DNA of 64,000 nucleotides. Origin: Planktotalea sp. Lineage in GTDB: Bacteria; Pseudomonadota; Alphaproteobacteria; Rhodobacterales; Rhodobacteraceae. Both the position numbers and the translations under genes were made by a program. The stretch spans positions 124,001-188,000 of the forward strand of contig NZ_JABBAL010000008.1 of NCBI RefSeq assembly GCF_018607995.1, read 5' to 3'. Shown here in pieces: positions 1-64,000 of this stretch; position 1 is the first letter of the stretch, and each line of letters begins with the position of its first letter. The notes beneath the pieces are model-generated. The model saw nothing but the letters and a program-made list of their open reading frames with translations, did not search any database and was not told the DNA's origin.

Positions 1-873
1 GATCAGCTTGGCTATAGTCCCAATGCCTTGGCGTCGTCACTCACTACTGGGCGCACGAAAATGATCGGGCTGATCTCGAACAACTTTCACAACCCTGTTT
101 TCCTCGAAGTCTTTGATATGTACACGCGCGGTCTGCACGAGCGGGACCTGCGCCCGTTGCTGGTGAACCTTACCGATGAAACGGATCCAGAGGCGTCGAT
201 CCGAATGTTGCGCCAGTATTCTGTGGATGGCGTGATCGTTGCCTCCTCGACCTTGCCGCCTGCGTTTGCCAAGTCATTTCGCGATGCAGGAATTCCTGTG
301 GTGCATTCGTTCGGGCGCCACACGGAAACGCCGGATGTAGATGTGCTTGGGATCGACAATATCGAAGCGGGCCGTATGGCTGCGCGGACGTTGATTGCGC
401 ATGGCTACACGGATATGGGCTTCCTTGGCGGCCCTGCGGAGGCGACCTCGACCCTTGATCGTGAGAAGGGGTTTTTGCTGGAATGTGCGTCGCATAAAGG
501 CGTGAGCGCGCGCGTGAGTTTCGCGGATGCCTATTCGTTCGAGGCGGGTAGGGCAGAGATGCTGGAACTGCTGACCGCGCCGCTTGCAGAAGCTTATTTC
601 TGTGGTGATGATGTGCTTTCGATCGGGGCGATCTCGGCGTTGGAAACGGCAGGTCTGAGCGTACCAGAGGACGTGGGCATCATCGGGCTCAACGACATTG
701 ATATGGCGAAGTGGGAGAACATCAATCTCACCACAATCCACAACCCGTTTTCCGCGATTATTGCCGCCTCGATTGAGCAAGTGACCGCGCTGGTCGAAAA
801 TCAGAGCATCACACCGAAGGCGCATCTATTTGAGTGTTCTGTGATCGAACGAGGAACGTTGAAAGCGCGCTAG
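1..873 (+). CDS. LacI-family transcriptional regulator, 5' end outside window
   Basis: Sugar-responsive DNA-binding repressor. The reading frame is open from base 1, so the N-terminal helix-turn-helix is missing; the first visible residues (LGYSPNALASSLTTGRT) are the usual end of the LacI DNA-binding/hinge region, followed by the periplasmic-binding-protein-like effector domain (MIGLISNNFHNPVF, later DVGIIGLNDIDMAKW and LTTIHNP) to the C-terminus. It sits next to an inositol-type catabolic locus whose divergent promoter carries a perfect LacI-like palindrome at 4102-4117, so it is the likely local regulator (inference). The true start lies upstream of the window. Confidence 0.9.
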   Translation, partial: DQLGYSPNALASSLTTGRTKMIGLISNNFHNPVFLEVFDMYTRGLHERDLRPLLVNLTDETDPEASIRMLRQYSVDGVIVASSTLPPAFAKSFRDAGIPVVHSFGRHTETPDVDVLGIDNIEAGRMAARTLIAHGYTDMGFLGGPAEATSTLDREKGFLLECASHKGVSARVSFADAYSFEAGRAEMLELLTAPLAEAYFCGDDVLSIGAISALETAGLSVPEDVGIIGLNDIDMAKWENINLTTIHNPFSAIIAASIEQVTALVENQSITPKAHLFECSVIERGTLKAR

Positions 874-898
874 GTTTCCCCAGCGCGCCTTATTTTTA
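865..898 (+). terminator. Rho-independent terminator of the LacI-family gene
   Basis: A GC-rich stem, GCGCGCT at 865-871 pairing with AGCGCGC at 82-88 of the same line (882-888), extended by two more pairs, is followed by a T-rich tract at 890-900. It includes the stop codon of the regulator gene. The neighbouring gene on the other strand ends at 909, so the two genes converge here. Confidence 0.65.
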
Positions 899-908
899 TT
901 CACAAGTT

Positions 909-2063
909 TTACTGAAACATAGGTGGACGGGCATCGAGCCACGCGCCGTCCTGTTGCCCGCTTTTTGCGACTGCAACGACAGCAGCCATAGAGCGCAGGC
1001 CATCCTCTGCACGCGGATAAAGATTCGCGGCTGGATCCATAACGCGGCTTTCTTTGCGCGCTGAAATAGCTTCGGCCAAATCTTTGTAGATGTTGGCAAA
1101 AGCAAGCGGCATGCCTTCAGCGTGACCAATGGTGACACGCGTGGTGCGGTCTGCTTCTGGCGATAGGTTTTCTTCACCGCGCTCAATGATTTGCAAGCGC
1201 TCGCCCAGTGGCATGTAGTAAAGCTGGTTTGGCTGCTCTTGCGACCAACGCAGACCACCTGTTTCGCCAAAGACCTGAATGCCCAAACCATGCTGGCGGC
1301 CAATCGCGATGGAAGAGGTCCAAAGGCGTCCAACGGCACCGCCATCCATGCGGAAGTTCACCATCGCGTCGTCTTCAAGCGTGCGTACATCAATGCAGGC
1401 GACCGTATCGGCAGAGAGCTTCGTGACTTCCTGACCCGTGACGAAACTCGCCATATGCATCGCGTGAATACCGCAATCGGCGAACTGCGCGGAAACACCT
1501 GCTTGCGCAGGATCATAGCGCCAACGCACGCGCGGATTGTCCGCATCGGTGGCATCGGCGTGATGACCATGGGCGAATTCAGCGTTGACCAAACGCACCT
1601 TGCCAATATCACCGCGCGCGATCATCGCTTTCATGTGACGTACAAGGGAATAGCCGGAATAGCCGTAGTTTACCGCACAGATTTTACCGGTTTTCTTAGC
1701 GATTTCGACGATTTCCTCGCCCTCTTCAACGGTCATCGTCATGGGTTTTTCACACAGCACATGGAAACCCGCTTCAAGGAAGGCTTTGGTGATCTCGAAG
1801 TGTGTAGAGTTTGGCGTGGCGACAGTCACGAGATCAATACGATCCTTCCGTTCGCTTTCACCCGCGAGCATATCCTGCCAAGAGCCATAAGCGCGATCGC
1901 CAAGGCCGAGGCGTTGACCATAGTCGATCCCCTCGGCTGCGCGGTGATCGAGTGCGCCAGCGCTGAATTCAAACAAGCCATCAAGGCCAGAGCCTAAGCG
2001 ATGTGCCGGACCGATTTGGCTGCCTTCGCCGCCGCCGATCATGCCCCATTTTAGTTTAGTCAT
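909..2063 (-). CDS. Gfo/Idh/MocA-family oxidoreductase
   Basis: NAD(P)-dependent dehydrogenase of 384 residues acting on a polyol or sugar. The N-terminus KLKWGMIGGGEGSQIG is the Rossmann dinucleotide site, HVLCEKPMTMTVEEGEEI carries the family EKP lysine, and DCGIHAMHMASFVTG lies in the substrate domain. It is the last gene of a three-gene minus-strand operon and abuts the stop codon of the IolE-like gene. The GGGEGSQIG form matches the subgroup often found beside IolE-like genes. A role in oxidising an inositol or inosose epimer is an inference from context. Confidence 0.85.
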   Translation of the reverse strand: MTKLKWGMIGGGEGSQIGPAHRLGSGLDGLFEFSAGALDHRAAEGIDYGQRLGLGDRAYGSWQDMLAGESERKDRIDLVTVATPNSTHFEITKAFLEAGFHVLCEKPMTMTVEEGEEIVEIAKKTGKICAVNYGYSGYSLVRHMKAMIARGDIGKVRLVNAEFAHGHHADATDADNPRVRWRYDPAQAGVSAQFADCGIHAMHMASFVTGQEVTKLSADTVACIDVRTLEDDAMVNFRMDGGAVGRLWTSSIAIGRQHGLGIQVFGETGGLRWSQEQPNQLYYMPLGERLQIIERGEENLSPEADRTTRVTIGHAEGMPLAFANIYKDLAEAISARKESRVMDPAANLYPRAEDGLRSMAAVVAVAKSGQQDGAWLDARPPMFQ

Positions 2064-2960
2064 TTATGCGCCCTCAAAGCCGATGGATTGCAGATATGTG
2101 CGGTTTAGTTTGGCGTCATCGATGGGGGATGTGTCGCCCGATGGATCGCAGTCTTGCTCGACTGTGCACCAGCCCTCAAAGCCATTATCAAGCAGGACCT
2201 GACGTACAGCTGGGAAGTCCACGTCGCCGTCGCCCAAGTTGCAGAAAATGCCATCGCCACAAGCTGTGTAAAAGTCTGTGCGGTTGGCAACGACGTTAGC
2301 CTTTACTTTGGGGTCAATGTCTTTGAAGTGCATGTAGCTGATGCGATCCATATTCTCTTGCATAAAGGCGACCGGATCAAAGCCGGCGTAGGAATGGTGG
2401 CCCGTGTCGAAGCAGATTTTAAGGATGCTTTCATCAACCTCGTTTAGAAGGCGCTCCAACTCAGGCTCAAAATCCATGAAGCCAGCTGCGTGGGCATGGA
2501 TGCCGACTGTGAGGCCATATTCTTCAGCGCCCATCTTCGCGATGGTTGCGATCTTTTCGCGGTAGGCGGTCCATTCGGCCTTGTCCATTTGCTCTGCCTC
2601 ATCTGCGCGGCCCGCAGTGGGTGCGCGACGCGGCGAGATGGAATCGATCAACACGAGATGCTCCGCACCATGCGCTTTGAGCGCTTTGCAGGTGCGCACG
2701 GAGCCGTCCATCACATCGTCCCAAGCATCAGGGTCGTGGAACGGGCGGAACACAACGCCGCCGACGAGCTCTTGGTTAAACTCTTCGAGCGCTTCGGAGA
2801 GCATCGCAGGGTCTTCGGGCATAAAGCCAACGGGGCCAAGTTCGATCCCTGTGTAGCCCGCTTCTGCGTTCTCTTGCAGCACTTTGCGCCAGCTTGGGTT
2901 ACGCGGATCATCCGCAAATTCGACGCCCCAAGAGCAAGGCGCATTTCCGATTTCAATCAT
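2064..2960 (-). CDS. IolE-like sugar phosphate isomerase/epimerase (TIM barrel)
   Basis: Protein of 298 residues of the xylose-isomerase-like TIM barrel superfamily. It opens with IEIGNAPCSWGVEF and continues YTGIELGPVGFMPED, both characteristic of inosose dehydratase IolE and relatives; metal-ligand type segments follow (HAHAAGFMDFE, FDTGHHSYAGFDP, YMHFKDIDP, WCTVEQDCD). In the myo-inositol pathway IolE dehydrates scyllo-inosose to the trihydroxycyclohexanedione used by IolD, which is encoded divergently in this locus, so that role is likely. An epimerase or isomerase role on a related cyclitol cannot be excluded. Confidence 0.8.
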   Translation of the reverse strand: MIEIGNAPCSWGVEFADDPRNPSWRKVLQENAEAGYTGIELGPVGFMPEDPAMLSEALEEFNQELVGGVVFRPFHDPDAWDDVMDGSVRTCKALKAHGAEHLVLIDSISPRRAPTAGRADEAEQMDKAEWTAYREKIATIAKMGAEEYGLTVGIHAHAAGFMDFEPELERLLNEVDESILKICFDTGHHSYAGFDPVAFMQENMDRISYMHFKDIDPKVKANVVANRTDFYTACGDGIFCNLGDGDVDFPAVRQVLLDNGFEGWCTVEQDCDPSGDTSPIDDAKLNRTYLQSIGFEGA

Positions 2961-2972
2961 TCTCTCAGTTCC

Positions 2973-4076
2973 TTAGTAATCGGCGACATCGACCCATGCG
3001 CGTTTTTCGCTGGAATCGATGGCTGCTTTGACGATGCGGTTCACTTCCATACCTTCGCGGAAAGTGGGCCAAATGTTTTGCTTAGTCTCAATCGCGGTCA
3101 GAAAATCTTTTGCCTCGATGATGATTTGATCTTGGTAGCCCGTGCCATGCCCGGGGCCTTGGCAAAAGGGTAAATAATCGGGGTGGTCAGGGCCTGTGAG
3201 GATCTTGCGGAACCCTTGCTGGGCATCGTCGCCTTCGCGCACATAAAGATGCAGCGCGTTTTGATCTTCGCCGTCGAAACGGATCATCCCTTTGGAGCCA
3301 TGGATCTCGTAGGCATACCCCATCTTGCGCCCCGTCGCGATGCGGCTCGCGTGAATGTGACCGCTGACGCCATTCTCGAATTCAAGCATGAATTGCGCTT
3401 GGTCGTCGTTGGTCACTTCAACGCCGCCACGTGAGCTGTGCACGGTTTGCACCACAGCACTGAGCGAAGCGATCGGCCCCATAAACGCACGTGCGCAATT
3501 GATGATATGCGGGGACAAATCACCCATACAGCCGTTGGCCATCCCGCTAGTGCGCCATGTGGCAGGGGCGTCAGGATCAGCAAGGAAATCTTCGGTCATT
3601 TCCGCGCGAAAGTATGTAACGGCGCCGATGTGCCCCTCATCAATTAGTTTGCGCGCATACTGAGAAGCAGGAGTGCGAATGTAATTGAACCCAACCATGT
3701 TGATAGCACCAGCCGCTTCGGCGGCGGCAAGCATGGCACGACTGTCTTCAAGCGTTTCGCCCAAAGGTTTCTCGCAAAACACTGGTTTGCCTAACGCGAA
3801 TGCTGCTTCCGCAATGGCGCGGTGCGTAGATTGGGGCGAGGCGATTACAATCGCATCAACGTCTGGATCATTGACCAAGCTCTGCCAATCAGACGTGCAA
3901 CGATTAAAGCCAAACTTCGTTTTGTAACGCTCTGCCGACGTATCAGAGGTCGCGCAAACCATCTCCAAGACAGGGCGCAATTTGGTTTCAAAGATAGTAC
4001 CAACGCTCGCGTAGGCCGCTGCATGAGCCTTGCCCATATAGCCGCCACCGACGATTCCAATTCTGATTTGCGTCAT
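2973..4076 (-). CDS. Gfo/Idh/MocA-family oxidoreductase
   Basis: A second NAD(P)-dependent dehydrogenase in this operon, about 367 residues from ATG at 4076, preceded by a purine-rich Shine-Dalgarno (AAGGGA). The dinucleotide motif is VGGGYMGKAHAAAY and the EKP motif is VFCEKPLGETLEDS; the substrate domain contains GDLSPHIINCARAF. It is the first gene of the minus-strand operon and is transcribed away from iolD across an intergenic region with a palindromic operator. It differs clearly from the product of the downstream Gfo/Idh gene, so the two probably act on different inositol stereoisomers or steps (inference). Confidence 0.85.
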   Translation of the reverse strand: MTQIRIGIVGGGYMGKAHAAAYASVGTIFETKLRPVLEMVCATSDTSAERYKTKFGFNRCTSDWQSLVNDPDVDAIVIASPQSTHRAIAEAAFALGKPVFCEKPLGETLEDSRAMLAAAEAAGAINMVGFNYIRTPASQYARKLIDEGHIGAVTYFRAEMTEDFLADPDAPATWRTSGMANGCMGDLSPHIINCARAFMGPIASLSAVVQTVHSSRGGVEVTNDDQAQFMLEFENGVSGHIHASRIATGRKMGYAYEIHGSKGMIRFDGEDQNALHLYVREGDDAQQGFRKILTGPDHPDYLPFCQGPGHGTGYQDQIIIEAKDFLTAIETKQNIWPTFREGMEVNRIVKAAIDSSEKRAWVDVADY

Positions 4077-4101
4077 CGTAACATCCCTTCCCAAAAACGT
4101 A

Positions 4102-4117
4102 TTGCAACCGGTTGCAA
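4102..4117. promoter_or_regulatory. Palindromic LacI-type operator in divergent iol promoter
   Basis: TTGCAACCGGTTGCAA is a perfect 16-bp palindrome with a central CG, the usual form of LacI/GalR-family operators. It lies between the divergent starts at 4076 (minus) and 4196 (plus), where a single bound repressor could control both operons. The LacI-family gene at the window start is the obvious candidate regulator. The palindrome is seen directly; the regulatory link is inference. Confidence 0.75.
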
Positions 4118-4195
4118 AATGGGTATCCTTGATTAGGTCTGCTGGTCAATAGCATTGTTGAAAAGGGCAGGCACTTAGCCATCTTGGAGGGTGCA

Positions 4196-6064
4196 ATGGG
4201 GCGAGCGGACGAGACCATCACATTGACGACGGCACAGGCGATCATTCGCTATTTGGCTGCGCAATTTATAGAGATTGACGGTGTGAAAACCCGTGCGTGC
4301 GGCGGTGGATTCGGTATTTTCGGACATGGTAACGTGACCTGTCTTGGCGAAGCGCTTCACGATCATAAAGATGTGCTGCCGCTCTATCGTGGACAGAATG
4401 AACAGGGCATGGGATTCGCGGCCGCTGGCTATGCGAAGGCGCATTTACGCCGACGTTTCATGTTTTGCACGGCGAGTGCTGGGCCGGGAACTGCCAACCT
4501 GCTCACCAGTGCGGCTTTGGTACATGCGAACCGTTTGCCGATGTTGATGCTTTGCGGCGATACGTTCTTGACGCGTTTACCCGATCCTGTGTTGCAACAG
4601 CTTGAGCACTTTGGAAACCCGACCTTTGGTGTGAATGATGCGTTCAAAGCGGTTTCGCGGTTTTGGGATCGCATTACGCATCCTGCGCAGATCATTCAGT
4701 CCTTGCCCGCTGCATTGGCAACAATGCTCGATCCTGCGGATTGCGGCCCTGCGTTCATTGGTTTGCCGCAAGATGTACAGGGCTGGACATATGACTACCC
4801 GGTTTCGTTCTTCGATGAAAAAGTGCACCGCATTCGTCGCCAAGCAGCGGATGCTGAAGAGATTACTGATGCGGCAGAGCTGCTGAAGTCAGCCAAACGC
4901 CCGATGATCATTGCGGGTGGCGGCGTACAATATTCTGGTGCAGTGGCAGAATTAACCGCCTTCGCCGAAGCACATGATATTCCCGTGGTCGAAACCATCG
5001 CGGGACGCGCGAATATGGTGAATGATCACACGCTCAACATTGGGCCGCTTGGCGTAACGGGATCGGATTCGGCGAATACGATTGCGGAGGAGGCGGACGT
5101 CATCCTCGCCGTCGGCACGCGCTTGCAGGACTTCACCACGGGGTCTTGGACCGCATTCGCGAAAGATGCGCAGATCATCGGGTTGAACGTAGGGCGGCAC
5201 GATGCGGCGAAGCATATGTCGATGACTGTTGTGGGCGATGCGAAACTCGCGCTCGTTGAGCTCGGCAGTGCGACCAGTGGGTACAGCGCGCCAAAATCAT
5301 GGACCAAATACGCGCAAGGCGAGCGGGCGAAGTGGAGCGATTACGTCGCCGACAATACGCGCGTTGGCAATGGACCAGCTTCCTATGCGCAAGCGATTGG
5401 TGTGGTAAATGATCTCTGTGATCCGCGCGACCGCGTTGTTGCGGCGGCGGGCGGCTTGCCCGCAGAGGTGACAGCCAACTGGAAAACGCTTGATATTGGC
5501 ACCGTGGATGTCGAATTCGGTTTTTCCTGCATGGGCTATGAAATCGCCGGCGGTTGGGGCGCGCGCATTGCGCAAGCGCAGATCGATCCCGACCAAGACA
5601 CGATCGTATTCACGGGGGATGGGTCTTATTTGCTGATGAACTCGGACATCTACTCCTCTGTTCTCACGGATAAAAAGCTGATCATTCTCGTGCTTGATAA
5701 CGGTGGTTTCGCGGTCATCAACAAGTTGCAAAATAACACGGGCAATGAAAGTTTCAATAACCTCATCGCCGACACGCCCACAGCCACACGCCAAGTGAAC
5801 GTCGATTTTGAAGCCCACGCACGCGCTATGGGCGCAGAGGCGGAAACGGTCGAAATATCTGGTTTAGAGGAAGCGTTCAAACGTGCCAAGGCCAGTGACA
5901 AAACCTATGTGATCTGCGCCAAAGTGGATCCTTATAAGGGCTGGACGACGGAGGGTCATACATGGTGGGAGGTCGGCACGCCGCATGTGACGGACAATCC
6001 CAAAGTGCAGGCTGCGCATGTAGAGCAAGAAGAAGCGCGCGCGCGTCAAAGGAAGGGTGTTTAA
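4196..6064 (+). CDS. iolD: 3D-(3,5/4)-trihydroxycyclohexane-1,2-dione acylhydrolase (IolD)
   Basis: Thiamine diphosphate enzyme that hydrolytically opens the cyclic dione of the inositol pathway to 5-deoxyglucuronate. ATG 4196 is chosen because GGAGG at 4186-4190 stands five bases before it; an in-frame TTG at 4184 would contain that site. The 622-residue protein has the three-domain TPP fold: activating glutamate E69 in GQNEQGMGFAAAGYAKA, the central domain (PMIIAGGGVQYSGA), and the C-terminal diphosphate motif GDGSYLLMNSD with LVLDNGGFAVINKLQ. It is the first gene of the plus-strand operon. Length and motifs fit IolD well. Confidence 0.93.
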   Translation: MGRADETITLTTAQAIIRYLAAQFIEIDGVKTRACGGGFGIFGHGNVTCLGEALHDHKDVLPLYRGQNEQGMGFAAAGYAKAHLRRRFMFCTASAGPGTANLLTSAALVHANRLPMLMLCGDTFLTRLPDPVLQQLEHFGNPTFGVNDAFKAVSRFWDRITHPAQIIQSLPAALATMLDPADCGPAFIGLPQDVQGWTYDYPVSFFDEKVHRIRRQAADAEEITDAAELLKSAKRPMIIAGGGVQYSGAVAELTAFAEAHDIPVVETIAGRANMVNDHTLNIGPLGVTGSDSANTIAEEADVILAVGTRLQDFTTGSWTAFAKDAQIIGLNVGRHDAAKHMSMTVVGDAKLALVELGSATSGYSAPKSWTKYAQGERAKWSDYVADNTRVGNGPASYAQAIGVVNDLCDPRDRVVAAAGGLPAEVTANWKTLDIGTVDVEFGFSCMGYEIAGGWGARIAQAQIDPDQDTIVFTGDGSYLLMNSDIYSSVLTDKKLIILVLDNGGFAVINKLQNNTGNESFNNLIADTPTATRQVNVDFEAHARAMGAEAETVEISGLEEAFKRAKASDKTYVICAKVDPYKGWTTEGHTWWEVGTPHVTDNPKVQAAHVEQEEARARQRKGV

Positions 6065-6901
6065 ATGAAAAGGTTTAACGCGAGCAACGCGGATCCGGCG
6101 ACCATTGTCGATGAATTGCTCAATGGCAAAGGCGCTGTGCTAATCTCAGGTCTGTTCAGCGACGCACAAATCGCGGAAGCCCGAGCGATTATTCTAGAGC
6201 ACTCTTCCCAGGCGGATACAGTCACACATTTCCAAGGCCAAGCCGAAGAAGAGGGCAAGTTGAATCTGCAACGCCGCGTATGGAACCTGCTTGCGAAGGG
6301 GGATGTGTTTTCTGATATGGCGGCACATCCCGTTATCATGGACGTCCTGCGCAAATTCTTGGGCAGCGAGTTTATAATGGGCTCCATTGCGGCCAATCGC
6401 ATCCTGCCCGGCGGGCTGGGGCAGGAGCCGCATGTGGATTATCCCTATTGGGATTTTTACAAGCCCGAAAGCCATCCAATTGGCTTGAACGGTTCTTTTC
6501 CGATGAACGCTCAGGTGTCGATCTTGCTTGATCCGTTCACCGAAGAAACGGGGGCGACGGCCTATGCGCCGGGCTCGCAAAAGGAGCTGCGCTATCCCAA
6601 TGAAGACGACAAGTTCTTCGATATCTGCGAACGCATGTTGGGGGAGCCGGGGGATGTGGCCCTGTTCTACGGTGTCGCGTGGCACTGCGCGATGCCCAAC
6701 AAATCCCAGCAGGATCGCAGCGCTGTTTTGATCAATTACCTGCCCAAATGGGTGAAACCGTTGGAGGATATGCCGGGGGCTTTGTCGCAAGAATTTCTTG
6801 AGGCCGCTTCGCCCGATCTGCGCCAGTTGTTGGGCTTGAACTACCCTTACCCAGAGCTTTTTGATGAGGTCAAAGCAGGCAACGCAGTGGGGCGCAAATG
6901 A
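6065..6901 (+). CDS. Phytanoyl-CoA dioxygenase (PhyH) family protein
   Basis: Predicted Fe(II)/2-oxoglutarate dioxygenase of 278 residues. The iron triad is visible as H123-x-D125 (EPHVDYPYWDF) and H207 (VAWHCAMPNK), with R218 placed to bind 2-oxoglutarate. The ATG follows the iolD stop codon directly and the gene overlaps the next by four bases, so it is embedded in the inositol operon. Canonical inositol degradation has no dioxygenase; it may hydroxylate or demethylate a modified cyclitol feeding the pathway. That function is inference and the substrate is unknown. Confidence 0.8.
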   Translation: MKRFNASNADPATIVDELLNGKGAVLISGLFSDAQIAEARAIILEHSSQADTVTHFQGQAEEEGKLNLQRRVWNLLAKGDVFSDMAAHPVIMDVLRKFLGSEFIMGSIAANRILPGGLGQEPHVDYPYWDFYKPESHPIGLNGSFPMNAQVSILLDPFTEETGATAYAPGSQKELRYPNEDDKFFDICERMLGEPGDVALFYGVAWHCAMPNKSQQDRSAVLINYLPKWVKPLEDMPGALSQEFLEAASPDLRQLLGLNYPYPELFDEVKAGNAVGRK

Positions 6902-7881
6902 GCGACTTAATAAACGGCATCAAGGCCAATACCTTCGTTATTGTTGGCCGTGCAGGGATGGATTTCTTTGCCGATCCTGCGGGCACAAAGACCGAGGAAG
7001 GCGAGGTTTTTCGCGCAGGGCTTGGTGGTTCATCGGCCAATATCGCAGCCGGAATTTGCAAGCTTGGCGGACAAGCTGCTTTGGTGACGCGGGTGTCTGA
7101 TGACAGCGTTGGGCGCTATTGTGTGAACCAGCTCAAACATTACGGTGTCAATGCAGATTACGTGACGCCGATTGGTGGCGAATTTCGCAATTCGTTAGCC
7201 GTCTATGAAAGCCGGATTGAGGATCATCAGTCAGTGATCTATCGCAATGGAGCCGCAGATTTCCAGATGGATATCACGGACGTAGAAGCGGTGGATTATT
7301 CCAAATACGGCGCGCTTATCACGGCCGGCACGGTCTTCGCGGCAGAACCTTCTCGTGCCGCAACGTTTCATGCATTTGCATTGGCGAAACAGGCGGACCT
7401 GCCAATCATTTTCGACGTGGATTATCGTCCCTACTCATGGCCTTCGCCACAAGTCGCCTCCGACGTGCTCAGCCGTGCGGCGGCAGAGTGCGATATGATT
7501 GTGGGCAATGACGAAGAGTTCGGCTTTATGGCGGGTGGCATCGAAAAGGGTCTAGCCAAGGCGAAAGAGCTTTCCGAAACCAGCGCCACTATTGTTGTTT
7601 ACAAAATGGGACCGGAAGGGGCGATCACATTTGCCAATGGTGCAGAAATCCGCACCGGAATTTACCCTGTTGAGGCCCTTAAACCCACAGGGGCGGGGGA
7701 TAGTTTCATGGCGGGGCTTATGACATCTATCGCGGGAGGATATGACCTCGAAACCGCAATCTTGCGCGGCTCTGCCTGCGCCTCTGTCACCGTGTCAAAA
7801 CCGGGTTGTGCGCCTGCGATGCCTGACACACAAACCTTAGAAACATTCTTGGCCGAGCATTCCGGCCCAACCGCTGCTTAA
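6898..7881 (+). CDS. iolC: PfkB-family carbohydrate kinase, probable IolC role
   Basis: Sugar kinase of the ribokinase/PfkB family, 327 residues. It has the N-terminal substrate segment GLGGSSANIAAGICKLGG and the C-terminal signature TGAGDSF at 264-270 with catalytic base D268. Position between iolD and iolB suggests phosphorylation of 2-deoxy-5-keto-gluconate (IolC step). It lacks the C-terminal aldolase-like extension found in some proteobacterial IolC proteins, in agreement with a separate IolJ-type aldolase in this operon. Start ATG overlaps the upstream stop (ATGA). Confidence 0.8.
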   Translation: MSDLINGIKANTFVIVGRAGMDFFADPAGTKTEEGEVFRAGLGGSSANIAAGICKLGGQAALVTRVSDDSVGRYCVNQLKHYGVNADYVTPIGGEFRNSLAVYESRIEDHQSVIYRNGAADFQMDITDVEAVDYSKYGALITAGTVFAAEPSRAATFHAFALAKQADLPIIFDVDYRPYSWPSPQVASDVLSRAAAECDMIVGNDEEFGFMAGGIEKGLAKAKELSETSATIVVYKMGPEGAITFANGAEIRTGIYPVEALKPTGAGDSFMAGLMTSIAGGYDLETAILRGSACASVTVSKPGCAPAMPDTQTLETFLAEHSGPTAA

Positions 7882-7893
7882 AGGACCACGCCC

Positions 7894-8736
7894 ATGCATA
7901 TCGCGCCATTTGACAATCAGAACAAACCTATCGTCGATGCGGATGATCCCACGGTTCCGTTGAATTATTTCAACATCGTTAATCTCAAGAAGGGCGAAGC
8001 ATTCGAGTATTCCGTCCCCGGATACGAGACCTGCATTGTGCCTGCGACAGGGTCGGTGGATGTGAATATCGAAGGCTTCAAAGCGGGTGATCTTGGGGGC
8101 CGTGTCGAGGATGTTTGGGGCGGTGAGCCAGAAGGCGTCTATGTCCCTATGGCCGCGAAGGCGGAATTTGTCTGCACATCTGATACAGCTGAAATCTACA
8201 TCGCGGGTGCACGCTACGACAAAGTTCTGGATGCATTTGCTGTGCGCTCTGACGAGTTGGACCTGGTGCAATACGGTTCTGACGACACGAAAACGCACCG
8301 TAAAATCAAGCACATCCTTGGCACGAAATATCACGACAAAGTTGGTCGCCTTTTGGTGTCCGAACTGTTCACGGTCGGTCAAGGTGGCTGGTCCGGATTT
8401 CCGGCGCATAAGCATGACACGGATAATCTGCCACATGAAACGCGTCATGATGAGACCTATAACTTCCGCTTCAAGCCGAGCCATGGCTCAGGCGTGCAAA
8501 TTCTCCAACGCGAGGAAGGTGTGCCGGGGGATGCGTATCAATTGATGAACAACTCCACGATTATGATCGATAATGGCTATCATGCCTGCGCGGTCATGCC
8601 GGGATATGAGATGTATTACTTCACGATTCTGGGTGGCCTGTCGCAACGTTCGCTCGTGCAGTATTTCCAGCCAACGCATGCTTATCAGATCGAGACTATT
8701 CCCGGCATCAAAGACATGATTGCGAAGTTTAAGTGA
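7894..8736 (+). CDS. iolB: 5-deoxy-glucuronate isomerase (IolB)
   Basis: Cupin-fold isomerase of 280 residues converting 5-deoxyglucuronate to 2-deoxy-5-keto-gluconate. Family features include the N-terminal half ending in a GSVDVNIEG turn, and the metal-binding cupin region FPAHKHDTDNLPHETRHDE with closely spaced His and Glu residues, then YHACAVMPGYEMYYFTILGG near the C-terminus. It lies twelve bases after the kinase gene and overlaps the aldolase start. Length and pattern match IolB. Confidence 0.92.
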   Translation: MHIAPFDNQNKPIVDADDPTVPLNYFNIVNLKKGEAFEYSVPGYETCIVPATGSVDVNIEGFKAGDLGGRVEDVWGGEPEGVYVPMAAKAEFVCTSDTAEIYIAGARYDKVLDAFAVRSDELDLVQYGSDDTKTHRKIKHILGTKYHDKVGRLLVSELFTVGQGGWSGFPAHKHDTDNLPHETRHDETYNFRFKPSHGSGVQILQREEGVPGDAYQLMNNSTIMIDNGYHACAVMPGYEMYYFTILGGLSQRSLVQYFQPTHAYQIETIPGIKDMIAKFK

Positions 8737-9560
8737 CCCTCGCTACGCTTGCAGATGTCCTGCAACCCGCCCTAAGAGGCGGCTATGCTATCGGCGGTTT
8801 GGTCACGCTTGGATGGGAAGACATGCGCGCCTTTGTAGCGGCTGCGGAAGCCGAGAATTGCCCTGTGATTTTGCAAGCAGGGCCAGGGTGCCGCGCACAT
8901 ACGCCACTTCCTGTTTTGGGCAAAATGTTCCGGCATCTGGCGGAAGGTACAAGTGTGCCTGTCGTGGCGCATTTAGATCACGGTTATACCTATGACGAGT
9001 GTTCAGAGGCGTTGGATAGTGGCTTTACGTCGTTGATGTTTGATGGTTCACGCACGCCGATGGCGCAAAATATCGCTGACACATTGAAAATCGCGGAAAT
9101 GGCGCACGGTGCGGGTTTTTCTTGCGAAGGTGAGATCGGTTTTGTTGGTTATTCCAATGGCGAGCAATCGGCAGGTACTGACCCCGAGGAAGCCGCGATC
9201 TTTGCGCGTGAGACTGGTGTGGATGCGATGGCGGTTTCGGTCGGGAACGTGCACTTACAAGAGAATAAAGAGGGTGGTCTGGACGAGGCGCGCATAGCTG
9301 CGATCCAAACGCTGACGGATGTGCCACTGGTTATTCATGGCGGGTCAGGCGTGCCTGTGGAGCAACGCGCGAAGCTCGCCAGAACCACCAATATATGCAA
9401 ATACAACATCGGCACAGAGTTACGCATGGCCTTCGGCACGGCGATGCGCGAGGCGGTGAATTCTGATCCTGCACGCTTTGATCGTGTCTCAATTTTAAAA
9501 GACACCCATGATCCTATGGTCGCGGCAACTCGCCAAGTGCTGCAAGCTTTGAAAGGGTAA
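8733..9560 (+). CDS. iolJ: Class II aldolase, IolJ type (6-phospho-5-dehydro-2-deoxygluconate aldolase)
   Basis: Zinc-dependent class II aldolase of 275 residues. The catalytic/zinc segment is VVAHLDHGYTYDEC (D82, H83), followed by FTSLMFDGS, CEGEIGFVG and the phosphate-binding VIHGGSGVP. Position after iolC and iolB suggests cleavage of the phosphorylated ketogluconate to dihydroxyacetone phosphate and malonate semialdehyde. The start is GTG at 8733, overlapping the iolB stop codon as GTGA. A generic fructose-bisphosphate or tagatose-bisphosphate aldolase is the alternative; the context favours IolJ. Confidence 0.85.
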   Translation: MTLATLADVLQPALRGGYAIGGLVTLGWEDMRAFVAAAEAENCPVILQAGPGCRAHTPLPVLGKMFRHLAEGTSVPVVAHLDHGYTYDECSEALDSGFTSLMFDGSRTPMAQNIADTLKIAEMAHGAGFSCEGEIGFVGYSNGEQSAGTDPEEAAIFARETGVDAMAVSVGNVHLQENKEGGLDEARIAAIQTLTDVPLVIHGGSGVPVEQRAKLARTTNICKYNIGTELRMAFGTAMREAVNSDPARFDRVSILKDTHDPMVAATRQVLQALKG

Positions 9561-9564
9561 AGAT

Positions 9565-10551
9565 ATGCTCAACATCGGACTTTTGGGGGCAGGGCGCATC
9601 GGTCAGGTTCATGGTGCAACACTGGCGCAAATGACAACTGCACGCGCAGCGGCGGTGTCAGATTTCCTGCCGGATGCGGCGGCGGCTTTGGCCGCTAAGC
9701 TCGGCGCGACAGCGATGAGCACGGAAGAAATTATCGCCGACAAAAGCATTGATGCGGTGGTCATTGGCACGCCGACAACAACGCATTACGATATCATTCA
9801 CGAAGCTGCCGCAGCTGGCAAAGCGATCTTTTGCGAAAAACCTGTGGATCTGTCAACGGACCGCATTCGCGAATGCCTAGCGGTCGTTGAAAAGGCGGGC
9901 GTGCCATTTATGACTGCATTCAATCGCCGTTTTGATCCCAGCTTCGCGTATTTGCAAAAGCAGATCACAGATCAGGTGATCGGCAATGTGGAGATCGTCA
10001 CAATCCTGTCGCGTGATCCTGCGCCGCCCCCCATCGGTTACATTAAAACCTCTGGTGGAATTTTTCGCGATATGATGATCCATGATCTTGATATGGCGCG
10101 CTTTTTACTAGGTGAGGAGCCTGTGGAGTTGACCGCTGCCGCGTCTTGTCTTGTTGATCCAGAGATTGGGAACGCCGGAGATTTCGACACCGCTATCGTA
10201 AATCTCAAGACCGCGAGCGGCAAACTTTGCCAGATCAGCAACTCGCGTCGCGCCACCTACGGCTATGATCAACGCATCGAAGTCCACGGTTCCAAAGGCA
10301 TGTTGCGCGCGGATAATATGCTGGAGAACACGGTTGAGGTGTCCAACGGGCAAGGCTTTCGCACAGCGCCGACACAGCCCTTTTTCTTAGAGCGTTACGC
10401 CGCTGCGTACCGCGCTGAGATGGAGCATTTTGTTGCTTGTTTGAACGACAAAGTTACGATGAAGCCGACCGGCCTTGATGGTTTGAAAGCGCAAATGTTG
10501 GCGGATGCGGCAGACAAGTCCGCGCGCGATGGCAAGACGGTTTCTTTATAG
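9565..10551 (+). CDS. iolG: Inositol 2-dehydrogenase (IolG)
   Basis: NAD-dependent dehydrogenase of 328 residues of the Gfo/Idh/MocA family. It starts MLNIGLLGAGRIGQVHG (dinucleotide site), has IFCEKPVDLSTDRI with the family lysine, AFNRRFDPSF and GGIFRDMMIHDLDMARFLLGE, all typical of myo-inositol 2-dehydrogenase. It follows iolJ by four bases in the same operon and would catalyse the first oxidation of inositol to an inosose. It is the third Gfo/Idh/MocA gene in this locus. Confidence 0.9.
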   Translation: MLNIGLLGAGRIGQVHGATLAQMTTARAAAVSDFLPDAAAALAAKLGATAMSTEEIIADKSIDAVVIGTPTTTHYDIIHEAAAAGKAIFCEKPVDLSTDRIRECLAVVEKAGVPFMTAFNRRFDPSFAYLQKQITDQVIGNVEIVTILSRDPAPPPIGYIKTSGGIFRDMMIHDLDMARFLLGEEPVELTAAASCLVDPEIGNAGDFDTAIVNLKTASGKLCQISNSRRATYGYDQRIEVHGSKGMLRADNMLENTVEVSNGQGFRTAPTQPFFLERYAAAYRAEMEHFVACLNDKVTMKPTGLDGLKAQMLADAADKSARDGKTVSL

Positions 10552-10591
10552 GGCCAATCCGGTATCCTTCCCGCAAAGAGGGGTGCATAGC

Positions 10592-11959
10592 ATGGCGACA
10601 AGTTTTTCCGCGTTCGTTCACGATCTTGAATTTAACGACCTGCCCGAAGACTTGCTAGCGCTGCTAAGACGCAGCTTTCTAGACACGATGGGCGTCGCAG
10701 CGATTGGTGCCGGCACAGAGCTGAGCGATATCGCTCGTCGCAGCGCAATGGCGCTCTTTGGCGCGGGCACTGTGGGCGGCACGCGCATGTTAATGGATGG
10801 GCGCACGTGCAGTCCTGCGGGCGCTGCGATGGCGGGTGCATTTACTGTTGATAGCATTGACGCTCATGATGGCAGCACACCGAACAAGGGCCATGCGGGA
10901 TCTGCGGTCTTCCCTGCGGTTCTCGCCGTTGCAGATGCGATGCGTCAGAAGGGGCAGTCCGTCATGGGTCGTGATCTCGCACTGTGGTTGGCGCTGGCCT
11001 ATGAGGTGAGCTACCGCGCAGGGCAGGTGCAACATGCTACCTGCGCGGATTATCACACATCGGGGGCTTGGACCGCTGTCGGCGTTGCTGCATCTGTGGC
11101 GCGTATGTTGGGCTGTGATACGGAGCAGATACGCCACGCCGCTGGCATTGCAGAGTATCACGGACCGCGCAGCCAAATGATGCGCTGCATCGATTTTCCG
11201 ACCATGGTGCGCGATGGTGTCGGCTGGGGCGCGCCCTCGGGTGTCACGGCGGCCTATCTTGCGCGCGAAGGCTTTACAGGCGCGCCTGCACTGACCTGCG
11301 AAAGTACAGAGGCGGAGTCGTTTTGGAGCGACCTGGGCAAGCGTTGGCTGACGTTGGAGCACACGCACTACAAGCTATACCCCTGTTGTCGCTGGGCGCA
11401 TTCCTCGCTTGATGGTGTGCAAAAACTAATGCGAGAGAATGATCTGCACCACACAGATATCGCAAATGTTGAAATCAAAACCTTCCACTATGCGACGCGC
11501 CTTGCAGGGTATGAGCCAAAAACGCTTGATGAATTCAGCTATTCCATTGCCTTTCCAGTCGCTTGCATGATCGTTCGCGGCACCATTGGCTCCAATGAGT
11601 TGACGCCGGAAACCCTGACCGACCCTGATATCTTAAGGATCAGTCGTGCCACCACTTTGATTGACGATCCCGAATTGACAAGGCGCAGTGTCTCCAAACG
11701 TTGGGCGCAAGTCGCGTTGACCCTAAAGAATGGTCAGCGCATTCAAGGTGTCCCAATGACGCCGCGTGGTGACGTTGATTTACCAGTGTCAGATGCCGAA
11801 ATCAGTGCAAAATTTCATCTGCTTGCGGATGAGGGGTTGGGACTTGAGCGAGCCAATGAGCTTGAAAGGCTGTGTGCTGAGTTTGATACATTGGACAGCG
11901 CAGGGTTTGCACTGCTTTTGGATCTGTGCCTCTCGGGGGCCTCAATCTCGCAGTCTTGA
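10592..11959 (+). CDS. MmgE/PrpD family protein
   Basis: Member of the MmgE/PrpD (2-methylcitrate dehydratase / iminodisuccinate epimerase) superfamily, 455 residues from ATG 10592, which has a purine-rich AAAGAGGGG in front; the open frame reaches further upstream into iolG but without a ribosome site. Family segments include FLDTMGVAAIG, AFTVDSIDAHDG, NKGHAGSAVFPA, LALAYEVSYRAG and YPCCRWAHSSLDG. It appears to be the last gene of the iol operon. A dehydratase or epimerase acting on a hydroxy acid from this pathway is possible; the substrate is not deducible. Confidence 0.85.
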   Translation: MATSFSAFVHDLEFNDLPEDLLALLRRSFLDTMGVAAIGAGTELSDIARRSAMALFGAGTVGGTRMLMDGRTCSPAGAAMAGAFTVDSIDAHDGSTPNKGHAGSAVFPAVLAVADAMRQKGQSVMGRDLALWLALAYEVSYRAGQVQHATCADYHTSGAWTAVGVAASVARMLGCDTEQIRHAAGIAEYHGPRSQMMRCIDFPTMVRDGVGWGAPSGVTAAYLAREGFTGAPALTCESTEAESFWSDLGKRWLTLEHTHYKLYPCCRWAHSSLDGVQKLMRENDLHHTDIANVEIKTFHYATRLAGYEPKTLDEFSYSIAFPVACMIVRGTIGSNELTPETLTDPDILRISRATTLIDDPELTRRSVSKRWAQVALTLKNGQRIQGVPMTPRGDVDLPVSDAEISAKFHLLADEGLGLERANELERLCAEFDTLDSAGFALLLDLCLSGASISQS

Positions 11960-12010
11960 TCTAGCGCATCGGCTGGTTTCTGCGCGCCTGTAAAATCGGG
12001 CGCTTGATTG

Positions 12011-12032
12011 TTGGTATTTTATAAAATAACAA
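12011..12032. promoter_or_regulatory. Candidate Zur box upstream of zur-zrg operon
   Basis: A 22-bp palindrome with one mismatched pair (positions 12014 and 12029) has the perfect 12-bp core ATTTTATAAAAT. It ends 25 bases before the zur start codon. AT-rich palindromes of this kind are typical of Fur/Zur-family operators, so zinc-dependent autorepression of the zur-zrg unit is likely. The palindrome is seen directly, binding is inferred. Confidence 0.65.
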
Positions 12033-12057
12033 TTTCTTTGAAGCTGGAGTATATTGC

Positions 12058-12444
12058 ATGAGAAAATCAGCGGATGTGCGGCAGGCGGACATCTTGGAGG
12101 TTTTGAAAACCTGCGAAAAACCAATGACTGCTTATCAAATCCTTGAGCAACTTCAGCGCTCTGAGCCGGATATCGCACCGCCGACGGTCTATCGGACATT
12201 GTCTGCTTTGACCGATCAAGGTCGCGCGCATCGGTTGGAATCCATCAAGGCCTTTGTGCCGTGTCGCTGCAATCACGCAGAAAGTGTACCGGTCCTCGCG
12301 ATCTGTGAAACATGCGGTTTGGTTGATGAACATGACGGAAGCGATCTTCTACCCAAGCTAACGGAATTGACGGACCAAAACGCCTTTCGCGCGGACCGCC
12401 ATATCGTAGAAATTCATGGGCACTGCCAACGGTGTGTTGCCTAA
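12058..12444 (+). CDS. zur: Fur-family zinc uptake regulator (Zur)
   Basis: Metalloregulator of 128 residues. The N-terminal winged helix includes TVYRTLSALTDQGRAHRLES; the C-terminal half has the structural zinc pairs CETC and CQRC and metal-ligand histidines (CNHAES, DEHDG, HIVEIHGHC). It represses zinc uptake genes when zinc is sufficient. It lies directly upstream of a ZrgA-type gene and an ABC transporter, with a palindromic operator in front, which supports Zur rather than Fur or PerR. Expected length is a little longer in many Zur proteins, but the domain set is complete. Confidence 0.88.
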   Translation: MRKSADVRQADILEVLKTCEKPMTAYQILEQLQRSEPDIAPPTVYRTLSALTDQGRAHRLESIKAFVPCRCNHAESVPVLAICETCGLVDEHDGSDLLPKLTELTDQNAFRADRHIVEIHGHCQRCVA

Positions 12445-12472
12445 GACCTATCTGACCAATAAGGGACCGATT

Positions 12473-13057
12473 ATGAAAAACGCTCTTTCACTTTTTGCAC
12501 TTATCGCAGCTTTTCCTGCTGTCGCCGAAGAGACACGCCAGCTTGATGCGCATGAACATGGTGTGGGTACATTGAATATTGCGATCGATGGCGCAGAAGT
12601 TGCGATGGAGTTTCATGCGCCCGGCGCGGATATCGTCGGGTTTGAGTATGAGGCCAGTAGTGCCGTGGATTTAGCTGCAATTGAGACTGCTCTTGCGGCT
12701 CTCAATGCGCCTTTGGAACTATTTGCGATGTCCCCAGCGGCGGGCTGCGTGGTAAACAATGCGCGCGCCGAATTGGAGACAGAGGGCGAGCAAGAAGATC
12801 ATGACGACCATGATGACCACGAAGATCATGACGACCATGAAGATCACGAAGACCGCGGCGATGACGCTGGCCACACGGAATTCCATGCAGAGTATGCTCT
12901 GAGCTGTTCTTCAGCCGATGCTCTGAACGAGATCACCTTTCGTTATTTTGACGCTTTCCCCAATGCTGAGGAAGTTGAGGTGCAGCTCGTTACGTCTAAC
13001 GGTGCCCAAGCTTTTGAAGTCACGCGCGCGGCCCCGGTCTTGGATCTGGATCGCTAA
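12473..13057 (+). CDS. zrgA: ZrgA-like zinc uptake protein (DUF2796), periplasmic
   Basis: Protein of 194 residues with an N-terminal signal peptide (MKNALSLFALIAAFPAVAEE). Mature N-terminus QLDAHEHGVGTLNIAIDG is typical of DUF2796/ZrgA. A low-complexity Asp/His/Glu-rich segment (about residues 105-130) with repeated DHDDH/EDHED units is a probable zinc sponge. ATG 12473 is chosen because it starts the signal peptide; the open frame extends back into zur. ZrgA is part of the Zur-regulated ZrgABCDE zinc importer described in Vibrio. The next four genes complete the system. Confidence 0.88.
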   Translation: MKNALSLFALIAAFPAVAEETRQLDAHEHGVGTLNIAIDGAEVAMEFHAPGADIVGFEYEASSAVDLAAIETALAALNAPLELFAMSPAAGCVVNNARAELETEGEQEDHDDHDDHEDHDDHEDHEDRGDDAGHTEFHAEYALSCSSADALNEITFRYFDAFPNAEEVEVQLVTSNGAQAFEVTRAAPVLDLDR

Positions 13058-13063
13058 GTACGC

Positions 13064-13759
13064 ATGACGGATGCGGTTCTTAACTTGTCTGATGTCGCTT
13101 TTGGCTGGGCGGGAGGTGCGGCGTTTTCATTGCGGGTCGCTGATTTCCGTGTGGCCAAGGGTGAATCCGTGTTGTTGCTGGGTGAAAGCGGATCGGGCAA
13201 GTCGACGCTCTTGTCGCTGATCTGCGGCACGATTGTGCCGGATAGCGGACGGATCGAGATAGCGGGCCAAGATATTACCGAACTATCTGCCAGCAAGCGC
13301 GACAAGTTCAGAGCGGAACAGATTGGCGTTATCTTTCAGCAGTTTAACCTGCTGCCGTTTGGTACTGTAGCCGACAACATAATGCTACCTTTGCGCTTTG
13401 CGCCTGCGCGCAACAAGCAGGCGGGCGATGCGTTGGCGAAGGCAACTGAACTGTGCTGCGCCCTTGGTCTACCTGACGGTGTGACCAACAGTAAAGCAAC
13501 CGCGCTCAGCGTTGGCCAACAACAACGTGTCGCAGTTGCGCGTGCGCTCATTGGCCAGCCGCCACTAATAATCGCGGACGAACCGACCTCTGCGCTTGAT
13601 GCAAACAGCCAAGCGGCCTTCCTCGAATTGCTCTTTGCCCAAGTGCGTTCAAACGAAACTTCCTTGCTGATGGTCAGCCATGATCCACGTCTGGGCGCGC
13701 GTTTTGATCGGGTTATAGATATGCAAGACATCGCGCGTGTTGAAAGAGGTGCGGCATGA
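13064..13759 (+). CDS. ABC transporter ATP-binding protein (LolD/MacB-like), zinc uptake operon
   Basis: ATPase of 231 residues with Walker A GESGSGKS at 40-47, signature LSVGQQQRVAVARAL, Walker B LIIADEPTSALD and switch region LLMVSHDPRLGARF. Sequence alone resembles MacB/LolD-type ATPases, but the gene starts six bases after zrgA and overlaps the permease start by four bases (ATGA), placing it in the zinc operon. It is likely to power the Zrg-type importer. The LolD-like ancestry means a mechanical or substrate-handing role rather than classical ZnuC transport is possible. Confidence 0.85.
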   Translation: MTDAVLNLSDVAFGWAGGAAFSLRVADFRVAKGESVLLLGESGSGKSTLLSLICGTIVPDSGRIEIAGQDITELSASKRDKFRAEQIGVIFQQFNLLPFGTVADNIMLPLRFAPARNKQAGDALAKATELCCALGLPDGVTNSKATALSVGQQQRVAVARALIGQPPLIIADEPTSALDANSQAAFLELLFAQVRSNETSLLMVSHDPRLGARFDRVIDMQDIARVERGAA

Positions 13760-15006
13760 TCCTGCGCCTTGCCATCGCCTCGCTATTTGCACGAGCTTTG
13801 ACCGTTGGCATGACGATCCTTGCGATTGCTTTATCCGTAGCGCTCTTTCTCGGGGTCGAGAAGATAAGGACAGGAGCAAAAGCCAGCTTTGCGGATACGA
13901 TTTCGGGGACGGATTTGATTGTCGGCGCGCGCTCAGGTTCCGTTCAATTGCTGCTTTATTCGGTGTTTCGCATAGGCAATGCGACCAACAATGTGACGTG
14001 GCAAAGCTATAAAGACATCTCTGCGCGCCCTGAAGTGGACTGGATCGTACCGATTTCCTTGGGCGACAGTCACCGCCAGTTCCGTGTCATGGGCACGTCC
14101 GTTGCGTTCTTCGAGCATTATAAATATCGTCAAGGCCGTTCCCTTGCTGTCGCGGATGGGGCGATCTTGTCCGATCTTTTCGACACAGTCATCGGCGCCG
14201 ATGTTGCGGCGACTTTGGAATATGAGATTGGTGACCCGATTATCGTCGCGCACGGGCTGGCCTCTTTTGCGGAGCATAAGGACCAGCCTTTCCGCGTGTA
14301 TGGTATCTTGGAGAAAACCGGCACACCAATTGATCGCACTGTGATCGTCAGCATGGAAGCTATTGAGGCGATCCATGTGGATTGGCAGGGTGGCGCGCAG
14401 GTGCAGGGCCAAGCCACGCCCGCTGATGAACTGCGCCAGATGGAGCTGACACCGAAAGCGATCACCGCCGCGTTGGTCGGTGTGAAAAGTCCTTTGCAAA
14501 TTTTCCGCCTGCAACGCGCGATCAATGAATACGGCCAAGAACCCTTGCTCGCCATCTTACCGGGCGTCGCATTGCAAGAACTTTGGGGCATCGTTGGCAT
14601 CGCCGAAACTGCCCTGCTTGGTGTGTCTTTTATGGTTGTTGTGACTGCTTTGATCGGGATGATGGCGACGATTTTCTCTAGCCTGAACGAGCGGCGACGA
14701 GAGATGGCAATCTTTCGCGCGATGGGTGCGCGCCCTGCCACGATCCTCAGTATACTGGTGCTGGAAGCGGTTGTCATGGCGGCGCTCGGGGTGCTTCTGG
14801 GGCTTGGCTTGCTTTATCTTGGGCTATTCATCGGCCAACCGATATTGGATCGCGAGTTCGGCCTATGGCTGGCGATTGATCCACCCAGCCTGCGCGAAGT
14901 GTGGGTCATGCTAGCTGTCATCGCAGCTGGCGCAATTGTGAGCATGGTGCCAGCTATAAGGGCTTACCGACTGTCGGTGGCTGATGGTATGGTGGTGAAA
15001 ACGTGA
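13756..15006 (+). CDS. FtsX-like ABC transporter permease, zinc uptake operon
   Basis: Inner-membrane protein of 416 residues with the MacB/FtsX topology: an N-terminal membrane helix (about residues 12-32), a large periplasmic domain, then three C-terminal helices (about 275-300, 325-355, 375-400). The cytoplasmic loop SSLNERRREMAIFRAMGARPATIL is the family hallmark that contacts the ATPase. It overlaps the ATPase gene and precedes two DUF3299 genes, the same set as in zrg operons. Direction of transport is not evident from sequence. Confidence 0.85.
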   Translation: MILRLAIASLFARALTVGMTILAIALSVALFLGVEKIRTGAKASFADTISGTDLIVGARSGSVQLLLYSVFRIGNATNNVTWQSYKDISARPEVDWIVPISLGDSHRQFRVMGTSVAFFEHYKYRQGRSLAVADGAILSDLFDTVIGADVAATLEYEIGDPIIVAHGLASFAEHKDQPFRVYGILEKTGTPIDRTVIVSMEAIEAIHVDWQGGAQVQGQATPADELRQMELTPKAITAALVGVKSPLQIFRLQRAINEYGQEPLLAILPGVALQELWGIVGIAETALLGVSFMVVVTALIGMMATIFSSLNERRREMAIFRAMGARPATILSILVLEAVVMAALGVLLGLGLLYLGLFIGQPILDREFGLWLAIDPPSLREVWVMLAVIAAGAIVSMVPAIRAYRLSVADGMVVKT

Positions 15007-15028
15007 CACCCTGATTGAGGTGAAAGAC

Positions 15029-15529
15029 ATGCTAAATCGTAGATCGACTTTGATGTTGTTGTCAGGCGCGCTTGCGACGCCCAAAACGGCACTCGCCGCC
15101 ACCCTGAGAGAGATCACCTGGGATGATTTGCTGCCCGCCGGCGTGCCCTATTCAGAGATCATCGGTGAAGGCGAACTCGACGAGGTCAACGACACGTGGA
15201 ACCCGATCTACGATGAAAACGCGACCAAGCTGAACGAGAGTTTGGATGGTTCTTACATCAAAATGCCAGGTTTTGTGATCCCGTTTGATATTAGCGCAAA
15301 GGGCGTCACAGAGTTTATGTTGGTACCCTATACGGGGGCCTGCATTCACATGCCACCACCGCCCGCGAATCAGCTGGTTATGGTGAATGCGAAAACCCCG
15401 TGGCCCAGCGATGATCTCTGGGATCCGATTTGGGTGATTGGCATGATGCGCACGCGATTGCAATCGACGGATTTGGGGCAAACTGGCTATGCGATCGTCG
15501 CGGATCAGATGGAAGTCTACGAATGGTGA
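15029..15529 (+). CDS. DUF3299 periplasmic protein, first copy
   Basis: Exported protein of 166 residues; ATG 15029 is preferred over GTG 15020 because TTGAGG at 15015-15020 is well spaced from it. An N-terminal signal peptide (RRSTLMLLSGALATPKTALA) has a twin-arginine-poor Sec form. The domain carries LREITWDDLLP, a KMPGFVIPFD strand and the conserved GACIHMPPPPANQLV, whose Cys and His are plausible metal ligands. DUF3299 proteins are encoded in zrg zinc import operons and thought to be periplasmic partners. The second copy overlaps its end. Confidence 0.82.
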   Translation: MLNRRSTLMLLSGALATPKTALAATLREITWDDLLPAGVPYSEIIGEGELDEVNDTWNPIYDENATKLNESLDGSYIKMPGFVIPFDISAKGVTEFMLVPYTGACIHMPPPPANQLVMVNAKTPWPSDDLWDPIWVIGMMRTRLQSTDLGQTGYAIVADQMEVYEW

Positions 15530-16020
15530 CGCGCCGCAGCCTTCTAGCAGCGTTAGCGGCGAGTGCCGTGATCCCGCAGATGCTAAGGGCGGAAGAGTTT
15601 TTTGATTTGGATTGGGTGGATTTGCTGCCAGCGAGCGACACCCCCATTCCGCAAGCATTTCGCGGTCTCATTGATCACGATCAACCGCCTTTGAGCAACC
15701 AACAACCGGCTTCAAGTGGCGTGCGCTCGGACTGGAACGGCCAGATCGTGCGTTTACCGGGGTTTATGGTGCCAATCGATCAAAGCGCCTCGGGCGTCAC
15801 CGCGTTTATCTTGGTGCCCTACGCGGGAGCCTGCGTGCACGTGCCACCGCCACCCGCGAACCAATTGGTCTTTGTCACAACTGAAACCCCCTATGAAAGC
15901 AGAGGTTTGTACGAGGCGATCAACGTGATTGGCATGTTTGGTATTTCGTCAATGCGGACCTACATCGCAGATGTCGGCTACGCCTTATCTGCCGACAAGA
16001 TTGAGCCTTTTCGAGTTTAA
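15523..16020 (+). CDS. DUF3299 periplasmic protein, second tandem copy
   Basis: Paralogue of the preceding gene, 165 residues, starting ATG GTG and overlapping it by seven bases. Signal peptide MVTRRSLLAALAASAVIPQ is followed by EEFFDLDWVDLLP, RLPGFMVPID and GACVHVPPPPANQLV, so the C-x-H-x-PPPPANQ core is intact. It has an extra segment rich in Gln/Ser after the first motif (about residues 45-65). Last gene of the zinc operon. Two tandem copies are not the usual arrangement I know for this operon. Confidence 0.82.
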   Translation: MVTRRSLLAALAASAVIPQMLRAEEFFDLDWVDLLPASDTPIPQAFRGLIDHDQPPLSNQQPASSGVRSDWNGQIVRLPGFMVPIDQSASGVTAFILVPYAGACVHVPPPPANQLVFVTTETPYESRGLYEAINVIGMFGISSMRTYIADVGYALSADKIEPFRV

Positions 16021-16107
16021 ATTGCCTTGCTTCGAGTGCAATGAATTGGACAGCCAAATCAGCACAAAGATTACTGGCAATGTTGTGTTGGGGGACCGTT
16101 TGAGTTG

Positions 16108-16130
16108 CCAAAAAACTAAGAAGTTTTTGG
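16108..16130 (-). terminator. Hairpin next to displaced tRNA 3' end
   Basis: CCAAAAA at 16108-16114 pairs with TTTTTGG at 16124-16130, with two more inner pairs across one bulge. Read on the minus strand it immediately follows the tRNA-Asn 3' fragment at 16128-16146, the place where the terminator of the original tRNA gene would be. The stem uses the last bases of the fragment. Confidence 0.45.
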
Positions 16131-16146
16131 CTCCGGCGGTAGGGAT
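16128..16146 (-). repeat. att-like repeat: displaced 3' end of tRNA-Asn
   Basis: These 19 bases (TGGCTCCGGCGGTAGGGAT) are identical to 31021-31039, the CCA end, acceptor strand and part of the T arm of the intact tRNA-Asn, and in the same orientation. Identity stops at 16147. A tRNA 3'-end copy with no tRNA body is the standard footprint of site-specific integration into a tRNA gene. Confidence 0.8.
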
Positions 16147-16735
16147 GATAAGTATTTTCTTAAATGCTATCTATCTATTTGTTTTTTTTATTTCTCGAAG
16201 GCGTTCTGATTTGATTTTTGTGCAACCTTGTGTGCTAGACTGGTTAAAGCACCCTCCTCATTCTCCCAACAACGATTTCAAGGTGCCTTTCGGTTCATCG
16301 ACACCACTGGTTTACACAATTCACACCCAGACCGTGTTTGAACCGGAGCAATTGTTGTGCGCTATTGGAGTACATATTGGCGAGAAGGAGCCATTCGCGG
16401 AGCTGCAGCGAAATAGTTGCTCGAAGTGAAAAGTAGCCTCTTATTTGCATATTGATTTCACGGGCGCTGCGCACGATCCATTGGCGAAGAAAGCCTATCT
16501 CGGCCGTGGTTTGATCGGCCTACTAAGAACATTCATTGTGTTCAAATTTATCAAAGCGCAAATCCCGTAAGCAGACCGATTTCGATCAGTTAACAATCAT
16601 GTACCGAAATGCAGGACATCGCTAACCTTGGGAATTTTTCTTACGCCTCGGCGGAATTTCCAAAAACGCAGGAAAGACTATCACAGCATGGCCTCTAAAG
16701 ATGATTGCTGGCGCGTTGAACAGCTCCTTGTTAAT
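16147..16735. other. Gene-poor edge of the island
   Basis: AT-rich stretch of about 590 bases with no convincing gene. The open frame covering 15929-16429 on the plus strand overlaps the DUF3299 gene, crosses the tRNA fragment and has no recognisable domain, so it is not called. No integrase or transposase remnant could be recognised by eye. Confidence 0.6.
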
Positions 16736-18118
16736 TCAAAGAGATTTTTTATCCGCCTTGCCTGCATTTCTACCTAGTACCGTCGCCGAAAGTAGACCGT
16801 TGCCAGATAAATATCCGTAGTCGCTAGATCCTGAAATCCCGCATGCTGCGCCTCCGCCAGCGAACAGTGTCCGGAAGGTTTGGCCATCGGACTTGATTAC
16901 GCGACCAGAAGCATTTGTTCGTAATCCCCCTTGCGTGTGGAACAAGGCACCGGTTACACGAACCCCGAAATAAGCTGGAGACAGGGGCTTCGCGTGGAAT
17001 GCCCGGCCAAACTCATCAGTGCTGCCAATAGGCAAACCTGAATGTGTTTCGCGAAGCGCTTGGGCTGGTAGCCCCATTCGAGTAGCCAAGCCTTCAATGG
17101 TTTCACATGTTTTAACCGCACCCACAGCCTCGGCCCTCTTGAAGTCCTCGAACTGACGGGCCACTTTCGCGATCCGCTCATCGAAAATCGCAAAAGCTTC
17201 TCCACCGGGCTGAGCAAGAACTGCGCGCGCAGCTTCGGAATACCCTTGCGTCTCGTTCCAAAAACGCTTGCCCGCGCGGTTCACTTGAAAACCGCCCTCC
17301 GTGATGACGGCCCAGGTGATCAAAATTCCATGTGGATGAGCGACGTTGCCATGTCCTTGATAGGCTCCCAAGTGCGAGACCTGCGCACCAATTTTTTCAG
17401 CCCATAGGATCGCTTCACCCTTGTTGCCATCATGCCCGAACCAAAGCCCGTCTCTGATCTGTGGCAGGTACCGTTCCACCAATTCACTGTTCCCGCCAAA
17501 GCCGTTGCATGCCAAAATAAGTCGCACGCATTTGATCGTTTCCTGCGCTCCATCTGGATTAGCAACTGATACGCCCACAATCTCGCCATCCTCGTGGAAC
17601 AATGCAAAAGCACGTCTTTCGCAGATGATGTCAATATCTAGCGCTTCGCACCTTGCGCGCAATGCATCGATTAACTCTGCACCGGATCTAGTAGGCAGGC
17701 CGTGCATGCGCCTGCGCGAATGTCCAGGGTAGTCAAAATTGTCCACGACAGAGAACGGTAATCCATGTGTTTGCGTCAACCAATCAATGACCTCTGCCGA
17801 ATCGGTAGCTATCTGCTCGACCAGAGATTGATCGTTTTCGCCCTTTGCCTTCGCTTGTATGTCTGCGGCAAACAAGTCAGGAGTGTCATCAATTCCGGCA
17901 GCGCGTTGGATGGCTGTGCCAGCGGCGGGGATAAGGCCTGCGGACAACGCGGTTGATCCGCTAGGCACAGCATCCGCCTCAATAACCAGAACATGTTGGC
18001 CTCGCTCATGTGCTGAGAGTGCGGCGATCATGCCGCAGGCACCAGCGCCTATAATCAGGGTTTCACATTCAATGTGATAGGCTGTCGGAGGTGTGGAAAC
18101 GTCAATTTTTGACGTCAT
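16736..18118 (-). CDS. FAD-dependent oxidoreductase, fumarate reductase/succinate dehydrogenase flavoprotein type
   Basis: Flavoprotein of 460 residues from ATG 18118 (GGGG upstream; an in-frame TTG at 18130 is less likely). N-terminal FAD site LIIGAGACGMIAALSAHERG, then VPSGSTALSAGLIPAAG, and the C-terminal FAD closure FRTLFAGGGAACGISGSSDYGYLSGNG are typical of FAD-binding dehydrogenases that oxidise or reduce carbon-carbon bonds of dicarboxylates or steroids. The start overlaps the lyase gene, so it is the last gene of the island's minus-strand operon. Desaturation of a succinate-like acid to an enedioate would fit the neighbours, but is inference. Confidence 0.82.
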   Translation of the reverse strand: MTSKIDVSTPPTAYHIECETLIIGAGACGMIAALSAHERGQHVLVIEADAVPSGSTALSAGLIPAAGTAIQRAAGIDDTPDLFAADIQAKAKGENDQSLVEQIATDSAEVIDWLTQTHGLPFSVVDNFDYPGHSRRRMHGLPTRSGAELIDALRARCEALDIDIICERRAFALFHEDGEIVGVSVANPDGAQETIKCVRLILACNGFGGNSELVERYLPQIRDGLWFGHDGNKGEAILWAEKIGAQVSHLGAYQGHGNVAHPHGILITWAVITEGGFQVNRAGKRFWNETQGYSEAARAVLAQPGGEAFAIFDERIAKVARQFEDFKRAEAVGAVKTCETIEGLATRMGLPAQALRETHSGLPIGSTDEFGRAFHAKPLSPAYFGVRVTGALFHTQGGLRTNASGRVIKSDGQTFRTLFAGGGAACGISGSSDYGYLSGNGLLSATVLGRNAGKADKKSL

Positions 18119-18965
18119 AACGCGCCCCAATTTCGAGCTGTTCCTTTGTTCCGATCACCTCATTCAGCCCATCAAAATCAAACATGCGATCTGCAAAAGG
18201 CTTGTTTGATCCGTTTGCATGCAAGCTATTGTAATAGGTCTGCGCAGTTCGCCCGATTGCGCGCACAATTCCACCCGGAAAGATCGCGATGGAAAAGCCC
18301 TGCTGCTCAAGATCATTCGCATCAGTAATTGGCGTCGCGCCGCCCTCTACCATATTCGCCAGCAGGGGAATGCGGCTTGCGAACTGCGCGCCAATGTATT
18401 CAAGTTGCGTGCGATCTTGCGGCGCTTCAACGAATAGAACATCTGCGCCAGCTTCAAGGTATGCTTCTGCGCGATCAAGGGCCGCTGAGAACCCTTCAAC
18501 GGCGATTGCGTCTGTGCGGGCGATAATCAGAGTCTCTCCGCTGGCGCGAGCATCGGCCATCGCGCTGATTTTCCCAGTCATTTCGGCGCATGAAATCAAG
18601 GATTTATTCGTGAGATGTCCGCAGCGCTTGGGGTAACTCTGATCTTCAAGCTGAAGGGCGCTCGCACCTGCACGTTCATAGGTGCGCATTGTTCTTTGGG
18701 CATTCAGAGCGTTGCCAAAGCCAGTATCAGCATCAATAATTACTGGTAGAGGCGTGCGATCAGCAATCAACGCCATGGTATCCGCCATCTCGCTTGCGGT
18801 GCTCAGGCCGATATCTGGGCGCCCAAGGCGCGTGTAGGCAACTGCTGCGCCACTCAGATAGAGCGCTTCAAACCCTGCATCGGTTGCAAGGACCGCCGTG
18901 AGTCCATCATAAACTCCAGGGGCCACAAGGATTTTGCTTTGTTGTAGGCGTGACTTTAGGCCCAT
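18102..18965 (-). CDS. Isocitrate lyase/PEP mutase family C-C lyase
   Basis: TIM-barrel enzyme of 287 residues; ATG 18965 has GGAGG seven bases upstream. It carries the metal site DADTGFG at 78-84 and the lyase loop KRCGH with catalytic C115, followed by NKSLIS. This KRCGH motif marks true C-C lyases (methylisocitrate lyase, dimethylmalate lyase) rather than PEP mutase or oxaloacetate decarboxylase. It would cleave a malate- or isocitrate-like acid to pyruvate or succinate plus a second fragment. Neighbouring LeuCD-type hydratase genes suggest the substrate is made by hydration of an enedioate. Confidence 0.85.
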   Translation of the reverse strand: MGLKSRLQQSKILVAPGVYDGLTAVLATDAGFEALYLSGAAVAYTRLGRPDIGLSTASEMADTMALIADRTPLPVIIDADTGFGNALNAQRTMRTYERAGASALQLEDQSYPKRCGHLTNKSLISCAEMTGKISAMADARASGETLIIARTDAIAVEGFSAALDRAEAYLEAGADVLFVEAPQDRTQLEYIGAQFASRIPLLANMVEGGATPITDANDLEQQGFSIAIFPGGIVRAIGRTAQTYYNSLHANGSNKPFADRMFDFDGLNEVIGTKEQLEIGARYDVKN

Positions 18966-19582
18966 GATTTGCCCTCCAACCACGTGAGCGCACTAGCGCA
19001 GTCCATCTGTTTCGTAATCGTTCCAAGCGACAAAAGCGTGGCGTCATGCACGTCTTGGCGAAATGCGGCGCAGCCATCCGTAAGCACCACAGTTTCAATG
19101 TTGCGTAGGTGCGCATCGCGCAGCGTCGAGGCAACGCCACCATTGGTCACAATCCCGCCGACAATCAAATGATCAACGCCAGTCGCACGCATGATGTATT
19201 CTAAGCGCGTCTGATAGAACGCAGAATAGGCGACCTTTTCGATCACAAAGTCCGCTGGATGCAAAGTATCCACAACCATATGCCCGAATGAGCCCGGTGT
19301 GAAATCGCCTTTACCGAGAAACGGGCGTAGCTCTTTGAGATGTGGTGCGATCAAGGGCGTGCCGTCTCTGTCGGGCACCAAGGTAAACTGCGCGGAAAAG
19401 TAGCGCCCACCTTTCGCGCGAAGCGCGGCGGCTAAAGGCGCAACACGATCTGGCAGTGCCGCAATCGCGCCCTCTCCTTGTCCGGCGCGGCCATAAGCAC
19501 CCTCAGGATGAATGAAATCATTTTGCAGATCAATGGTCAGCAATGCAGTGCGCGACAAATCCCATGTGGTTGGATTACTCAT
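18956..19582 (-). CDS. Isochorismatase-fold protein lacking the catalytic cysteine
   Basis: Protein of 208 residues of the isochorismatase/cysteine hydrolase superfamily. D18 (TIDLQNDF) and K116 (VIEKVAYSAF) of the usual triad are present, but the nucleophile position in GIVTNGGVASTLRDA is Gly149 where amidases have Cys. The DNA reads clearly, so this is not a misread codon. Loss of the cysteine is known in PhzD-type isochorismatases that hydrolyse vinyl ethers by acid catalysis, so an amidase role should not be assumed. It overlaps both neighbours in the operon. Confidence 0.82.
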   Translation of the reverse strand: MSNPTTWDLSRTALLTIDLQNDFIHPEGAYGRAGQGEGAIAALPDRVAPLAAALRAKGGRYFSAQFTLVPDRDGTPLIAPHLKELRPFLGKGDFTPGSFGHMVVDTLHPADFVIEKVAYSAFYQTRLEYIMRATGVDHLIVGGIVTNGGVASTLRDAHLRNIETVVLTDGCAAFRQDVHDATLLSLGTITKQMDCASALTWLEGKSWA

Positions 19583-21642
19583 GAAGCCCCCCCCTGTTTT
19601 TCAATGATTGTGTTGCCAAAGCTGTCGACGCGTCCTTGCAAATTCGGTTCTATTAGAACGGTCGTATCAGGCTGGGTCAGAATAGCAGGGCCTTTGATTA
19701 GGGTGTTAATTGGCAGACCTAGGCGATCATAGATGGCAGTATCATGCCAGTCCGTGCCAAAATGGACCTTACGCATTGCGATAGGCTTTGCCGCAGTTTT
19801 GGACGTCGGTGCAAGGGTCGCGAGATCAAATTTGGGACGCTTGCCCGTCACCGCACTGCGCAGGTTTAAAATTCGGCGTACGCCGTTGTTCAAGAGGCGG
19901 CCAAAGGTGGCTCGATATGCTGCGTCAAACGCCGCTTCAACCTGTAATTTGTTTGGGGGGATAACTTTACCATCTACCGTTTCAATCTGAATCAGCACGG
20001 GCACAGTATGGGTCTGACCGATGTAGGCCATGTCCAACTCAAAACTTAACTCGCGACTATCGAATTTGGTTTTAGATGCCTCTAGCAAGGCTATCCCTTG
20101 ATCGACGTGCGATTGCATAAAAGCCGCTAGGGTAACTTCGTCCAAAGTGCTGACCAAAGTGTTGATGGTTTGCACGAAATCTTGTCGCATATCTGCAATC
20201 ACACAGCCCATCGCTGACGTTACACCGGGGTACCGCGGCACGATTGCGCGCTCGATACCCGTCTCTATCAACATCGCGCCTGCATGCAACGCCCCGCCGC
20301 CGCCAAAGGGCATGAATGCAAAGCGCTTAGGATCAAATCCCCGCTCAATCCCAACCAACCTGATCGCGCCTGCCATGCGGCTATTGGCAACTGTCAGGAT
20401 GGCTTCTGCTGCTTCCAAAGTGCTTAACCCTAAAGGTGTGCCGACATGTATATCGATGGCCTTTGAAGCTGCCTCTACATCCAGCCGATCCAGCTTGCCG
20501 CCAATCGGGTTTTCAGGGTCAATACGCCCCAACACGATATTGGCATCCGTAACAGTTGGGCGATCATTGCCAAGACCATAAGCCACCGGGCCAGGGTGTG
20601 AACCTGCGCTTTCTGGCCCAATATTTAGCAAACCGCCTTTATCGGCCCAAGCAATTGATCCACCGCCTGCGCCAATCGTCGTGATCTCGATCATCGGGGT
20701 GCGCACGACCATTCCAAAATCAATAGAGGTCTGCGGTGACAGGATTGACTGACCTTCATGGATCAAAGACACATCAAAACTAGTGCCGCCCATATCGCCC
20801 GTGATGATGTTCTCGAAACCCGCAGAGCCAGCGATGTAGCCCGCTGCAATCACACCTGCCGCAGGTCCAGATAAGGCCGTTCGAACAGGCATCTTGCACG
20901 CCGTATCAACCGCCATGACACCGCCGTTGGACTGCACGATCATTAATTCGCCTTCAAACCCATCGCTGCGCAACGCGGTCTCAAGGCGGCCAAGGTAGCC
21001 GGAAATCTCCGGCTGAAGGTAGGCATTAAGCGCTGTCGTTGAGAACCGTTCGAATTCGCGGATTTCCGGTAGAATTTCGTGAGAAGCAGACACATGCGCA
21101 TTCGGCCAGATATCGCGCAGAACAGCGACAGCAGCGGCCTCATTCGCAGGGTTGGCATAGGCGTTGGCAAACAAAATTGCCGCCGCCTCGCACCCGTCTT
21201 CCAGCAATTGCTCCGCGGCTGAGCGAACCGCATTAAGATCGACCTCTGAGCGAATTGAACCATCAGCCAATGTGCGCTCAGGAACTTCAAGCCGGTTGCG
21301 ACGATCCACAATCGGTTCAAAATCTCCGCGCAAACCCCAAGTGCGCGGCCTATCACGGCGACGCATCTCGAGCACATCGCGCAGGCCTTCAGTGCAAATC
21401 ACACCGGTCTTAGCCCCCTTTCGTTCTAGGAGTGCATTGGTGCCGGCGGTCGTACCATGCACCACAACAGATATTTCTGATAGGTCCTGAATTTCGCGTC
21501 TGATCCCATCAAGGAAGCCGCCAGATTGGTCTGGCCGTGTCGTTGGCACTTTGGCCACGCTCGCGGTGCCAGTTTCTTCATTCAAAACGAACACATCTGT
21601 GAACGTGCCACCCACATCCACACCGATTATATGCTTGCTCAT
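19579..21642 (-). CDS. hyuA: Hydantoinase A/5-oxoprolinase family subunit (HyuA)
   Basis: ATP-binding subunit of 687 residues of the hydantoinase/5-oxoprolinase/acetone carboxylase family. It opens with IGVDVGGTFTDVFV (ASKHA nucleotide fold), has VVHGTTAGTNALLERKGAKTG, RRRDRPRTWGL and ITGDMGGTSFDVSLI, all family landmarks, and FMPFGGGGALHAG toward the C-terminal half. ATG 21642 overlaps the HyuB stop as ATGA. Such A/B pairs couple ATP to ring opening of hydantoins, imides and lactams or to carboxylation of ketones. Substrate not deducible. Confidence 0.9.
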   Translation of the reverse strand: MSKHIIGVDVGGTFTDVFVLNEETGTASVAKVPTTRPDQSGGFLDGIRREIQDLSEISVVVHGTTAGTNALLERKGAKTGVICTEGLRDVLEMRRRDRPRTWGLRGDFEPIVDRRNRLEVPERTLADGSIRSEVDLNAVRSAAEQLLEDGCEAAAILFANAYANPANEAAAVAVLRDIWPNAHVSASHEILPEIREFERFSTTALNAYLQPEISGYLGRLETALRSDGFEGELMIVQSNGGVMAVDTACKMPVRTALSGPAAGVIAAGYIAGSAGFENIITGDMGGTSFDVSLIHEGQSILSPQTSIDFGMVVRTPMIEITTIGAGGGSIAWADKGGLLNIGPESAGSHPGPVAYGLGNDRPTVTDANIVLGRIDPENPIGGKLDRLDVEAASKAIDIHVGTPLGLSTLEAAEAILTVANSRMAGAIRLVGIERGFDPKRFAFMPFGGGGALHAGAMLIETGIERAIVPRYPGVTSAMGCVIADMRQDFVQTINTLVSTLDEVTLAAFMQSHVDQGIALLEASKTKFDSRELSFELDMAYIGQTHTVPVLIQIETVDGKVIPPNKLQVEAAFDAAYRATFGRLLNNGVRRILNLRSAVTGKRPKFDLATLAPTSKTAAKPIAMRKVHFGTDWHDTAIYDRLGLPINTLIKGPAILTQPDTTVLIEPNLQGRVDSFGNTIIEKQGGAS

Positions 21643-23333
21643 GATGTCACCTCGCGCCATGCTGTGCCGTAGGCTTGATCAGCCGCTTTCTCGCTCACAA
21701 GGCCTCGTTGCACATCGCGGGCAATCGCCTCGCGCGCACGCTCAGCCTGCGGGCCGTAACCGCCACCTCCAGGTGTTTCCAACCGTACCGCTTGACCTTG
21801 GCGCAGCTTGATACCACGCATCTTGGAAGCAAGGGGTGGGGTCATCCAACTATCATCTTGTTGGTAGGCAAACAAGTTCATTGCGCCATCTGCACCATCC
21901 GCGATGCCTTTCGGGGCGAACCTGCCACGTTCACCGAACAAAAATGCCTCGGCTCCATTTTCTTCAAGTACTTCAATTTCATAGACTGCGCCAACACCGC
22001 CGCGATGTGCGCCATGTCCGGCACTATCAGGGCGTAAACCCCATGTGCGGAACATCACAGGATAGGCAGCCTCCAAAATCTCCATCGGTGGTATGGTCGC
22101 TGTCGAAATAGGTGCATTGCCGTGATTAAGACCATCGGTTTCAACCGATCCACCATGTCCACCACCATAAAAGCTGAACATTACCCAAGGTTGCCCATTG
22201 CTGCGTTTACCCGCAATGGAAAGCGCGTTGATCGTTCCATAGGCGTTTGCCACCACCCGCGTGGGGGCGGCCTTGGCAAAAGCGGAAAACACAACATCAA
22301 TCATGCGCAAAATGGTTTCGGTATAGCCCCCTGTAGGTGCCGGAAATTTAGCCGACAGCATAGAACCTTCGGGCACAATCACATTAATTGGACGCATCAC
22401 CCCAGCGTTCGCGGGTAATGCCGGAAAGATGTGTTTGACCGCAACATAGGCCGTCGCCACCGAGGTTGGCAGAGCAATGTTCACGGGACCTGCGCATTGC
22501 GCGGCGGAGCCTGTGAAATCGAGCGTCATTTTGTCATTCGCAATTTCGAGCGCGACCTTGATCGGCAAAGGCTTATCCGTGATGCCGTCGTTATCGAGAA
22601 AATCCTCTGCTTCCCAACGACCATCGGGCAGCTCTTGCAGTTCTGATCGCATAAGCGATTCGGCGCGATGACCAAGAGCATCAAGCGCCGCTGAAACTGT
22701 TTCAGCGCCGTAATCATCAAGCAGTTCATCCATGCGTTTGATACCAAGATCAAGAGCGCCAAGTTGACCGTTCAAATCGCCCAGCGCTGATTGCGGCAGC
22801 CGCGTATTGCGCAGCAAAATGTCGATGATGTCTTGGTTGACCTCACCACCACGTGCGAGTTTGACGGGCGGCAGAACGAAAGCTTCTTGAAACACATCCG
22901 TCGCAGCAGGATTATAGTTGCCAGGAACTGCGCCGCCCACATCATGCCAATGACCGACCGAAGCCAGATAGCAGAACAGTTTGCCGTCTCGATAATAGGG
23001 TCGCACCAAACGCATGTCGCTCAGATGTGTGCCGCCGATGTGTGCGTCGTTAAAAATATAAATGTCGCCATCCGCAAGGCCGCCATCCTTGGCGGCTTTT
23101 TCGATGACCGCTTGAACAGCAAAGGACATCACTCCCACGAAAATTGGCAGGCCAGATTTCCCTTGCACTAACGTGTCGCCAGTCGCTGCGTGATATAGAC
23201 CGTGGCTCGCATCATGGGCCTCTGCGATGATCGGATTGAAGGCCGCACGAAACAGCGTGGCGTCCATTTCATCCGCAATCTGTTCCATCCGTCCGGCAAG
23301 AACCGAGAGGGTAATCGGATCAATCTCTGTCAT
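21639..23333 (-). CDS. hyuB: Hydantoinase B/oxoprolinase family subunit (HyuB)
   Basis: Partner subunit of 564 residues. Family landmarks are DPITLSVLAGRMEQIADEMDATLFRAAFNPIIAEAHDASHGLY, shown here only by its ends DPITLSVLAG and EAHDASHGLY, GDIYIFNDAHIGGTHLSDM with metal-ligand type Asp/His, GHWHDVGGAVPGNYNP, and the C-terminal glycine-rich LETPGGGGYGPQ. It overlaps hyuA and the tautomerase gene by four bases each, so the three are translationally coupled. Together with HyuA it forms the ATP-dependent enzyme at the head of this operon. Confidence 0.9.
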   Translation of the reverse strand: MTEIDPITLSVLAGRMEQIADEMDATLFRAAFNPIIAEAHDASHGLYHAATGDTLVQGKSGLPIFVGVMSFAVQAVIEKAAKDGGLADGDIYIFNDAHIGGTHLSDMRLVRPYYRDGKLFCYLASVGHWHDVGGAVPGNYNPAATDVFQEAFVLPPVKLARGGEVNQDIIDILLRNTRLPQSALGDLNGQLGALDLGIKRMDELLDDYGAETVSAALDALGHRAESLMRSELQELPDGRWEAEDFLDNDGITDKPLPIKVALEIANDKMTLDFTGSAAQCAGPVNIALPTSVATAYVAVKHIFPALPANAGVMRPINVIVPEGSMLSAKFPAPTGGYTETILRMIDVVFSAFAKAAPTRVVANAYGTINALSIAGKRSNGQPWVMFSFYGGGHGGSVETDGLNHGNAPISTATIPPMEILEAAYPVMFRTWGLRPDSAGHGAHRGGVGAVYEIEVLEENGAEAFLFGERGRFAPKGIADGADGAMNLFAYQQDDSWMTPPLASKMRGIKLRQGQAVRLETPGGGGYGPQAERAREAIARDVQRGLVSEKAADQAYGTAWREVTS

Positions 23334-23896
23334 GCTTTGGCCCTTGTTTCAGCGATGTCATTCCAGACGTCTTGTTTCAAAAGTGCGTCGCCCACGACCT
23401 CAAACCGGTCAATGAAGCGGATACCATCAAAGGGGGTCCCATCTGACCATTCCCCCGACAGTGTGCCACGGCAATAAACGATGGCTGCATCGCCTGCGCT
23501 CTGCATTGTATCAAAGCCATCATAAATTTTGGTCACGTGGGTGTAGCGCGGTTTTGCCCAATCGATCAGTTGGCTGAGCGATTTCATCGGATCTGTTCCC
23601 GGAAAAGTCATCGTGAAGCTCTCAGACAAAAAGCTCTGCGCCGTTTCCAAGTCTCGCGACTGCATGGCAGTCAAAAACGCGCGGACCAAGCTCGTGGGAT
23701 CAGGCTTAGCTGGTGCTGGCGTTCGCGTTGTGCGGCCGCGAAAATAATTCTCTGCGGGCATGTCGCTGATCATGATGGTCACGAGCTCAGGTGTTGCAGG
23801 TACCACGAGGCGTACAGCATCTGTCAAAGCCTCGCCAAGACGTTGTTTATCGTCTTTTGTATAGCCTTCCAACACATGCAGTTGAACAATCGGCAT
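23330..23896 (-). CDS. Tautomerase (4-OT-like) fused to an NTF2/SnoaL-like domain
   Basis: Protein of 188 residues. ATG 23896, six bases after GGGAGG, exposes Pro as the first residue after Met (MPIVQLHVLEGYTKDDKQRL), as required for the amino-terminal proline of the tautomerase superfamily; the 4-OT-like half ends near residue 70 (PAENYFRGRT). A Pro/Ala linker leads to a SnoaL/NTF2-like domain (VRAFLTAMQSRDLETAQSFLSE). Two-domain architecture of this kind is uncommon. It is the first gene of the minus-strand operon, divergent from gntR. Probably an enol-keto tautomerase or isomerase for a pathway intermediate. Confidence 0.8.
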   Translation of the reverse strand: MPIVQLHVLEGYTKDDKQRLGEALTDAVRLVVPATPELVTIMISDMPAENYFRGRTTRTPAPAKPDPTSLVRAFLTAMQSRDLETAQSFLSESFTMTFPGTDPMKSLSQLIDWAKPRYTHVTKIYDGFDTMQSAGDAAIVYCRGTLSGEWSDGTPFDGIRFIDRFEVVGDALLKQDVWNDIAETRAKA

Positions 23897-23915
23897 GCGA
23901 CCCTCCCAAGTCATC

Positions 23916-23935
23916 CTGTATTATCTATAGTACAG
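23916..23935. promoter_or_regulatory. Candidate GntR operator in the divergent island promoter
   Basis: CTGTA at 23916-23920 and TACAG at 23931-23935 are the arms of an imperfect 20-bp palindrome in the 127-base region between the divergent operons, 20 bases before the tautomerase start. HutC-type GntR regulators bind short inverted repeats with GT...AC arms. The symmetry is visible; function is inferred. Confidence 0.4.
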
Positions 23936-24023
23936 ATTTTGTATGATTGTTAAGTCTATTTTTTTCTTGCAAAACGACAAGCAATTGGTTTTTGTTAAAC
24001 GTAATTACTGTTTTTAAGACGCT

Positions 24024-24860
24024 GTGAGGGGAAATCCAGGGTTGGAAGCTGCCACTGCAAAATCCTTACCGGAAGGTGCAAAAGCTCGTCGGGTGTATTT
24101 GTCGTTGCGCGATCAAATCTCTGATGGGAGGTTGTGTGATGGTGAGATGTTACCGGGCGAGCAGAAGCTGGCCGAGGCGTATTCCGTGTCGCGCGTCACT
24201 GTGCGCCGTGCGTTGGATGGGCTAAGTGCTGCAGGCTTGATCGAAAAACGCGTTGGCAGAGGAACGACTGTGCGCAGCGAGTCACTGGCTGGCAAGCGCG
24301 CTGGGATGAATTTCAATACATTGATGCCGCAGCTGGTTGAGATGGTTCAATCTACGACAGCGCGCCTGTTGTCGTTCTCTTACAGCCAACCGCCGGATTT
24401 CGTGGCGCAAGCGATGGGGCTTGGACCTGGTGAGAATGTCCAAATAGCAACGCGTGTAAGGCTTGCTGGTAACGTGCCGTTTTCGCATCTCACGACTTAT
24501 GTGCCGACACACATCGCGCGCAATTATTCTGAAAATGACTTGGCAACGACGCCTTTGTTCAAGTTGCTAGAACTCAGTGGTGTGCAAATCGACGCGGCGC
24601 ATCAATCAGTCTCGGCAAGTCTCGCTGGTCCAGAAGTGGCAGAAGCGCTTGAAGTTACCGAAGGCTCTGCGCTTTTGTCTTTAAAACGCATCATGCGCGA
24701 TGTGGACGGCAATGGTGTTGAATTTCTATCTGGTCTCTATCGCCCCGACATGTTCAGTCTCGAAATGCCTTTGGTGCGGACTGGCACTGGAGGAGAGCGG
24801 CATTGGAAGCCTGCGATTGGTCAAACTGCTCAAGACGATAGCGGGCAAAGCCAAGCATGA
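24024..24860 (+). CDS. GntR-family (HutC/UTRA) transcriptional regulator
   Basis: Regulator of up to 278 residues with an N-terminal winged helix (LPGEQKLAEAYSVSRVTVRRALDGL, of which SRVTVRRALDGL is the recognition region) and a C-terminal UTRA ligand domain (PLFKLLELSGVQIDAAHQSV, LKRIMRDVDGNGVEF). The start is uncertain: GTG 24024 has no ribosome site, while TTG 24042 follows GAGGGG by ten bases. Divergent to the HyuAB operon and overlapping the LeuC-like gene, it probably senses the pathway substrate or an intermediate and controls both operons. Confidence 0.88.
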   Translation: MRGNPGLEAATAKSLPEGAKARRVYLSLRDQISDGRLCDGEMLPGEQKLAEAYSVSRVTVRRALDGLSAAGLIEKRVGRGTTVRSESLAGKRAGMNFNTLMPQLVEMVQSTTARLLSFSYSQPPDFVAQAMGLGPGENVQIATRVRLAGNVPFSHLTTYVPTHIARNYSENDLATTPLFKLLELSGVQIDAAHQSVSASLAGPEVAEALEVTEGSALLSLKRIMRDVDGNGVEFLSGLYRPDMFSLEMPLVRTGTGGERHWKPAIGQTAQDDSGQSQA

Positions 24861-26263
24861 GCGAGCCAAAAACCCTACTCGACAAACTCTGGGCCTCGCA
24901 TGAGGTCTTGCGCCGAGAAGATGGTGTGTCACTATTATGGGTCGATCGGCATTTGGTGCACGAAGGATCGCATCATGCCTTTGCGAAGATTGCTGCGCGC
25001 GGCCTTCCTGTCGCCGCGCCTAATAACACCGTGGCAGTGGTGGATCATTATGCGCCAACGCGTACCCGCGACAAGATTGCCGATCCACAGGTTGTGCGCA
25101 TGATTGACACGCTGCGCCAGAACGCCAAATCTCACAGCTTGCGCATCTTTGATCTTGATGACCCAGCTCAGGGTATTGTGCATGTGGTCGGCCCGGAACA
25201 GGGCCTGACACTTCCCGGATTACTAATCAATTGCGGCGATAGTCATACATCGACACACGGCGCGTTTGGGGCCTTGGCCTTTGGTATTGGAGCTACGGAA
25301 GTAGCACATGTTTTGGCAACACAAACCATTTGGCAGAAAAAGCCCAAAGCGATGCGGATCACCGTCGATGGTGTGTTAGGCGTGGGTGTAACGGCCAAAG
25401 ATATTGCTTTGCACTGGATTGCGAGGCTTGGAACAGGTGGCGCGCAGGGGCATTCCATAGAATACGCCGGTGGCACCATTCGTGGGCTAACGATGGAAGG
25501 GAGGATGACACTTTGCAATCTCTCTATTGAAGGCGGTGCGCGGTTCGGAATGATTGCGCCTGATGAGATCACTAAGGACTATATTAAAGGACGCTCCTAC
25601 ACGCCCAGGGGCGATCAATGGTTGGCGGCAGAAGCTGCTTGGGATGAACTCCTTACTGCCGATGACGCGGTTTTCGATACCGAAATCCACATTGACGCTG
25701 CCGATATCGAGCCCACAGTGACGTGGGGGACAAGCCCTGAACAAGCCTTGCCGATAAGCGCCAAGCTTCCTGACCCTGCCAAGTTGGATGCGCAAAAGTC
25801 TGAACTGGCGTTTAAGGCGTTAGAATATATGGGGTTGAGCAAGGGTCAAAACCTTGCAGGAACGCCTGTTGATCAAGTTTTCATCGGGTCCTGCACCAAT
25901 GGCAGAATCGAAGATCTTCGCGCAGCGGCTGCTGTCCTCACAGGACGTCGCGCTAAGGTGCCGGGGCTCGTGTCACCCGGATCGCAGCTCATCAAAGCGC
26001 AAGCAGAGCAGGAAGGCTTGGATAAAGTTTTCACCGATGCGGGCTTGGAGTGGGCGGCCTCGGGGTGTTCAATGTGCGTCGGTATGAATGGGGATTTGGT
26101 CGAAATCAAAAAGCGTTGCGCGTCATCGACCAACCGCAACTTCAAAGGCCGCCAAGGACGCGGTGCGCGCACCCATCTTATGTCACCATCTATGGTTGCC
26201 GCCGCCGCTGTGACCGGTGAAATCACGGACGTCCGCACACTTTTGCAAGATCGGAACATCTGA
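24857..26263 (+). CDS. Aconitase-family hydratase large subunit (LeuC-like)
   Basis: Large subunit of a [4Fe-4S] hydro-lyase, 468 residues, the usual LeuC length. Cluster ligands C346 (GSCTNGRIEDL), C404 and C407 (GCSMC) are all present, as are LINCGDSHTSTHGAFGALAFGIG and NRNFKGRQGRGARTHLMSP. Isopropylmalate isomerase is the best-known role, but here it is coupled to gntR and a TRAP importer in a catabolic island rather than to leuB, so hydration of another cis-enedioate (citraconate, maleate or a substituted maleate) is more likely. That is inference. Confidence 0.85.
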   Translation: MSEPKTLLDKLWASHEVLRREDGVSLLWVDRHLVHEGSHHAFAKIAARGLPVAAPNNTVAVVDHYAPTRTRDKIADPQVVRMIDTLRQNAKSHSLRIFDLDDPAQGIVHVVGPEQGLTLPGLLINCGDSHTSTHGAFGALAFGIGATEVAHVLATQTIWQKKPKAMRITVDGVLGVGVTAKDIALHWIARLGTGGAQGHSIEYAGGTIRGLTMEGRMTLCNLSIEGGARFGMIAPDEITKDYIKGRSYTPRGDQWLAAEAAWDELLTADDAVFDTEIHIDAADIEPTVTWGTSPEQALPISAKLPDPAKLDAQKSELAFKALEYMGLSKGQNLAGTPVDQVFIGSCTNGRIEDLRAAAAVLTGRRAKVPGLVSPGSQLIKAQAEQEGLDKVFTDAGLEWAASGCSMCVGMNGDLVEIKKRCASSTNRNFKGRQGRGARTHLMSPSMVAAAAVTGEITDVRTLLQDRNI

Positions 26264-26874
26264 TGGTGGGATGGGAAATATATGATGGCAGAGCCAAGGT
26301 TTTACCACTTGCGAATATCGACACCGATCAATTGATCCCCGCGCGTTTCATGTCTGTACCAAGGTCCGAAGGATACGGGAGCTATCTTTTGCATGATATG
26401 CGCCGCGACGCATCTGGGGCTTTGCGCCTTGAATTTCCGTTGAATGGCGCCTCGCCAGCAACCGCATTGATTGCTGGCGCAAATTTCGGCAGTGGATCGT
26501 CGCGCGAAGCGGCTGTTTACGCACTGGTCGATGCTGGATACCGCGCCGTTTTCGCGCCCAGCTTTGGCGATATCTTCGCAAGTAACGCGATCAACAACGG
26601 GCTTTTACCAGCACGTATCGAACCTGAAACCTATGAAGAATTGGTATCATGGATCGGCGCTTCTTTCTGCGATGTGCAGATTGACCTGCAAAACGGATGC
26701 GCCTCGTTCGGTGGAAAAGAGGTGGATTTCCAGCTGGATGAAACATGGCGCATGAAGCTTATAAATGGTTGGGATGACATTGATCTGACGCAGCAATACG
26801 CGTCTGAAATTTCACAGTTTGGAAAAATTTACGCTCAAGCAGCGCCTTGGGCTGTGCCCTTAGTATCTGATTGA
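26263..26874 (+). CDS. Aconitase-family hydratase small subunit (LeuD-like) with SSREAA variant
   Basis: Small swivelling subunit of 203 residues, overlapping the large-subunit gene by one base. It contains LANIDTDQLIPARFM and the substrate loop GANFGSGSSREAAVYAL, then FAPSFGDIFASNAINNGLLP. In isopropylmalate isomerase and aconitases this loop normally reads SSREHA; here residue 83 is Ala instead of His. The change at the active-site edge supports a different substrate from isopropylmalate. Otherwise the protein is complete. Confidence 0.85.
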   Translation: MVGWEIYDGRAKVLPLANIDTDQLIPARFMSVPRSEGYGSYLLHDMRRDASGALRLEFPLNGASPATALIAGANFGSGSSREAAVYALVDAGYRAVFAPSFGDIFASNAINNGLLPARIEPETYEELVSWIGASFCDVQIDLQNGCASFGGKEVDFQLDETWRMKLINGWDDIDLTQQYASEISQFGKIYAQAAPWAVPLVSD

Positions 26875-26967
26875 AACACGCAGCACTTGCTGCATCAAAC
26901 GACATCTTGGAGGTGTCGAAAAAACAGGCAAACATATCGTTTTGCCTATCAAAATGGGAGAACTGAA

Positions 26968-27981
26968 ATGAAAATGACTTTATGGGGTGGCCTTTTTGCC
27001 AGCTCGACTTTGATCGCGAGTATTGCCCAAGCGGAAGAAACAATTTCTGCTGTTCATGCGTTTCCAGAAAGCCTGATTTACACCAAGAGTTTCCTGTCCT
27101 TTGTGGATAAGGTGAACGAAGCTGGCGAGGGAGTTGTACAAATTGACGTGCGCGGAGGGCCAGAAGCGATCGGCATGTTCCAGCAGCCCGATGCGGTACG
27201 TGATGGGATCGTCGACATGGTTTACACACCAGGCTCTTTCTACGGAGGCGCGCTGCCTGAGAAGGACGCGATGGTTGCATCAAATTTAACAGCCGTTGAA
27301 ACCCGTATGAACGGTGGCATCGAGTTAATCGATCAAATTCATCAGGAAAAGATGGGTCTCAAGTATCTTGGCTGGTTCGACAGCGGTGTATGCTACAATT
27401 TGTGGACCCGTGATGAGCCAACGTTTGATGCTGATGGCAACCTCGAAGTCGACGGTTTGAAGTTGCGTGGCAACAACGTTTATAACGCGTTTTTCACCAA
27501 CTATCTGAATGCTCAGGTGATCGACTTGCCGACTGGCGAGGTCTATTCAGCATTGCAACGTGGTGTGGTTGATGCGACGGGTTGGACACAGATCGGCCTG
27601 ATCGATTTGAAGTGGAACGAGTTCCTGAACTACCGAATCGAGCCATGCTTCTTCTCCACAGACCTTGGTGTGATCGTGAATAATGAGAAGTGGAATTCCC
27701 TTTCTGGTGAGGCTCGCAAGATTGTTCAAGAAGTTGCGATCCAACACGAAAAAGATAGCGTTGAAGCACTGCGGGCCAAGCGAGACGAAGACTTCGCTGC
27801 TTTGGATGCTGCTGGCATGAAGGTTGTAACTTTGAAAGGAGATGCGAAAGCGAACTACCTTGCAGCAGCCCGTCAAAAGACGTGGGAGCGTATGAAGTCG
27901 GTGATGTCTGAACAACCCGGTGGCACAGACAACTATGATCGCCTGCTTGAGCTGTTCTACGATCTCGACGCAGCTAAATGA
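26968..27981 (+). CDS. dctP: TRAP transporter substrate-binding protein (DctP)
   Basis: Periplasmic carboxylate-binding protein of 337 residues. ATG 26968 follows GGGAG by eight bases and begins the signal peptide (MKMTLWGGLFASSTLIASIA, cleaved near AQAEE). DctP-type segments include FVDKVNEAGEGVVQIDVRGG, the binding region GLKLRGNNVYNAFF and TGEVYSALQRGVVDATGW. It delivers the substrate to the DctQM membrane pair encoded next. TRAP systems mostly carry organic acids, which agrees with the dicarboxylate-type enzymes around it. Confidence 0.9.
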   Translation: MKMTLWGGLFASSTLIASIAQAEETISAVHAFPESLIYTKSFLSFVDKVNEAGEGVVQIDVRGGPEAIGMFQQPDAVRDGIVDMVYTPGSFYGGALPEKDAMVASNLTAVETRMNGGIELIDQIHQEKMGLKYLGWFDSGVCYNLWTRDEPTFDADGNLEVDGLKLRGNNVYNAFFTNYLNAQVIDLPTGEVYSALQRGVVDATGWTQIGLIDLKWNEFLNYRIEPCFFSTDLGVIVNNEKWNSLSGEARKIVQEVAIQHEKDSVEALRAKRDEDFAALDAAGMKVVTLKGDAKANYLAAARQKTWERMKSVMSEQPGGTDNYDRLLELFYDLDAAK

Positions 27982-27985
27982 AATC

Positions 27986-28021
27986 AGCACTGGGCTGGCC
28001 AATTGCGGTCAGCCCAGTGCT
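27986..28021 (+). terminator. Intercistronic hairpin between dctP and dctQ
   Basis: A perfect 12-bp stem (AGCACTGGGCTG with its complement ending at 28021), extended by three inner pairs, closes a six-base loop five bases after the dctP stop. No long T tract follows. Such hairpins after dctP are common and probably stabilise the binding-protein message or partly terminate transcription, giving more DctP than membrane subunits. Confidence 0.6.
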
Positions 28022-28036
28022 TCTCAAATCGGATAG

Positions 28037-28546
28037 ATGATGTCGCTACCCTCAAAAGCCCTGTCGTTCCTTGTTAACTTTTCTGCTGTCACCGCAGGCG
28101 CAACTTTGGTTTGGCTTATGGTCTCGGTGATCACATCTGTCCTGATGCGCAACGCAGGATTGCAACCCTTTGCATGGCTCTTCACGTCTGCGGAATATGG
28201 TCTTCTGTATATGACAATGCTCGGTTCACCGTGGCTGGTGCGCGAAAAAGGGCATGTGCATATCGAATTGGTCACCGCTGCGCTGCCCGACAAAGCTCGG
28301 CGCATTGTTAGCCGGATCGTCGCTATCGCTTGCGTCTCGGTCTGCGTGATCCTTGCATGGAAAGGCGTGGAACTTTTCCTAAAGAATATTGATCGCGGAG
28401 ATTATGATACGCGCGCTTATTATTACCCCCGTTGGATGCTCACGATTGCATTTCCAGTCAGCTTTGGCCTGATGGCGATTGAGTTCTCGCGTTTCATATT
28501 CGGTAGCGATTTGATGCACTCTGGCGAAGCAGGGATTCACGAATAA
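28037..28546 (+). CDS. dctQ: TRAP transporter small permease (DctQ)
   Basis: Inner-membrane protein of 169 residues with four predicted helices (about 10-35, 50-70, 90-115 and 130-155). The second helix region SAEYGLLYMTMLGSPWLVREKGHVHIE is shortened here to its key part WLVREKGHVHIE, a DctQ hallmark. It follows dctP after the hairpin and overlaps dctM at TAATG. Confidence 0.88.
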   Translation: MMSLPSKALSFLVNFSAVTAGATLVWLMVSVITSVLMRNAGLQPFAWLFTSAEYGLLYMTMLGSPWLVREKGHVHIELVTAALPDKARRIVSRIVAIACVSVCVILAWKGVELFLKNIDRGDYDTRAYYYPRWMLTIAFPVSFGLMAIEFSRFIFGSDLMHSGEAGIHE

Positions 28547-29853
28547 TGGAATGGTTTGAAGCCCTTGCGCTGCTAGTCGGTTCAATCATCTTTCTCATGG
28601 CACTTGGCATGCCGGTAGCTTTGGCGTTTCTCGCAGCCAACATTATCGGTGCCTATATTTTCATGGGCGGTGAACGCGGTATAGGCCAACTCCTCAACAA
28701 TGGCCTTGGTTCGCTTACGAAGTATGCGCTGGTGCCGATCCCGTTGTTCTTGCTGATGGGCGAGATTTTCTTCCACACAGGCTTGGGTGGACGTATGTTC
28801 ACAGCCATCGACAAACTTCTGGGGCGTCTTCCTGGGCGACTGAGTTATGTCACCGTTTTAGGCGGCACGGCGTTCTCTACGCTCTCCGGCTCGTCCATGG
28901 GATCGACTGCATTGCTTGGCTCCCTTATGGTTCCTGAAATGGGGCGGCGAGGCTACAAACCGCATATGAGCATTGGACCGATCCTTGGCACTGGTGGCCT
29001 CGCGATTATCATCCCCCCCTCCGCTTTGGCAGTCCTTCTCGCGACCCTTGCGCAAATAGATGTCGCAGCTTTGCTCATCGCAGGTGTCGTTCCAGGCTTG
29101 ATCCTCGCGACGTTTTATATCGTGACGATCTGGCTCCAGACCAAGATCGATCCGACAGCTGCCCCCGCCTATGATGTTGAACCGATGACATGGGGACGGA
29201 AGATTGCGACTTTATGCACTGAGGTCGTCCCTATGGTTGGCGTCATGGTTGTTATAATCATATTGATGATCAAAGGCTTCGTGACCCCGTCCGAGGCTGC
29301 TGCGTTCGGTGCAGTTGGCGTTTTGATCCTTGCGGCCGTGTTTCGTTGCCTCACGATCGAGGCGATGCGCAAATCTATCACAGGCGCGCTGCGGGTCACG
29401 TTGATGGCCTATCTCATCGTTTTCGGCTCAGCGACATTCAGCCAACTCTTGGCCTTCTCAGGCGCTTCTCGAGGGCTGGTGAAATGGGCGACATCCTTCG
29501 ATCTCGCACCCTTGGCGATGCTATTGGTTATGTTTGCCGTGCTTCTTTTACTAGGCATGTTTATGGAACAAATCTCCATGATGCTGCTGACTGTCCCTAT
29601 CTTTTTTCCATTGGCTCAATCCTTAGGGTTTGATCCAATCTGGTTTGGCTTGATCATGCTGCTAGCTCTCGAAATCAGCTTCACCACACCGCCTTTTGGA
29701 TTGTTGCTATTCGTTATGAAAGGTGTGGCCCCTACAGGCACAACCATGAAAGCGATCTACACTTCGGCCTTTCCATTTATCGGATGTTCGCTGCTCTTGG
29801 TTGCCTTGCTTATTGCGTTTCCGCAACTCGCATTATGGCTTCCCTCATTGTAG
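28546..29853 (+). CDS. dctM: TRAP transporter large permease (DctM)
   Basis: Inner-membrane transport subunit of 435 residues with about twelve hydrophobic segments. DctM landmarks are VPIPLFLLMGEIFFHTG, TAFSTLSGSSMGSTALLGSLMVPEM (key part LSGSSMGSTALLG), GTGGLAIIIPPSALAVLLA and EISFTTPPFGLLLFVMKGV. Sodium-driven carboxylate uptake is expected. Last gene of the island's plus-strand operon. Confidence 0.9.
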   Translation: MEWFEALALLVGSIIFLMALGMPVALAFLAANIIGAYIFMGGERGIGQLLNNGLGSLTKYALVPIPLFLLMGEIFFHTGLGGRMFTAIDKLLGRLPGRLSYVTVLGGTAFSTLSGSSMGSTALLGSLMVPEMGRRGYKPHMSIGPILGTGGLAIIIPPSALAVLLATLAQIDVAALLIAGVVPGLILATFYIVTIWLQTKIDPTAAPAYDVEPMTWGRKIATLCTEVVPMVGVMVVIIILMIKGFVTPSEAAAFGAVGVLILAAVFRCLTIEAMRKSITGALRVTLMAYLIVFGSATFSQLLAFSGASRGLVKWATSFDLAPLAMLLVMFAVLLLLGMFMEQISMMLLTVPIFFPLAQSLGFDPIWFGLIMLLALEISFTTPPFGLLLFVMKGVAPTGTTMKAIYTSAFPFIGCSLLLVALLIAFPQLALWLPSL

Positions 29854-30528
29854 AGTTTGGACAAACATGTTTTCGATTATCTCACTATTTCGCTAATATT
29901 TCTAGATATTTACTCACGGTTCACCTCCGCATAGCCCTAAAAAGGCCAGTATCAGGTTCGCTACAGCCTTCCAAAACGACCTTGATGTGGGCATCTTGAC
30001 ACCTTGTCAGAAACGCTTCGCAGAGGCTTAACTGCTTTTTTTATTTTGCAACTCAAGATAGCAAGGAATTGGCGCTTACAACACAAAATCTTAATCTGTA
30101 TGACCGAACTCTAATATTCTAGGGTCCATTCGTCCAGTGAATGACAGCTTTCACAGAATCAGAAAAGCGTCTGCACGCCAACGTAAAGCACGAAGCTCTA
30201 ATTCTGTCGTTTTTTTACTTTTAAGAAGCGCGCATAGACGCTGTTCAACCTAGACACTGCGATGGTCGTTTTGTCTGCGATGTATGAACTAGCTGATCAC
30301 AGAATTTTGGCATTGCAGCGAAAGATGTCCATGCGGGCTGCGCCTACAGCAAATAACATGGGCGTTGAATGGCGGTAGAGGGCCGCCCATGCCACAGCCG
30401 TGCTACCTATTGGGCAGAAATGCTGCATCAGATCTAAGGTCGACAACGAACCCATTGTGCCCAATGCTGCGCAGTTCACGAACGGCATGAAAGCGCAAAA
30501 AGGCCGAATTTCGTGTCGTTCAGCTGGC
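29854..30528. other. Gene-poor stretch after dctM
   Basis: About 670 AT-rich bases without a supported gene, terminator or repeat. An 88-residue minus-strand open frame at 30297-30563 has no recognisable domain and a cysteine/proline-rich composition typical of chance frames. Confidence 0.55.
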
Positions 30529-30845
30529 TTAATTGCCAATCCATGTTTTGACCAACTCGGCAATTGCGTCAGAGTTCTTGTCCATCAGGGGCACATGTGA
30601 ATTTCCACGGAATCCGCTGGCTTGAAGATCTAGCGTGTCGACGGAACCGCCGCATTTCGCCAGTCGATCAGCATAGAGGTCTGCGCGCTTGCTGTAGGAC
30701 ACCCAGGTTGCTGATTGTTGGAGATCAGCCAAACCGGGCCTGTTCGGACCAGGGCATCGAAATAGGCATCCAGGGTCTCTGCCCAGTGATTGCTCCAACC
30801 GGGCACAATCTGTGCCAGGAAATGATCTATGCAGTTGACCGGAAA
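30529..30845 (-). pseudogene. Decayed alpha/beta hydrolase (esterase) gene
   Basis: Two minus-strand frames carry pieces of one protein. The upstream piece reads VNCIDHFLAQIVPGWSNH and ALVRTGPVWLISNNQQ, resembling the lead-in to the nucleophile elbow of alpha/beta hydrolases (normally GP..L.T/NSQGG). After a frameshift near 30700 the second piece ends DTLDLQASGFRGNSHVPL and DKNSDAIAELVKTWIGN, the usual GNSH catalytic-His end of this esterase group. The start and much of the middle are missing. It lies between dctM and the tRNA-Asn border, as expected for decaying island DNA. Confidence 0.6.
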
Positions 30846-30961
30846 TTGCAGGCCATCATACGGATGGCACCGTCTGCCACCGCGGCTGTATCTCTCGGGT
30901 GGTCTATGTATTGGCTTGGAATTACTTGTTTCTGTTACCCTGGGCTTTACTCTGGCAAGAA

Positions 30962-31025
30962 AGCCATAAAAATCCAAACGGCGTCAGTGGGTTAAGCCAT
31001 TGACGCCGTTTGGATTTTTATGGCT
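30962..31025 (-). terminator. Long perfect inverted repeat overlapping the tRNA-Asn 3' end
   Basis: A 25-bp perfect inverted repeat has its left arm at 30962-30986 and its right arm at 31001-31025, with a 14-base spacer that can add four more pairs. The right arm runs into the tRNA: bases 31021-31025 are the CCA end and discriminator region. On the minus strand it directly follows tRNA-Asn and is probably its terminator. Because the repeat lies at the island side of the tRNA, it may derive from the element's attachment region. Confidence 0.65.
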
Positions 31026-31095
31026 CCGGCGGTAGGGATCGAACCTACGACAAATTGATTAACAGTCAACTGCTCTACCGCTGAGCTACGCCGGA
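31021..31095 (-). tRNA. tRNA-Asn(GTT)
   Basis: Reading the minus strand, the 75-base sequence folds as a complete cloverleaf: acceptor TCCGGCG with CGCCGGA, D arm GCTC/GAGC, anticodon arm GTTGA/TCAAT with loop CTGTTAA (anticodon GTT), T arm GTAGG/CCTAC with loop TTCGATC, discriminator G and encoded CCA. Its 3' 19 bases recur at 16128-16146, so it is the probable integration site of the neighbouring island. Confidence 0.96.
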
Positions 31096-31170
31096 ATACT
31101 TTGAGTGTCTTAGCAATGCGCGTTTGCGGCGTCCAGAGGGATTTACGCGCAAAGTGAGATTTTCTTTCAA

Positions 31171-32085
31171 TTAATTGCCAACTAATGAAAACCGCGCATT
31201 TTGGTTCGGGATGCCATCGCGGGAGACCAATTTACGGCCTTCCAAATCAATGAGATGGGCGAAGACATTGCGGGTTGCTGCTGGAATGAGGGCCGTTGGC
31301 GTTTCGGTATAAATCGCTTCTGCAAGCGCGCGCGCCGTTGCAAAATCTTCTGAAAGCGCGGCTAGAATCTGGGTTTCGCGCGATTTGCGATGTGCGATCA
31401 GCCATTCGATCCGCTCAACAGGGGCCGTGATCGGAGCCCCATGACCCGCGTGCATAATTCGCGGTTTCAACGCGTTGAGTTTCTCGCAAGAGGTCATGAA
31501 ATCCGTCAGATCGCCGTCAGGAGGTGACACCAAGGAACTGGCCCAGCCCATAACAAGATCGCCGCAAAATACGACGTCATCCCAAGCAAAGCACATGTGA
31601 TTGCCCATATGACCGGGCGTGTGATGCGCTTTGATACGTTGATCACCCGCTTGGATCTGGCTTTGATCGAGTATCAGCACATCAGGTTGAAAATCGACAT
31701 CAATGCCTTCGCCGCCCGAGGCCATGCCGGAGGCTAAACAGGCTTTCATCGCATCACTTTGGCCAACGTTGCTTGGACCGAATGCGAGAATGGGTGCGCC
31801 CGTTTCCTTCGACAGAAGCGCGGAAAGCGGTGAGTGATCCACATGGGAGTGGGTTACGAGAATATGCGTGATCGTTTGATTGGGACGACATGCTGCAAGA
31901 ATCGCGTCTAGATGCGCGTCACTTGCGGGGCCGGGGTCAATTACTGCAATCTCGCGATGGCCGAGGAGATAAGTGTTGGTGCCACGAAATGTCATGGGGG
32001 AGGGGTTTGGCGCGACGATGCGACGCAAACCCTCCTGCAAAGCGACGACTGCGCCAATATTCGGATTAAAGTCTTGCTGCTCCAT
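31171..32085 (-). CDS. MBL-fold metallo-hydrolase (LACTB2-like)
   Basis: Metallo-beta-lactamase-fold hydrolase of 304 residues. ATG 32085 has a strong purine run GGGAGGGAAGAG upstream; a longer open frame to 32145 would overlap the divergent kinase gene. Zinc motif THSHVDHSPL is present, then GHMGNHMCF, FCGDLVMGWASSLVSPPDGD and MHAGHGAPI. The C-terminal winged-helix-like part (LAEAIYTETPTALIPAATRNVFAHLIDLEGRKL, key part TALIPAATRNVFAHL) is typical of LACTB2-like RNases and hydrolases. Function is uncertain: nuclease or hydroxyacyl-thioester hydrolase. Confidence 0.85.
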   Translation of the reverse strand: MEQQDFNPNIGAVVALQEGLRRIVAPNPSPMTFRGTNTYLLGHREIAVIDPGPASDAHLDAILAACRPNQTITHILVTHSHVDHSPLSALLSKETGAPILAFGPSNVGQSDAMKACLASGMASGGEGIDVDFQPDVLILDQSQIQAGDQRIKAHHTPGHMGNHMCFAWDDVVFCGDLVMGWASSLVSPPDGDLTDFMTSCEKLNALKPRIMHAGHGAPITAPVERIEWLIAHRKSRETQILAALSEDFATARALAEAIYTETPTALIPAATRNVFAHLIDLEGRKLVSRDGIPNQNARFSLVGN

Positions 32086-32125
32086 CGGCTCTTCCCTCCC
32101 GCGCGCCCTAAGCCTAGGGTGACGC

Positions 32126-33445
32126 ATGTTCTTTGTTTGGCTCAAAAACTATATGCCGCGCAGCCTCTATGGTCGAGCGGCACTGATCCTAATCCTGCCG
32201 GTTGTGACATTGCAATTGGTGGTCTCCGTAGTGTTTATCCAACGTCATTTTGAGGGTGTGACTGAGCAGATGAGCCGCGGTGTTGCGCTGGAATTGCGCT
32301 ATCTCCTGGATGAAATGCAAGGGCTGCCGACACAGGCCGTTACGTTGAATGCAGTGCGCGATGCGACCGAAAGTCTGAATTACGACTTTAGTTATGTCAG
32401 CGACGCGCAGCTTCCGGCGCAAAACCTGCGACGTTGGTATGATTTTTCCGGCATTGTCGTTGTGCGTTCGCTTAACGAGAACCTGCAAGAGTTACGCGGT
32501 GTTGAGATGCCGGATGATCGTCACGTCTTTGTTTACACAGATACAAAGTTAGGATTGTTGAAAATTGGCTTTGATCGTCCACGAGTTTCGGCAACGAATC
32601 CACACCAACTCCTCGTAAATATGTTATTCTTTGGCGTCTTTATGACGATTATTTCATTCTTTTACCTGCGCAATCAATTGCGTCCCATCACCCGCCTGGG
32701 CCATGTCGCCGAAGCTTTTGGTCGCGGGCAGACCTTGCCCTATCATGCCTCTGGTGCGGTAGAAGTCCGAGCGGCAGGCAATGCATTCTTAGCAATGCGC
32801 GCGCGGATTGAGCGTCAGATTGAACAACGCACGATGATGTTGTCGGGTGTCAGTCACGATCTGCGCACGCCCCTGACCCGACTCAAGCTGGGCCTGTCGA
32901 TGTTAGAGGATGAAGATCGCGAACCGCTCGAGCGTGACGTTGAGGATATGAGGTGGCTCTTGGACGAATTTTTGAATTTTGCTAGCGGCAACGCAGAAGG
33001 TGAACAAGAACTCAGTGATCCTTTGCGTCTCACGCAATTGGCAATCGAGGATGCGGTGCGCATGGAACTGGCAGTTGAGATGCTCAAGGCAGAAGCGGGT
33101 CCCCACGTGATGCTCAACCCGCTGGCAATGCGGCGGGCCTTGGACAACCTTATTGGCAATGCTGTGCGATATGGAACACGCGCGCAGGTTTCGGTTTTGA
33201 GAACGGAGAAAACCGTGACGTTTCGTGTCGAAGACGATGGGCCGGGCCTTACGGAAGATCTCTATGGAGCAGCCGTTAAGCCGTTTGTCCGTCTGGACCC
33301 TGCGCGTAATCAGAACAAGGGCACTGGCGTGGGCCTTGGACTTGCGATCACCAATGATATCGCGCGAGCGCATGGAGGTAGTTTGCGGTTTTCGAAAAGT
33401 GAAACACTTGGCGGGTTGCGCGCCGACATTGTGATAAGAGCATAA
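32126..33445 (+). CDS. EnvZ-like sensor histidine kinase
   Basis: Membrane sensor of 439 residues: helix 1 at about 18-38, periplasmic domain, helix 2 at about 163-181, HAMP linker (LRPITRLGHVAEAFGRG), dimerisation/phosphoacceptor box VSHDLRTPLTRLKLG with H244, then ATP-binding N box (NLIGNAVRYG), G1 (VEDDGPGL) and G2 (GTGVGLGLAI). The arrangement is that of EnvZ, which senses envelope or osmotic conditions and phosphorylates an OmpR-type regulator. No response regulator gene lies beside it. Divergent from the MBL gene with only 40 bases between starts. Confidence 0.88.
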   Translation: MFFVWLKNYMPRSLYGRAALILILPVVTLQLVVSVVFIQRHFEGVTEQMSRGVALELRYLLDEMQGLPTQAVTLNAVRDATESLNYDFSYVSDAQLPAQNLRRWYDFSGIVVVRSLNENLQELRGVEMPDDRHVFVYTDTKLGLLKIGFDRPRVSATNPHQLLVNMLFFGVFMTIISFFYLRNQLRPITRLGHVAEAFGRGQTLPYHASGAVEVRAAGNAFLAMRARIERQIEQRTMMLSGVSHDLRTPLTRLKLGLSMLEDEDREPLERDVEDMRWLLDEFLNFASGNAEGEQELSDPLRLTQLAIEDAVRMELAVEMLKAEAGPHVMLNPLAMRRALDNLIGNAVRYGTRAQVSVLRTEKTVTFRVEDDGPGLTEDLYGAAVKPFVRLDPARNQNKGTGVGLGLAITNDIARAHGGSLRFSKSETLGGLRADIVIRA

Positions 33446-33474
33446 AAAAAGCCCCGCCTCTTAATGGCGGGGCT
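33444..33474 (-). terminator. Terminator of gltA, between convergent genes
   Basis: GCCCCGCC at 33451-33458 pairs with GGCGGGGC at 33466-33473 across a seven-base loop. The A run at 33444-33450 becomes a U tract on the minus strand, so it terminates gltA; the kinase gene converges from the other side. Confidence 0.85.
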
Positions 33475-33501
33475 TCGATAGTGTGCTTTGCGAACACGGC
33501 C

Positions 33502-34800
33502 TTAGCGGTTCTCGATATCAACATAGTCACGCTGCGTTTCACCAAGATAAAGCTGGCGCGGACGGCCAATTTTGTTTTGTGGATCTGCAATCATCTCTTT
33601 CCACTGGCTCACCCAACCAACTGTGCGCGACAGGGCGAAGATTGGTGTGAACATCGACGTTGGGAAGCCCATCGCCTCTAGGATGATGCCGGAGTAGAAG
33701 TCCACATTTGGGAACAGCTTTTTGTCCGCGAAGTACGGATCAGCAAGGGCGGCCTTTTCAAGTTCTTTAGCGACTTGAAGCGTCGGATTGTTTTCGACGC
33801 CAAGCAACTCGAGAACCTCGTCCGCAGATTTTTTCATCACAGTAGCGCGCGGATCGAAGTTTTTGTAAACACGATGGCCAAAGCCCATCAGGCGGAAGTC
33901 ATCGTCCTTGTCTTTCGCGCGCGCAATATATTCAGGAATGCGATCCGGGGTGCCAATTTCACGCAGCATTTCAAGGCAGGCTTGGTTCGCGCCACCATGC
34001 GCTGGACCCCAAAGGCATGCGATACCAGCGGCGATACATGCGAACGGGTTCGCACCAGAAGACGACGCAAGGCGAACAGTGGACGTGGAAGCGTTCTGCT
34101 CGTGATCCGCATGGAGCGTGAAAATACGGTCCATCGCGCGGGCAAGGATCGGGTTTACTTCATACTCTTCCGCAGGCACGGCAAAGCACATGCGCAGGAA
34201 ATTGGATGCATAGTCCAAGTCATTGCGTGGATATACAAAGGGTTGCCCGATTGAGTACTTATAGGCCCAAGCTGCAATCGTTGGCATTTTCGCGATCAAG
34301 CGGTGCGATGCAATCTCGCGTTGGCGCTCATCTGTGACGTCTGTGCTGTCGTGATAGAACGCAGACATCGCACCAACCACACCAGTCATAATCGCCATCG
34401 GGTGGGCATCACGGCGGAAGCCACGGAAAAATCCGGTCATCTGTTCATGAAGCATTGTGTGATGTGTGATCGTTTGCTCGAAATGCTCAAGCTCTGTTGC
34501 TTTCGGCAATTCACCGTAAAGCAGAAGGTAGCAAATTTCTAGAAAGTGAGAATTTTCTGCAAGTTGATCGATTGGGTAACCACGATGCAACAACTCACCT
34601 TTGCCACCATCGATGAAGGTAATTGTGCTGTCGCAGCTCGCAGTAGATGTGAAGCCAGGGTCATAAGTGAACACGCCTGCTTGTGCGTAAAGTTTGCGTA
34701 TGTCGAGCACATCAGGACCCGCCGTGGGCGAGTAGATCGGCAATTCAACTGAAGTGTCATCGAAACTCAGCGTAGCGCTGCGTTTGGCAGTATCAGACAT
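33502..34800 (-). CDS. gltA: Citrate synthase (type II, hexameric)
   Basis: Condenses oxaloacetate and acetyl-CoA in the TCA cycle. The 432-residue length and N-terminal beta domain ([22 protein letters not shown], key part [11 protein letters not shown]) fit the Gram-negative type. Catalytic histidines appear in [14 protein letters not shown] and [14 protein letters not shown], and [17 protein letters not shown] carries the catalytic Asp. Monocistronic, with its own terminator, downstream of gltX on the same strand. Confidence 0.97.
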
Positions 34801-34874
34801 ATGTGTCCCTTTTCAAATCTGCCCGGCGCGCGGATCGCACACGGGTTGTGTAACTGTTGGGTCTTACCGAAGTC

Positions 34875-36284
34875 TTACCCGTTCTCTTGAGCGGCATCCG
34901 AAATACGAGCAATCGCTTCGTCTTTTCCTAAAACCAACAACATATCGAATACGCTTGGTGTCACAGCACGACCAGAAAGTGCTGCGCGCAGAGGCCCGGC
35001 CATCTTGCCAAACTTAGTGCCATTTGCTTCGGCAAAGTCTGCGGTTACGGCCTCTAAAGCGTCACGATTCCAGCTAGCATTTTGCAGATGCGGCGTCAAC
35101 GCGTTCAGTATACTACGGGATACTGTATCAAGCGCCTTGCTCGCCTTTTCGTCTGGTGTGATTGGGCGATCGGTCAAGACAAACTCAGCCTTTTCAAGGA
35201 TTTCTGGGAAGGTTTTGGCCCGTTCTTTCAAGTAATCCATGGCGGCTGATAAAAGTAATATCTTTGGATCACTAATGGGTTCATCTGCGCGCGCGCTCAG
35301 AAATTCATGCAACTCTTGCTGCAAAGCAGCATTGTCGGCGCTCGCAATATGCTGTCCACACAGGTGTTCCAGCTTTTTCGTATCAAAACGGGCAGGGGAT
35401 TTGCCGATCCCGCTTAGATCAAACCACTCTTTCGCCTGTGCGTCAGAAAAGAACTCATCATCGCCGTGACTCCACCCCAAACGCGCGAGATAGTTTCGCA
35501 TCCCAGAGGCAGGGTAGCCCATAAGTTGATATTCTTGCGCGCCCAAAGCGCCATGGCGTTTGGAAAGTTTTTTGCCATCGGGCCCGTGAATCAGCGGGAT
35601 ATGCGCGAAGACAGGGACGTCCCAGCCCATGGCCTCATAGACCATCATCTGACGTGCCGCATTGCTCAGGTGATCGTCGCCGCGGATAACATGTGTGACG
35701 CCCATATCATGGTCATCCACGACGACCGCGAGCATGTAGACAGGCGTGCCATCAGAGCGCAGCAAGATCATGTCATCGAGTTGCGCGTGATCGATTTTCA
35801 CATTGCCCTGCACTTCATCGCGGATCACCATCGTGCCGCCTTCGGGTGCGCGCACGCGGACAACATAAGGCAGATCTGGGTGGGTAGAGGCATCCGCATC
35901 ACGCCAAGGGCTGCGATAGAGCGTGGATTTACCCTCCGCACGCGCGCCCTCGCGGAAGGCTTCGATTTCGTCTTGCGTCGCAAAACATTTGAACGCTTTG
36001 CCATTGGCGAGCATTTCATGGGCAACTTCTGCATGACGATCTGCGCGTTCAAACTGGCTGATCACATCGCCGTCGTGATCAAGTCCGAGCCAAGCCATGC
36101 CTTGCAGGATTGCTGTCGTTGCTTCTGGGTTTGACCGCGCGCGATCGGTGTCCTCGATGCGCAACAAGAATTTGCCACCGCGACCACGGGCATAAAGCCA
36201 GTTGAACAAGGCCGTGCGTGCCCCGCCAATATGAAGATAGCCCGTCGGAGAAGGGGCAAAACGTGTTACAATTTCAGCGGACAT
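34875..36284 (-). CDS. gltX: Glutamyl-tRNA synthetase
   Basis: Class I aminoacyl-tRNA synthetase of 469 residues. The HIGH-type motif is in [19 protein letters not shown] (GYLHIGG) and the KMSKS-type motif is [21 protein letters not shown] is the Glu/Gln-tRNA synthetase signature. The anticodon-binding C-terminal half is complete. It charges tRNA-Glu, and in many alphaproteobacteria also tRNA-Gln for later amidation. Confidence 0.97.
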
Positions 36285-36368
36285 AGCGCGATTAACCTTT
36301 CGGTAAGCATAAATTGGCTAGAATTGAGGTCCTGATAGCTTCCAGTTTGCGCAAGGACAAGGACCCGC

Positions 36369-38427
36369 ATGAGCCAGCATAGTCCGTTGCGCGAGCAACT
36401 TAGTGCAGAGCTAGGGCAAGGATTTAACTTTGCGGCGGTTTTGCTTGGCTTGGGCATTCTGGTCTATTTTGATATGCTGGAAGAACCGCCGCTTGTTATT
36501 TCGCTGCTTAGTCTGCTCCTTGGTTTCGGATGCGCAGTTTTACTGCGGTTGTCTCCCTTTTCCTGGCGGCCTTTGCTCTGGGGCATCACATTAATTGCTT
36601 TCGGTTTTGGCTCTGCCGCATGGCGTAGTGCGGCCGTTGCTGCGCCGGTTCTGAACTGGCGTTACTATGGCCCCGTTGAAGGCTGAGTTGTTGGCTTAGA
36701 TCGCTCCGCATCCGGCGCGTTGCGGGTGACCTTGGATCAAGTCATACTAGGGCGAAAAGGGTCGCCCCAAGCCCCCAAGCGCGTGCGTGTTTCGCTTTAT
36801 GGATCAGACGCGGATAAAAGACCAATCGCAGGGGCGCGGGTGATGACCACAACGCGTCTGTCGCCACCATTGGGATCTGCTGAGCCGCCCGGTTTCGATT
36901 TTCAACGCCATTTCTGGCTCACGCAGATGGGTGGTGTCGGATATGCCCGCGTGCCCTTGTTACTTGTTACTTGTTGCCTATCCTGTGGGGGGCTTCAATT
37001 TTTCAAACTTCGCATCGCTTTGTCTAATCGGATCAACCTGCATCTGGATCGGCAAACAGGCGCTTTGCAGCGGCCTTAATGACAGGGGATCGCAGCGGGC
37101 TGAGTGCGGAGACATTGAGAAATCTGCGTCACAGTAACCTCGCGCATTTACTCGCAATCTCGGGTCTGCATATGGGACTGCTTGTCGCCCTCGTTTTTGC
37201 AGCCCTAAGGTTAGGTCTAAGCCTTATTCCGTAGCTTGCGTCAGGCAGCGCAGTCAAAAAGATCGCCGCCTTAGGAGATTTGATCGCAGGAGTGGGATAT
37301 CTTGGCCTGTCGGCGGGGCCGTCGCGACGAAACGCGCTTTTATTATGGCGGCAGTCGCCTTAGGCGCGGTCATATTAGAGCGACGCGCGATCAATCTTCG
37401 CGCTGTTGCATTAACGGCGATGGTCATCCTGATCCAACGGCCCGATGCGATCACGAGGTCGGGATTTTAAATGTCATTCGTGGGAATGACGGCTTCGGTT
37501 ATGATCTTCAATACGATCAGCCGCCTTGACGCAGGAAAACCGCCGCGCCACGTGATCGGGCGCATGATCTCAGGCATTGTCATTTCATCTGCGGCGACAG
37601 GCCTTACCACTTTGCCTATTGCAACGGCGCATCTCAACAATATTGCGCAATTCGGTTTGATCGCGAACCTCGCCTTGGTGCCCCTGATGGGGATATTGGT
37701 GATTCCTTTGGCGGTCGTCGCGGTCTGCCTCCTACCTGTGCATTTGGAGTGGTTGTCTCTCACGGTCATGGGCTGGGGTCTTGATTGGATTTTGGCCGTC
37801 GCGCGTGAAGTGTCTATTTGGGACGGTGCGATCCACAAAGTGCCCGCGCCGCCGGGCTGGGCATTTTTGACGATTTGCGTCGGGCTGTTGTGTCTGGCGC
37901 TGTTGATTTCCAAATTTCTCTTTGTTGCGCTGGCACCCACCGTATTTGGTGTGTTTGGTTGGGTCACGGTCCAAAGGCCGGACATTTTGATTTCGAACAC
38001 AAGGGTTTTGGTATGTGTGCTCGGCGCAGAGGGACGTGCGTTGAGCAAGGAAAAAGGCGCGGGCTTTTTTTCAGGTGATTGGCTCAAGAATGATGGCGAT
38101 CCGAGCTTTCAACGCGCTGCCGCGCGGCGATGGGACGGACCAACAGATGCAACACGGATTGGAGCGCATGTTATTTTTGCGGCCGCGGGGAAGCGCAGGC
38201 TAAACGTGCTTGATGGCTGCAAAGCCTCTGACATTGCAGTGTTTTCTGAAAATTTTGAATGCGATGTGCCCTGTCGTGTATTCGACCGAAAGAGCCTGGG
38301 GCGCTCGGGCAGCGTCGCGATTTCAATCAAGGAAAACGGTGCTTTGAACGTAACAACGGCCCGCAAAGTAGCGGGCTGTCGATACTGGAATGATAAAACG
38401 CTGCAAAAAGCGCGATTCGGGTACTAG
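36369..38427 (+). pseudogene. comEC: comEC/rec2 DNA-uptake channel gene, disrupted
   Basis: Successive fragments cover a whole ComEC protein: membrane-rich N-terminus, the RVTLDQVILG oligonucleotide-fold region, the core SNLAHLLAISGLHMGLL (from about 37079), a membrane region from 37471 and the C-terminal metallo-beta-lactamase-like part. The frame is broken by a TGA at 36684-36686 (the protein continues in the same frame, so a point nonsense), a frameshift near 37070, a stop near 37234 and at least one more break before 37471. ComEC carries DNA across the inner membrane in natural transformation; this copy cannot be made intact. Confidence 0.9.
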
Positions 38428-39122
38428 TAGCTGCGGATCAAGCCGACCAAGCGTCCCTGAACTTTGACCTGCTCGTGCGAGAAGAACCGCGTTTCATAAG
38501 CAGGGTTCGCCGCCTCAAGCGCGATCGTGGTACCGTTGCGGTGGAACCGCTTCAGCGTCGCTTCCTGTTCTGCGACCAAAGCCACCACGATATCGCCGTT
38601 ATCCGCCGTGTTGGTTTCGCGGATCACAACCGTATCACCATCATTGATGCCCGCGTCGATCATCGAGTCGCCTTTAACTTCAAGCGCATAGTGCTCGCCC
38701 GGGCCGGAGAGCATCTGGCTGGGCACCGCAACATTATGCGACGCGTGGCTGATCGCCTCAATCGGGACACCTGCCGCAATTTGCCCCATCACAGGCAGCT
38801 CCATCGCGCGGATCGCTTCAGCGGGTTGCGCGTTACGCGGCGCAGAAACGTCAGGCTTTCCTCCCTCAACAACCCGTGGCACAAAGCCCGCAGGAGTCAT
38901 CCCCAAGCTATCAGGCAGTTTCACAATTTCGATGGCGCGTGCACGGTGGGCGAGGCGGCGTATAAATCCGCGCTCCTCCAAAGCGGTAATCAAGCGGTGG
39001 ATGCCGGATTTAGAACGCAGATCCAACGCCTCTTTCATTTCGTCAAACGAAGGAGGAACACCGTCTTTTTGCACTCGTTTGTTAATAAACTCGAGCAGAT
39101 CCAGTTGTTTTTTTGTCAGCAT
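38424..39122 (-). CDS. lexA: LexA repressor
   Basis: SOS repressor of 232 residues. The N-terminal winged helix ([43 protein letters not shown]) is followed by the self-cleavage domain: scissile A117-G118 in [11 protein letters not shown], nucleophile S153 in GDSMIDAG and general base K191 in EATLKRF. RecA-stimulated autocleavage induces SOS genes. A GAAC-N7-GAAC SOS box lies 33 bases upstream of the start, so it is autoregulated. It converges with the broken comEC gene and overlaps its end. Confidence 0.96.
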
Positions 39123-39154
39123 ATCTGCATTCTCCTGCTGTGCGATTTTGCTTT

Positions 39155-39169
39155 GTTCTATCGATGTTC
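39155..39169 (-). promoter_or_regulatory. SOS box (LexA operator) of lexA
   Basis: On the minus strand the sequence is GAACATCGATAGAAC, an exact GAAC-N7-GAAC direct repeat, the form described for LexA operators in alphaproteobacteria such as Rhodobacter. It lies between moeA and the lexA start, in the lexA promoter. Confidence 0.85.
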
Positions 39170-39200
39170 CTGTTTTGTGTCAATGATTTGTTCAGTTCGG

Positions 39201-40373
39201 TTAAAGAGGAACAAACGCGACCTCTGCGCCAGTTTGCAATGCGGGATCATGCGGCGGTCGCAATAAAAGCGCGTTCGCTTGGGCAAGTACTGTCAGCAGG
39301 GCGCTGTCTTGACGCTCAAACGCCTTTATCTGCCCATCTTCAACGCGTGCACGCATATAGTGCGCACGTGGCCCGTTTGCGGGGAACTCCTGCGCAAGGC
39401 GCGCTTTGGCATGTGGCACAGGTGTTTTGCTTAGCCCCAGCATTGCGCGGATCACAGGCTGCACGAAGATAACTCCACAGACCATAGCAGACACAGGATT
39501 GCCCGGCAGGCCGATCATTGCAGCGTTACCTAACTTGCCCGCCATGAGCGGTTTGCCAGGTCGCATCGCAACCTTGTAGAACGCGCGCTCCATCCCGAGG
39601 GTTTCTGCAACATCGCCGACCAAATCATGATCCCCGACAGAAGCGCCACCAATCGTGATGATCAAATCGCTGCCTTTGGCTAGTTCGAAGGCTGTTGTGA
39701 GGGCGGGAATCGTGTCATTCGCAATCGGAAGCACGCGCACGCGCGCGCCGACGGCATCGAGCATTGCTTTCAGTCCAAAGGTATTTGAGGCGATGATTTG
39801 ATCAGGTCCGGGGCTTTCACCGGGCATCACCAGTTCAGTCCCCGTCGAGATCAGCGCGACTTCGGGACGGCGCGTCACGGGTACCGCGTCGACGTTCATA
39901 GACGCAAGTAAAGCGATCAACTGGGGTGTCAAAATTTGTGGCGCTTCCAGCGTCTGGCCTGCATTGAAATCGGTGCCAGCTGGGCGGATGTAGGGGCTTG
40001 TCTCGCTCGTCTCGCGGATGGTAATTTGATTTTGTTCTGCGTCCACATCTTCCTGAATAACGACCCAAGTGGCACCTTCAGGAACGGGTGCACCCGTAAA
40101 AATGCGCACTGCTTGACCCTGATCCACAGTACCTTCGAAGCGCGTGCCTGCGGCCGCTTCGCCGATCACTTTCAAGCTGCGGCCAGCAACGTAATCGCTC
40201 TCGGAAATCGCATAACCATCCATTGAGGACGCGGGGAAGGGTGGTTGATCGCGGTTCGCAGCGACCGGGTGCGCCAACACGCGACCAGCTGCTTGCCGCA
40301 AAGGAACTAATTCGACGTCAAGTGGGTCCACAAGGGCGAACAGTGTGTTGAGCGCGTCCTCAACCGAAATCAT
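39201..40373 (-). CDS. moeA: Molybdopterin molybdotransferase (MoeA)
   Basis: Inserts molybdenum into adenylylated molybdopterin in molybdenum cofactor synthesis; 390 residues. Landmarks are [37 protein letters not shown], the MoaB/Mog-fold segment [25 protein letters not shown] and the loop [13 protein letters not shown]. It overlaps moaC by four bases in the trpG-trpD-trpC-moaC-moeA operon. Confidence 0.95.
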
Positions 40374-40846
40374 GACGTTTCATACCGACCGGATTTGCCT
40401 CCGTCTTTCAAGGTGATACGGACGCCGCCAATTTCCATTGTCTTATCGACGGCTTTGATCATGTCGTAGATCGTCAAGCCTGCGATACTGACAGAGGTCA
40501 ATGCTTCCATTTCAACGCCAGTTTGCCCTGTCGTTTTCACTGTGCCGCTGATGCGCACGCCGGGCAAATCAGGATCAAGGGTAAGATCAAGCGCGACCTT
40601 TGAGATCGGCAAAGGATGACACAGCGGGATCAGATCAGGCGTCCTTTTCGCACCCATGATGCCCGCCAGCTGCGCGACGCTTAGAACATCCCCTTTCTTT
40701 GCGGTGCCACTGGAAATGATCTCAAACGCTTCCGCGCTCATGCGCACCCAGCCAGCTGCGGTCGCTACTCTGGCTGTAATTTTTTTGTCTGATACGTCGA
40801 CCATATGCGCGTCGCCTTTGGCATCAAAGTGCGTAAGGCCACTCAT
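40370..40846 (-). CDS. moaC: Cyclic pyranopterin monophosphate synthase (MoaC)
   Basis: Makes cyclic pyranopterin monophosphate, the first pterin intermediate of molybdenum cofactor synthesis; 158 residues. Family segments include [38 protein letters not shown] (active-site region) and [20 protein letters not shown]. Overlaps trpC and moeA by four bases each, so the genes are translationally coupled. Confidence 0.96.
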
Positions 40847-41661
40847 GCGCCCATACCTGCGCTGGTGGATGCATTGCTCAATAACGCCCGCGTGGCGCTT
40901 TCTACATCGTCTTGGCGCATCAGGCTTTCGCCAATGAGGAAAGTGCGTGCCCCGAATTTTGCTATGTCGGCGAGGTCAGCAGGGGTAAACAGCCCGCTTT
41001 CCGAGATGATCAAACGATCCTCAGGCACCATCCGGCTGAGTGTGCGAGTTGTGTCTAAAGAGGTCTCAAATGTCTTGAGATTGCGGTTGTTGATCCCCAT
41101 CAACGGCGATTTCAGAATGGAGGCGCGCTCCAGTTCAGCTGCGTCATGCACTTCGAGCAGCACATCCATATCCCAGCTAAAAGCGGCTTCTTCCAGCTCC
41201 GCCGCTTGGGCGTCCGAGACAGAGGCGAGAATGATCAAAATGCAATCTGCTCCAAGCGCGCGGGCCTCGGCGACTTGATAGGTGTCATACATGAAATCTT
41301 TGCGCAGTGCGGGCAGGCTGACCGCGTCGCGCGCGTCACTTAGGAAGGGCTTCGCACCTTGAAAACTCGGCGTATCGGTGAGCACAGACAGGCAGGTCGC
41401 GCCACCACGCTCATAGGCTTTTGCCAGCATTGCAGGATCGAAGTCTTCGCGGATCAAGCCTTTGGAGGGGGAGGCTTTCTTTACCTCCGCGATCAGCCCA
41501 TAGCCTTCACGAGAGGCGCGCATCAACGCATCCGCAAATCCACGCGGCGCGCTGGCTACTTTCGCCTCTGCCTCTACTGCCTCAAGCGATTTAGCTGCTT
41601 TATCGGCGATTATTTCTTCAAGCTTGTAAGCTTTAATGCGGTCTAGGGCGGTTTGGGTCAT
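40843..41661 (-). CDS. trpC: Indole-3-glycerol phosphate synthase (TrpC)
   Basis: TIM-barrel enzyme of 272 residues closing the indole ring in tryptophan synthesis. Catalytic lysines lie in [12 protein letters not shown] and [27 protein letters not shown] and [12 protein letters not shown] form the phosphate-binding end. The separate PRA isomerase domain is absent, as in most alphaproteobacteria. Third gene of the trpGDC-moaC-moeA unit. Confidence 0.96.
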
Positions 41662-41705
41662 GTCAGTCTCTAACTTTGTCGCAGCAGTCTAGGGTTTTGG
41701 GTCGT

Positions 41706-42719
41706 TTAGCTTTGGGTGATGGTTGCCAAGGCCTCGATCTTGCCTTTGGCGGCCCCGCTATCGATGCTTTCACGTGCCATTTCTGCGCCGGATTTAAGGT
41801 TGCTGGCCTTGCCCGCAACCACCAAAGCGGCAGCGCTATTCAAAAGAACCGCATCGCGATAGGCGCTTTGGGTTCCTTCCAGAAGCGCGCGAAAGGCTAC
41901 ACCGTTTTCTTCGGGCGTGCCACCCATGACATCCTCGAACGGGTGTAGAGGCAGGCCTGCATCTTCTGGGTTAACTTCAAATTCGCGCACAATGCCGTTT
42001 TCGAGTGCGGCAACCCAAGAGACGCCAGCGATGCTCAGCTCATCAGTGCCGTCACTGCCGTGTACCAACCATGCCACATCTGAGCCGAGTTGTCCCAAAA
42101 TTTCTGCCATAGGACGGATCAGATCGCGACGGTATGCGCCTGTAAGTTGACGTTTCACGCCCGCAGGGTTGGTCAGGGGACCAAGAATATTGAAGATCGT
42201 GCGCGTGCCAAGTTCCGCGCGCGTGGGCATCACGTGCCGTGTCGCGGGGTGGTGCATAGGGGCCATCATAAAGGCGATGCCACACTCGTTTAGCGCTCTT
42301 TCGACGATATCCACACCGACCATCACATCGATGCCCATTTGACCAAGCGCGTCGGCAGCGCCTGATTTCGAGCTAAGATTGCGATTGCCGTGTTTGGCGA
42401 CCGTAACACCCGCGCCTGCCACTACGAAAGCTGTAGCAGTTGAGATATTCAGTGTGCCTTTGCCATCGCCGCCGGTGCCGACAATATCCATCGCATCGCT
42501 TGGCGCTTTGACTGCGTTGCATTTGGCGCGCATCACGGATGCGGCTGCGGCGTATTCTGCAACGGTTTCACCGCGCGTGCGCATCGCCATCAAAAGACCG
42601 CCTATCTGGCTTGGCGTAGCTTCGCCCGTGAACAAGATCTCGAACGCGGCTTCCGCTTCCGCGCGGGTTAAATCACGCTCTGCGGCTGCATCAATCAGGG
42701 GCTTTAGGGCGTCGCTCAT
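41706..42719 (-). CDS. trpD: Anthranilate phosphoribosyltransferase (TrpD)
   Basis: Transfers phosphoribosyl from PRPP to anthranilate; 337 residues. The PRPP site is [21 protein letters not shown], with [17 protein letters not shown] and [21 protein letters not shown] (key part [10 protein letters not shown]) following. Overlaps trpG by four bases. Standard length and no missing motif. Confidence 0.97.
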
Positions 42720-43297
42720 GCGGGAACCTTCATCGTCTTGAGGAAATTTTTCAGCATCGCGTGACCATGTTTGGACCGGATCGACTCTGGATGAAATTGT
42801 ACGCCGTGAATAGGCAATTCTCGATGTTGCAGCCCCATAATCGTGCCATCGTCCAGCTCTGCGGTGATTTCAAGCGCATCAGGCAGGCTGTCGCGTTTGA
42901 CCACCAGCGAATGGTAGCGCGTTGCTTGGAAAGGGCTTGGTAGATCTTCAAACAAACCACGGTTTGTGTGCTGAATTTCACCCATTTTACCGTGCACAAT
43001 CTCATGACAGCGCACGACCTTGCCGCCAAAGGCTTCACCAATTGTCTGATGGCCCAAACATACCCCCATCAACGGGGTTTTCGTAGTTGCAGCCAAGCTG
43101 ACTATATCGAGACAAATCCCCGCTTGCGCAGGGGCTTTGGGGCCGGGCGAGAGCAAAATTCCAGTGGGATTCAAAGCCATCGCCGCTTCTGCGCTCATCG
43201 CGTCATTGCGGATCACTTTTACATCTGCGCCCAACTCGCCCAAATAATGGACAAGATTGTAGGTGAAGCTGTCGTAGTTATCGATCAAAAGCAGCAT
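42716..43297 (-). CDS. trpG: Anthranilate synthase glutaminase subunit (TrpG/PabA)
   Basis: Class I glutamine amidotransferase of 193 residues from ATG 43297 ([20 protein letters not shown]). Catalytic C80 is in [15 protein letters not shown] and the His/Glu pair in GVQFHPESI. It supplies ammonia to TrpE and possibly also to aminodeoxychorismate synthase. trpE is 2.5 kb upstream on the same strand, separated by two unrelated genes. Confidence 0.95.
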
Positions 43298-43455
43298 GAA
43301 ACGTCTCAATTCGTCAAAATCGACCTATCGTGCAGGTCCAGTTGCAACCTACATGCTCAGGACAGCGCCCTAGGGTCAAGAGGCCCCTTGTGTTGCGCTG
43401 TGCAAGCGGCCAGGTTAATCACGAATTCAGCATAAGGGATCAAGGCGGGTTTACT

Positions 43456-44811
43456 GTGGCAAATGGCGCATTTTCAGGTGTGATTTGGGGCGCACTCGTC
43501 GCGGTTGCGGGGGCGGGCGGCTTGTCCTTGGCCTATCCCGATTATAAACCAGGTGGATCTTCCGATGCGATGCAAGAGGCTGTGGCTGAAGAGTTGGCCG
43601 CGACAGAAGAGGTCGCGGAGACCGTGGTTTCTGAAACCCCAGCGATGGACGTAGACGAAACGGCTCAGCTGGAGGCTGCGCCAGAAGAACTTGTCGAAGA
43701 TCTGTTAGAAGATGTTGCGTCGGAGCAGGAGCCCGAAGCACCAATGGCCGACGTTGTTGTAGAGGATGAAGTGTTTGATCCTGAAACGGGTGAGCCCGAG
43801 GTTGAAATGGCCAAAGTGGCTGAAACCAAGCAAGCAGAACCAGATACTGTTGTCGCAGATGCTGCAGAAACCGAGACTGCGGTGGAGCTAGAAGTGAGCG
43901 AGGCAGAAACGCCCATCGCTGAAACGGAAATCGAGCCAGAAACTGTCGCAGAAGAGACGGTCGAGAACGCAGACGCCGCAGAAAGCATAACAGACGAGAT
44001 CATCACATCCTTGCCGAAGCCCGTCGGAACCGTGGGCGATTTGGCACCAGAGGTTACGACCAATCGCTTACCATCACTGGCCACTGATCAGGCTGAGACA
44101 GAGGACAGCCCAAGCGCCGTCGCACCGCCACCTTTTGAGCGGTTTGCCTCAACAGCACCGATTGAAAACGACAAGCCCCGCATGTCTATTGTCTTGATCG
44201 ATATGGGCGATAGTTCACTGGGCGTAGAAGCGTTGGATACTTTCCCTTATCCACTCACCTTCGCAGTTGATGCAAGCACACCGAACGCCGTCGAGCGGAT
44301 GCAAGTCTATCGCGACAAAGGGTTTGAGGTCCTCGCATTGGTTGATCTGCCGCGCGGAGCAACAGCGTCGGACGTCGAAGTTGCGATGAGTGTGTACCTA
44401 GCGGCGGTTCCAGAGGCTGTTGGCATTCTCGAAGGGGTTGAAACAGGCGTGCAAACCAGCCGCGAAATGGCCGACCAGCTGACGCAGATCGTTCTCGATA
44501 GCGGGCATGGCATGCTTTTGCAAAAAAGCGGGTTGAACACGGCGCGCAAACTGGCAGAGCGCGAGGGCATTCCTGCAGCCACAGTGTTTCGTGATTTTGA
44601 TGGCAAAGGCCAGTCCGCGAGCGTTATGCGTCGGTTCCTTGACCAAGCGGCGTTTCGCGCGGCTCAGGAGGGTGGCGTGGTGATGATGGGACGCCTTCAG
44701 GCAGAAACAATTTCCGCCCTACTGATTTGGGGCTTCGCAGATCGCGCAAGCCGCGTGGGGCTGGTGCCAGTGAGCGCGGTTTTGAAGCAGGACGCACCTG
44801 ATGAAGGTTAG
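43456..44811 (+). CDS. Divergent polysaccharide deacetylase family protein with acidic spacer
   Basis: Protein of 451 residues. GTG 43456 is chosen because AGGCGGG stands just upstream and the predicted N-terminal membrane anchor (FSGVIWGALVAVAGAGGLSL) starts right after it. Residues of about 35-220 are a low-complexity Glu/Ala/Thr/Val-rich spacer of repeated ETE/AEE units, probably disordered and periplasmic. From about residue 235 comes the divergent polysaccharide deacetylase domain (MSIVLIDMGDSSLGVEAL, LTFAVDASTPNA, SGLNTARKLAEREGIPAA, key part GHGMLLQKSG). Possibly envelope glycan remodelling; enzymatic activity is unproven. Divergent from trpG. Confidence 0.8.
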   Translation: MANGAFSGVIWGALVAVAGAGGLSLAYPDYKPGGSSDAMQEAVAEELAATEEVAETVVSETPAMDVDETAQLEAAPEELVEDLLEDVASEQEPEAPMADVVVEDEVFDPETGEPEVEMAKVAETKQAEPDTVVADAAETETAVELEVSEAETPIAETEIEPETVAEETVENADAAESITDEIITSLPKPVGTVGDLAPEVTTNRLPSLATDQAETEDSPSAVAPPPFERFASTAPIENDKPRMSIVLIDMGDSSLGVEALDTFPYPLTFAVDASTPNAVERMQVYRDKGFEVLALVDLPRGATASDVEVAMSVYLAAVPEAVGILEGVETGVQTSREMADQLTQIVLDSGHGMLLQKSGLNTARKLAEREGIPAATVFRDFDGKGQSASVMRRFLDQAAFRAAQEGGVVMMGRLQAETISALLIWGFADRASRVGLVPVSAVLKQDAPDEG

Positions 44812-44891
44812 ATCTGATCTGCAAAGCGTTCGGCGCGCGCACGCATGTCTGCGTTTGGGTTAATTTCTATGACTAGAGTCTCACATTCTGA

Positions 44892-45722
44892 TTAGAAATC
44901 TGCCCGTTCTTCATCGGGCGCATTTCGTGCCGCCCATATACAATAGTCCAATGCCGCGTGTTTCAACATCCAAGTAAAGTGCGCTTTGATGATCAACTGT
45001 GCAAGGTTTTTTCCGGCTTTCGGATAGTCGCCTTTGACCGCTTGCAGGTAGAAACTATAGGCGGTGAGCAGGTCGATATGCACACCGTAGCCTTCCTCAT
45101 GCATCACGCCTAAGTCGTTGAAGGCGCGAAAATATCCGCGCGCGGCGGCTTCTGTATAAAGCACACGCGCTCTGACCCAACTTACGCTGCGCCCCCGCCC
45201 TTTGACATAAGCATGCGCAAGATTGGTGGTGCCGACGACATCGCCCGTCTCGTGACCCTTTTCGTACCAATCAGCCGCGCTGCCATGATCTACTGGATCG
45301 GCGCTTTCGGCTAATTTGCTAAGCGCTGTCATCGCAGGCACGTAGCCCAAACCAGCGGCGGCCTTGAATTCTAGACCTGCTCGTTTTCGATCCATCTCGA
45401 CCTCGCCTGAGCCAAGCGCGAAAATCGAGCCGAGATTGTAGCAGGCCCGCACTTCACCTGCTTTCGAAGCCTGATCAAATAGATCCACTGCTTTAACCGT
45501 GTCTTTTTTGAACGCTCCGCCCTTCATCATAGTCAGCCCCTAGAATGTTCAACGCCATCCCATTGCCCGCTTCTGCGGCCGTACGGATCACAGCTAATGC
45601 GCTGTCTAATCCCCATCAATATAGGCGAGACGCGCGGCTGCGAACTCGTCCTGCGTCGGAGCAGCAAGGACGGGTAGGGGCGCGGACAAGGCGGCAATCA
45701 AAGCGAGTGACAATGAACGCAC
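44892..45722 (-). pseudogene. Sel1-repeat (TPR-like) protein gene, frameshifted
   Basis: The intact part (45530-44892, 212 codons) encodes Sel1-like repeats such as ACYNLGSIFALGSGE and RAFNDLGVMHEEGYGV. Upstream, a GTG at 45722 with AGGA in front begins a signal peptide (VRSLSLALIAALSAPLPVLA) and APTQDEFAAARLAYIDGD, then hits TAG; the next frame continues DSALAVIRTAAEAGNGMALN to ILGADYDEG, and a third frame resumes at KKDTVKAVDLFDQASKAGE. So two frameshifts (or sequencing errors) split one exported Sel1 protein. A restart at 45530 would give an unexported product. Confidence 0.7.
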
Positions 45723-45796
45723 GGGGAAGTCCTCATTGATAAATGAGGATAGCTTAGCGAAATCTATGTGCGTGCATAGGGGGGCACGCGAGCGAG

Positions 45797-47308
45797 TTAG
45801 TGGTTGCCGTTCCCCGTAAAGCGGCTCGCATCCTTAGCAGCCTTACGGATCGCGCCGGATTTGTGAACTGTCTCCATATATTCGGCCTCTGGATCGCTGT
45901 CATAGACGACGCCACCACCCGCTTGGATGTAGAGCTTTTCGTCCTTCACCACTGCCGTGCGCAGGGCGATACACATGTCCATATCCCCGCCCGCAGAAAA
46001 GTAACCGCAACCGCCACCGTATACGCCGCGCTTTTCCGGCTCTAGCTCGTCAATGATCTCCATCGCGCGCACCTTCGGCGCACCAGACACGGTGCCTGCG
46101 GGCATGCCTGCAAAAAATGCGCTGAGTGCGTCTTGGTCTTCGTGCAATTCGCCCACCACGTTGGACACGATATGCATGACGTGGGAATACCGTTCCACGA
46201 TGAATTCTTCTGTGGGGCGCACGGTGCCGATTTTGGCGACCTTGCCCACATCATTGCGACCCAGATCAAGCAGCATCAAATGTTCGGCCAGCTCCTTTTG
46301 ATCGGCCAACAAATCCGCTTCCAAAGCGTTGTCTTCTTCTGGCGTCGCACCGCGCTTGCGGGTGCCTGCAATGGGGCGGATCGTTACCTCTTTGCCGAAC
46401 ACGCGCACGAGAATTTCGGGTGATGCACCGATCACCTGAAAAGCACCGAAATTGAAGTAGAACATGAACGGCGAGGGGTTCGTTCGTCTTAAGGAACGAT
46501 AAAGTGCGAAAGGTGGTTGTTTGAAGTCCTGACACCAGCGTTGGGAGGGGACAACTTGAAAGATGTCACCCGCCTTGATATATTTCCTGGCCTGCTCAAC
46601 TGCGTCTTTGTAACCCTCTCGCGTGAAGTTGCTTACTGGCTCTGGCGCGTCTTCGGCTTGCCCCAGATCGCGGGTTGCGGCGGGCATGGGGCGTTCGAGA
46701 TCGCGCACCGCGTCCATCACTCGTTCCGCCGCCTGCGCATAAGCGGCACGCGCGGATTGACCGTCGCTGACCCATGCAGGGCTGACGACAGTGACTTCCC
46801 CTTTAACGCCATCCAGCACCGCCACCACGGAAGGGCGCAGCATGATCGCATCCGGCACCCCAAGCACATCGGGGTTTACATTGGGCAGGTGTTCCACATG
46901 GCGGATCATGTCGTAGCCAAGATAGCCAAACAGACCTGCACTGGCTTGGGGCAGGTCGTCTGGCAGATCGATATGGCTTTCTGCGATCAGCACGCGCAAA
47001 GCATCCAGCGGCGGTAGCGTTTGTGGTTCAAACGCTTCGCTATCATAGCGCGCCATACGGTTGAGCGAAGACGTCGCCCCCTGAGAACGCCAAATCAGAT
47101 CCGGTTTCATTCCGATGATCGAATAGCGACCCCTGATTTCGCCACCCGTCACAGATTCGAGCACGAATGCATCGTTTTGCGCGCCCGTTAGCTTAAGCAT
47201 CAAAGACACTGGGGTGTCTAAATCAGCTGCAAGCCGCTTGAAAACAACCTGATTTTTGCCAGCGTCATAGGCTTTGGCAAAATCGTCAAAGGAGGGGACC
47301 AGCGCCAT
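45797..47308 (-). CDS. trpE: Anthranilate synthase component I (TrpE)
   Basis: Chorismate-using subunit of 503 residues that forms anthranilate. Landmarks include LMLKLTGAQNDAFVLESV with the feedback-binding N-terminal region, YIKAGDIFQVVPSQRW, IAGTRKRGATPEEDN, DLGRNDVGKVAKIGTV and MPAGTVSGAPKVRAMEIID. Stands upstream of the trpG operon but separated from it by the Sel1 pseudogene and the deacetylase-family gene. Directly follows the ppiD-like gene. Confidence 0.96.
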   Translation of the reverse strand: MALVPSFDDFAKAYDAGKNQVVFKRLAADLDTPVSLMLKLTGAQNDAFVLESVTGGEIRGRYSIIGMKPDLIWRSQGATSSLNRMARYDSEAFEPQTLPPLDALRVLIAESHIDLPDDLPQASAGLFGYLGYDMIRHVEHLPNVNPDVLGVPDAIMLRPSVVAVLDGVKGEVTVVSPAWVSDGQSARAAYAQAAERVMDAVRDLERPMPAATRDLGQAEDAPEPVSNFTREGYKDAVEQARKYIKAGDIFQVVPSQRWCQDFKQPPFALYRSLRRTNPSPFMFYFNFGAFQVIGASPEILVRVFGKEVTIRPIAGTRKRGATPEEDNALEADLLADQKELAEHLMLLDLGRNDVGKVAKIGTVRPTEEFIVERYSHVMHIVSNVVGELHEDQDALSAFFAGMPAGTVSGAPKVRAMEIIDELEPEKRGVYGGGCGYFSAGGDMDMCIALRTAVVKDEKLYIQAGGGVVYDSDPEAEYMETVHKSGAIRKAAKDASRFTGNGNH

Positions 47309-47320
47309 GGGCGTTACCCT

Positions 47321-49168
47321 TTAATTGAAGTTGGCATGCACCGCATTGAGCGCATTTTGATCAAGCTGAATGCCTGCACGTTGCTGGATGTCAGTGGCGT
47401 AAGCTTCAAAGAGATCCTGCGCGACCGCTGTGGCGGCTTGATTGTTTAGCTGCGTGCGCAGGGCTTGGATATCGTCGCTGTCTTCATCAGCAGCGAGCAC
47501 ATCATCAAGGCGTACAATCAACACGTCCGTGACATCGTCAACCATCACGCTCACGCCTTTTTCAGCCTCAAACAGCGCGAGGATCGCAGTGGGTGGTATG
47601 CCGGCCACGAACCCTGTGCGCGTTACTTCGGTCAGGGTGTCAGCCTCAAGATCAACATCTGCGAAATCGCTGTCTGCGGTGATTTGGGGCAGCAAAGCTT
47701 CTGCCTCTGCGCGCAGCGTTTCAAGCGTGGCCTGCGTGCGCCAACCTGCGCTGACGCGTTCAGTAATTTCAGCCAAAGGCTGCGGACGTGGTGCGAGCAC
47801 TTCATCAAGGCGCATCGCGAAAATGCCACCATCTTCAAGCACTTCGATCTTTGGGAAGTCATCAACCGTGATTGCCTGCGCACCTTCGCGGAAGGCTTCA
47901 TATGCAGCAATCCCGTCTTCTGCTTCGCTACTCCAACCGATATTACCCAACTCCATATCGGTTTCTTTTGCAAGATCCTCAAGCGTTGCGCCACCTGCGA
48001 GCAGATCGTCGATATCATTGATCTGTGCCTCGACCACGCGGCGGGCACGATCTGCGGCCAGCTCATCGCGCAATTGTGCGCGCGCGTCTTCGAAGGAGGT
48101 CTCTTGCGCGGCCAGAATGCCGTTGATGCGGAACAGGGCAGGGCCAAGGTCACTCGGCAAAGGTCCGACAACGTCGCCGGTTTCAGCCGCAAAAATAGCT
48201 TCACCCGCCGCGCCAAGCGCGCCTTGATCCAAATCACCAAGATAGATGTCTGCCAATGCAAGGCCACGATTTTCAACCAACGTTTCAAGGGTGGTGCCGC
48301 CCGCTTCAAGCTGCGCTTTCGCCGCACTCGCGGTTTCAACGTCGCCGTATACTAGGCGTTCGATCAAACGGCGCTCCGGCTTGTTGAATTCGCTAGCACG
48401 CTCGTCGTATGCGCTTTGCAGCATAGCTTCATCCACCTCAACCGTGTCTGCGATCATGTCGGGGGAGAGCCAAGCGTAGGTGATCTGCTTGGTCTCTGGC
48501 AGGGTGTATGCGTCAATGTTTTCATCGTAGTAAGTCTGCAATTGCGCCTCTGTCGGCTCAGCAACAGGCGTTGCCAAATCTTCGGGTTTCAACCGTGCCA
48601 CAGTCGCGTTGCGACGCTCGCCAATGTAGGCAACCAGCGTGTCAGCATAGGTGTCTGGCACAGTATTGCCTGACAGAATCGCGCCCTGCACCAGTGTGCG
48701 TGCTGCTTCTTCGCGCAGGGTTTCTTCGAATTCTGCTTCGCTCAGACCCGCGTTTTCAAGCGTGAAACGATAAGCTTCGCGGTCAAACTGGCCGTTTATT
48801 CCCTGAAACGCGGACATGCTAAGGATCTGTTGTTGCAACTGTGCGTCACCGACGGACAGACCAAGCTCTGCGGTTTCATGATCGAGCGCACGAATTGTGA
48901 CTACACGCGCTAGAGCTTGGCGATCGACACCTAAGGCCTGCGCGGTCGAGAAAGGAACATTCTGACCCGCTTGCGCAGAGATTGCGCGGAGATCTTCTCG
49001 CAAGGTGCGTGAATAGAGCTCGACCGAGATCGTTTTATCCCCAACAGCCCCGACAGAGCGGATATTGCCGCCCAAATTCGTTGCCCCGAAGCCTGCCAAA
49101 CCGACAATCAAGAGCGCCAGCAAAATCCAGATGAATGTCTTTGAAAGTGCGTTTCCACGTCCGGCCAT
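47321..49168 (-). CDS. PpiD-like periplasmic foldase (SurA N-terminal/parvulin)
   Basis: Membrane-anchored peptidyl-prolyl isomerase/chaperone of 615 residues. A single N-terminal helix (FIWILLALLIVGLAGFGATN) anchors it, followed by a SurA-like N-terminal domain (VDRQALARVVTIRALDHETA, AFQGINGQFDREAYRFTLEN), a PPIC-type parvulin region (about 230-380, YTLPETKQITYAWL then GLALADIYLGDLDQGALG) and a long helical C-terminal part. It probably helps outer-membrane proteins fold. Twelve bases separate it from trpE, a common alphaproteobacterial pairing. Confidence 0.88.
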   Translation of the reverse strand: MAGRGNALSKTFIWILLALLIVGLAGFGATNLGGNIRSVGAVGDKTISVELYSRTLREDLRAISAQAGQNVPFSTAQALGVDRQALARVVTIRALDHETAELGLSVGDAQLQQQILSMSAFQGINGQFDREAYRFTLENAGLSEAEFEETLREEAARTLVQGAILSGNTVPDTYADTLVAYIGERRNATVARLKPEDLATPVAEPTEAQLQTYYDENIDAYTLPETKQITYAWLSPDMIADTVEVDEAMLQSAYDERASEFNKPERRLIERLVYGDVETASAAKAQLEAGGTTLETLVENRGLALADIYLGDLDQGALGAAGEAIFAAETGDVVGPLPSDLGPALFRINGILAAQETSFEDARAQLRDELAADRARRVVEAQINDIDDLLAGGATLEDLAKETDMELGNIGWSSEAEDGIAAYEAFREGAQAITVDDFPKIEVLEDGGIFAMRLDEVLAPRPQPLAEITERVSAGWRTQATLETLRAEAEALLPQITADSDFADVDLEADTLTEVTRTGFVAGIPPTAILALFEAEKGVSVMVDDVTDVLIVRLDDVLAADEDSDDIQALRTQLNNQAATAVAQDLFEAYATDIQQRAGIQLDQNALNAVHANFN

Positions 49169-49222
49169 GATGCGTTTAACCCTATAGCTATCAGCCGCTT
49201 TAGATGCGGCGTTTGCGAAAGT

Positions 49223-50422
49223 TTACTTGCCTGCGCGGGGCGGAGCAAGCGAGAAGCGAAGGGCTTTCAAACGTGTGAACAATTCGGCGATGCCTTTGGC
49301 ATCAACATTCGCAAAAGCGAAGCGCAGATGCTGTTGGCCTGCTACATCATTTTCAGGCATGAACATGGTGCCGGGCAGGGCGAGAATACTGGCTTCATCT
49401 ACGAGCTTTTGGGCCAGAACGTCGGACGCCATCTCAAACGGATGTTCAAGGTAGGCAAAATATGCGCCACACCCTTTTAGCGTCCAGCCTTTGGCTGCAA
49501 GTGCTGGCATTTCAGCTTCAATCGCTGCGCGTCGCGCTAGGATTTCCAACCGCTCCCCTGCAAGCCACTCTGTGAGGTTCTGCAATCCCCAAAGTGCTGA
49601 AAACTGTCCGATCTGACTCGGGCAAATCGCAACGGTGTCGAGGAATTTCTCGGCCTCCGACAGCAACTCTGGCGATGAAATAAGCGCACCGACGCGATGC
49701 CCTGTTAAACGGAACGCTTTGGAGAACGAGTAAAGATGAAACAGCGTTTGATCCCAATCCGCTTGTTGAAACAGCCCATGCGGTGCGCCCGTTTGGCTAT
49801 GAAAGTCGCGGTAGGTTTCGTCGACGATCAGCTTGATGCCCGTCTCTTGCGCTAGCTTGAAAAATGCGAGGACTAGCTCTGGCGGATACTCAACACCCGC
49901 AGGATTGTTTGGCGTTACCAGCGAAATCGCGCGGGTGCGTTCGGTGATAAGCGCGCGGGTAGTCTTGGGATCTGGTAAAAGATGCGCATCGGTTGGGATC
50001 GCGCGCGCTGTGACACCCGCCATATCCAGCCACATTTTATGATTGAAGTACCAGGGCGCGGGCAAGAGCACCTCATCGCCACTTTGCGCAATTGCGCTGA
50101 TGGCGGCAGCGAAAGCTTGATTGCAGCCGGACGTAATCGCGATATTTTTTTCTTTCAAAGATGCGCCATAGGCAGCGCTCCACTGCATCGCAACTTCTGT
50201 GCGCAACTCAGGTAGTCCCATAACTGGGCCATAAAGATGTGCTTGGGGTTCATTCACGATGATATCCGCCATCGCGGTGCGCATTTGTAAAGGCGGCAGA
50301 TCAACTGGGGCTGCTTGGCTGACGTTGATCAACGGGCGATCTGCAGGAAAGGTGACCCCTTCCAGCCAGCGCCGTGCCTCCATAACGGGGGGGGCAAATG
50401 TGTATTCTGTCGCCGAACCCAT
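49223..50422 (-). CDS. Pyridoxal phosphate aminotransferase, class I/II
   Basis: Fold type I aminotransferase of 399 residues. PLP-site segments are ITSGCNQAFAAAISAIAQSG, LVTPNNPAGVEYPPELV, LIVDETYRDF and the Schiff-base lysine in LYSFSKAFRLTGHRVG; the C-terminal LRFAFANVD has the substrate carboxylate Arg. Aspartate or aromatic aminotransferase activity is plausible, but specificity is not readable. Four bases downstream of gpt on the same strand. Confidence 0.88.
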   Translation of the reverse strand: MGSATEYTFAPPVMEARRWLEGVTFPADRPLINVSQAAPVDLPPLQMRTAMADIIVNEPQAHLYGPVMGLPELRTEVAMQWSAAYGASLKEKNIAITSGCNQAFAAAISAIAQSGDEVLLPAPWYFNHKMWLDMAGVTARAIPTDAHLLPDPKTTRALITERTRAISLVTPNNPAGVEYPPELVLAFFKLAQETGIKLIVDETYRDFHSQTGAPHGLFQQADWDQTLFHLYSFSKAFRLTGHRVGALISSPELLSEAEKFLDTVAICPSQIGQFSALWGLQNLTEWLAGERLEILARRAAIEAEMPALAAKGWTLKGCGAYFAYLEHPFEMASDVLAQKLVDEASILALPGTMFMPENDVAGQQHLRFAFANVDAKGIAELFTRLKALRFSLAPPRAGK

Positions 50423-50425
50423 AGT

Positions 50426-50944
50426 TTAATCTTGCCCGCGGTAGGGCTGCACATATTGCAGGGCCATGTCCCACGGGAAGAAAATCCAGGTATCCTGCGA
50501 AACACCTGTGATGAACGTATCTGTCTGCGGCTCACCCGAAGGTTTGGCGTAGACACAAGCGTAATGGGCGTTCGGGTAAAGTGAGCGGACGAGTTCTAGT
50601 GTTTTACCGCTATCGACCAGATCGTCGATGATCAAAATACCAGTGCCGTCGCCCATCAATTCCGCATCTGGGGCCTTTAAGACCCTAGCTTCGCGCCGCT
50701 CCGTCGCGGCCCCGCCACCAGAGTGATAGGAGACAACAGCAATCGTATCAACTGCGCGAATATCAAGCTCGCGCGCAACAATCATCGCGGGGGCCATGCC
50801 GCCGCGTGTGATTGCAACAACAGCTTTCCACGCGCCGTCATCCGGCCCTTTGCCATCCAAACGCCACGCCAGCGCGCGCGCATCGCGGTGTAGCTGGTCC
50901 CAGCTTACGTGAAACCCTTTTTCATGTGGCAAACGTTCAGTCAT
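50426..50944 (-). CDS. gpt: Xanthine-guanine phosphoribosyltransferase
   Basis: Purine salvage enzyme of 172 residues joining PRPP to xanthine, guanine or hypoxanthine. The PRPP-binding motif [13 protein letters not shown] lies at 104-115, preceded by [19 protein letters not shown] and followed by [28 protein letters not shown], of which [16 protein letters not shown] is typical of the Gpt hood. Complete. Confidence 0.94.
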
Positions 50945-50967
50945 TGCGGCAGTCTCCGGTGGAATGT

Positions 50968-51570
50968 TTAGCGGCTGAGCATCAGCTTTAGACCCAAAAA
51001 GCCCAAAACAGAAGCCGCGATTCGATCAAGGATAGGTTTGGCGCGCAGATAACCCGCACTGACGTGTTTGGTGGAAAAGGAAAGGACAAGCGCGCTGCCG
51101 CACAGCAATTCGATCACCAGATGATTGGCAACGACCAAGGCCTTGTCAGCGAGTGCCATCCCTTGTGGGAAGATCACCATGATTACAGCACCCGCAAAGA
51201 GCACAGACTTGGGATTGCCCAGATTGACCAGTACACCGCCAAAGAACGCGCGCAGAGGCGGGGTGGGTGCGTCGCCCATCGGTGCAGAAGCATGTTTCCA
51301 AGTCTGGTAGGAGATCCAGAGCAGATACAGCGCGCCAATGGTTTTTAGCGCGACGAAGGCCCAAGGGAACACTACGAAGATCGCATCAAGCCCCATGAAA
51401 GCCAGCGCGGTCCATGTCGCGGCCATCACGCCAAGGCCCCAAACTGTGTAAAGCCCTGCCATCCGTCCGCTCGCCAATGTGGTGCGGATGAAATACAACA
51501 TCGCGGGACCCGGGCTGGCGATGGCTGCCAGCAAGGTCAGGTTAAATGCGATGAGATGGGCCGTTTCCAT
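50968..51570 (-). CDS. LysE-family amino-acid exporter
   Basis: Inner-membrane translocator of 200 residues with six predicted helices. The N-terminal [19 protein letters not shown] motif is diagnostic of LysE/RhtB exporters, and [20 protein letters not shown] carries the second conserved NPK motif. Likely exports an amino acid or its derivative; substrate unknown. Lies between fabI and gpt on the same strand with short gaps. Confidence 0.9.
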
Positions 51571-51577
51571 GCGGGGC

Positions 51578-52384
51578 TTAGTCCTTGGACATATCCGGCG
51601 CGTCGACTGCTTTCATACCAACAACATGATAGCCAGCATCCACGTGATGGGTTTCGCCTGTGACGCCAGATCCCAGATCGCTCAGAAGATAGAGCGCGGA
51701 CTTGCCCACGTCTTCGGTGGTCACATTGCGACGCAGCGGGCTGTTGTACTCGTTCCACTTCATAATATAGCGAAAATCACCGATGCCGGAGGCTGCGAGC
51801 GTTTTTATAGGACCCGCAGAAATAGCGTTGACGCGAATACCGTCTTTGCCGAGGTCTTCTGCCAAATACCGCACGGAGGCTTCCAAAGCGGCCTTTGCAA
51901 CACCCATAACGTTATAATGCGGCATGATCCGTTCTGCGCCATAATAGGTAAGCGTGATCGCGCTGCCACCTTCGTTCATCAGTTTCTCTGCGCGCTGCAT
52001 GATGGTGGTGAACGAATAGACGGAGATATCCATGGTCATCGTAAAGTTGTCGCGCGAGGTGTCGACGTAACGGCCGCGCAGCTCGTTCTTGTCGGAAAAT
52101 CCGATGGCATGCACCACGAAATCAAACGTGCCCCAGCGCTTCTCGATTTCTGCGAACAATTCATCCATCGATTCTTCGCTGCCTACATCACATGGTACGA
52201 CGAAATCGCTCCCAAGTTGCGCCGCAAGTGGGTCAACACGCTTTTTTAACGCATCGCCCTGATAAGAAAATGCGAGCTCTGCACCTGCGCTTGCACAAGC
52301 TTTGGCGATGCCCCATGCGATGGATTTGTCATTGGCTAAGCCCATGATCAGACCGCGTTTTCCGGCCATAAGTGCGTTGGACAT
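51578..52384 (-). CDS. fabI: Enoyl-[acyl-carrier-protein] reductase (NADH), FabI
   Basis: Last reduction of fatty-acid elongation; 268 residues from ATG 52384, which follows GGGAGCG. Short-chain dehydrogenase features: MAGKRGLIMGLANDKSIAWG cofactor site, FAIEKRWGTFDFVVHAIGFS (key part DFVVHAIGFSDK) and catalytic YNVMGVAK with the Y-x6-K spacing of FabI; GPIKTLAASGIGDF follows. The SDR-like variant FabI is the target of triclosan-type inhibitors. Confidence 0.95.
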   Translation of the reverse strand: MSNALMAGKRGLIMGLANDKSIAWGIAKACASAGAELAFSYQGDALKKRVDPLAAQLGSDFVVPCDVGSEESMDELFAEIEKRWGTFDFVVHAIGFSDKNELRGRYVDTSRDNFTMTMDISVYSFTTIMQRAEKLMNEGGSAITLTYYGAERIMPHYNVMGVAKAALEASVRYLAEDLGKDGIRVNAISAGPIKTLAASGIGDFRYIMKWNEYNSPLRRNVTTEDVGKSALYLLSDLGSGVTGETHHVDAGYHVVGMKAVDAPDMSKD

Positions 52385-52538
52385 TCTGATCGCTCCCGTT
52401 TTAAGTGTTGAATTGTCTTTAGGGCAATGACCCGAAGGCATCAAGCAATAGGACCTTCGGTCAGCCTTGTTTGCTTTGATTACTTGACTTAAGCGCTAGT
52501 TAACGACTGCAGATAGGCAATCGAGGAGGTCGAATTTC

Positions 52539-53144
52539 ATGTCAGATAGAAGCGGTATTTTTACGGGCGACGATCCGTTTGCGATCGCAAAAAAATGGTT
52601 GGCGGCGGCTCAAGAGATCGAGCTGAATGACCCCAATGCAATCGCGCTCAGCACGGTTGATACGGACGGGCTGCCAAACGTGCGCATGGTCTTGTTGAAG
52701 GAAGTGGAAGAGGCGGCGTTCGTTTTTTACACCAACTACGAGAGCGCCAAAGCAACAGAACTTGATAGTGGCGGCAAGGCGGCCTTTGTGATGCATTGGA
52801 AATCGCTGCGTCGTCAGATTCGTGTGCGCGGTCTTGTGAGCAAAGAAGAAGGCCCGCAAGCGGACGCTTATTACGCCTCACGCTCACTCAAAAGTCGCCT
52901 TGGCGCGTGGGCTAGCCAACAATCCCGACCCCTGAGCGGTCGGCCCGCTTTGATGGCGGAAGTGGCGAAAGTAACAGCGCGGCACGGTCCATCGCCTAAG
53001 CGGCCACCGTATTGGGGTGGATATCGCATCACCCCAGTCGAGATCGAGTTTTGGGCGGATGGTGCATTTCGACTGCATGACCGGTTTGTTTGGCAGCGAT
53101 CGACAGTTGATTCCGCTTGGGATGTCTCGCGCCTAAACCCGTAA
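52539..53144 (+). CDS. pdxH: Pyridoxamine 5'-phosphate oxidase
   Basis: FMN enzyme of 201 residues oxidising pyridoxine or pyridoxamine phosphate to pyridoxal phosphate. Landmarks are [52 protein letters not shown] and the C-terminal [24 protein letters not shown] (key part [14 protein letters not shown]). ATG follows an AGGAGG at 52524-52529. Divergent from fabI. Confidence 0.95.
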
Positions 53145-53262
53145 ATTTCATGTGACGTAAAATGGTAAATAATTGTTTTAAAATAACTTAATCTCCTTGC
53201 TAATTTGTGCTCTATTTTATCAAATGTGATCGGAATGAACTAATCCAAATTGGTACCAAGAT

Positions 53263-53784
53263 ATGAATATCGAAGAGACAGCCCGAACCGTTCGAGGTGC
53301 CGTCAAATGGTTTGATTCTGCAAAAGGCTTTGGGTTCGTTGTCTCAGAGGAAGGTGGCTCCGACATTCTGCTGCATGCAAATGTCTTACGCCGCTTTGGT
53401 CAAAATTCCGTCGCGGACGGTGCTGTGATCGAAATTTTGACTCAAGAAACGGATCGTGGTTGTCAGGCGGTAGAGGTTCTTTCGATCGAGCCACCGCTTC
53501 ACGCGGATCTCCTTGTGTTGCCGGATCTGGAAGATTTCGATCTCGATCAGCTTGATCAAGTCGTGCTACAACCCGCACGCGTGAAGTGGTTCGATAAAGG
53601 CAAGGGCTTTGGTTTTGCCAACGTTTTCGGATCCGACGCTGATATCTTCGTGCATGTTGAGGTGCTGCGCCGTTCCGGCTTGACCGATTTGGCACCGGGG
53701 GAGGCGTTGGCACTCCGCGTGATCGACGGTAAACGCGGCCTAACGACAATCGAGGTAAGCGCGTGGGAAGCAGCAATTCAGTAG
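53263..53784 (+). CDS. Cold shock protein with two cold-shock domains
   Basis: Nucleic-acid-binding protein of 173 residues containing two CSDs in tandem: residues about 9-75 (RGAVKWFDSAKGFGFVVSEE, DILLHANVLRRFG) and 107-172 (PARVKWFDKGKGFGFANVFG, DIFVHVEVLRRSG). Both retain the RNP1-like KGFGF motif. An acidic linker (LPDLEDFDLDQLDQVV) joins them. Probably an RNA chaperone. The preceding 118 bases are AT-rich and could hold a cold-shock leader; nothing specific is recognisable. Confidence 0.92.
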   Translation: MNIEETARTVRGAVKWFDSAKGFGFVVSEEGGSDILLHANVLRRFGQNSVADGAVIEILTQETDRGCQAVEVLSIEPPLHADLLVLPDLEDFDLDQLDQVVLQPARVKWFDKGKGFGFANVFGSDADIFVHVEVLRRSGLTDLAPGEALALRVIDGKRGLTTIEVSAWEAAIQ

Positions 53785-54260
53785 ACCTTAAGGATTTTTT
53801 TGGTGCTCTGGCGCTTACGCTGTGGGCGTCGCAACTCAGCGCGAAACAAGACTGCGCGATTGACCGTGTTCTGATCAAAGGCGATTTTGGTGAGGCGCGT
53901 TTTAGCATTGAACTGGCGGATGATCCTGTTGAGCGTGGTCAAGGTTTGATGCACCGCGATAGCATGGCGCGCTCTGCTGGCATGTTGTTTATCTTCGAGA
54001 GGCCGCAACCTGTGGCATTTTGGATGAAAAACACGCTGATTCCGCTCGATATGATATTCACGGATAAAACTGGGCGGATTCTACATATTCACGAAAACGC
54101 GATTCCTCACGATCTCACTCCGATTTCGGGAGGAGGCGGAGTTTTTGCGGTTCTCGAAATCAATGGGGGACTGAGCGCGATCTATGGGTTTGAGGTGGGC
54201 GACGCCCTGCAGCATCCGAGCTTGTCAGAGGGTTCACCAGTAATTCTGTGCAAAGAGTAA
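53763..54260 (+). CDS. DUF192 family exported protein
   Basis: Protein of 165 residues beginning at GTG 53763 inside the end of the cold-shock gene (22-base overlap). A hydrophobic stretch ([16 protein letters not shown]) suggests export. The DUF192 core is present: [46 protein letters not shown] (key part [14 protein letters not shown]) and [18 protein letters not shown]. Function of the family is unknown. Pairing of a CSD gene with DUF192 is common in Rhodobacteraceae to my knowledge. Confidence 0.88.
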
Positions 54261-54307
54261 TTTTGGGCTTTTCAAGCGCATAGGACATCGCTAAGTAGCG
54301 CTTTAGT

Positions 54308-54384
54308 CGGGGCGTAGCGCAGCCTGGTAGCGCGACGGTTTTGGGTACCGTAGGTCGCAAGTTCGAATCTTGCCGTCCCGACCA
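54308..54384 (+). tRNA. tRNA-Pro(TGG)
   Basis: A 77-base cloverleaf: acceptor CGGGGCG with CGTCCCG (one G-T pair), D arm GCGC/GCGC, anticodon arm ACGGT/ACCGT with loop TTTGGGT giving anticodon TGG, T arm GCAAG/CTTGC with loop TTCGAAT, discriminator A and encoded CCA. Confidence 0.96.
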
Positions 54385-55011
54385 CTTCAATACTTAACTT
54401 GCAGTATTAAGCCTCAAGGCTGGCTGTTTTCCTTGTTCATGCACTAAATGTAGATTTTCGAGCACCGCCACCACTAGCCGTTGTGGTCATTTGGAAATCT
54501 AACGCAAATTGATGTGACATCATTGCCAACTTGTAACAACTTTCCGAAGTCGTCAAAAATTTATCGACTAGCCAAAATTGATTAACGGCTCGTTAGGGAC
54601 TCTTCGTGTGTTGAGTGAACTCAGATAGCTAAGCCTGCCGCAAACCTAGATTTTTAAGGGCCGCGAAAATTAACAGCACCTTGTGCAAACATTCCCCTGA
54701 ATCATCCGCGTCGGTATCGCCCCCCAAATCTGTGCCTAAGGTCAACGCAAAAAACATCACAAAAACGTAAAAAATTACATTGACCACAGATGGGAAAATA
54801 CGCCAGATTGTGGAGGCGAGGCAGGAAAGCCACAAGATATAGTGGTGTAGGCTCTCTAGTTCGATATTCTTTGCTGCGTCCTGTTTGGGGCGTTGGTGAC
54901 GTCGTTGGCGTTTGTTCAAGCGACGCGAACAGCGGAGTTTGGACCTAAGTCTCGCAAACAGGCGCGCAGGCGCAGGCAATAGTACTTTTGAGTAATGGGA
55001 AGGCTCGAAAC
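54385..55011. other. Long intergenic region between tRNA-Pro and nrdJ
   Basis: About 630 AT-rich bases. A short inverted repeat AGCCT/AGGCT just after the tRNA (54411-54422) may be its terminator. A 116-residue minus-strand open frame (54629-54979) has a basic N-terminus and a hydrophobic middle, but no domain I recognise, so it is not called. No cobalamin-riboswitch B12 box was found in front of the B12-dependent reductase gene. The rest should hold the nrdJ promoter. Confidence 0.5.
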
Positions 55012-58000
55012 ATGAAGATTAGCAGACATTTTACTAAAGCAGGCGAAGACGCATACGCCTCACTCGATTTCGTCACAACTGTCTCTGAGATCCGAAACCC
55101 AGATGGTTCCATCGTGTTCAAGCTTGATGATGTCGAAGTGCCCGACAGCTGGTCGCAGGTCGCCTCTGACGTGATCGCCCAGAAATACTTCCGTAAAGCG
55201 GGCGTTCCCAACAAGATAAAGCAAGTGAAAGAAAAAGGCGTTCCCGCGTTTCTTTGGCGCTCTGAGCCTGCGAAGGATAACGACGGATTTTCTGGTGAAA
55301 ATTCCTCCAAGCAAGTCTTTGATCGTCTCGCAGGGGCGTGGACATATTGGGGCTGGAAAGGTGGTTACTTCTCAACTGAGGCCGACGCTCAGGCCTATTA
55401 TGACGAAATGCGTTACATGCTAGCAACGCAACGCGCAGCACCAAATTCACCACAATGGTTCAATACGGGTCTGCATTGGGCTTATGGTATCGATGGTCCC
55501 GCACAAGGCCACCACTATGTGGATTATCAGACGGGTGTTTTGACGAAGTCCAAGTCCTCCTACGAGCACCCGCAACCACATGCCTGCTTTATCCAATCCG
55601 TCTCTGACGATCTGGTTGGCGATGGCGGCATCATGGATCTTTGGGTTCGCGAAGCACGTTTGTTCAAATACGGCTCCGGCACTGGCACGAACTTCTCCTC
55701 CCTACGTGCCGACGGTGAGCAGCTCTCAGGTGGGGGCAAGTCCTCCGGCCTGATGGGTTTCCTGAAAATTGGTGACCGCGCAGCTGGTGCGATCAAATCC
55801 GGCGGCACGACGCGCCGTGCGGCGAAAATGGTGATCTGCGATGCGGACCACCCTGATGTTCAAGAGTTCATCAATTGGAAGGTGAAGGAAGAGCAGAAAG
55901 TTGCGTCCATCGTTGCCGGCTCCAAGATGCACGAACAGCACCTCAATGAGATCTTCAAAGCGATCCGCGCTTGGGATGGCTCCTCCGAGGATGCTGTTGA
56001 TCCGAAGAAAAACAGCCAGTTGAAAGACGCTATTCGCGGCGCAAAGAAAACCTCGATCCCCGAGACCTATGTGAAGCGCGTTCTTGATTACGCCAAGCAG
56101 GGTTACTCTTCCATTGAGTTTCCGACATATGACACAGATTGGGACAGTGAGGCCTACGCATCCGTGTCTGGTCAAAACTCTAACAACTCTGTGCGCGTCA
56201 CCGACAGTTTCCTCAAAGCAGTTGAAGCAGATAGCGATTGGGAACTCATCCGACGCACAGACGGCACAGTCGCAAAGACGATTAAAGCACGCGATTTGTG
56301 GGAAGACATTGGTCACGCCGCATGGGCTTGCGCTGATCCGGGCATCCAGTATCACGACACGGTTAACGCATGGCACACGTGCCCCGAGGATGGCGAAATT
56401 CGCGGTTCCAACCCCTGCTCCGAGTATATGTTCCTCGACGACACGGCCTGTAACCTTGCGTCGATGAACTTGCTGAAGTTCTACAAGGACAGCAAATTTC
56501 AAGCGGACGAGTATGTGCACGCGACACGTTTGTGGACTGTTACGCTCGAAATCTCCGTAATGATGGCGCAGTTCCCATCGAAAGAGATCGCGCAGCGCTC
56601 GTTTGATTTCCGTACACTGGGTCTTGGCTATGCCAACATCGGTGGCTTGTTGATGAACATGGGTCATTCTTACGATAGCGATGAGGGCCGCGCGTTTTGC
56701 GGTGCTTTGACCGCTGTGATGACGGGCGTGTCCTACGCGACCTCCGCTGAAATGGCGGGCGAGCTGGGCGCATTCGCGGGTTACGAGAAGAACGCGGGCC
56801 ACATGCTGCGTGTCATACGCAATCACCGCAACGCGGCCTACGGCGCAACTGAGGGCTACGAGACGCTCGACATCAAACCGGTTGCGCTTGATCTGGCAAA
56901 CTGCCCTGATCAGGACCTGACCAAGCTGGCGATGGCCTCTTGGGATAACGCGTTGGAGCTGGGTGAGACGCACGGCTACCGCAACGCGCAGGTTTCTGTG
57001 ATTGCGCCGACGGGCACGATTGGTCTGGTCATGGATTGTGATACGACGGGGATCGAGCCTGACTTTGCGCTGGTCAAATTCAAGAAGCTTGCTGGCGGTG
57101 GTTATTTCAAGATCATCAACCAGTCCGTACCAGCGGCACTTGAGAACCTCGGCTACGGCTCTGCCCAGATCGAAGAGATTGTCAGCTACGCGGTTGGTCA
57201 TGCTTCCATCGGCAATGCGCCCGGCATCAACCACACATCGCTGATCGGTCACGGCTTTGGCGCGAATGAATTGGCGAAGATCGATGCATCGCTTGCATCC
57301 GCCTTCGACATCCGCTTTGTCTTCAACCAGTGGACGCTGGGTGAAGAGTTCTGCACAGGCGTTCTTGGCATCCCAGGCGAAAAGCTGAATGATCCGACGT
57401 TCAACCTGCTCAGCCACCTTGGCTATTGCAAAGCAGATATCGACGCGGCAAACGATCATGTCTGCGGCACGATGACTTTGGAAGGCGCGCCTTACCTCAA
57501 AGAAGAGCATCTGAGCATCTTTGATTGTGCCAACCCCTGTGGCAAGAAGGGTAAGCGTTTCTTGTCTGTTGATAGCCACATTCACATGATGGCTGCGGCG
57601 CAATCGTTCATCTCTGGCGCGATCTCCAAGACGATCAACATGCCGAATGATGCGACAATCGAGGACTGCCAAAAAGCCTACGAACTCAGCTGGTCCTTGG
57701 GAGTCAAAGCCAACGCTTTGTATCGTGATGGCTCTAAGCTGAGCCAGCCATTGGCCGCTGCGCTGGTCGAAGACGATGACGACGCGATGGACGTGCTGGA
57801 AAGCGGTAATATCGCCGAGAAGGCTGCTGTTATTGCAGAGAAAATCGTCGAGAAGGTGATCGTCAAAGAGATCGTCAAATCACACCGTGAAAAGATGCCG
57901 GAGCGCCGCAAAGGCTATACGCAAAAGGCAGTCGTAGGCGGTCACAAGGTCTATCTACGCACAGGCGAATATGAGGATGGCCAGCTTGGCGAAATCTTTA

Positions 58001-58689
58001 TCGACATGCACAAAGAGGGCGCAGGGTTCCGTGCGATGATGAACAACTTCGCCATCGCAGTGTCCGTGGGCCTTCAGTACGGCGTGCCGCTGGAAGAGTT
58101 CGTGGATGCCTTCACCTTCACCAAGTTCGAGCCAGCGGGCATGGTTCAAGGGAACGACAGTATCAAGAATGCGACCTCGATCCTTGACTATATCTTCCGC
58201 GAGTTGGCGGTTAGCTATTTGGATCGCACGGACCTTGCACATGTGAAACCTGCGGGCGCGTCTTTCGACGATCTAGGTCGCGGCGCAGAAGAGGGCGTGA
58301 GCAACGTGTCCGAGCTTAGCGACACGGCAGCAAATAACTCTTTGGAAGTGCTAAAACAGATTAGCTCAACTGGGTATTTGCGCAAGCGTTTGCCACAAGA
58401 GTTGGTGGTGCTTCAGGGCGGACAGGCAGGCGCTGTAGCGCTCAGCGGAACCTCTGATTCAGTCGCAGCATTGCAAACCTTGGTGCCCGAAGTGAGCGTT
58501 GCAGTTGCGATGCCTACCTCAACAAATACGATGGCAGTGGGCACAGCGGCAGGCTTGGATCAACGCACGAAAGCGAAGATGCAGGGTTATGAGGGCGATC
58601 CTTGCGGTGAATGCGGCAACTACACGCTTGTGCGCAATGGAACGTGCATGAAGTGCAACACCTGCGGCGGGACATCCGGCTGTAGCTAA
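55012..58689 (+). CDS. nrdJ: Vitamin B12-dependent (class II) ribonucleoside-diphosphate reductase
   Basis: Adenosylcobalamin-dependent reductase of 1225 residues making deoxyribonucleotides in the presence or absence of oxygen. ATG 55012 is preferred because GGGAAGG precedes it by nine bases; a TTG at 54988 is weaker. Active-site region [20 protein letters not shown] contains the catalytic Cys and Glu, with [20 protein letters not shown] earlier (here [17 protein letters not shown]). The C-terminal tail has the redox cysteines CGECGNY and CMKCNTCGG. Full-length and uninterrupted. Confidence 0.96.
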
Positions 58690-58700
58690 ACGCGATGGAG

Positions 58701-58727
58701 TGTGCGAATTTCCTTAAAATTCGCACA
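58701..58727 (+). terminator. Hairpin after nrdJ
   Basis: An 11-bp perfect stem (TGTGCGAATTT at 58701-58711 with its complement at 58717-58727) and a five-base loop lie twelve bases after the nrdJ stop. No strong T tract follows, so it may act with the second hairpin downstream. Confidence 0.55.
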
Positions 58728-58833
58728 TTCAAAAATTAGTCACGAGGCTCTTCCGGGGGTCTCTGACGCAAATCAGGCCGTCGGCAAAAAATAATCCGAG
58801 CGGTGGATAATGATGAGCTTAAATTTGTGAAAC

Positions 58834-58862
58834 TGGGGGGCCTTTTGGCACCCCATTTTTTT
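58834..58862 (+). terminator. Rho-independent terminator between nrdJ and oxyR
   Basis: TGGGGGGCC at 58834-58842 pairs with GGCACCCCA at 58847-58855 with one mismatch, followed by seven T at 58856-58862. The T run is on the plus strand, so it terminates nrdJ transcripts; oxyR converges from the other side. Confidence 0.75.
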
Positions 58863-58876
58863 GCCTTTACAGGGTG

Positions 58877-59765
58877 CTACCTTACCGTCGCTGATTTGAT
58901 CACTTCAGCGACGCGTGTCAGTTGGTCCGCTAGTGGATTGCGTTTACGCCAGATCATTCCGATTTGGCGGGACGGGCGAGGTTTCGCAAAGCGGGCGACA
59001 CTCACATTGGCAGCAGGGGTTTCCACCGCGATTGCCATTTGCGGGATCAATGTCACGCCAATCCCGGCGCTGACCATTTGCACCAAGGTAGTGAACGAAC
59101 TGCCATCTAGCCCATCGCGCGGCACGCTTGCGCCTGTGTTACAAAACGCCAAGGTTTGGTCGCGAAAACAATGGCCTTCCTCAAGCAAAAGCAAGCGCAT
59201 TTTGCGCAAAGCCTCCCCATTAGGTACGGGTTTGCCTTCATCTTGCGCGGGTCGCACAAGTACGAAATCTTCGTCAAAGAGAAGGGTCTCTTGCAGGCTT
59301 GGCTCTGACGTAGGCAAAGCGAGGATCGCAGCGTCAATCTTGCCGTCCGAGAGTTCGTTCAGCAGCTTAGGCGTCAGCGTTTCGCGCACATGGAGATCTA
59401 GGTTGGGATGTTGCGCGCCTAATGCCCCCATGATCGCGGGTAGCAGATAAGGCGCAATAGTCGGGATGATACCAAGCCGTAAACGCGCCAGCGCTTGTCT
59501 GCCAGAGGCGCGTGCGACATCGCTCAGCTCTTCCACGGCCCCAAGAATAGAGCGTGCGCGTTGGATCAAATCCTCACCTGCTGCGGTTAGCCGCACAACG
59601 CGGGCACCGCGTTCAAACAGGGCGATGCCGAGCGTTTGTTCCATTTCTTTGATTTGGACCGAGATCGCAGGCTGCGAGATCGAACATATTGCAGCAGCGC
59701 GCCCAAAGTGGCCTGCGCGCGCGACGGCGTCAAAATATCGAAGCTGTTTTAAGGTAAGTCCTGCC

Positions 59766-59767
<2 letters not shown>
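58877..59767 (-). CDS. oxyR: LysR-family hydrogen peroxide sensor OxyR
   Basis: Regulator of 296 residues. The LysR helix-turn-helix (LKQLRYFDAVARAGHFGRAA, ISQPAISVQIKEME) is N-terminal. The redox region LLLEEGHCFRDQTLAFC has both cysteines, C200 and C209, with the spacing of the OxyR disulfide. Divergent from katG with 96 bases between starts, the classical arrangement for peroxide-induced control. Confidence 0.93.
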
Positions 59768-62071
<2,304 letters not shown>

Positions 62072-62078
62072 ATGGTTT

Positions 62079-62100
62079 CGGAGCGGCTTTGGCCGCTCCG
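62079..62100 (+). terminator. Hairpin after katG
   Basis: CGGAGCGGC at 62079-62087 pairs perfectly with GCCGCTCCG at 62092-62100 across a four-base loop, eight bases after the katG stop. There is no T tract, so termination strength is uncertain. Confidence 0.6.
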
Positions 62101-62155
62101 ATCGTCTGGAGGACTAGCTCCCAAACCCCCTAGAATATTTGTGGAAATAGGAAGA

Positions 62156-64000
62156 CTATAGTTTTTCTATTTTGATATCTGCGGGTTGTATCGTGCGATT
62201 TTCGAATGTGATTGGATCGGGTGCATAGTTGAACCAGAAGCGGTGCGTGTCGGTATCGCGTCTTCGCAGACCGTCAGGGAGGCGGGTGGTTTCGATCTCT
62301 GCTTTTTTTGTAATCATTTCCAAAATGTCTACATATGTTTCAGCATCAGGCCAGCCTGCCATGTAGTGCAGCTTGTCTGCGCGCATCATGGCCGCTGCGC
62401 CGGACTTGGTTGTGAGCGTTGTTTCGGCATTGCCGTCTAACTCTTCAAACCAATGCAGGAATGCACCACCGTTTTCTAGCTCGATTCGTGCAGAAGGTGG
62501 GAGGCTTTCAACGCGAGCGACGGTGCAATCCAAACCTTTGATATTTGGTCCCATGGGCAAGGGGATGCTGAGATCAGTGGTTTTGCTGCCCGTACGCGGG
62601 CCGATAAGGGCCGTGCCTGCGAAATTCTCTAGCGTTTGCGGAGTTTCCAATAGACCCGGTGCAAGGACCATATCGTATCCACTGAGGTCGGTGTCCGGTG
62701 CGACGATATCCAGTGACAGGCCAAGTTTGCGTGCGGCGCGATAAGTCTCAAACGCGAGACGGAACATGTCGAAGTCCGCGCCTTGAGGCTGTGCCTCCCA
62801 TGCCCAGCACGAGGCGTAATCAAAGATCAGTGCGGCGCGTGAATTGGCGGTTCCGACTTCAGGCCACTCGGCAAGTTCGCTAGCGACCTGGCAGGCTTCA
62901 GCAAGTGCGGGGGTGGGTTTCGCATCTGGGCGTAAAAGGCCCGCGTGCATTTGTTCCTGCGCGAAAGGCGCTTGACGCCAGCGGAAATAGAGCACGGCTT
63001 CTGCGCCATGTGCAAAGGCTTCCCAAGCCCAAAGGCGCGCCATGCCGGGCAAGGGAGCAGGGTTGTAGGGTGCCCAGTTTACCGGCCCCGGCTGTTGTTC
63101 CATCACCCACCAGCGACCTTTTCCGACCGCGCGATAGAGGTCATGGTGAAACGCCTGCATGTCTGGATCGCCTTGTCGTAAGTAGCGGGCTTTGTGGTCT
63201 TCTGTTGCTTCGAGACGATCTGACAGGAACCCAATTGGATAGCTGTCCCATGAGGCGATATCGAGGTCCGCGCCGACCGCATAGTGATCGAAATCGGTTA
63301 CGCGGCCCATGTAATTGTGGATGAGCGGCGCATTTGTGTGTTGGCGCAAGATATTAGCTTGAACGCGGTTGAAACGCACGACCTGATTGGAGGAGAACCG
63401 CCGGAACGCCAGTACATGCGCGGGGTTTGGTTCTGTCACCGTGAGGTTTGGGAGCGCGATCTGATCGAAGCTGTCATACTCCATCGACCAAAAGATATTG
63501 CCCCACGCGCGGTTCAGCGCATCCATGCTTTGATAGGTTTGCGCACACCAGTCCTGAAAAGCGCGGGTTGCCGCCGCTGAATAGCTGACCGTTGTCTCAT
63601 GGCAGCCATATTCATTGTCAGTTTGCCATGCTTTGACATGGGGATTTTTACCGAAGCGTTGCGCGAGGATTTCGGTGATGCGGCGACATTCATTTTTGTA
63701 GCCTTCATGAGAGAAGCAATAGTGGCGGCGCGAGCCAAAGCCGCGCGCATTACCTTCGGCCTCCACGGCGAGCATGTCGGGGTGTTTGTTGAGCATCCAG
63801 CGTGGTGGTGTCGCGGTGGGCGTGCCGATGATCACCTGCAATCCCGCTTCCCCCAACACATCGATAGCGCGCGCGAGCCAGTCGAGGTGTAAATCTCCGG
63901 GGCCTGGCTCCAATCGGGACCACGCAAATTCGCCAATGCGCACCCATTTGAGGCCTGCCTCGACCATCTGCGCGGCGTCGATTGCCCAGCGATCTTCCTC
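62156..64000 (-). CDS. Beta-galactosidase, glycoside hydrolase family 42, N-terminus outside window
   Basis: The frame stays open to the last base (EEDRWAIDAAQMVEAGLKWVRIGEFAWSRLEP begins upstream of the listed Met at 63967; key part WAIDAAQMVEAG), so the protein starts beyond 64000. GH42 landmarks: GLKWVRIGEFAWSRLEPGPG, TPTATPPRWMLNKHPDML, acid/base Glu in VKAWQTDNEYGCH and nucleophile Glu in RWWVMEQQPGPVNWAPYN. At least 614 residues are visible, including trimerisation domain and short C-terminal domain. Hydrolyses beta-galactosides; no neighbours in view to refine the substrate. Confidence 0.9.
   Translation of the reverse strand, partial: EEDRWAIDAAQMVEAGLKWVRIGEFAWSRLEPGPGDLHLDWLARAIDVLGEAGLQVIIGTPTATPPRWMLNKHPDMLAVEAEGNARGFGSRRHYCFSHEGYKNECRRITEILAQRFGKNPHVKAWQTDNEYGCHETTVSYSAAATRAFQDWCAQTYQSMDALNRAWGNIFWSMEYDSFDQIALPNLTVTEPNPAHVLAFRRFSSNQVVRFNRVQANILRQHTNAPLIHNYMGRVTDFDHYAVGADLDIASWDSYPIGFLSDRLEATEDHKARYLRQGDPDMQAFHHDLYRAVGKGRWWVMEQQPGPVNWAPYNPAPLPGMARLWAWEAFAHGAEAVLYFRWRQAPFAQEQMHAGLLRPDAKPTPALAEACQVASELAEWPEVGTANSRAALIFDYASCWAWEAQPQGADFDMFRLAFETYRAARKLGLSLDIVAPDTDLSGYDMVLAPGLLETPQTLENFAGTALIGPRTGSKTTDLSIPLPMGPNIKGLDCTVARVESLPPSARIELENGGAFLHWFEELDGNAETTLTTKSGAAAMMRADKLHYMAGWPDAETYVDILEMITKKAEIETTRLPDGLRRRDTDTHRFWFNYAPDPITFENRTIQPADIKIEKL

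Follow-up and report, generated by a model that had tools for sequence, protein, structure and literature searches.

A Zrg-type operon in Planktotalea with its own Zur-like regulator, a variant Zur-type box and two clades of DUF3299

Six genes on the plus strand form a single run in the window, the 64,000-nucleotide stretch of Planktotalea sp. DNA analysed here. They encode a FUR-family regulator of 128 aa that we call Zur2 (12058-12444; Pfam FUR, 36.3 bits, 6.9e-9), a secreted His/Asp-rich ZrgA-family protein of 194 aa (zrgA, 12473-13057; Pfam ZrgA, 181.9 bits against a cut-off of 27.4, 1.1e-53), a zrgC-like ATPase of the LolD/DevA/FtsE type with 231 aa (13064-13759; ABC_tran, 117.7 bits, 7.8e-34), a zrgB-like permease of 416 aa (13756-15006; FtsX, 54.3 bits, 1.7e-14; MacB_PCD, 50.6 bits, 4e-13) and two DUF3299 proteins (15029-15529, 126.4 bits, 1.1e-36; 15523-16020, 125.5 bits, 2.1e-36). 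Each Pfam match is above its cut-off, and the order of the genes is that given in the preliminary description. Neighbouring genes are at most 29 bases apart or overlap, and the start of the second DUF3299 gene overlaps the stop of the first. Comparison with relatives indicates that the two DUF3299 genes most likely start at ATG 15029, not GTG 15020, and at ATG 15523. Upstream lies a 20-base operator-like dyad, TGGTATTTTATAAAATAACA (12012-12031), which pairs at 9 of 10 positions, resembles a Zur box with the variant centre TTTATAAAA and is separated by 26 bases from the ATG of the zur-like gene. When 11900-16800 was scanned for promoters and terminators, nothing rose above shuffled sequences. 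The closest relative of the permease, with 86% identity, is found in Octadecabacter.

The gene families place this operon among the Zrg systems, which bears out the kinship to Vibrio Zrg proposed earlier. ZrgA scores 196 bits against the NCBIfam equivalog ZrgA_Zn_trans (cut-off 185), and its PDB matches are PA4063 (5.2e-28) and 8ezw, an entry titled zinc-binding protein (1.3e-19). An ABC ATPase and an FtsX/MacB-type permease adjoin this ZrgA-family (DUF2796) periplasmic protein, DUF3299 (ZrgE) is present in two copies, and a Zur-type box precedes the operon, but its centre differs from the standard one. We found no ZrgD (DUF2607) in the operon, which leaves no room for it, and the single frame of more than 100 aa downstream has no Pfam match. 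ZrgD is optional, as V. fischeri and P. profundum are reported to be without it (PMC9817125). The ABC pair had been described as resembling MacB/LolD and not ZnuBC, and our searches agree: the best NCBIfam model of the ATPase is LolD (167.5 bits, below the cut-off of that model), the permease matches FtsX and MacB_PCD only, the binding protein matches ZrgA only, and neither an ABC-3 permease nor a cluster A-I binding protein of ZnuABC was found in the operon. It also departs from MacB, a fused ATPase-permease chain with a MacA adaptor, in having separate genes and an operon without an adaptor. By family the operon is of the Zrg type, and its tie to zinc starvation would come from the family and from the context in relatives.

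Four known systems are useful for comparison. Vibrio ZrgABCDE (V. cholerae and V. parahaemolyticus) shares ZrgA, the ABC ATPase, the MacB-like permease, DUF3299 and the zinc-starvation context, whereas the window operon is without ZrgD, has a zur-like gene inside, and carries two DUF3299 clades with twin-arginine signals where the Vibrio loci compared have one DUF3299 without such a signal. PA4063-PA4066 of P. aeruginosa has the same four families, with PDB 7ahw and 4hsp as the closest solved relatives, but only one DUF3299 and no linked zur. The pPGA1_262 operon of Phaeobacter inhibens DSM 17395 (L082) agrees in its order (Fur-family, DUF2796, ATPase, permease, DUF3299), in Zur2 and in the variant operator, but it has the D1 DUF3299 only, followed by an IS21 element. 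ZnuABC/Zur of Paracoccus denitrificans shares zinc starvation, Zur control and, in its TATAACA box centre, the centre at znuA-zur of the window genome, but it uses different families, i.e. a cluster A-I binding protein and an ABC-3 permease. What appears to be new here is a known kind of operon with a second Zur-like repressor of its own, a control site that seems to match it and two old DUF3299 clades with Tat-type signals.

The published readings of a MacB-like ABC pair in zinc supply are opposed, with an importer in Vibrio and an exporter in Pseudomonas. "Importer" is the literature's label for Zrg, and import by the window operon would follow by analogy. As published for Vibrio, ZrgA would bind the solute and the permease pair would move zinc into the cytoplasm in parallel to ZnuABC; a plain second importer of this kind is a serious possibility, though not the one we favour. 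zrg is reported to be needed for low-zinc growth in both Vibrio species: the znuA mutant of V. cholerae requires zrgA at low zinc (PMC9820375), and among mutants in the three zinc-binding proteins of V. parahaemolyticus poor low-zinc growth is described only for those without zrgA (PMC9817125). Genomes of Pseudooceanicola and SAR11 further tie zrg to znu and zur. However, the permease consists of MacB_PCD and FtsX with no ABC-3 domain, the ABC pair groups with type VII machines, of which those named in PMC12646458 are described as working on the cell envelope, and deletion of PA4065 in a P. aeruginosa znuA zrmB strain reportedly left the zinc content the same, with growth down and a zinc-responsive promoter up (PMC11481552). 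PA4063-PA4066 are reported in that study as a MacB-type exporter of pyochelin-cobalt, and the window operon could similarly, on zinc starvation, make a MacB-type machine that exports a metallophore or a metal complex. The MacB-like domains of its permease, the cobalt build-up in the P. aeruginosa genetics (PMC11481552) and an HlyD-type adaptor beside the ZrgA-free relative L088 are consistent with export. We nevertheless consider it improbable, as no adaptor or outer-membrane channel gene is found in the window operon, the Vibrio phenotypes indicate zinc supply, and the SAR11 operon (L156) sits in a znu run with no adaptor among its genes.

The two DUF3299 proteins represent two old lineages. 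Both keep C-x-H-x-PPPPANQ, as noted before, and because the C, H, N and Q are invariant across 36 aligned members the motif is, judged by that alignment, a hallmark of the family and not peculiar to the window pair. The gene had also been called doubled. There are indeed two genes, but they are 37% identical and fall in two clades of a DUF3299 tree (FastTree), the ZrgE-like D1 (first gene) and D2 (second gene), which were retained and lost separately. A recent tandem duplication is ruled out by this tree and the identity. The second DUF3299 is not an equivalent of Vibrio zrgD, because the latter is given as another family, DUF2607 (PMC9817125, Table 1). PDB 4hsp (PA4066) is the best solved relative of D1 (3.7e-28) and the best match of a DUF3299 structure model (mean pLDDT 85.9; Z 17.2); OB-fold proteins come next with Z of about 8, a resemblance of the model that may reflect merely a common arrangement. 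The contribution of DUF3299 may be minor by analogy with V. cholerae, where single knockouts of zrgD or zrgE are reported to leave growth unaffected (PMC9820375).

Both window copies have a twin arginine before a hydrophobic stretch (MLNRRSTLMLL in D1, MVTRRSLLAAL in D2). Counting a twin arginine that lies no more than 14 residues from the stretch of highest hydrophobicity, a rule set after inspecting the misses of a first one, we found such signals in 50/50 D1 and 46/47 D2 proteins (96/97 together), and elsewhere in 1/25 gammaproteobacterial, 0/3 SAR11 and 2/18 ZrgA-free DUF3299 proteins. The first rule, a regular expression that barred charged residues and proline-rich stretches, gave 24/50, 28/47 and 1/25 for D1, D2 and the gammaproteobacterial proteins. 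These signals suggest that the DUF3299 pair probably leaves the cytoplasm via Tat, and would thus be already folded.

The preliminary description placed a zur gene inside the operon. The gene is there, but it is not the sole Zur-like gene of the genome, which has four FUR-family members, one of them adjoining a ZnuA gene on another contig (C34). Zur2 scores 80.6 bits against the NCBIfam Zur model and 37.4 bits against the runner-up, Fur/PerR, and its best PDB match is E. coli Zur (4mtd, 8.1e-17). The best model of the znu-linked protein is also Zur, with 112.5 bits. Both miss the equivalog cut-off of 167 bits, which does not discriminate here since it is missed as well by the Zurs of P. piscinae (114.3) and SAR11 (66). 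On these scores the linked regulator belongs closest to Zur, and we term it Zur-like. When Zur2 is aligned with E. coli Zur, all four cysteines match (C83, C86, C123 and C126), and so do H58, C69 and E91 of the regulatory site, while the fourth residue of the E. coli site does not, with H73 near. We take these E. coli Zur residues to form its structural CxxC...CxxC and regulatory H/C/H/E sites. The recognition stretch of the linked regulators reads PPTVYRxLxAL or nearly so, versus PPVAYRALDFL or one-residue variants in six Zurs from roseobacter znu loci.

The linked zur-like gene is restricted to one clade of 31 rows in a tree made from 103 ZrgA-bearing loci and the window, with duplicates (L130, L107 and L089) and fragments or loci lacking a complete permease (L047, L049, L118, L152 and L157) omitted. 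It is intact in 18 of these rows. Among the 13 others, L059 has a broken copy (87 aa) and a standard box centre and was scored as unlinked in every count, and L097 probably reflects a contig break.

The operator differs between linked and unlinked operons. Allowing up to 3 mismatches, the variant pattern has one site in the whole window genome, at the zrg promoter, and the standard pattern is found only at znuA-zur and, with 3 mismatches, at the zrg site. The arms TGTTA...TAACA are common to both box types, and the gel-shift-tested Zur motif of Paracoccus denitrificans is GTTACGATATAACAT. The strict variant centre, whose definition was chosen after the sites had been viewed, occurs in 16 of 18 linked operons (all but L090 and L095) and in none of the 24 unlinked operons where a site could be detected; 54 of the 96 tree rows had no site above the cut, and the linked row L106 was added manually. 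Three unlinked operons have A at the key operator position. For a single operator column, with 15 A to 1 C in linked and 3 A to 16 C in unlinked operons, a Fisher test gave p 4e-6. This value is confounded by relatedness, and it was obtained after removal of the near-copies L130 and L042 and of those unlinked sites that have T (five) or G (one) there. A tree-aware test yielded three independent pairs on supported branches, of which 2.8/3 agree, and was not significant. The operator difference could hence be due to shared ancestry, the linked zur being confined to one clade. Genomes with a linked zur have the variant pattern at the zrg promoter in 15/15 cases, with 3 more sites among them; seven of nine genomes without an intact linked zur have no site, and the other two each have a single site with a standard centre.

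The variant operator might also be mere lineage drift, in which case the znu-linked Zur would run both znu and zrg, and the linked zur would be a second copy that is redundant or in decay. Such a history would agree with the frequent loss of the linked gene (13/31 rows, with the two cases named above) and with the common outer arms. It is however difficult to reconcile with a regulator kept intact in 18 rows and a strict variant site in 16, with a site that, in 12 of the 13 loci where the distance was taken, lies 26 to 33 bases upstream of the start codon (the script missed that of L098), with the standard or mixed centres of the nine unlinked members of the same clade that have a site, and with the different recognition stretches of the linked and znu-linked regulators. 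We therefore regard drift as unlikely.

Zrg genes are linked to znu and zur genes in relatives. On a Pseudooceanicola plasmid zrg follows znuA and two GTPases of the COG0523 type, beside a divergent znuBC-zur, and in SAR11 (L156) we found a single run znuC-znuB-zur-zrgA-ATPase-permease-DUF3299-CobW. A published account describes the SAR11 zinc system as znuA together with a gene of the Fur family and additional ABC components (PMC4771312). A tdaB mutant of Phaeobacter piscinae is reported to have lower transcripts of znuA, znuC, zinT and a gene that is presumably the linked regulator, equated with it through locus-tag spacing (PMC9942592). We also considered Zrg as a substitute for ZnuABC. A PF01297 protein is encoded in 64 of 65 ZrgA-bearing genomes (the exception being a 2.4 Mb MAG, and L121 was not counted), but coexistence with ZnuA tells little, as 59 of 61 family genomes in general have PF01297 and that family is not zinc-specific.

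Our analysis suggests that this is likely a Zrg-type zinc-starvation operon of Rhodobacterales in a lineage that gained its own Zur-type repressor for a variant palindrome, with an ABC pair that aids zinc supply mechanically. We infer that Zur2, with zinc as its ligand, represses its own operon from the palindrome at 12012-12031 when zinc is present, while the znu-linked Zur on the other contig would govern znu separately. At low zinc Zur2 would be released, and ZrgA, the type VII ABC pair and the two Tat-exported DUF3299 proteins would be made. ZrgA would be the periplasmic zinc catcher, and the ATPase would drive the periplasmic domain of the permease to free the zinc on ZrgA or DUF3299 for uptake, beside ZnuABC, with zinc not drawn through the permease as in ZnuB. 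A bolder version, which we hold to be rather doubtful, is that Zrg is no importer of the ZnuB kind but a type VII mechanical machine handling periplasmic metal, with DUF3299 folded and perhaps loaded with metal or cofactor before Tat export, that DUF3299 and this ABC pair form a wider module, which occurs without ZrgA as well, and that one roseobacter clade gained a private zinc sensor and operator, so that the zinc set point of Zrg would not depend on the znu-linked Zur.

The relatives offer several handles on these proposals: operons either carrying or lacking the linked regulator, one strain whose copy is broken, two DUF3299 clades that could be deleted individually, a likely Tat dependence, and P. 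inhibens, which is in culture and carries its operon on a plasmid. Through the SAR11 locus, this machinery extends to one of the groups abundant in the ocean. For a companion protein, c4 (model pLDDT 78.4), Foldseek returned nothing at E 0.001 or better, Pfam nothing for the two members tested, and NCBIfam nothing below E 0.05 for the four tested. Among the relatives of the module that lack ZrgA, one (L088) is adjoined by an HlyD-type adaptor gene.

Sequence comparison indicates that the regulator encoded in the zrg operon is a second Zur-like protein of this Planktotalea genome. The operon comprises six + strand genes (12058-16020), with neighbours overlapping or standing no more than 29 bases apart, which match in gene order the Pfam families FUR, ZrgA, ABC_tran, MacB_PCD with FtsX, DUF3299 and DUF3299, each over its cut-off. 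The second gene is a ZrgA equivalog by NCBIfam (196 bits, cut-off 185). Among solved structures, ZrgA is closest to PA4063 and 8ezw, and DUF3299 to PA4066 (4hsp). The gene of an MmgE/PrpD-type protein (Pfam; 10505-11959) precedes the operon. The next convincing gene after it (16736-18130) has the opposite orientation, and the interval from the operon end to that gene holds no frame longer than one that lacks a Pfam match.

The genome (3.13 Mb, 40 contigs, 94.3% complete) encodes four FUR members. One of them neighbours a ZnuA gene on C34, and the region separating these two genes contains a standard box. Zur is the best NCBIfam model for both regulators, with 80.6 bits for the operon regulator (below the cut-off of 167; Fur and PerR models reach at most 37.4) and 112.5 bits for the C34 regulator (also below cut-off; 28.9 for the next model). 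The closest solved structure to the operon regulator is E. coli Zur. In the stretch that serves as recognition helix in this family, regulators linked to zrg operons carry PPTVYRxLxAL or close forms, six Zurs from roseobacter znu loci PPVAYRALDFL or one-residue variants, and two SAR11 regulators PPQVYRALxKL.

The dyad ahead of linked zur reads TGTTA-Y-TTTATAAAA-TAACA, and its copy in the window is TGGTATTTTATAAAATAACA (12012-12031), upstream of the zur-like gene. The key position is A in 15 of 16 linked sites, and C, T, A and G in 16, 5, 3 and 1 of the 25 unlinked sites. It is C in the genome's own znuA-zur box and in the gel-shift-tested motifs upstream of zur and znuA in Paracoccus denitrificans (GTTACGATATAACAT and kin), as reported in PMC5387054. 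Sites passed the cut in 42 of 96 tree rows, with locus L106 entered by hand. Among the rows with a site, the strict variant operator occurs in 16 of the 18 linked rows and in none of the 24 unlinked ones, the linked exceptions being L090 (standard right half) and L095 (standard left half). At up to 3 mismatches the variant pattern has a single occurrence in the window's genome, and the standard pattern occurs at znuA-zur and, with 3 mismatches, at the zrg site. We scanned 24 genomes, comparing positions arithmetically, and found the pattern at the zrg promoter in all 15 genomes with intact linked zur, which hold three further sites (in G013, G123 and G193). Seven of the nine genomes without intact linked zur (four with zrg, five without a ZrgA match) lack the pattern, and G034 and G075 have one standard-centre site each; the reversed-pattern control gave 3 matches across the 24 genomes. 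A tree-aware test yielded three independent pairs on supported branches (2.8 agreeing on average, 0.0 opposed), too few to reach significance. Operator type thus goes strongly with regulator type, though drift by descent may explain this.

In the 96-row permease tree, linked zur is limited to one clade of 31 rows (SH-aLRT 98), present in 18 and absent from 13 of them, for which one gain and several losses would be the simplest reading. The permease nearest to that of the window in this tree is from Octadecabacter (86% identity). The absence check covered 11 genomes of unlinked clade members and, for two more members, the plasmid record alone. Ten of the 11 genomes hold nothing beyond a distant match (29-33%), and the plasmid records hold none. 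The remaining genome, G192, has besides the distant match a 67% copy on another contig, and its locus L097 is therefore counted as a probable contig break and not a loss. In L059 the linked zur is reduced to an 87-residue remnant, and the box has the standard centre.

Zinc genes accompany zrg in relatives. By annotated names, Pseudooceanicola algae p111 carries a divergent znuB-znuC-repressor run opposite a run of znuA, two GTP-binding proteins, DUF1826, DUF6525, zrgA, ATPase, permease and two DUF3299 genes. In SAR11, znuABC, zur, zrgA, ATPase, permease, DUF3299 and a CobW GTPase share one compact zinc locus: in L156 (139-8475; Pfam-checked) znuA is divergent from znuC-znuB-zur-zrgA-ATPase-permease-DUF3299-CobW GTPase-WD40, and L140 has, by our own profiles only, Zur, ZrgA, ATPase, permease and DUF3299 matches in the same order. 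For half of its SAR11 genomes, PMC4771312 reports znuA together with a Fur-family gene and other ABC components, and its passages on these genes make no mention of Zrg. In a tdaB mutant of Phaeobacter piscinae S26, a 'FurB homologue' (OL67_003754) was less abundant, as were znuA (OL67_003813), znuC (OL67_003815) and a zinT homologue, according to PMC9942592. The RefSeq tags of znuA (RS18930) and znuC (RS18940) on pS26_248 stand at one constant offset to the OL67 tags. By this offset OL67_003754 corresponds to RS18635, which is the linked regulator in the S26 zrg operon; this is our tag arithmetic and not a statement of that paper. Among the matches listed in a mainly open-access literature, none describes a second Zur linked to zrg, the operator of such a Zur or the export of DUF3299 by the Tat route. 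PMC7731109 cites a supplementary figure in which ZrgA neighbourhoods are shown, with an alphaproteobacterial group among them.

The best NCBIfam models of the ATPase are LolD, DevA and FtsE, and the Pfam matches of its permease are MacB_PCD and FtsX, which makes the two a type VII pair. Published readings of zrg are at odds: in Vibrio it is read as zinc supply (PMC9817125, PMC9820375), and in P. aeruginosa its relative is read as a pyochelin-cobalt exporter, with a triple mutant that had unchanged zinc content, yet reduced growth at low zinc (PMC11481552). We lean towards periplasmic zinc handling that feeds uptake. DUF3299 and the ABC pair also occur without a ZrgA match in the stretches of L066 to L071, L073, L075 and L088. 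Some of these modules neighbour amidohydrolases (L067, L088), an OprB porin (L069), an HlyD-type adaptor (L088) or a beta-lactamase-family protein, and the neighbours examined in L071 and L073 are unrelated. This suggests a more general periplasmic machine, its job set by its partner.

The two DUF3299 proteins of the window fall into separate clades (FastTree, 161 rows): the first into D1 (51 rows, support 96), with SAR11 copies as the nearest outside rows, and the second into D2 (48 rows, support 98). The 63 other ZrgA-bearing loci with D1 or D2 have both (32), D1 alone (17), D2 alone (6, including L042 with its split D1), D2 with the companion protein c4 (7) or D1, c4 and D2 (1). Twin-arginine signals are predicted for 50/50 D1 and 46/47 D2 proteins, and elsewhere for 1/25 gammaproteobacterial, 0/3 SAR11 and 2/18 ZrgA-free module proteins. 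Tat export normally means folding ahead of export, and a metal or cofactor may be inserted into DUF3299 before it.

The c4-type protein (~340-390 aa, secreted-looking) adjoins DUF3299 genes in several zrg operons. Members lie at L044:8031-9047, L045:8120-9289, L050:4030-5073, L061:3704-4759, L066:3663-4703 and L074:4250-5407, and also in L121, L124, L126 and L164. They have A-C-x-F at the predicted mature N-terminus, with H next in all except L074; two members have no Pfam match, and a predicted model has no confident PDB match. Genome G013 holds two near-identical zur-zrg operons ~209 kb apart (L042 and L043, at G013:C1:2312113 and 2521444), and one of the two copies has its first DUF3299 gene broken into two frames. 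An IS21 element (L082:10366-12512) stands behind the only DUF3299 gene of the zrg operon on Phaeobacter inhibens pPGA1_262, roughly where other relatives have the second copy. Lone DUF3299 genes occur on Rhizobium, Comamonas and Phaeobacter plasmids (L083, L085, L086), with no ABC pair in the stretch examined.
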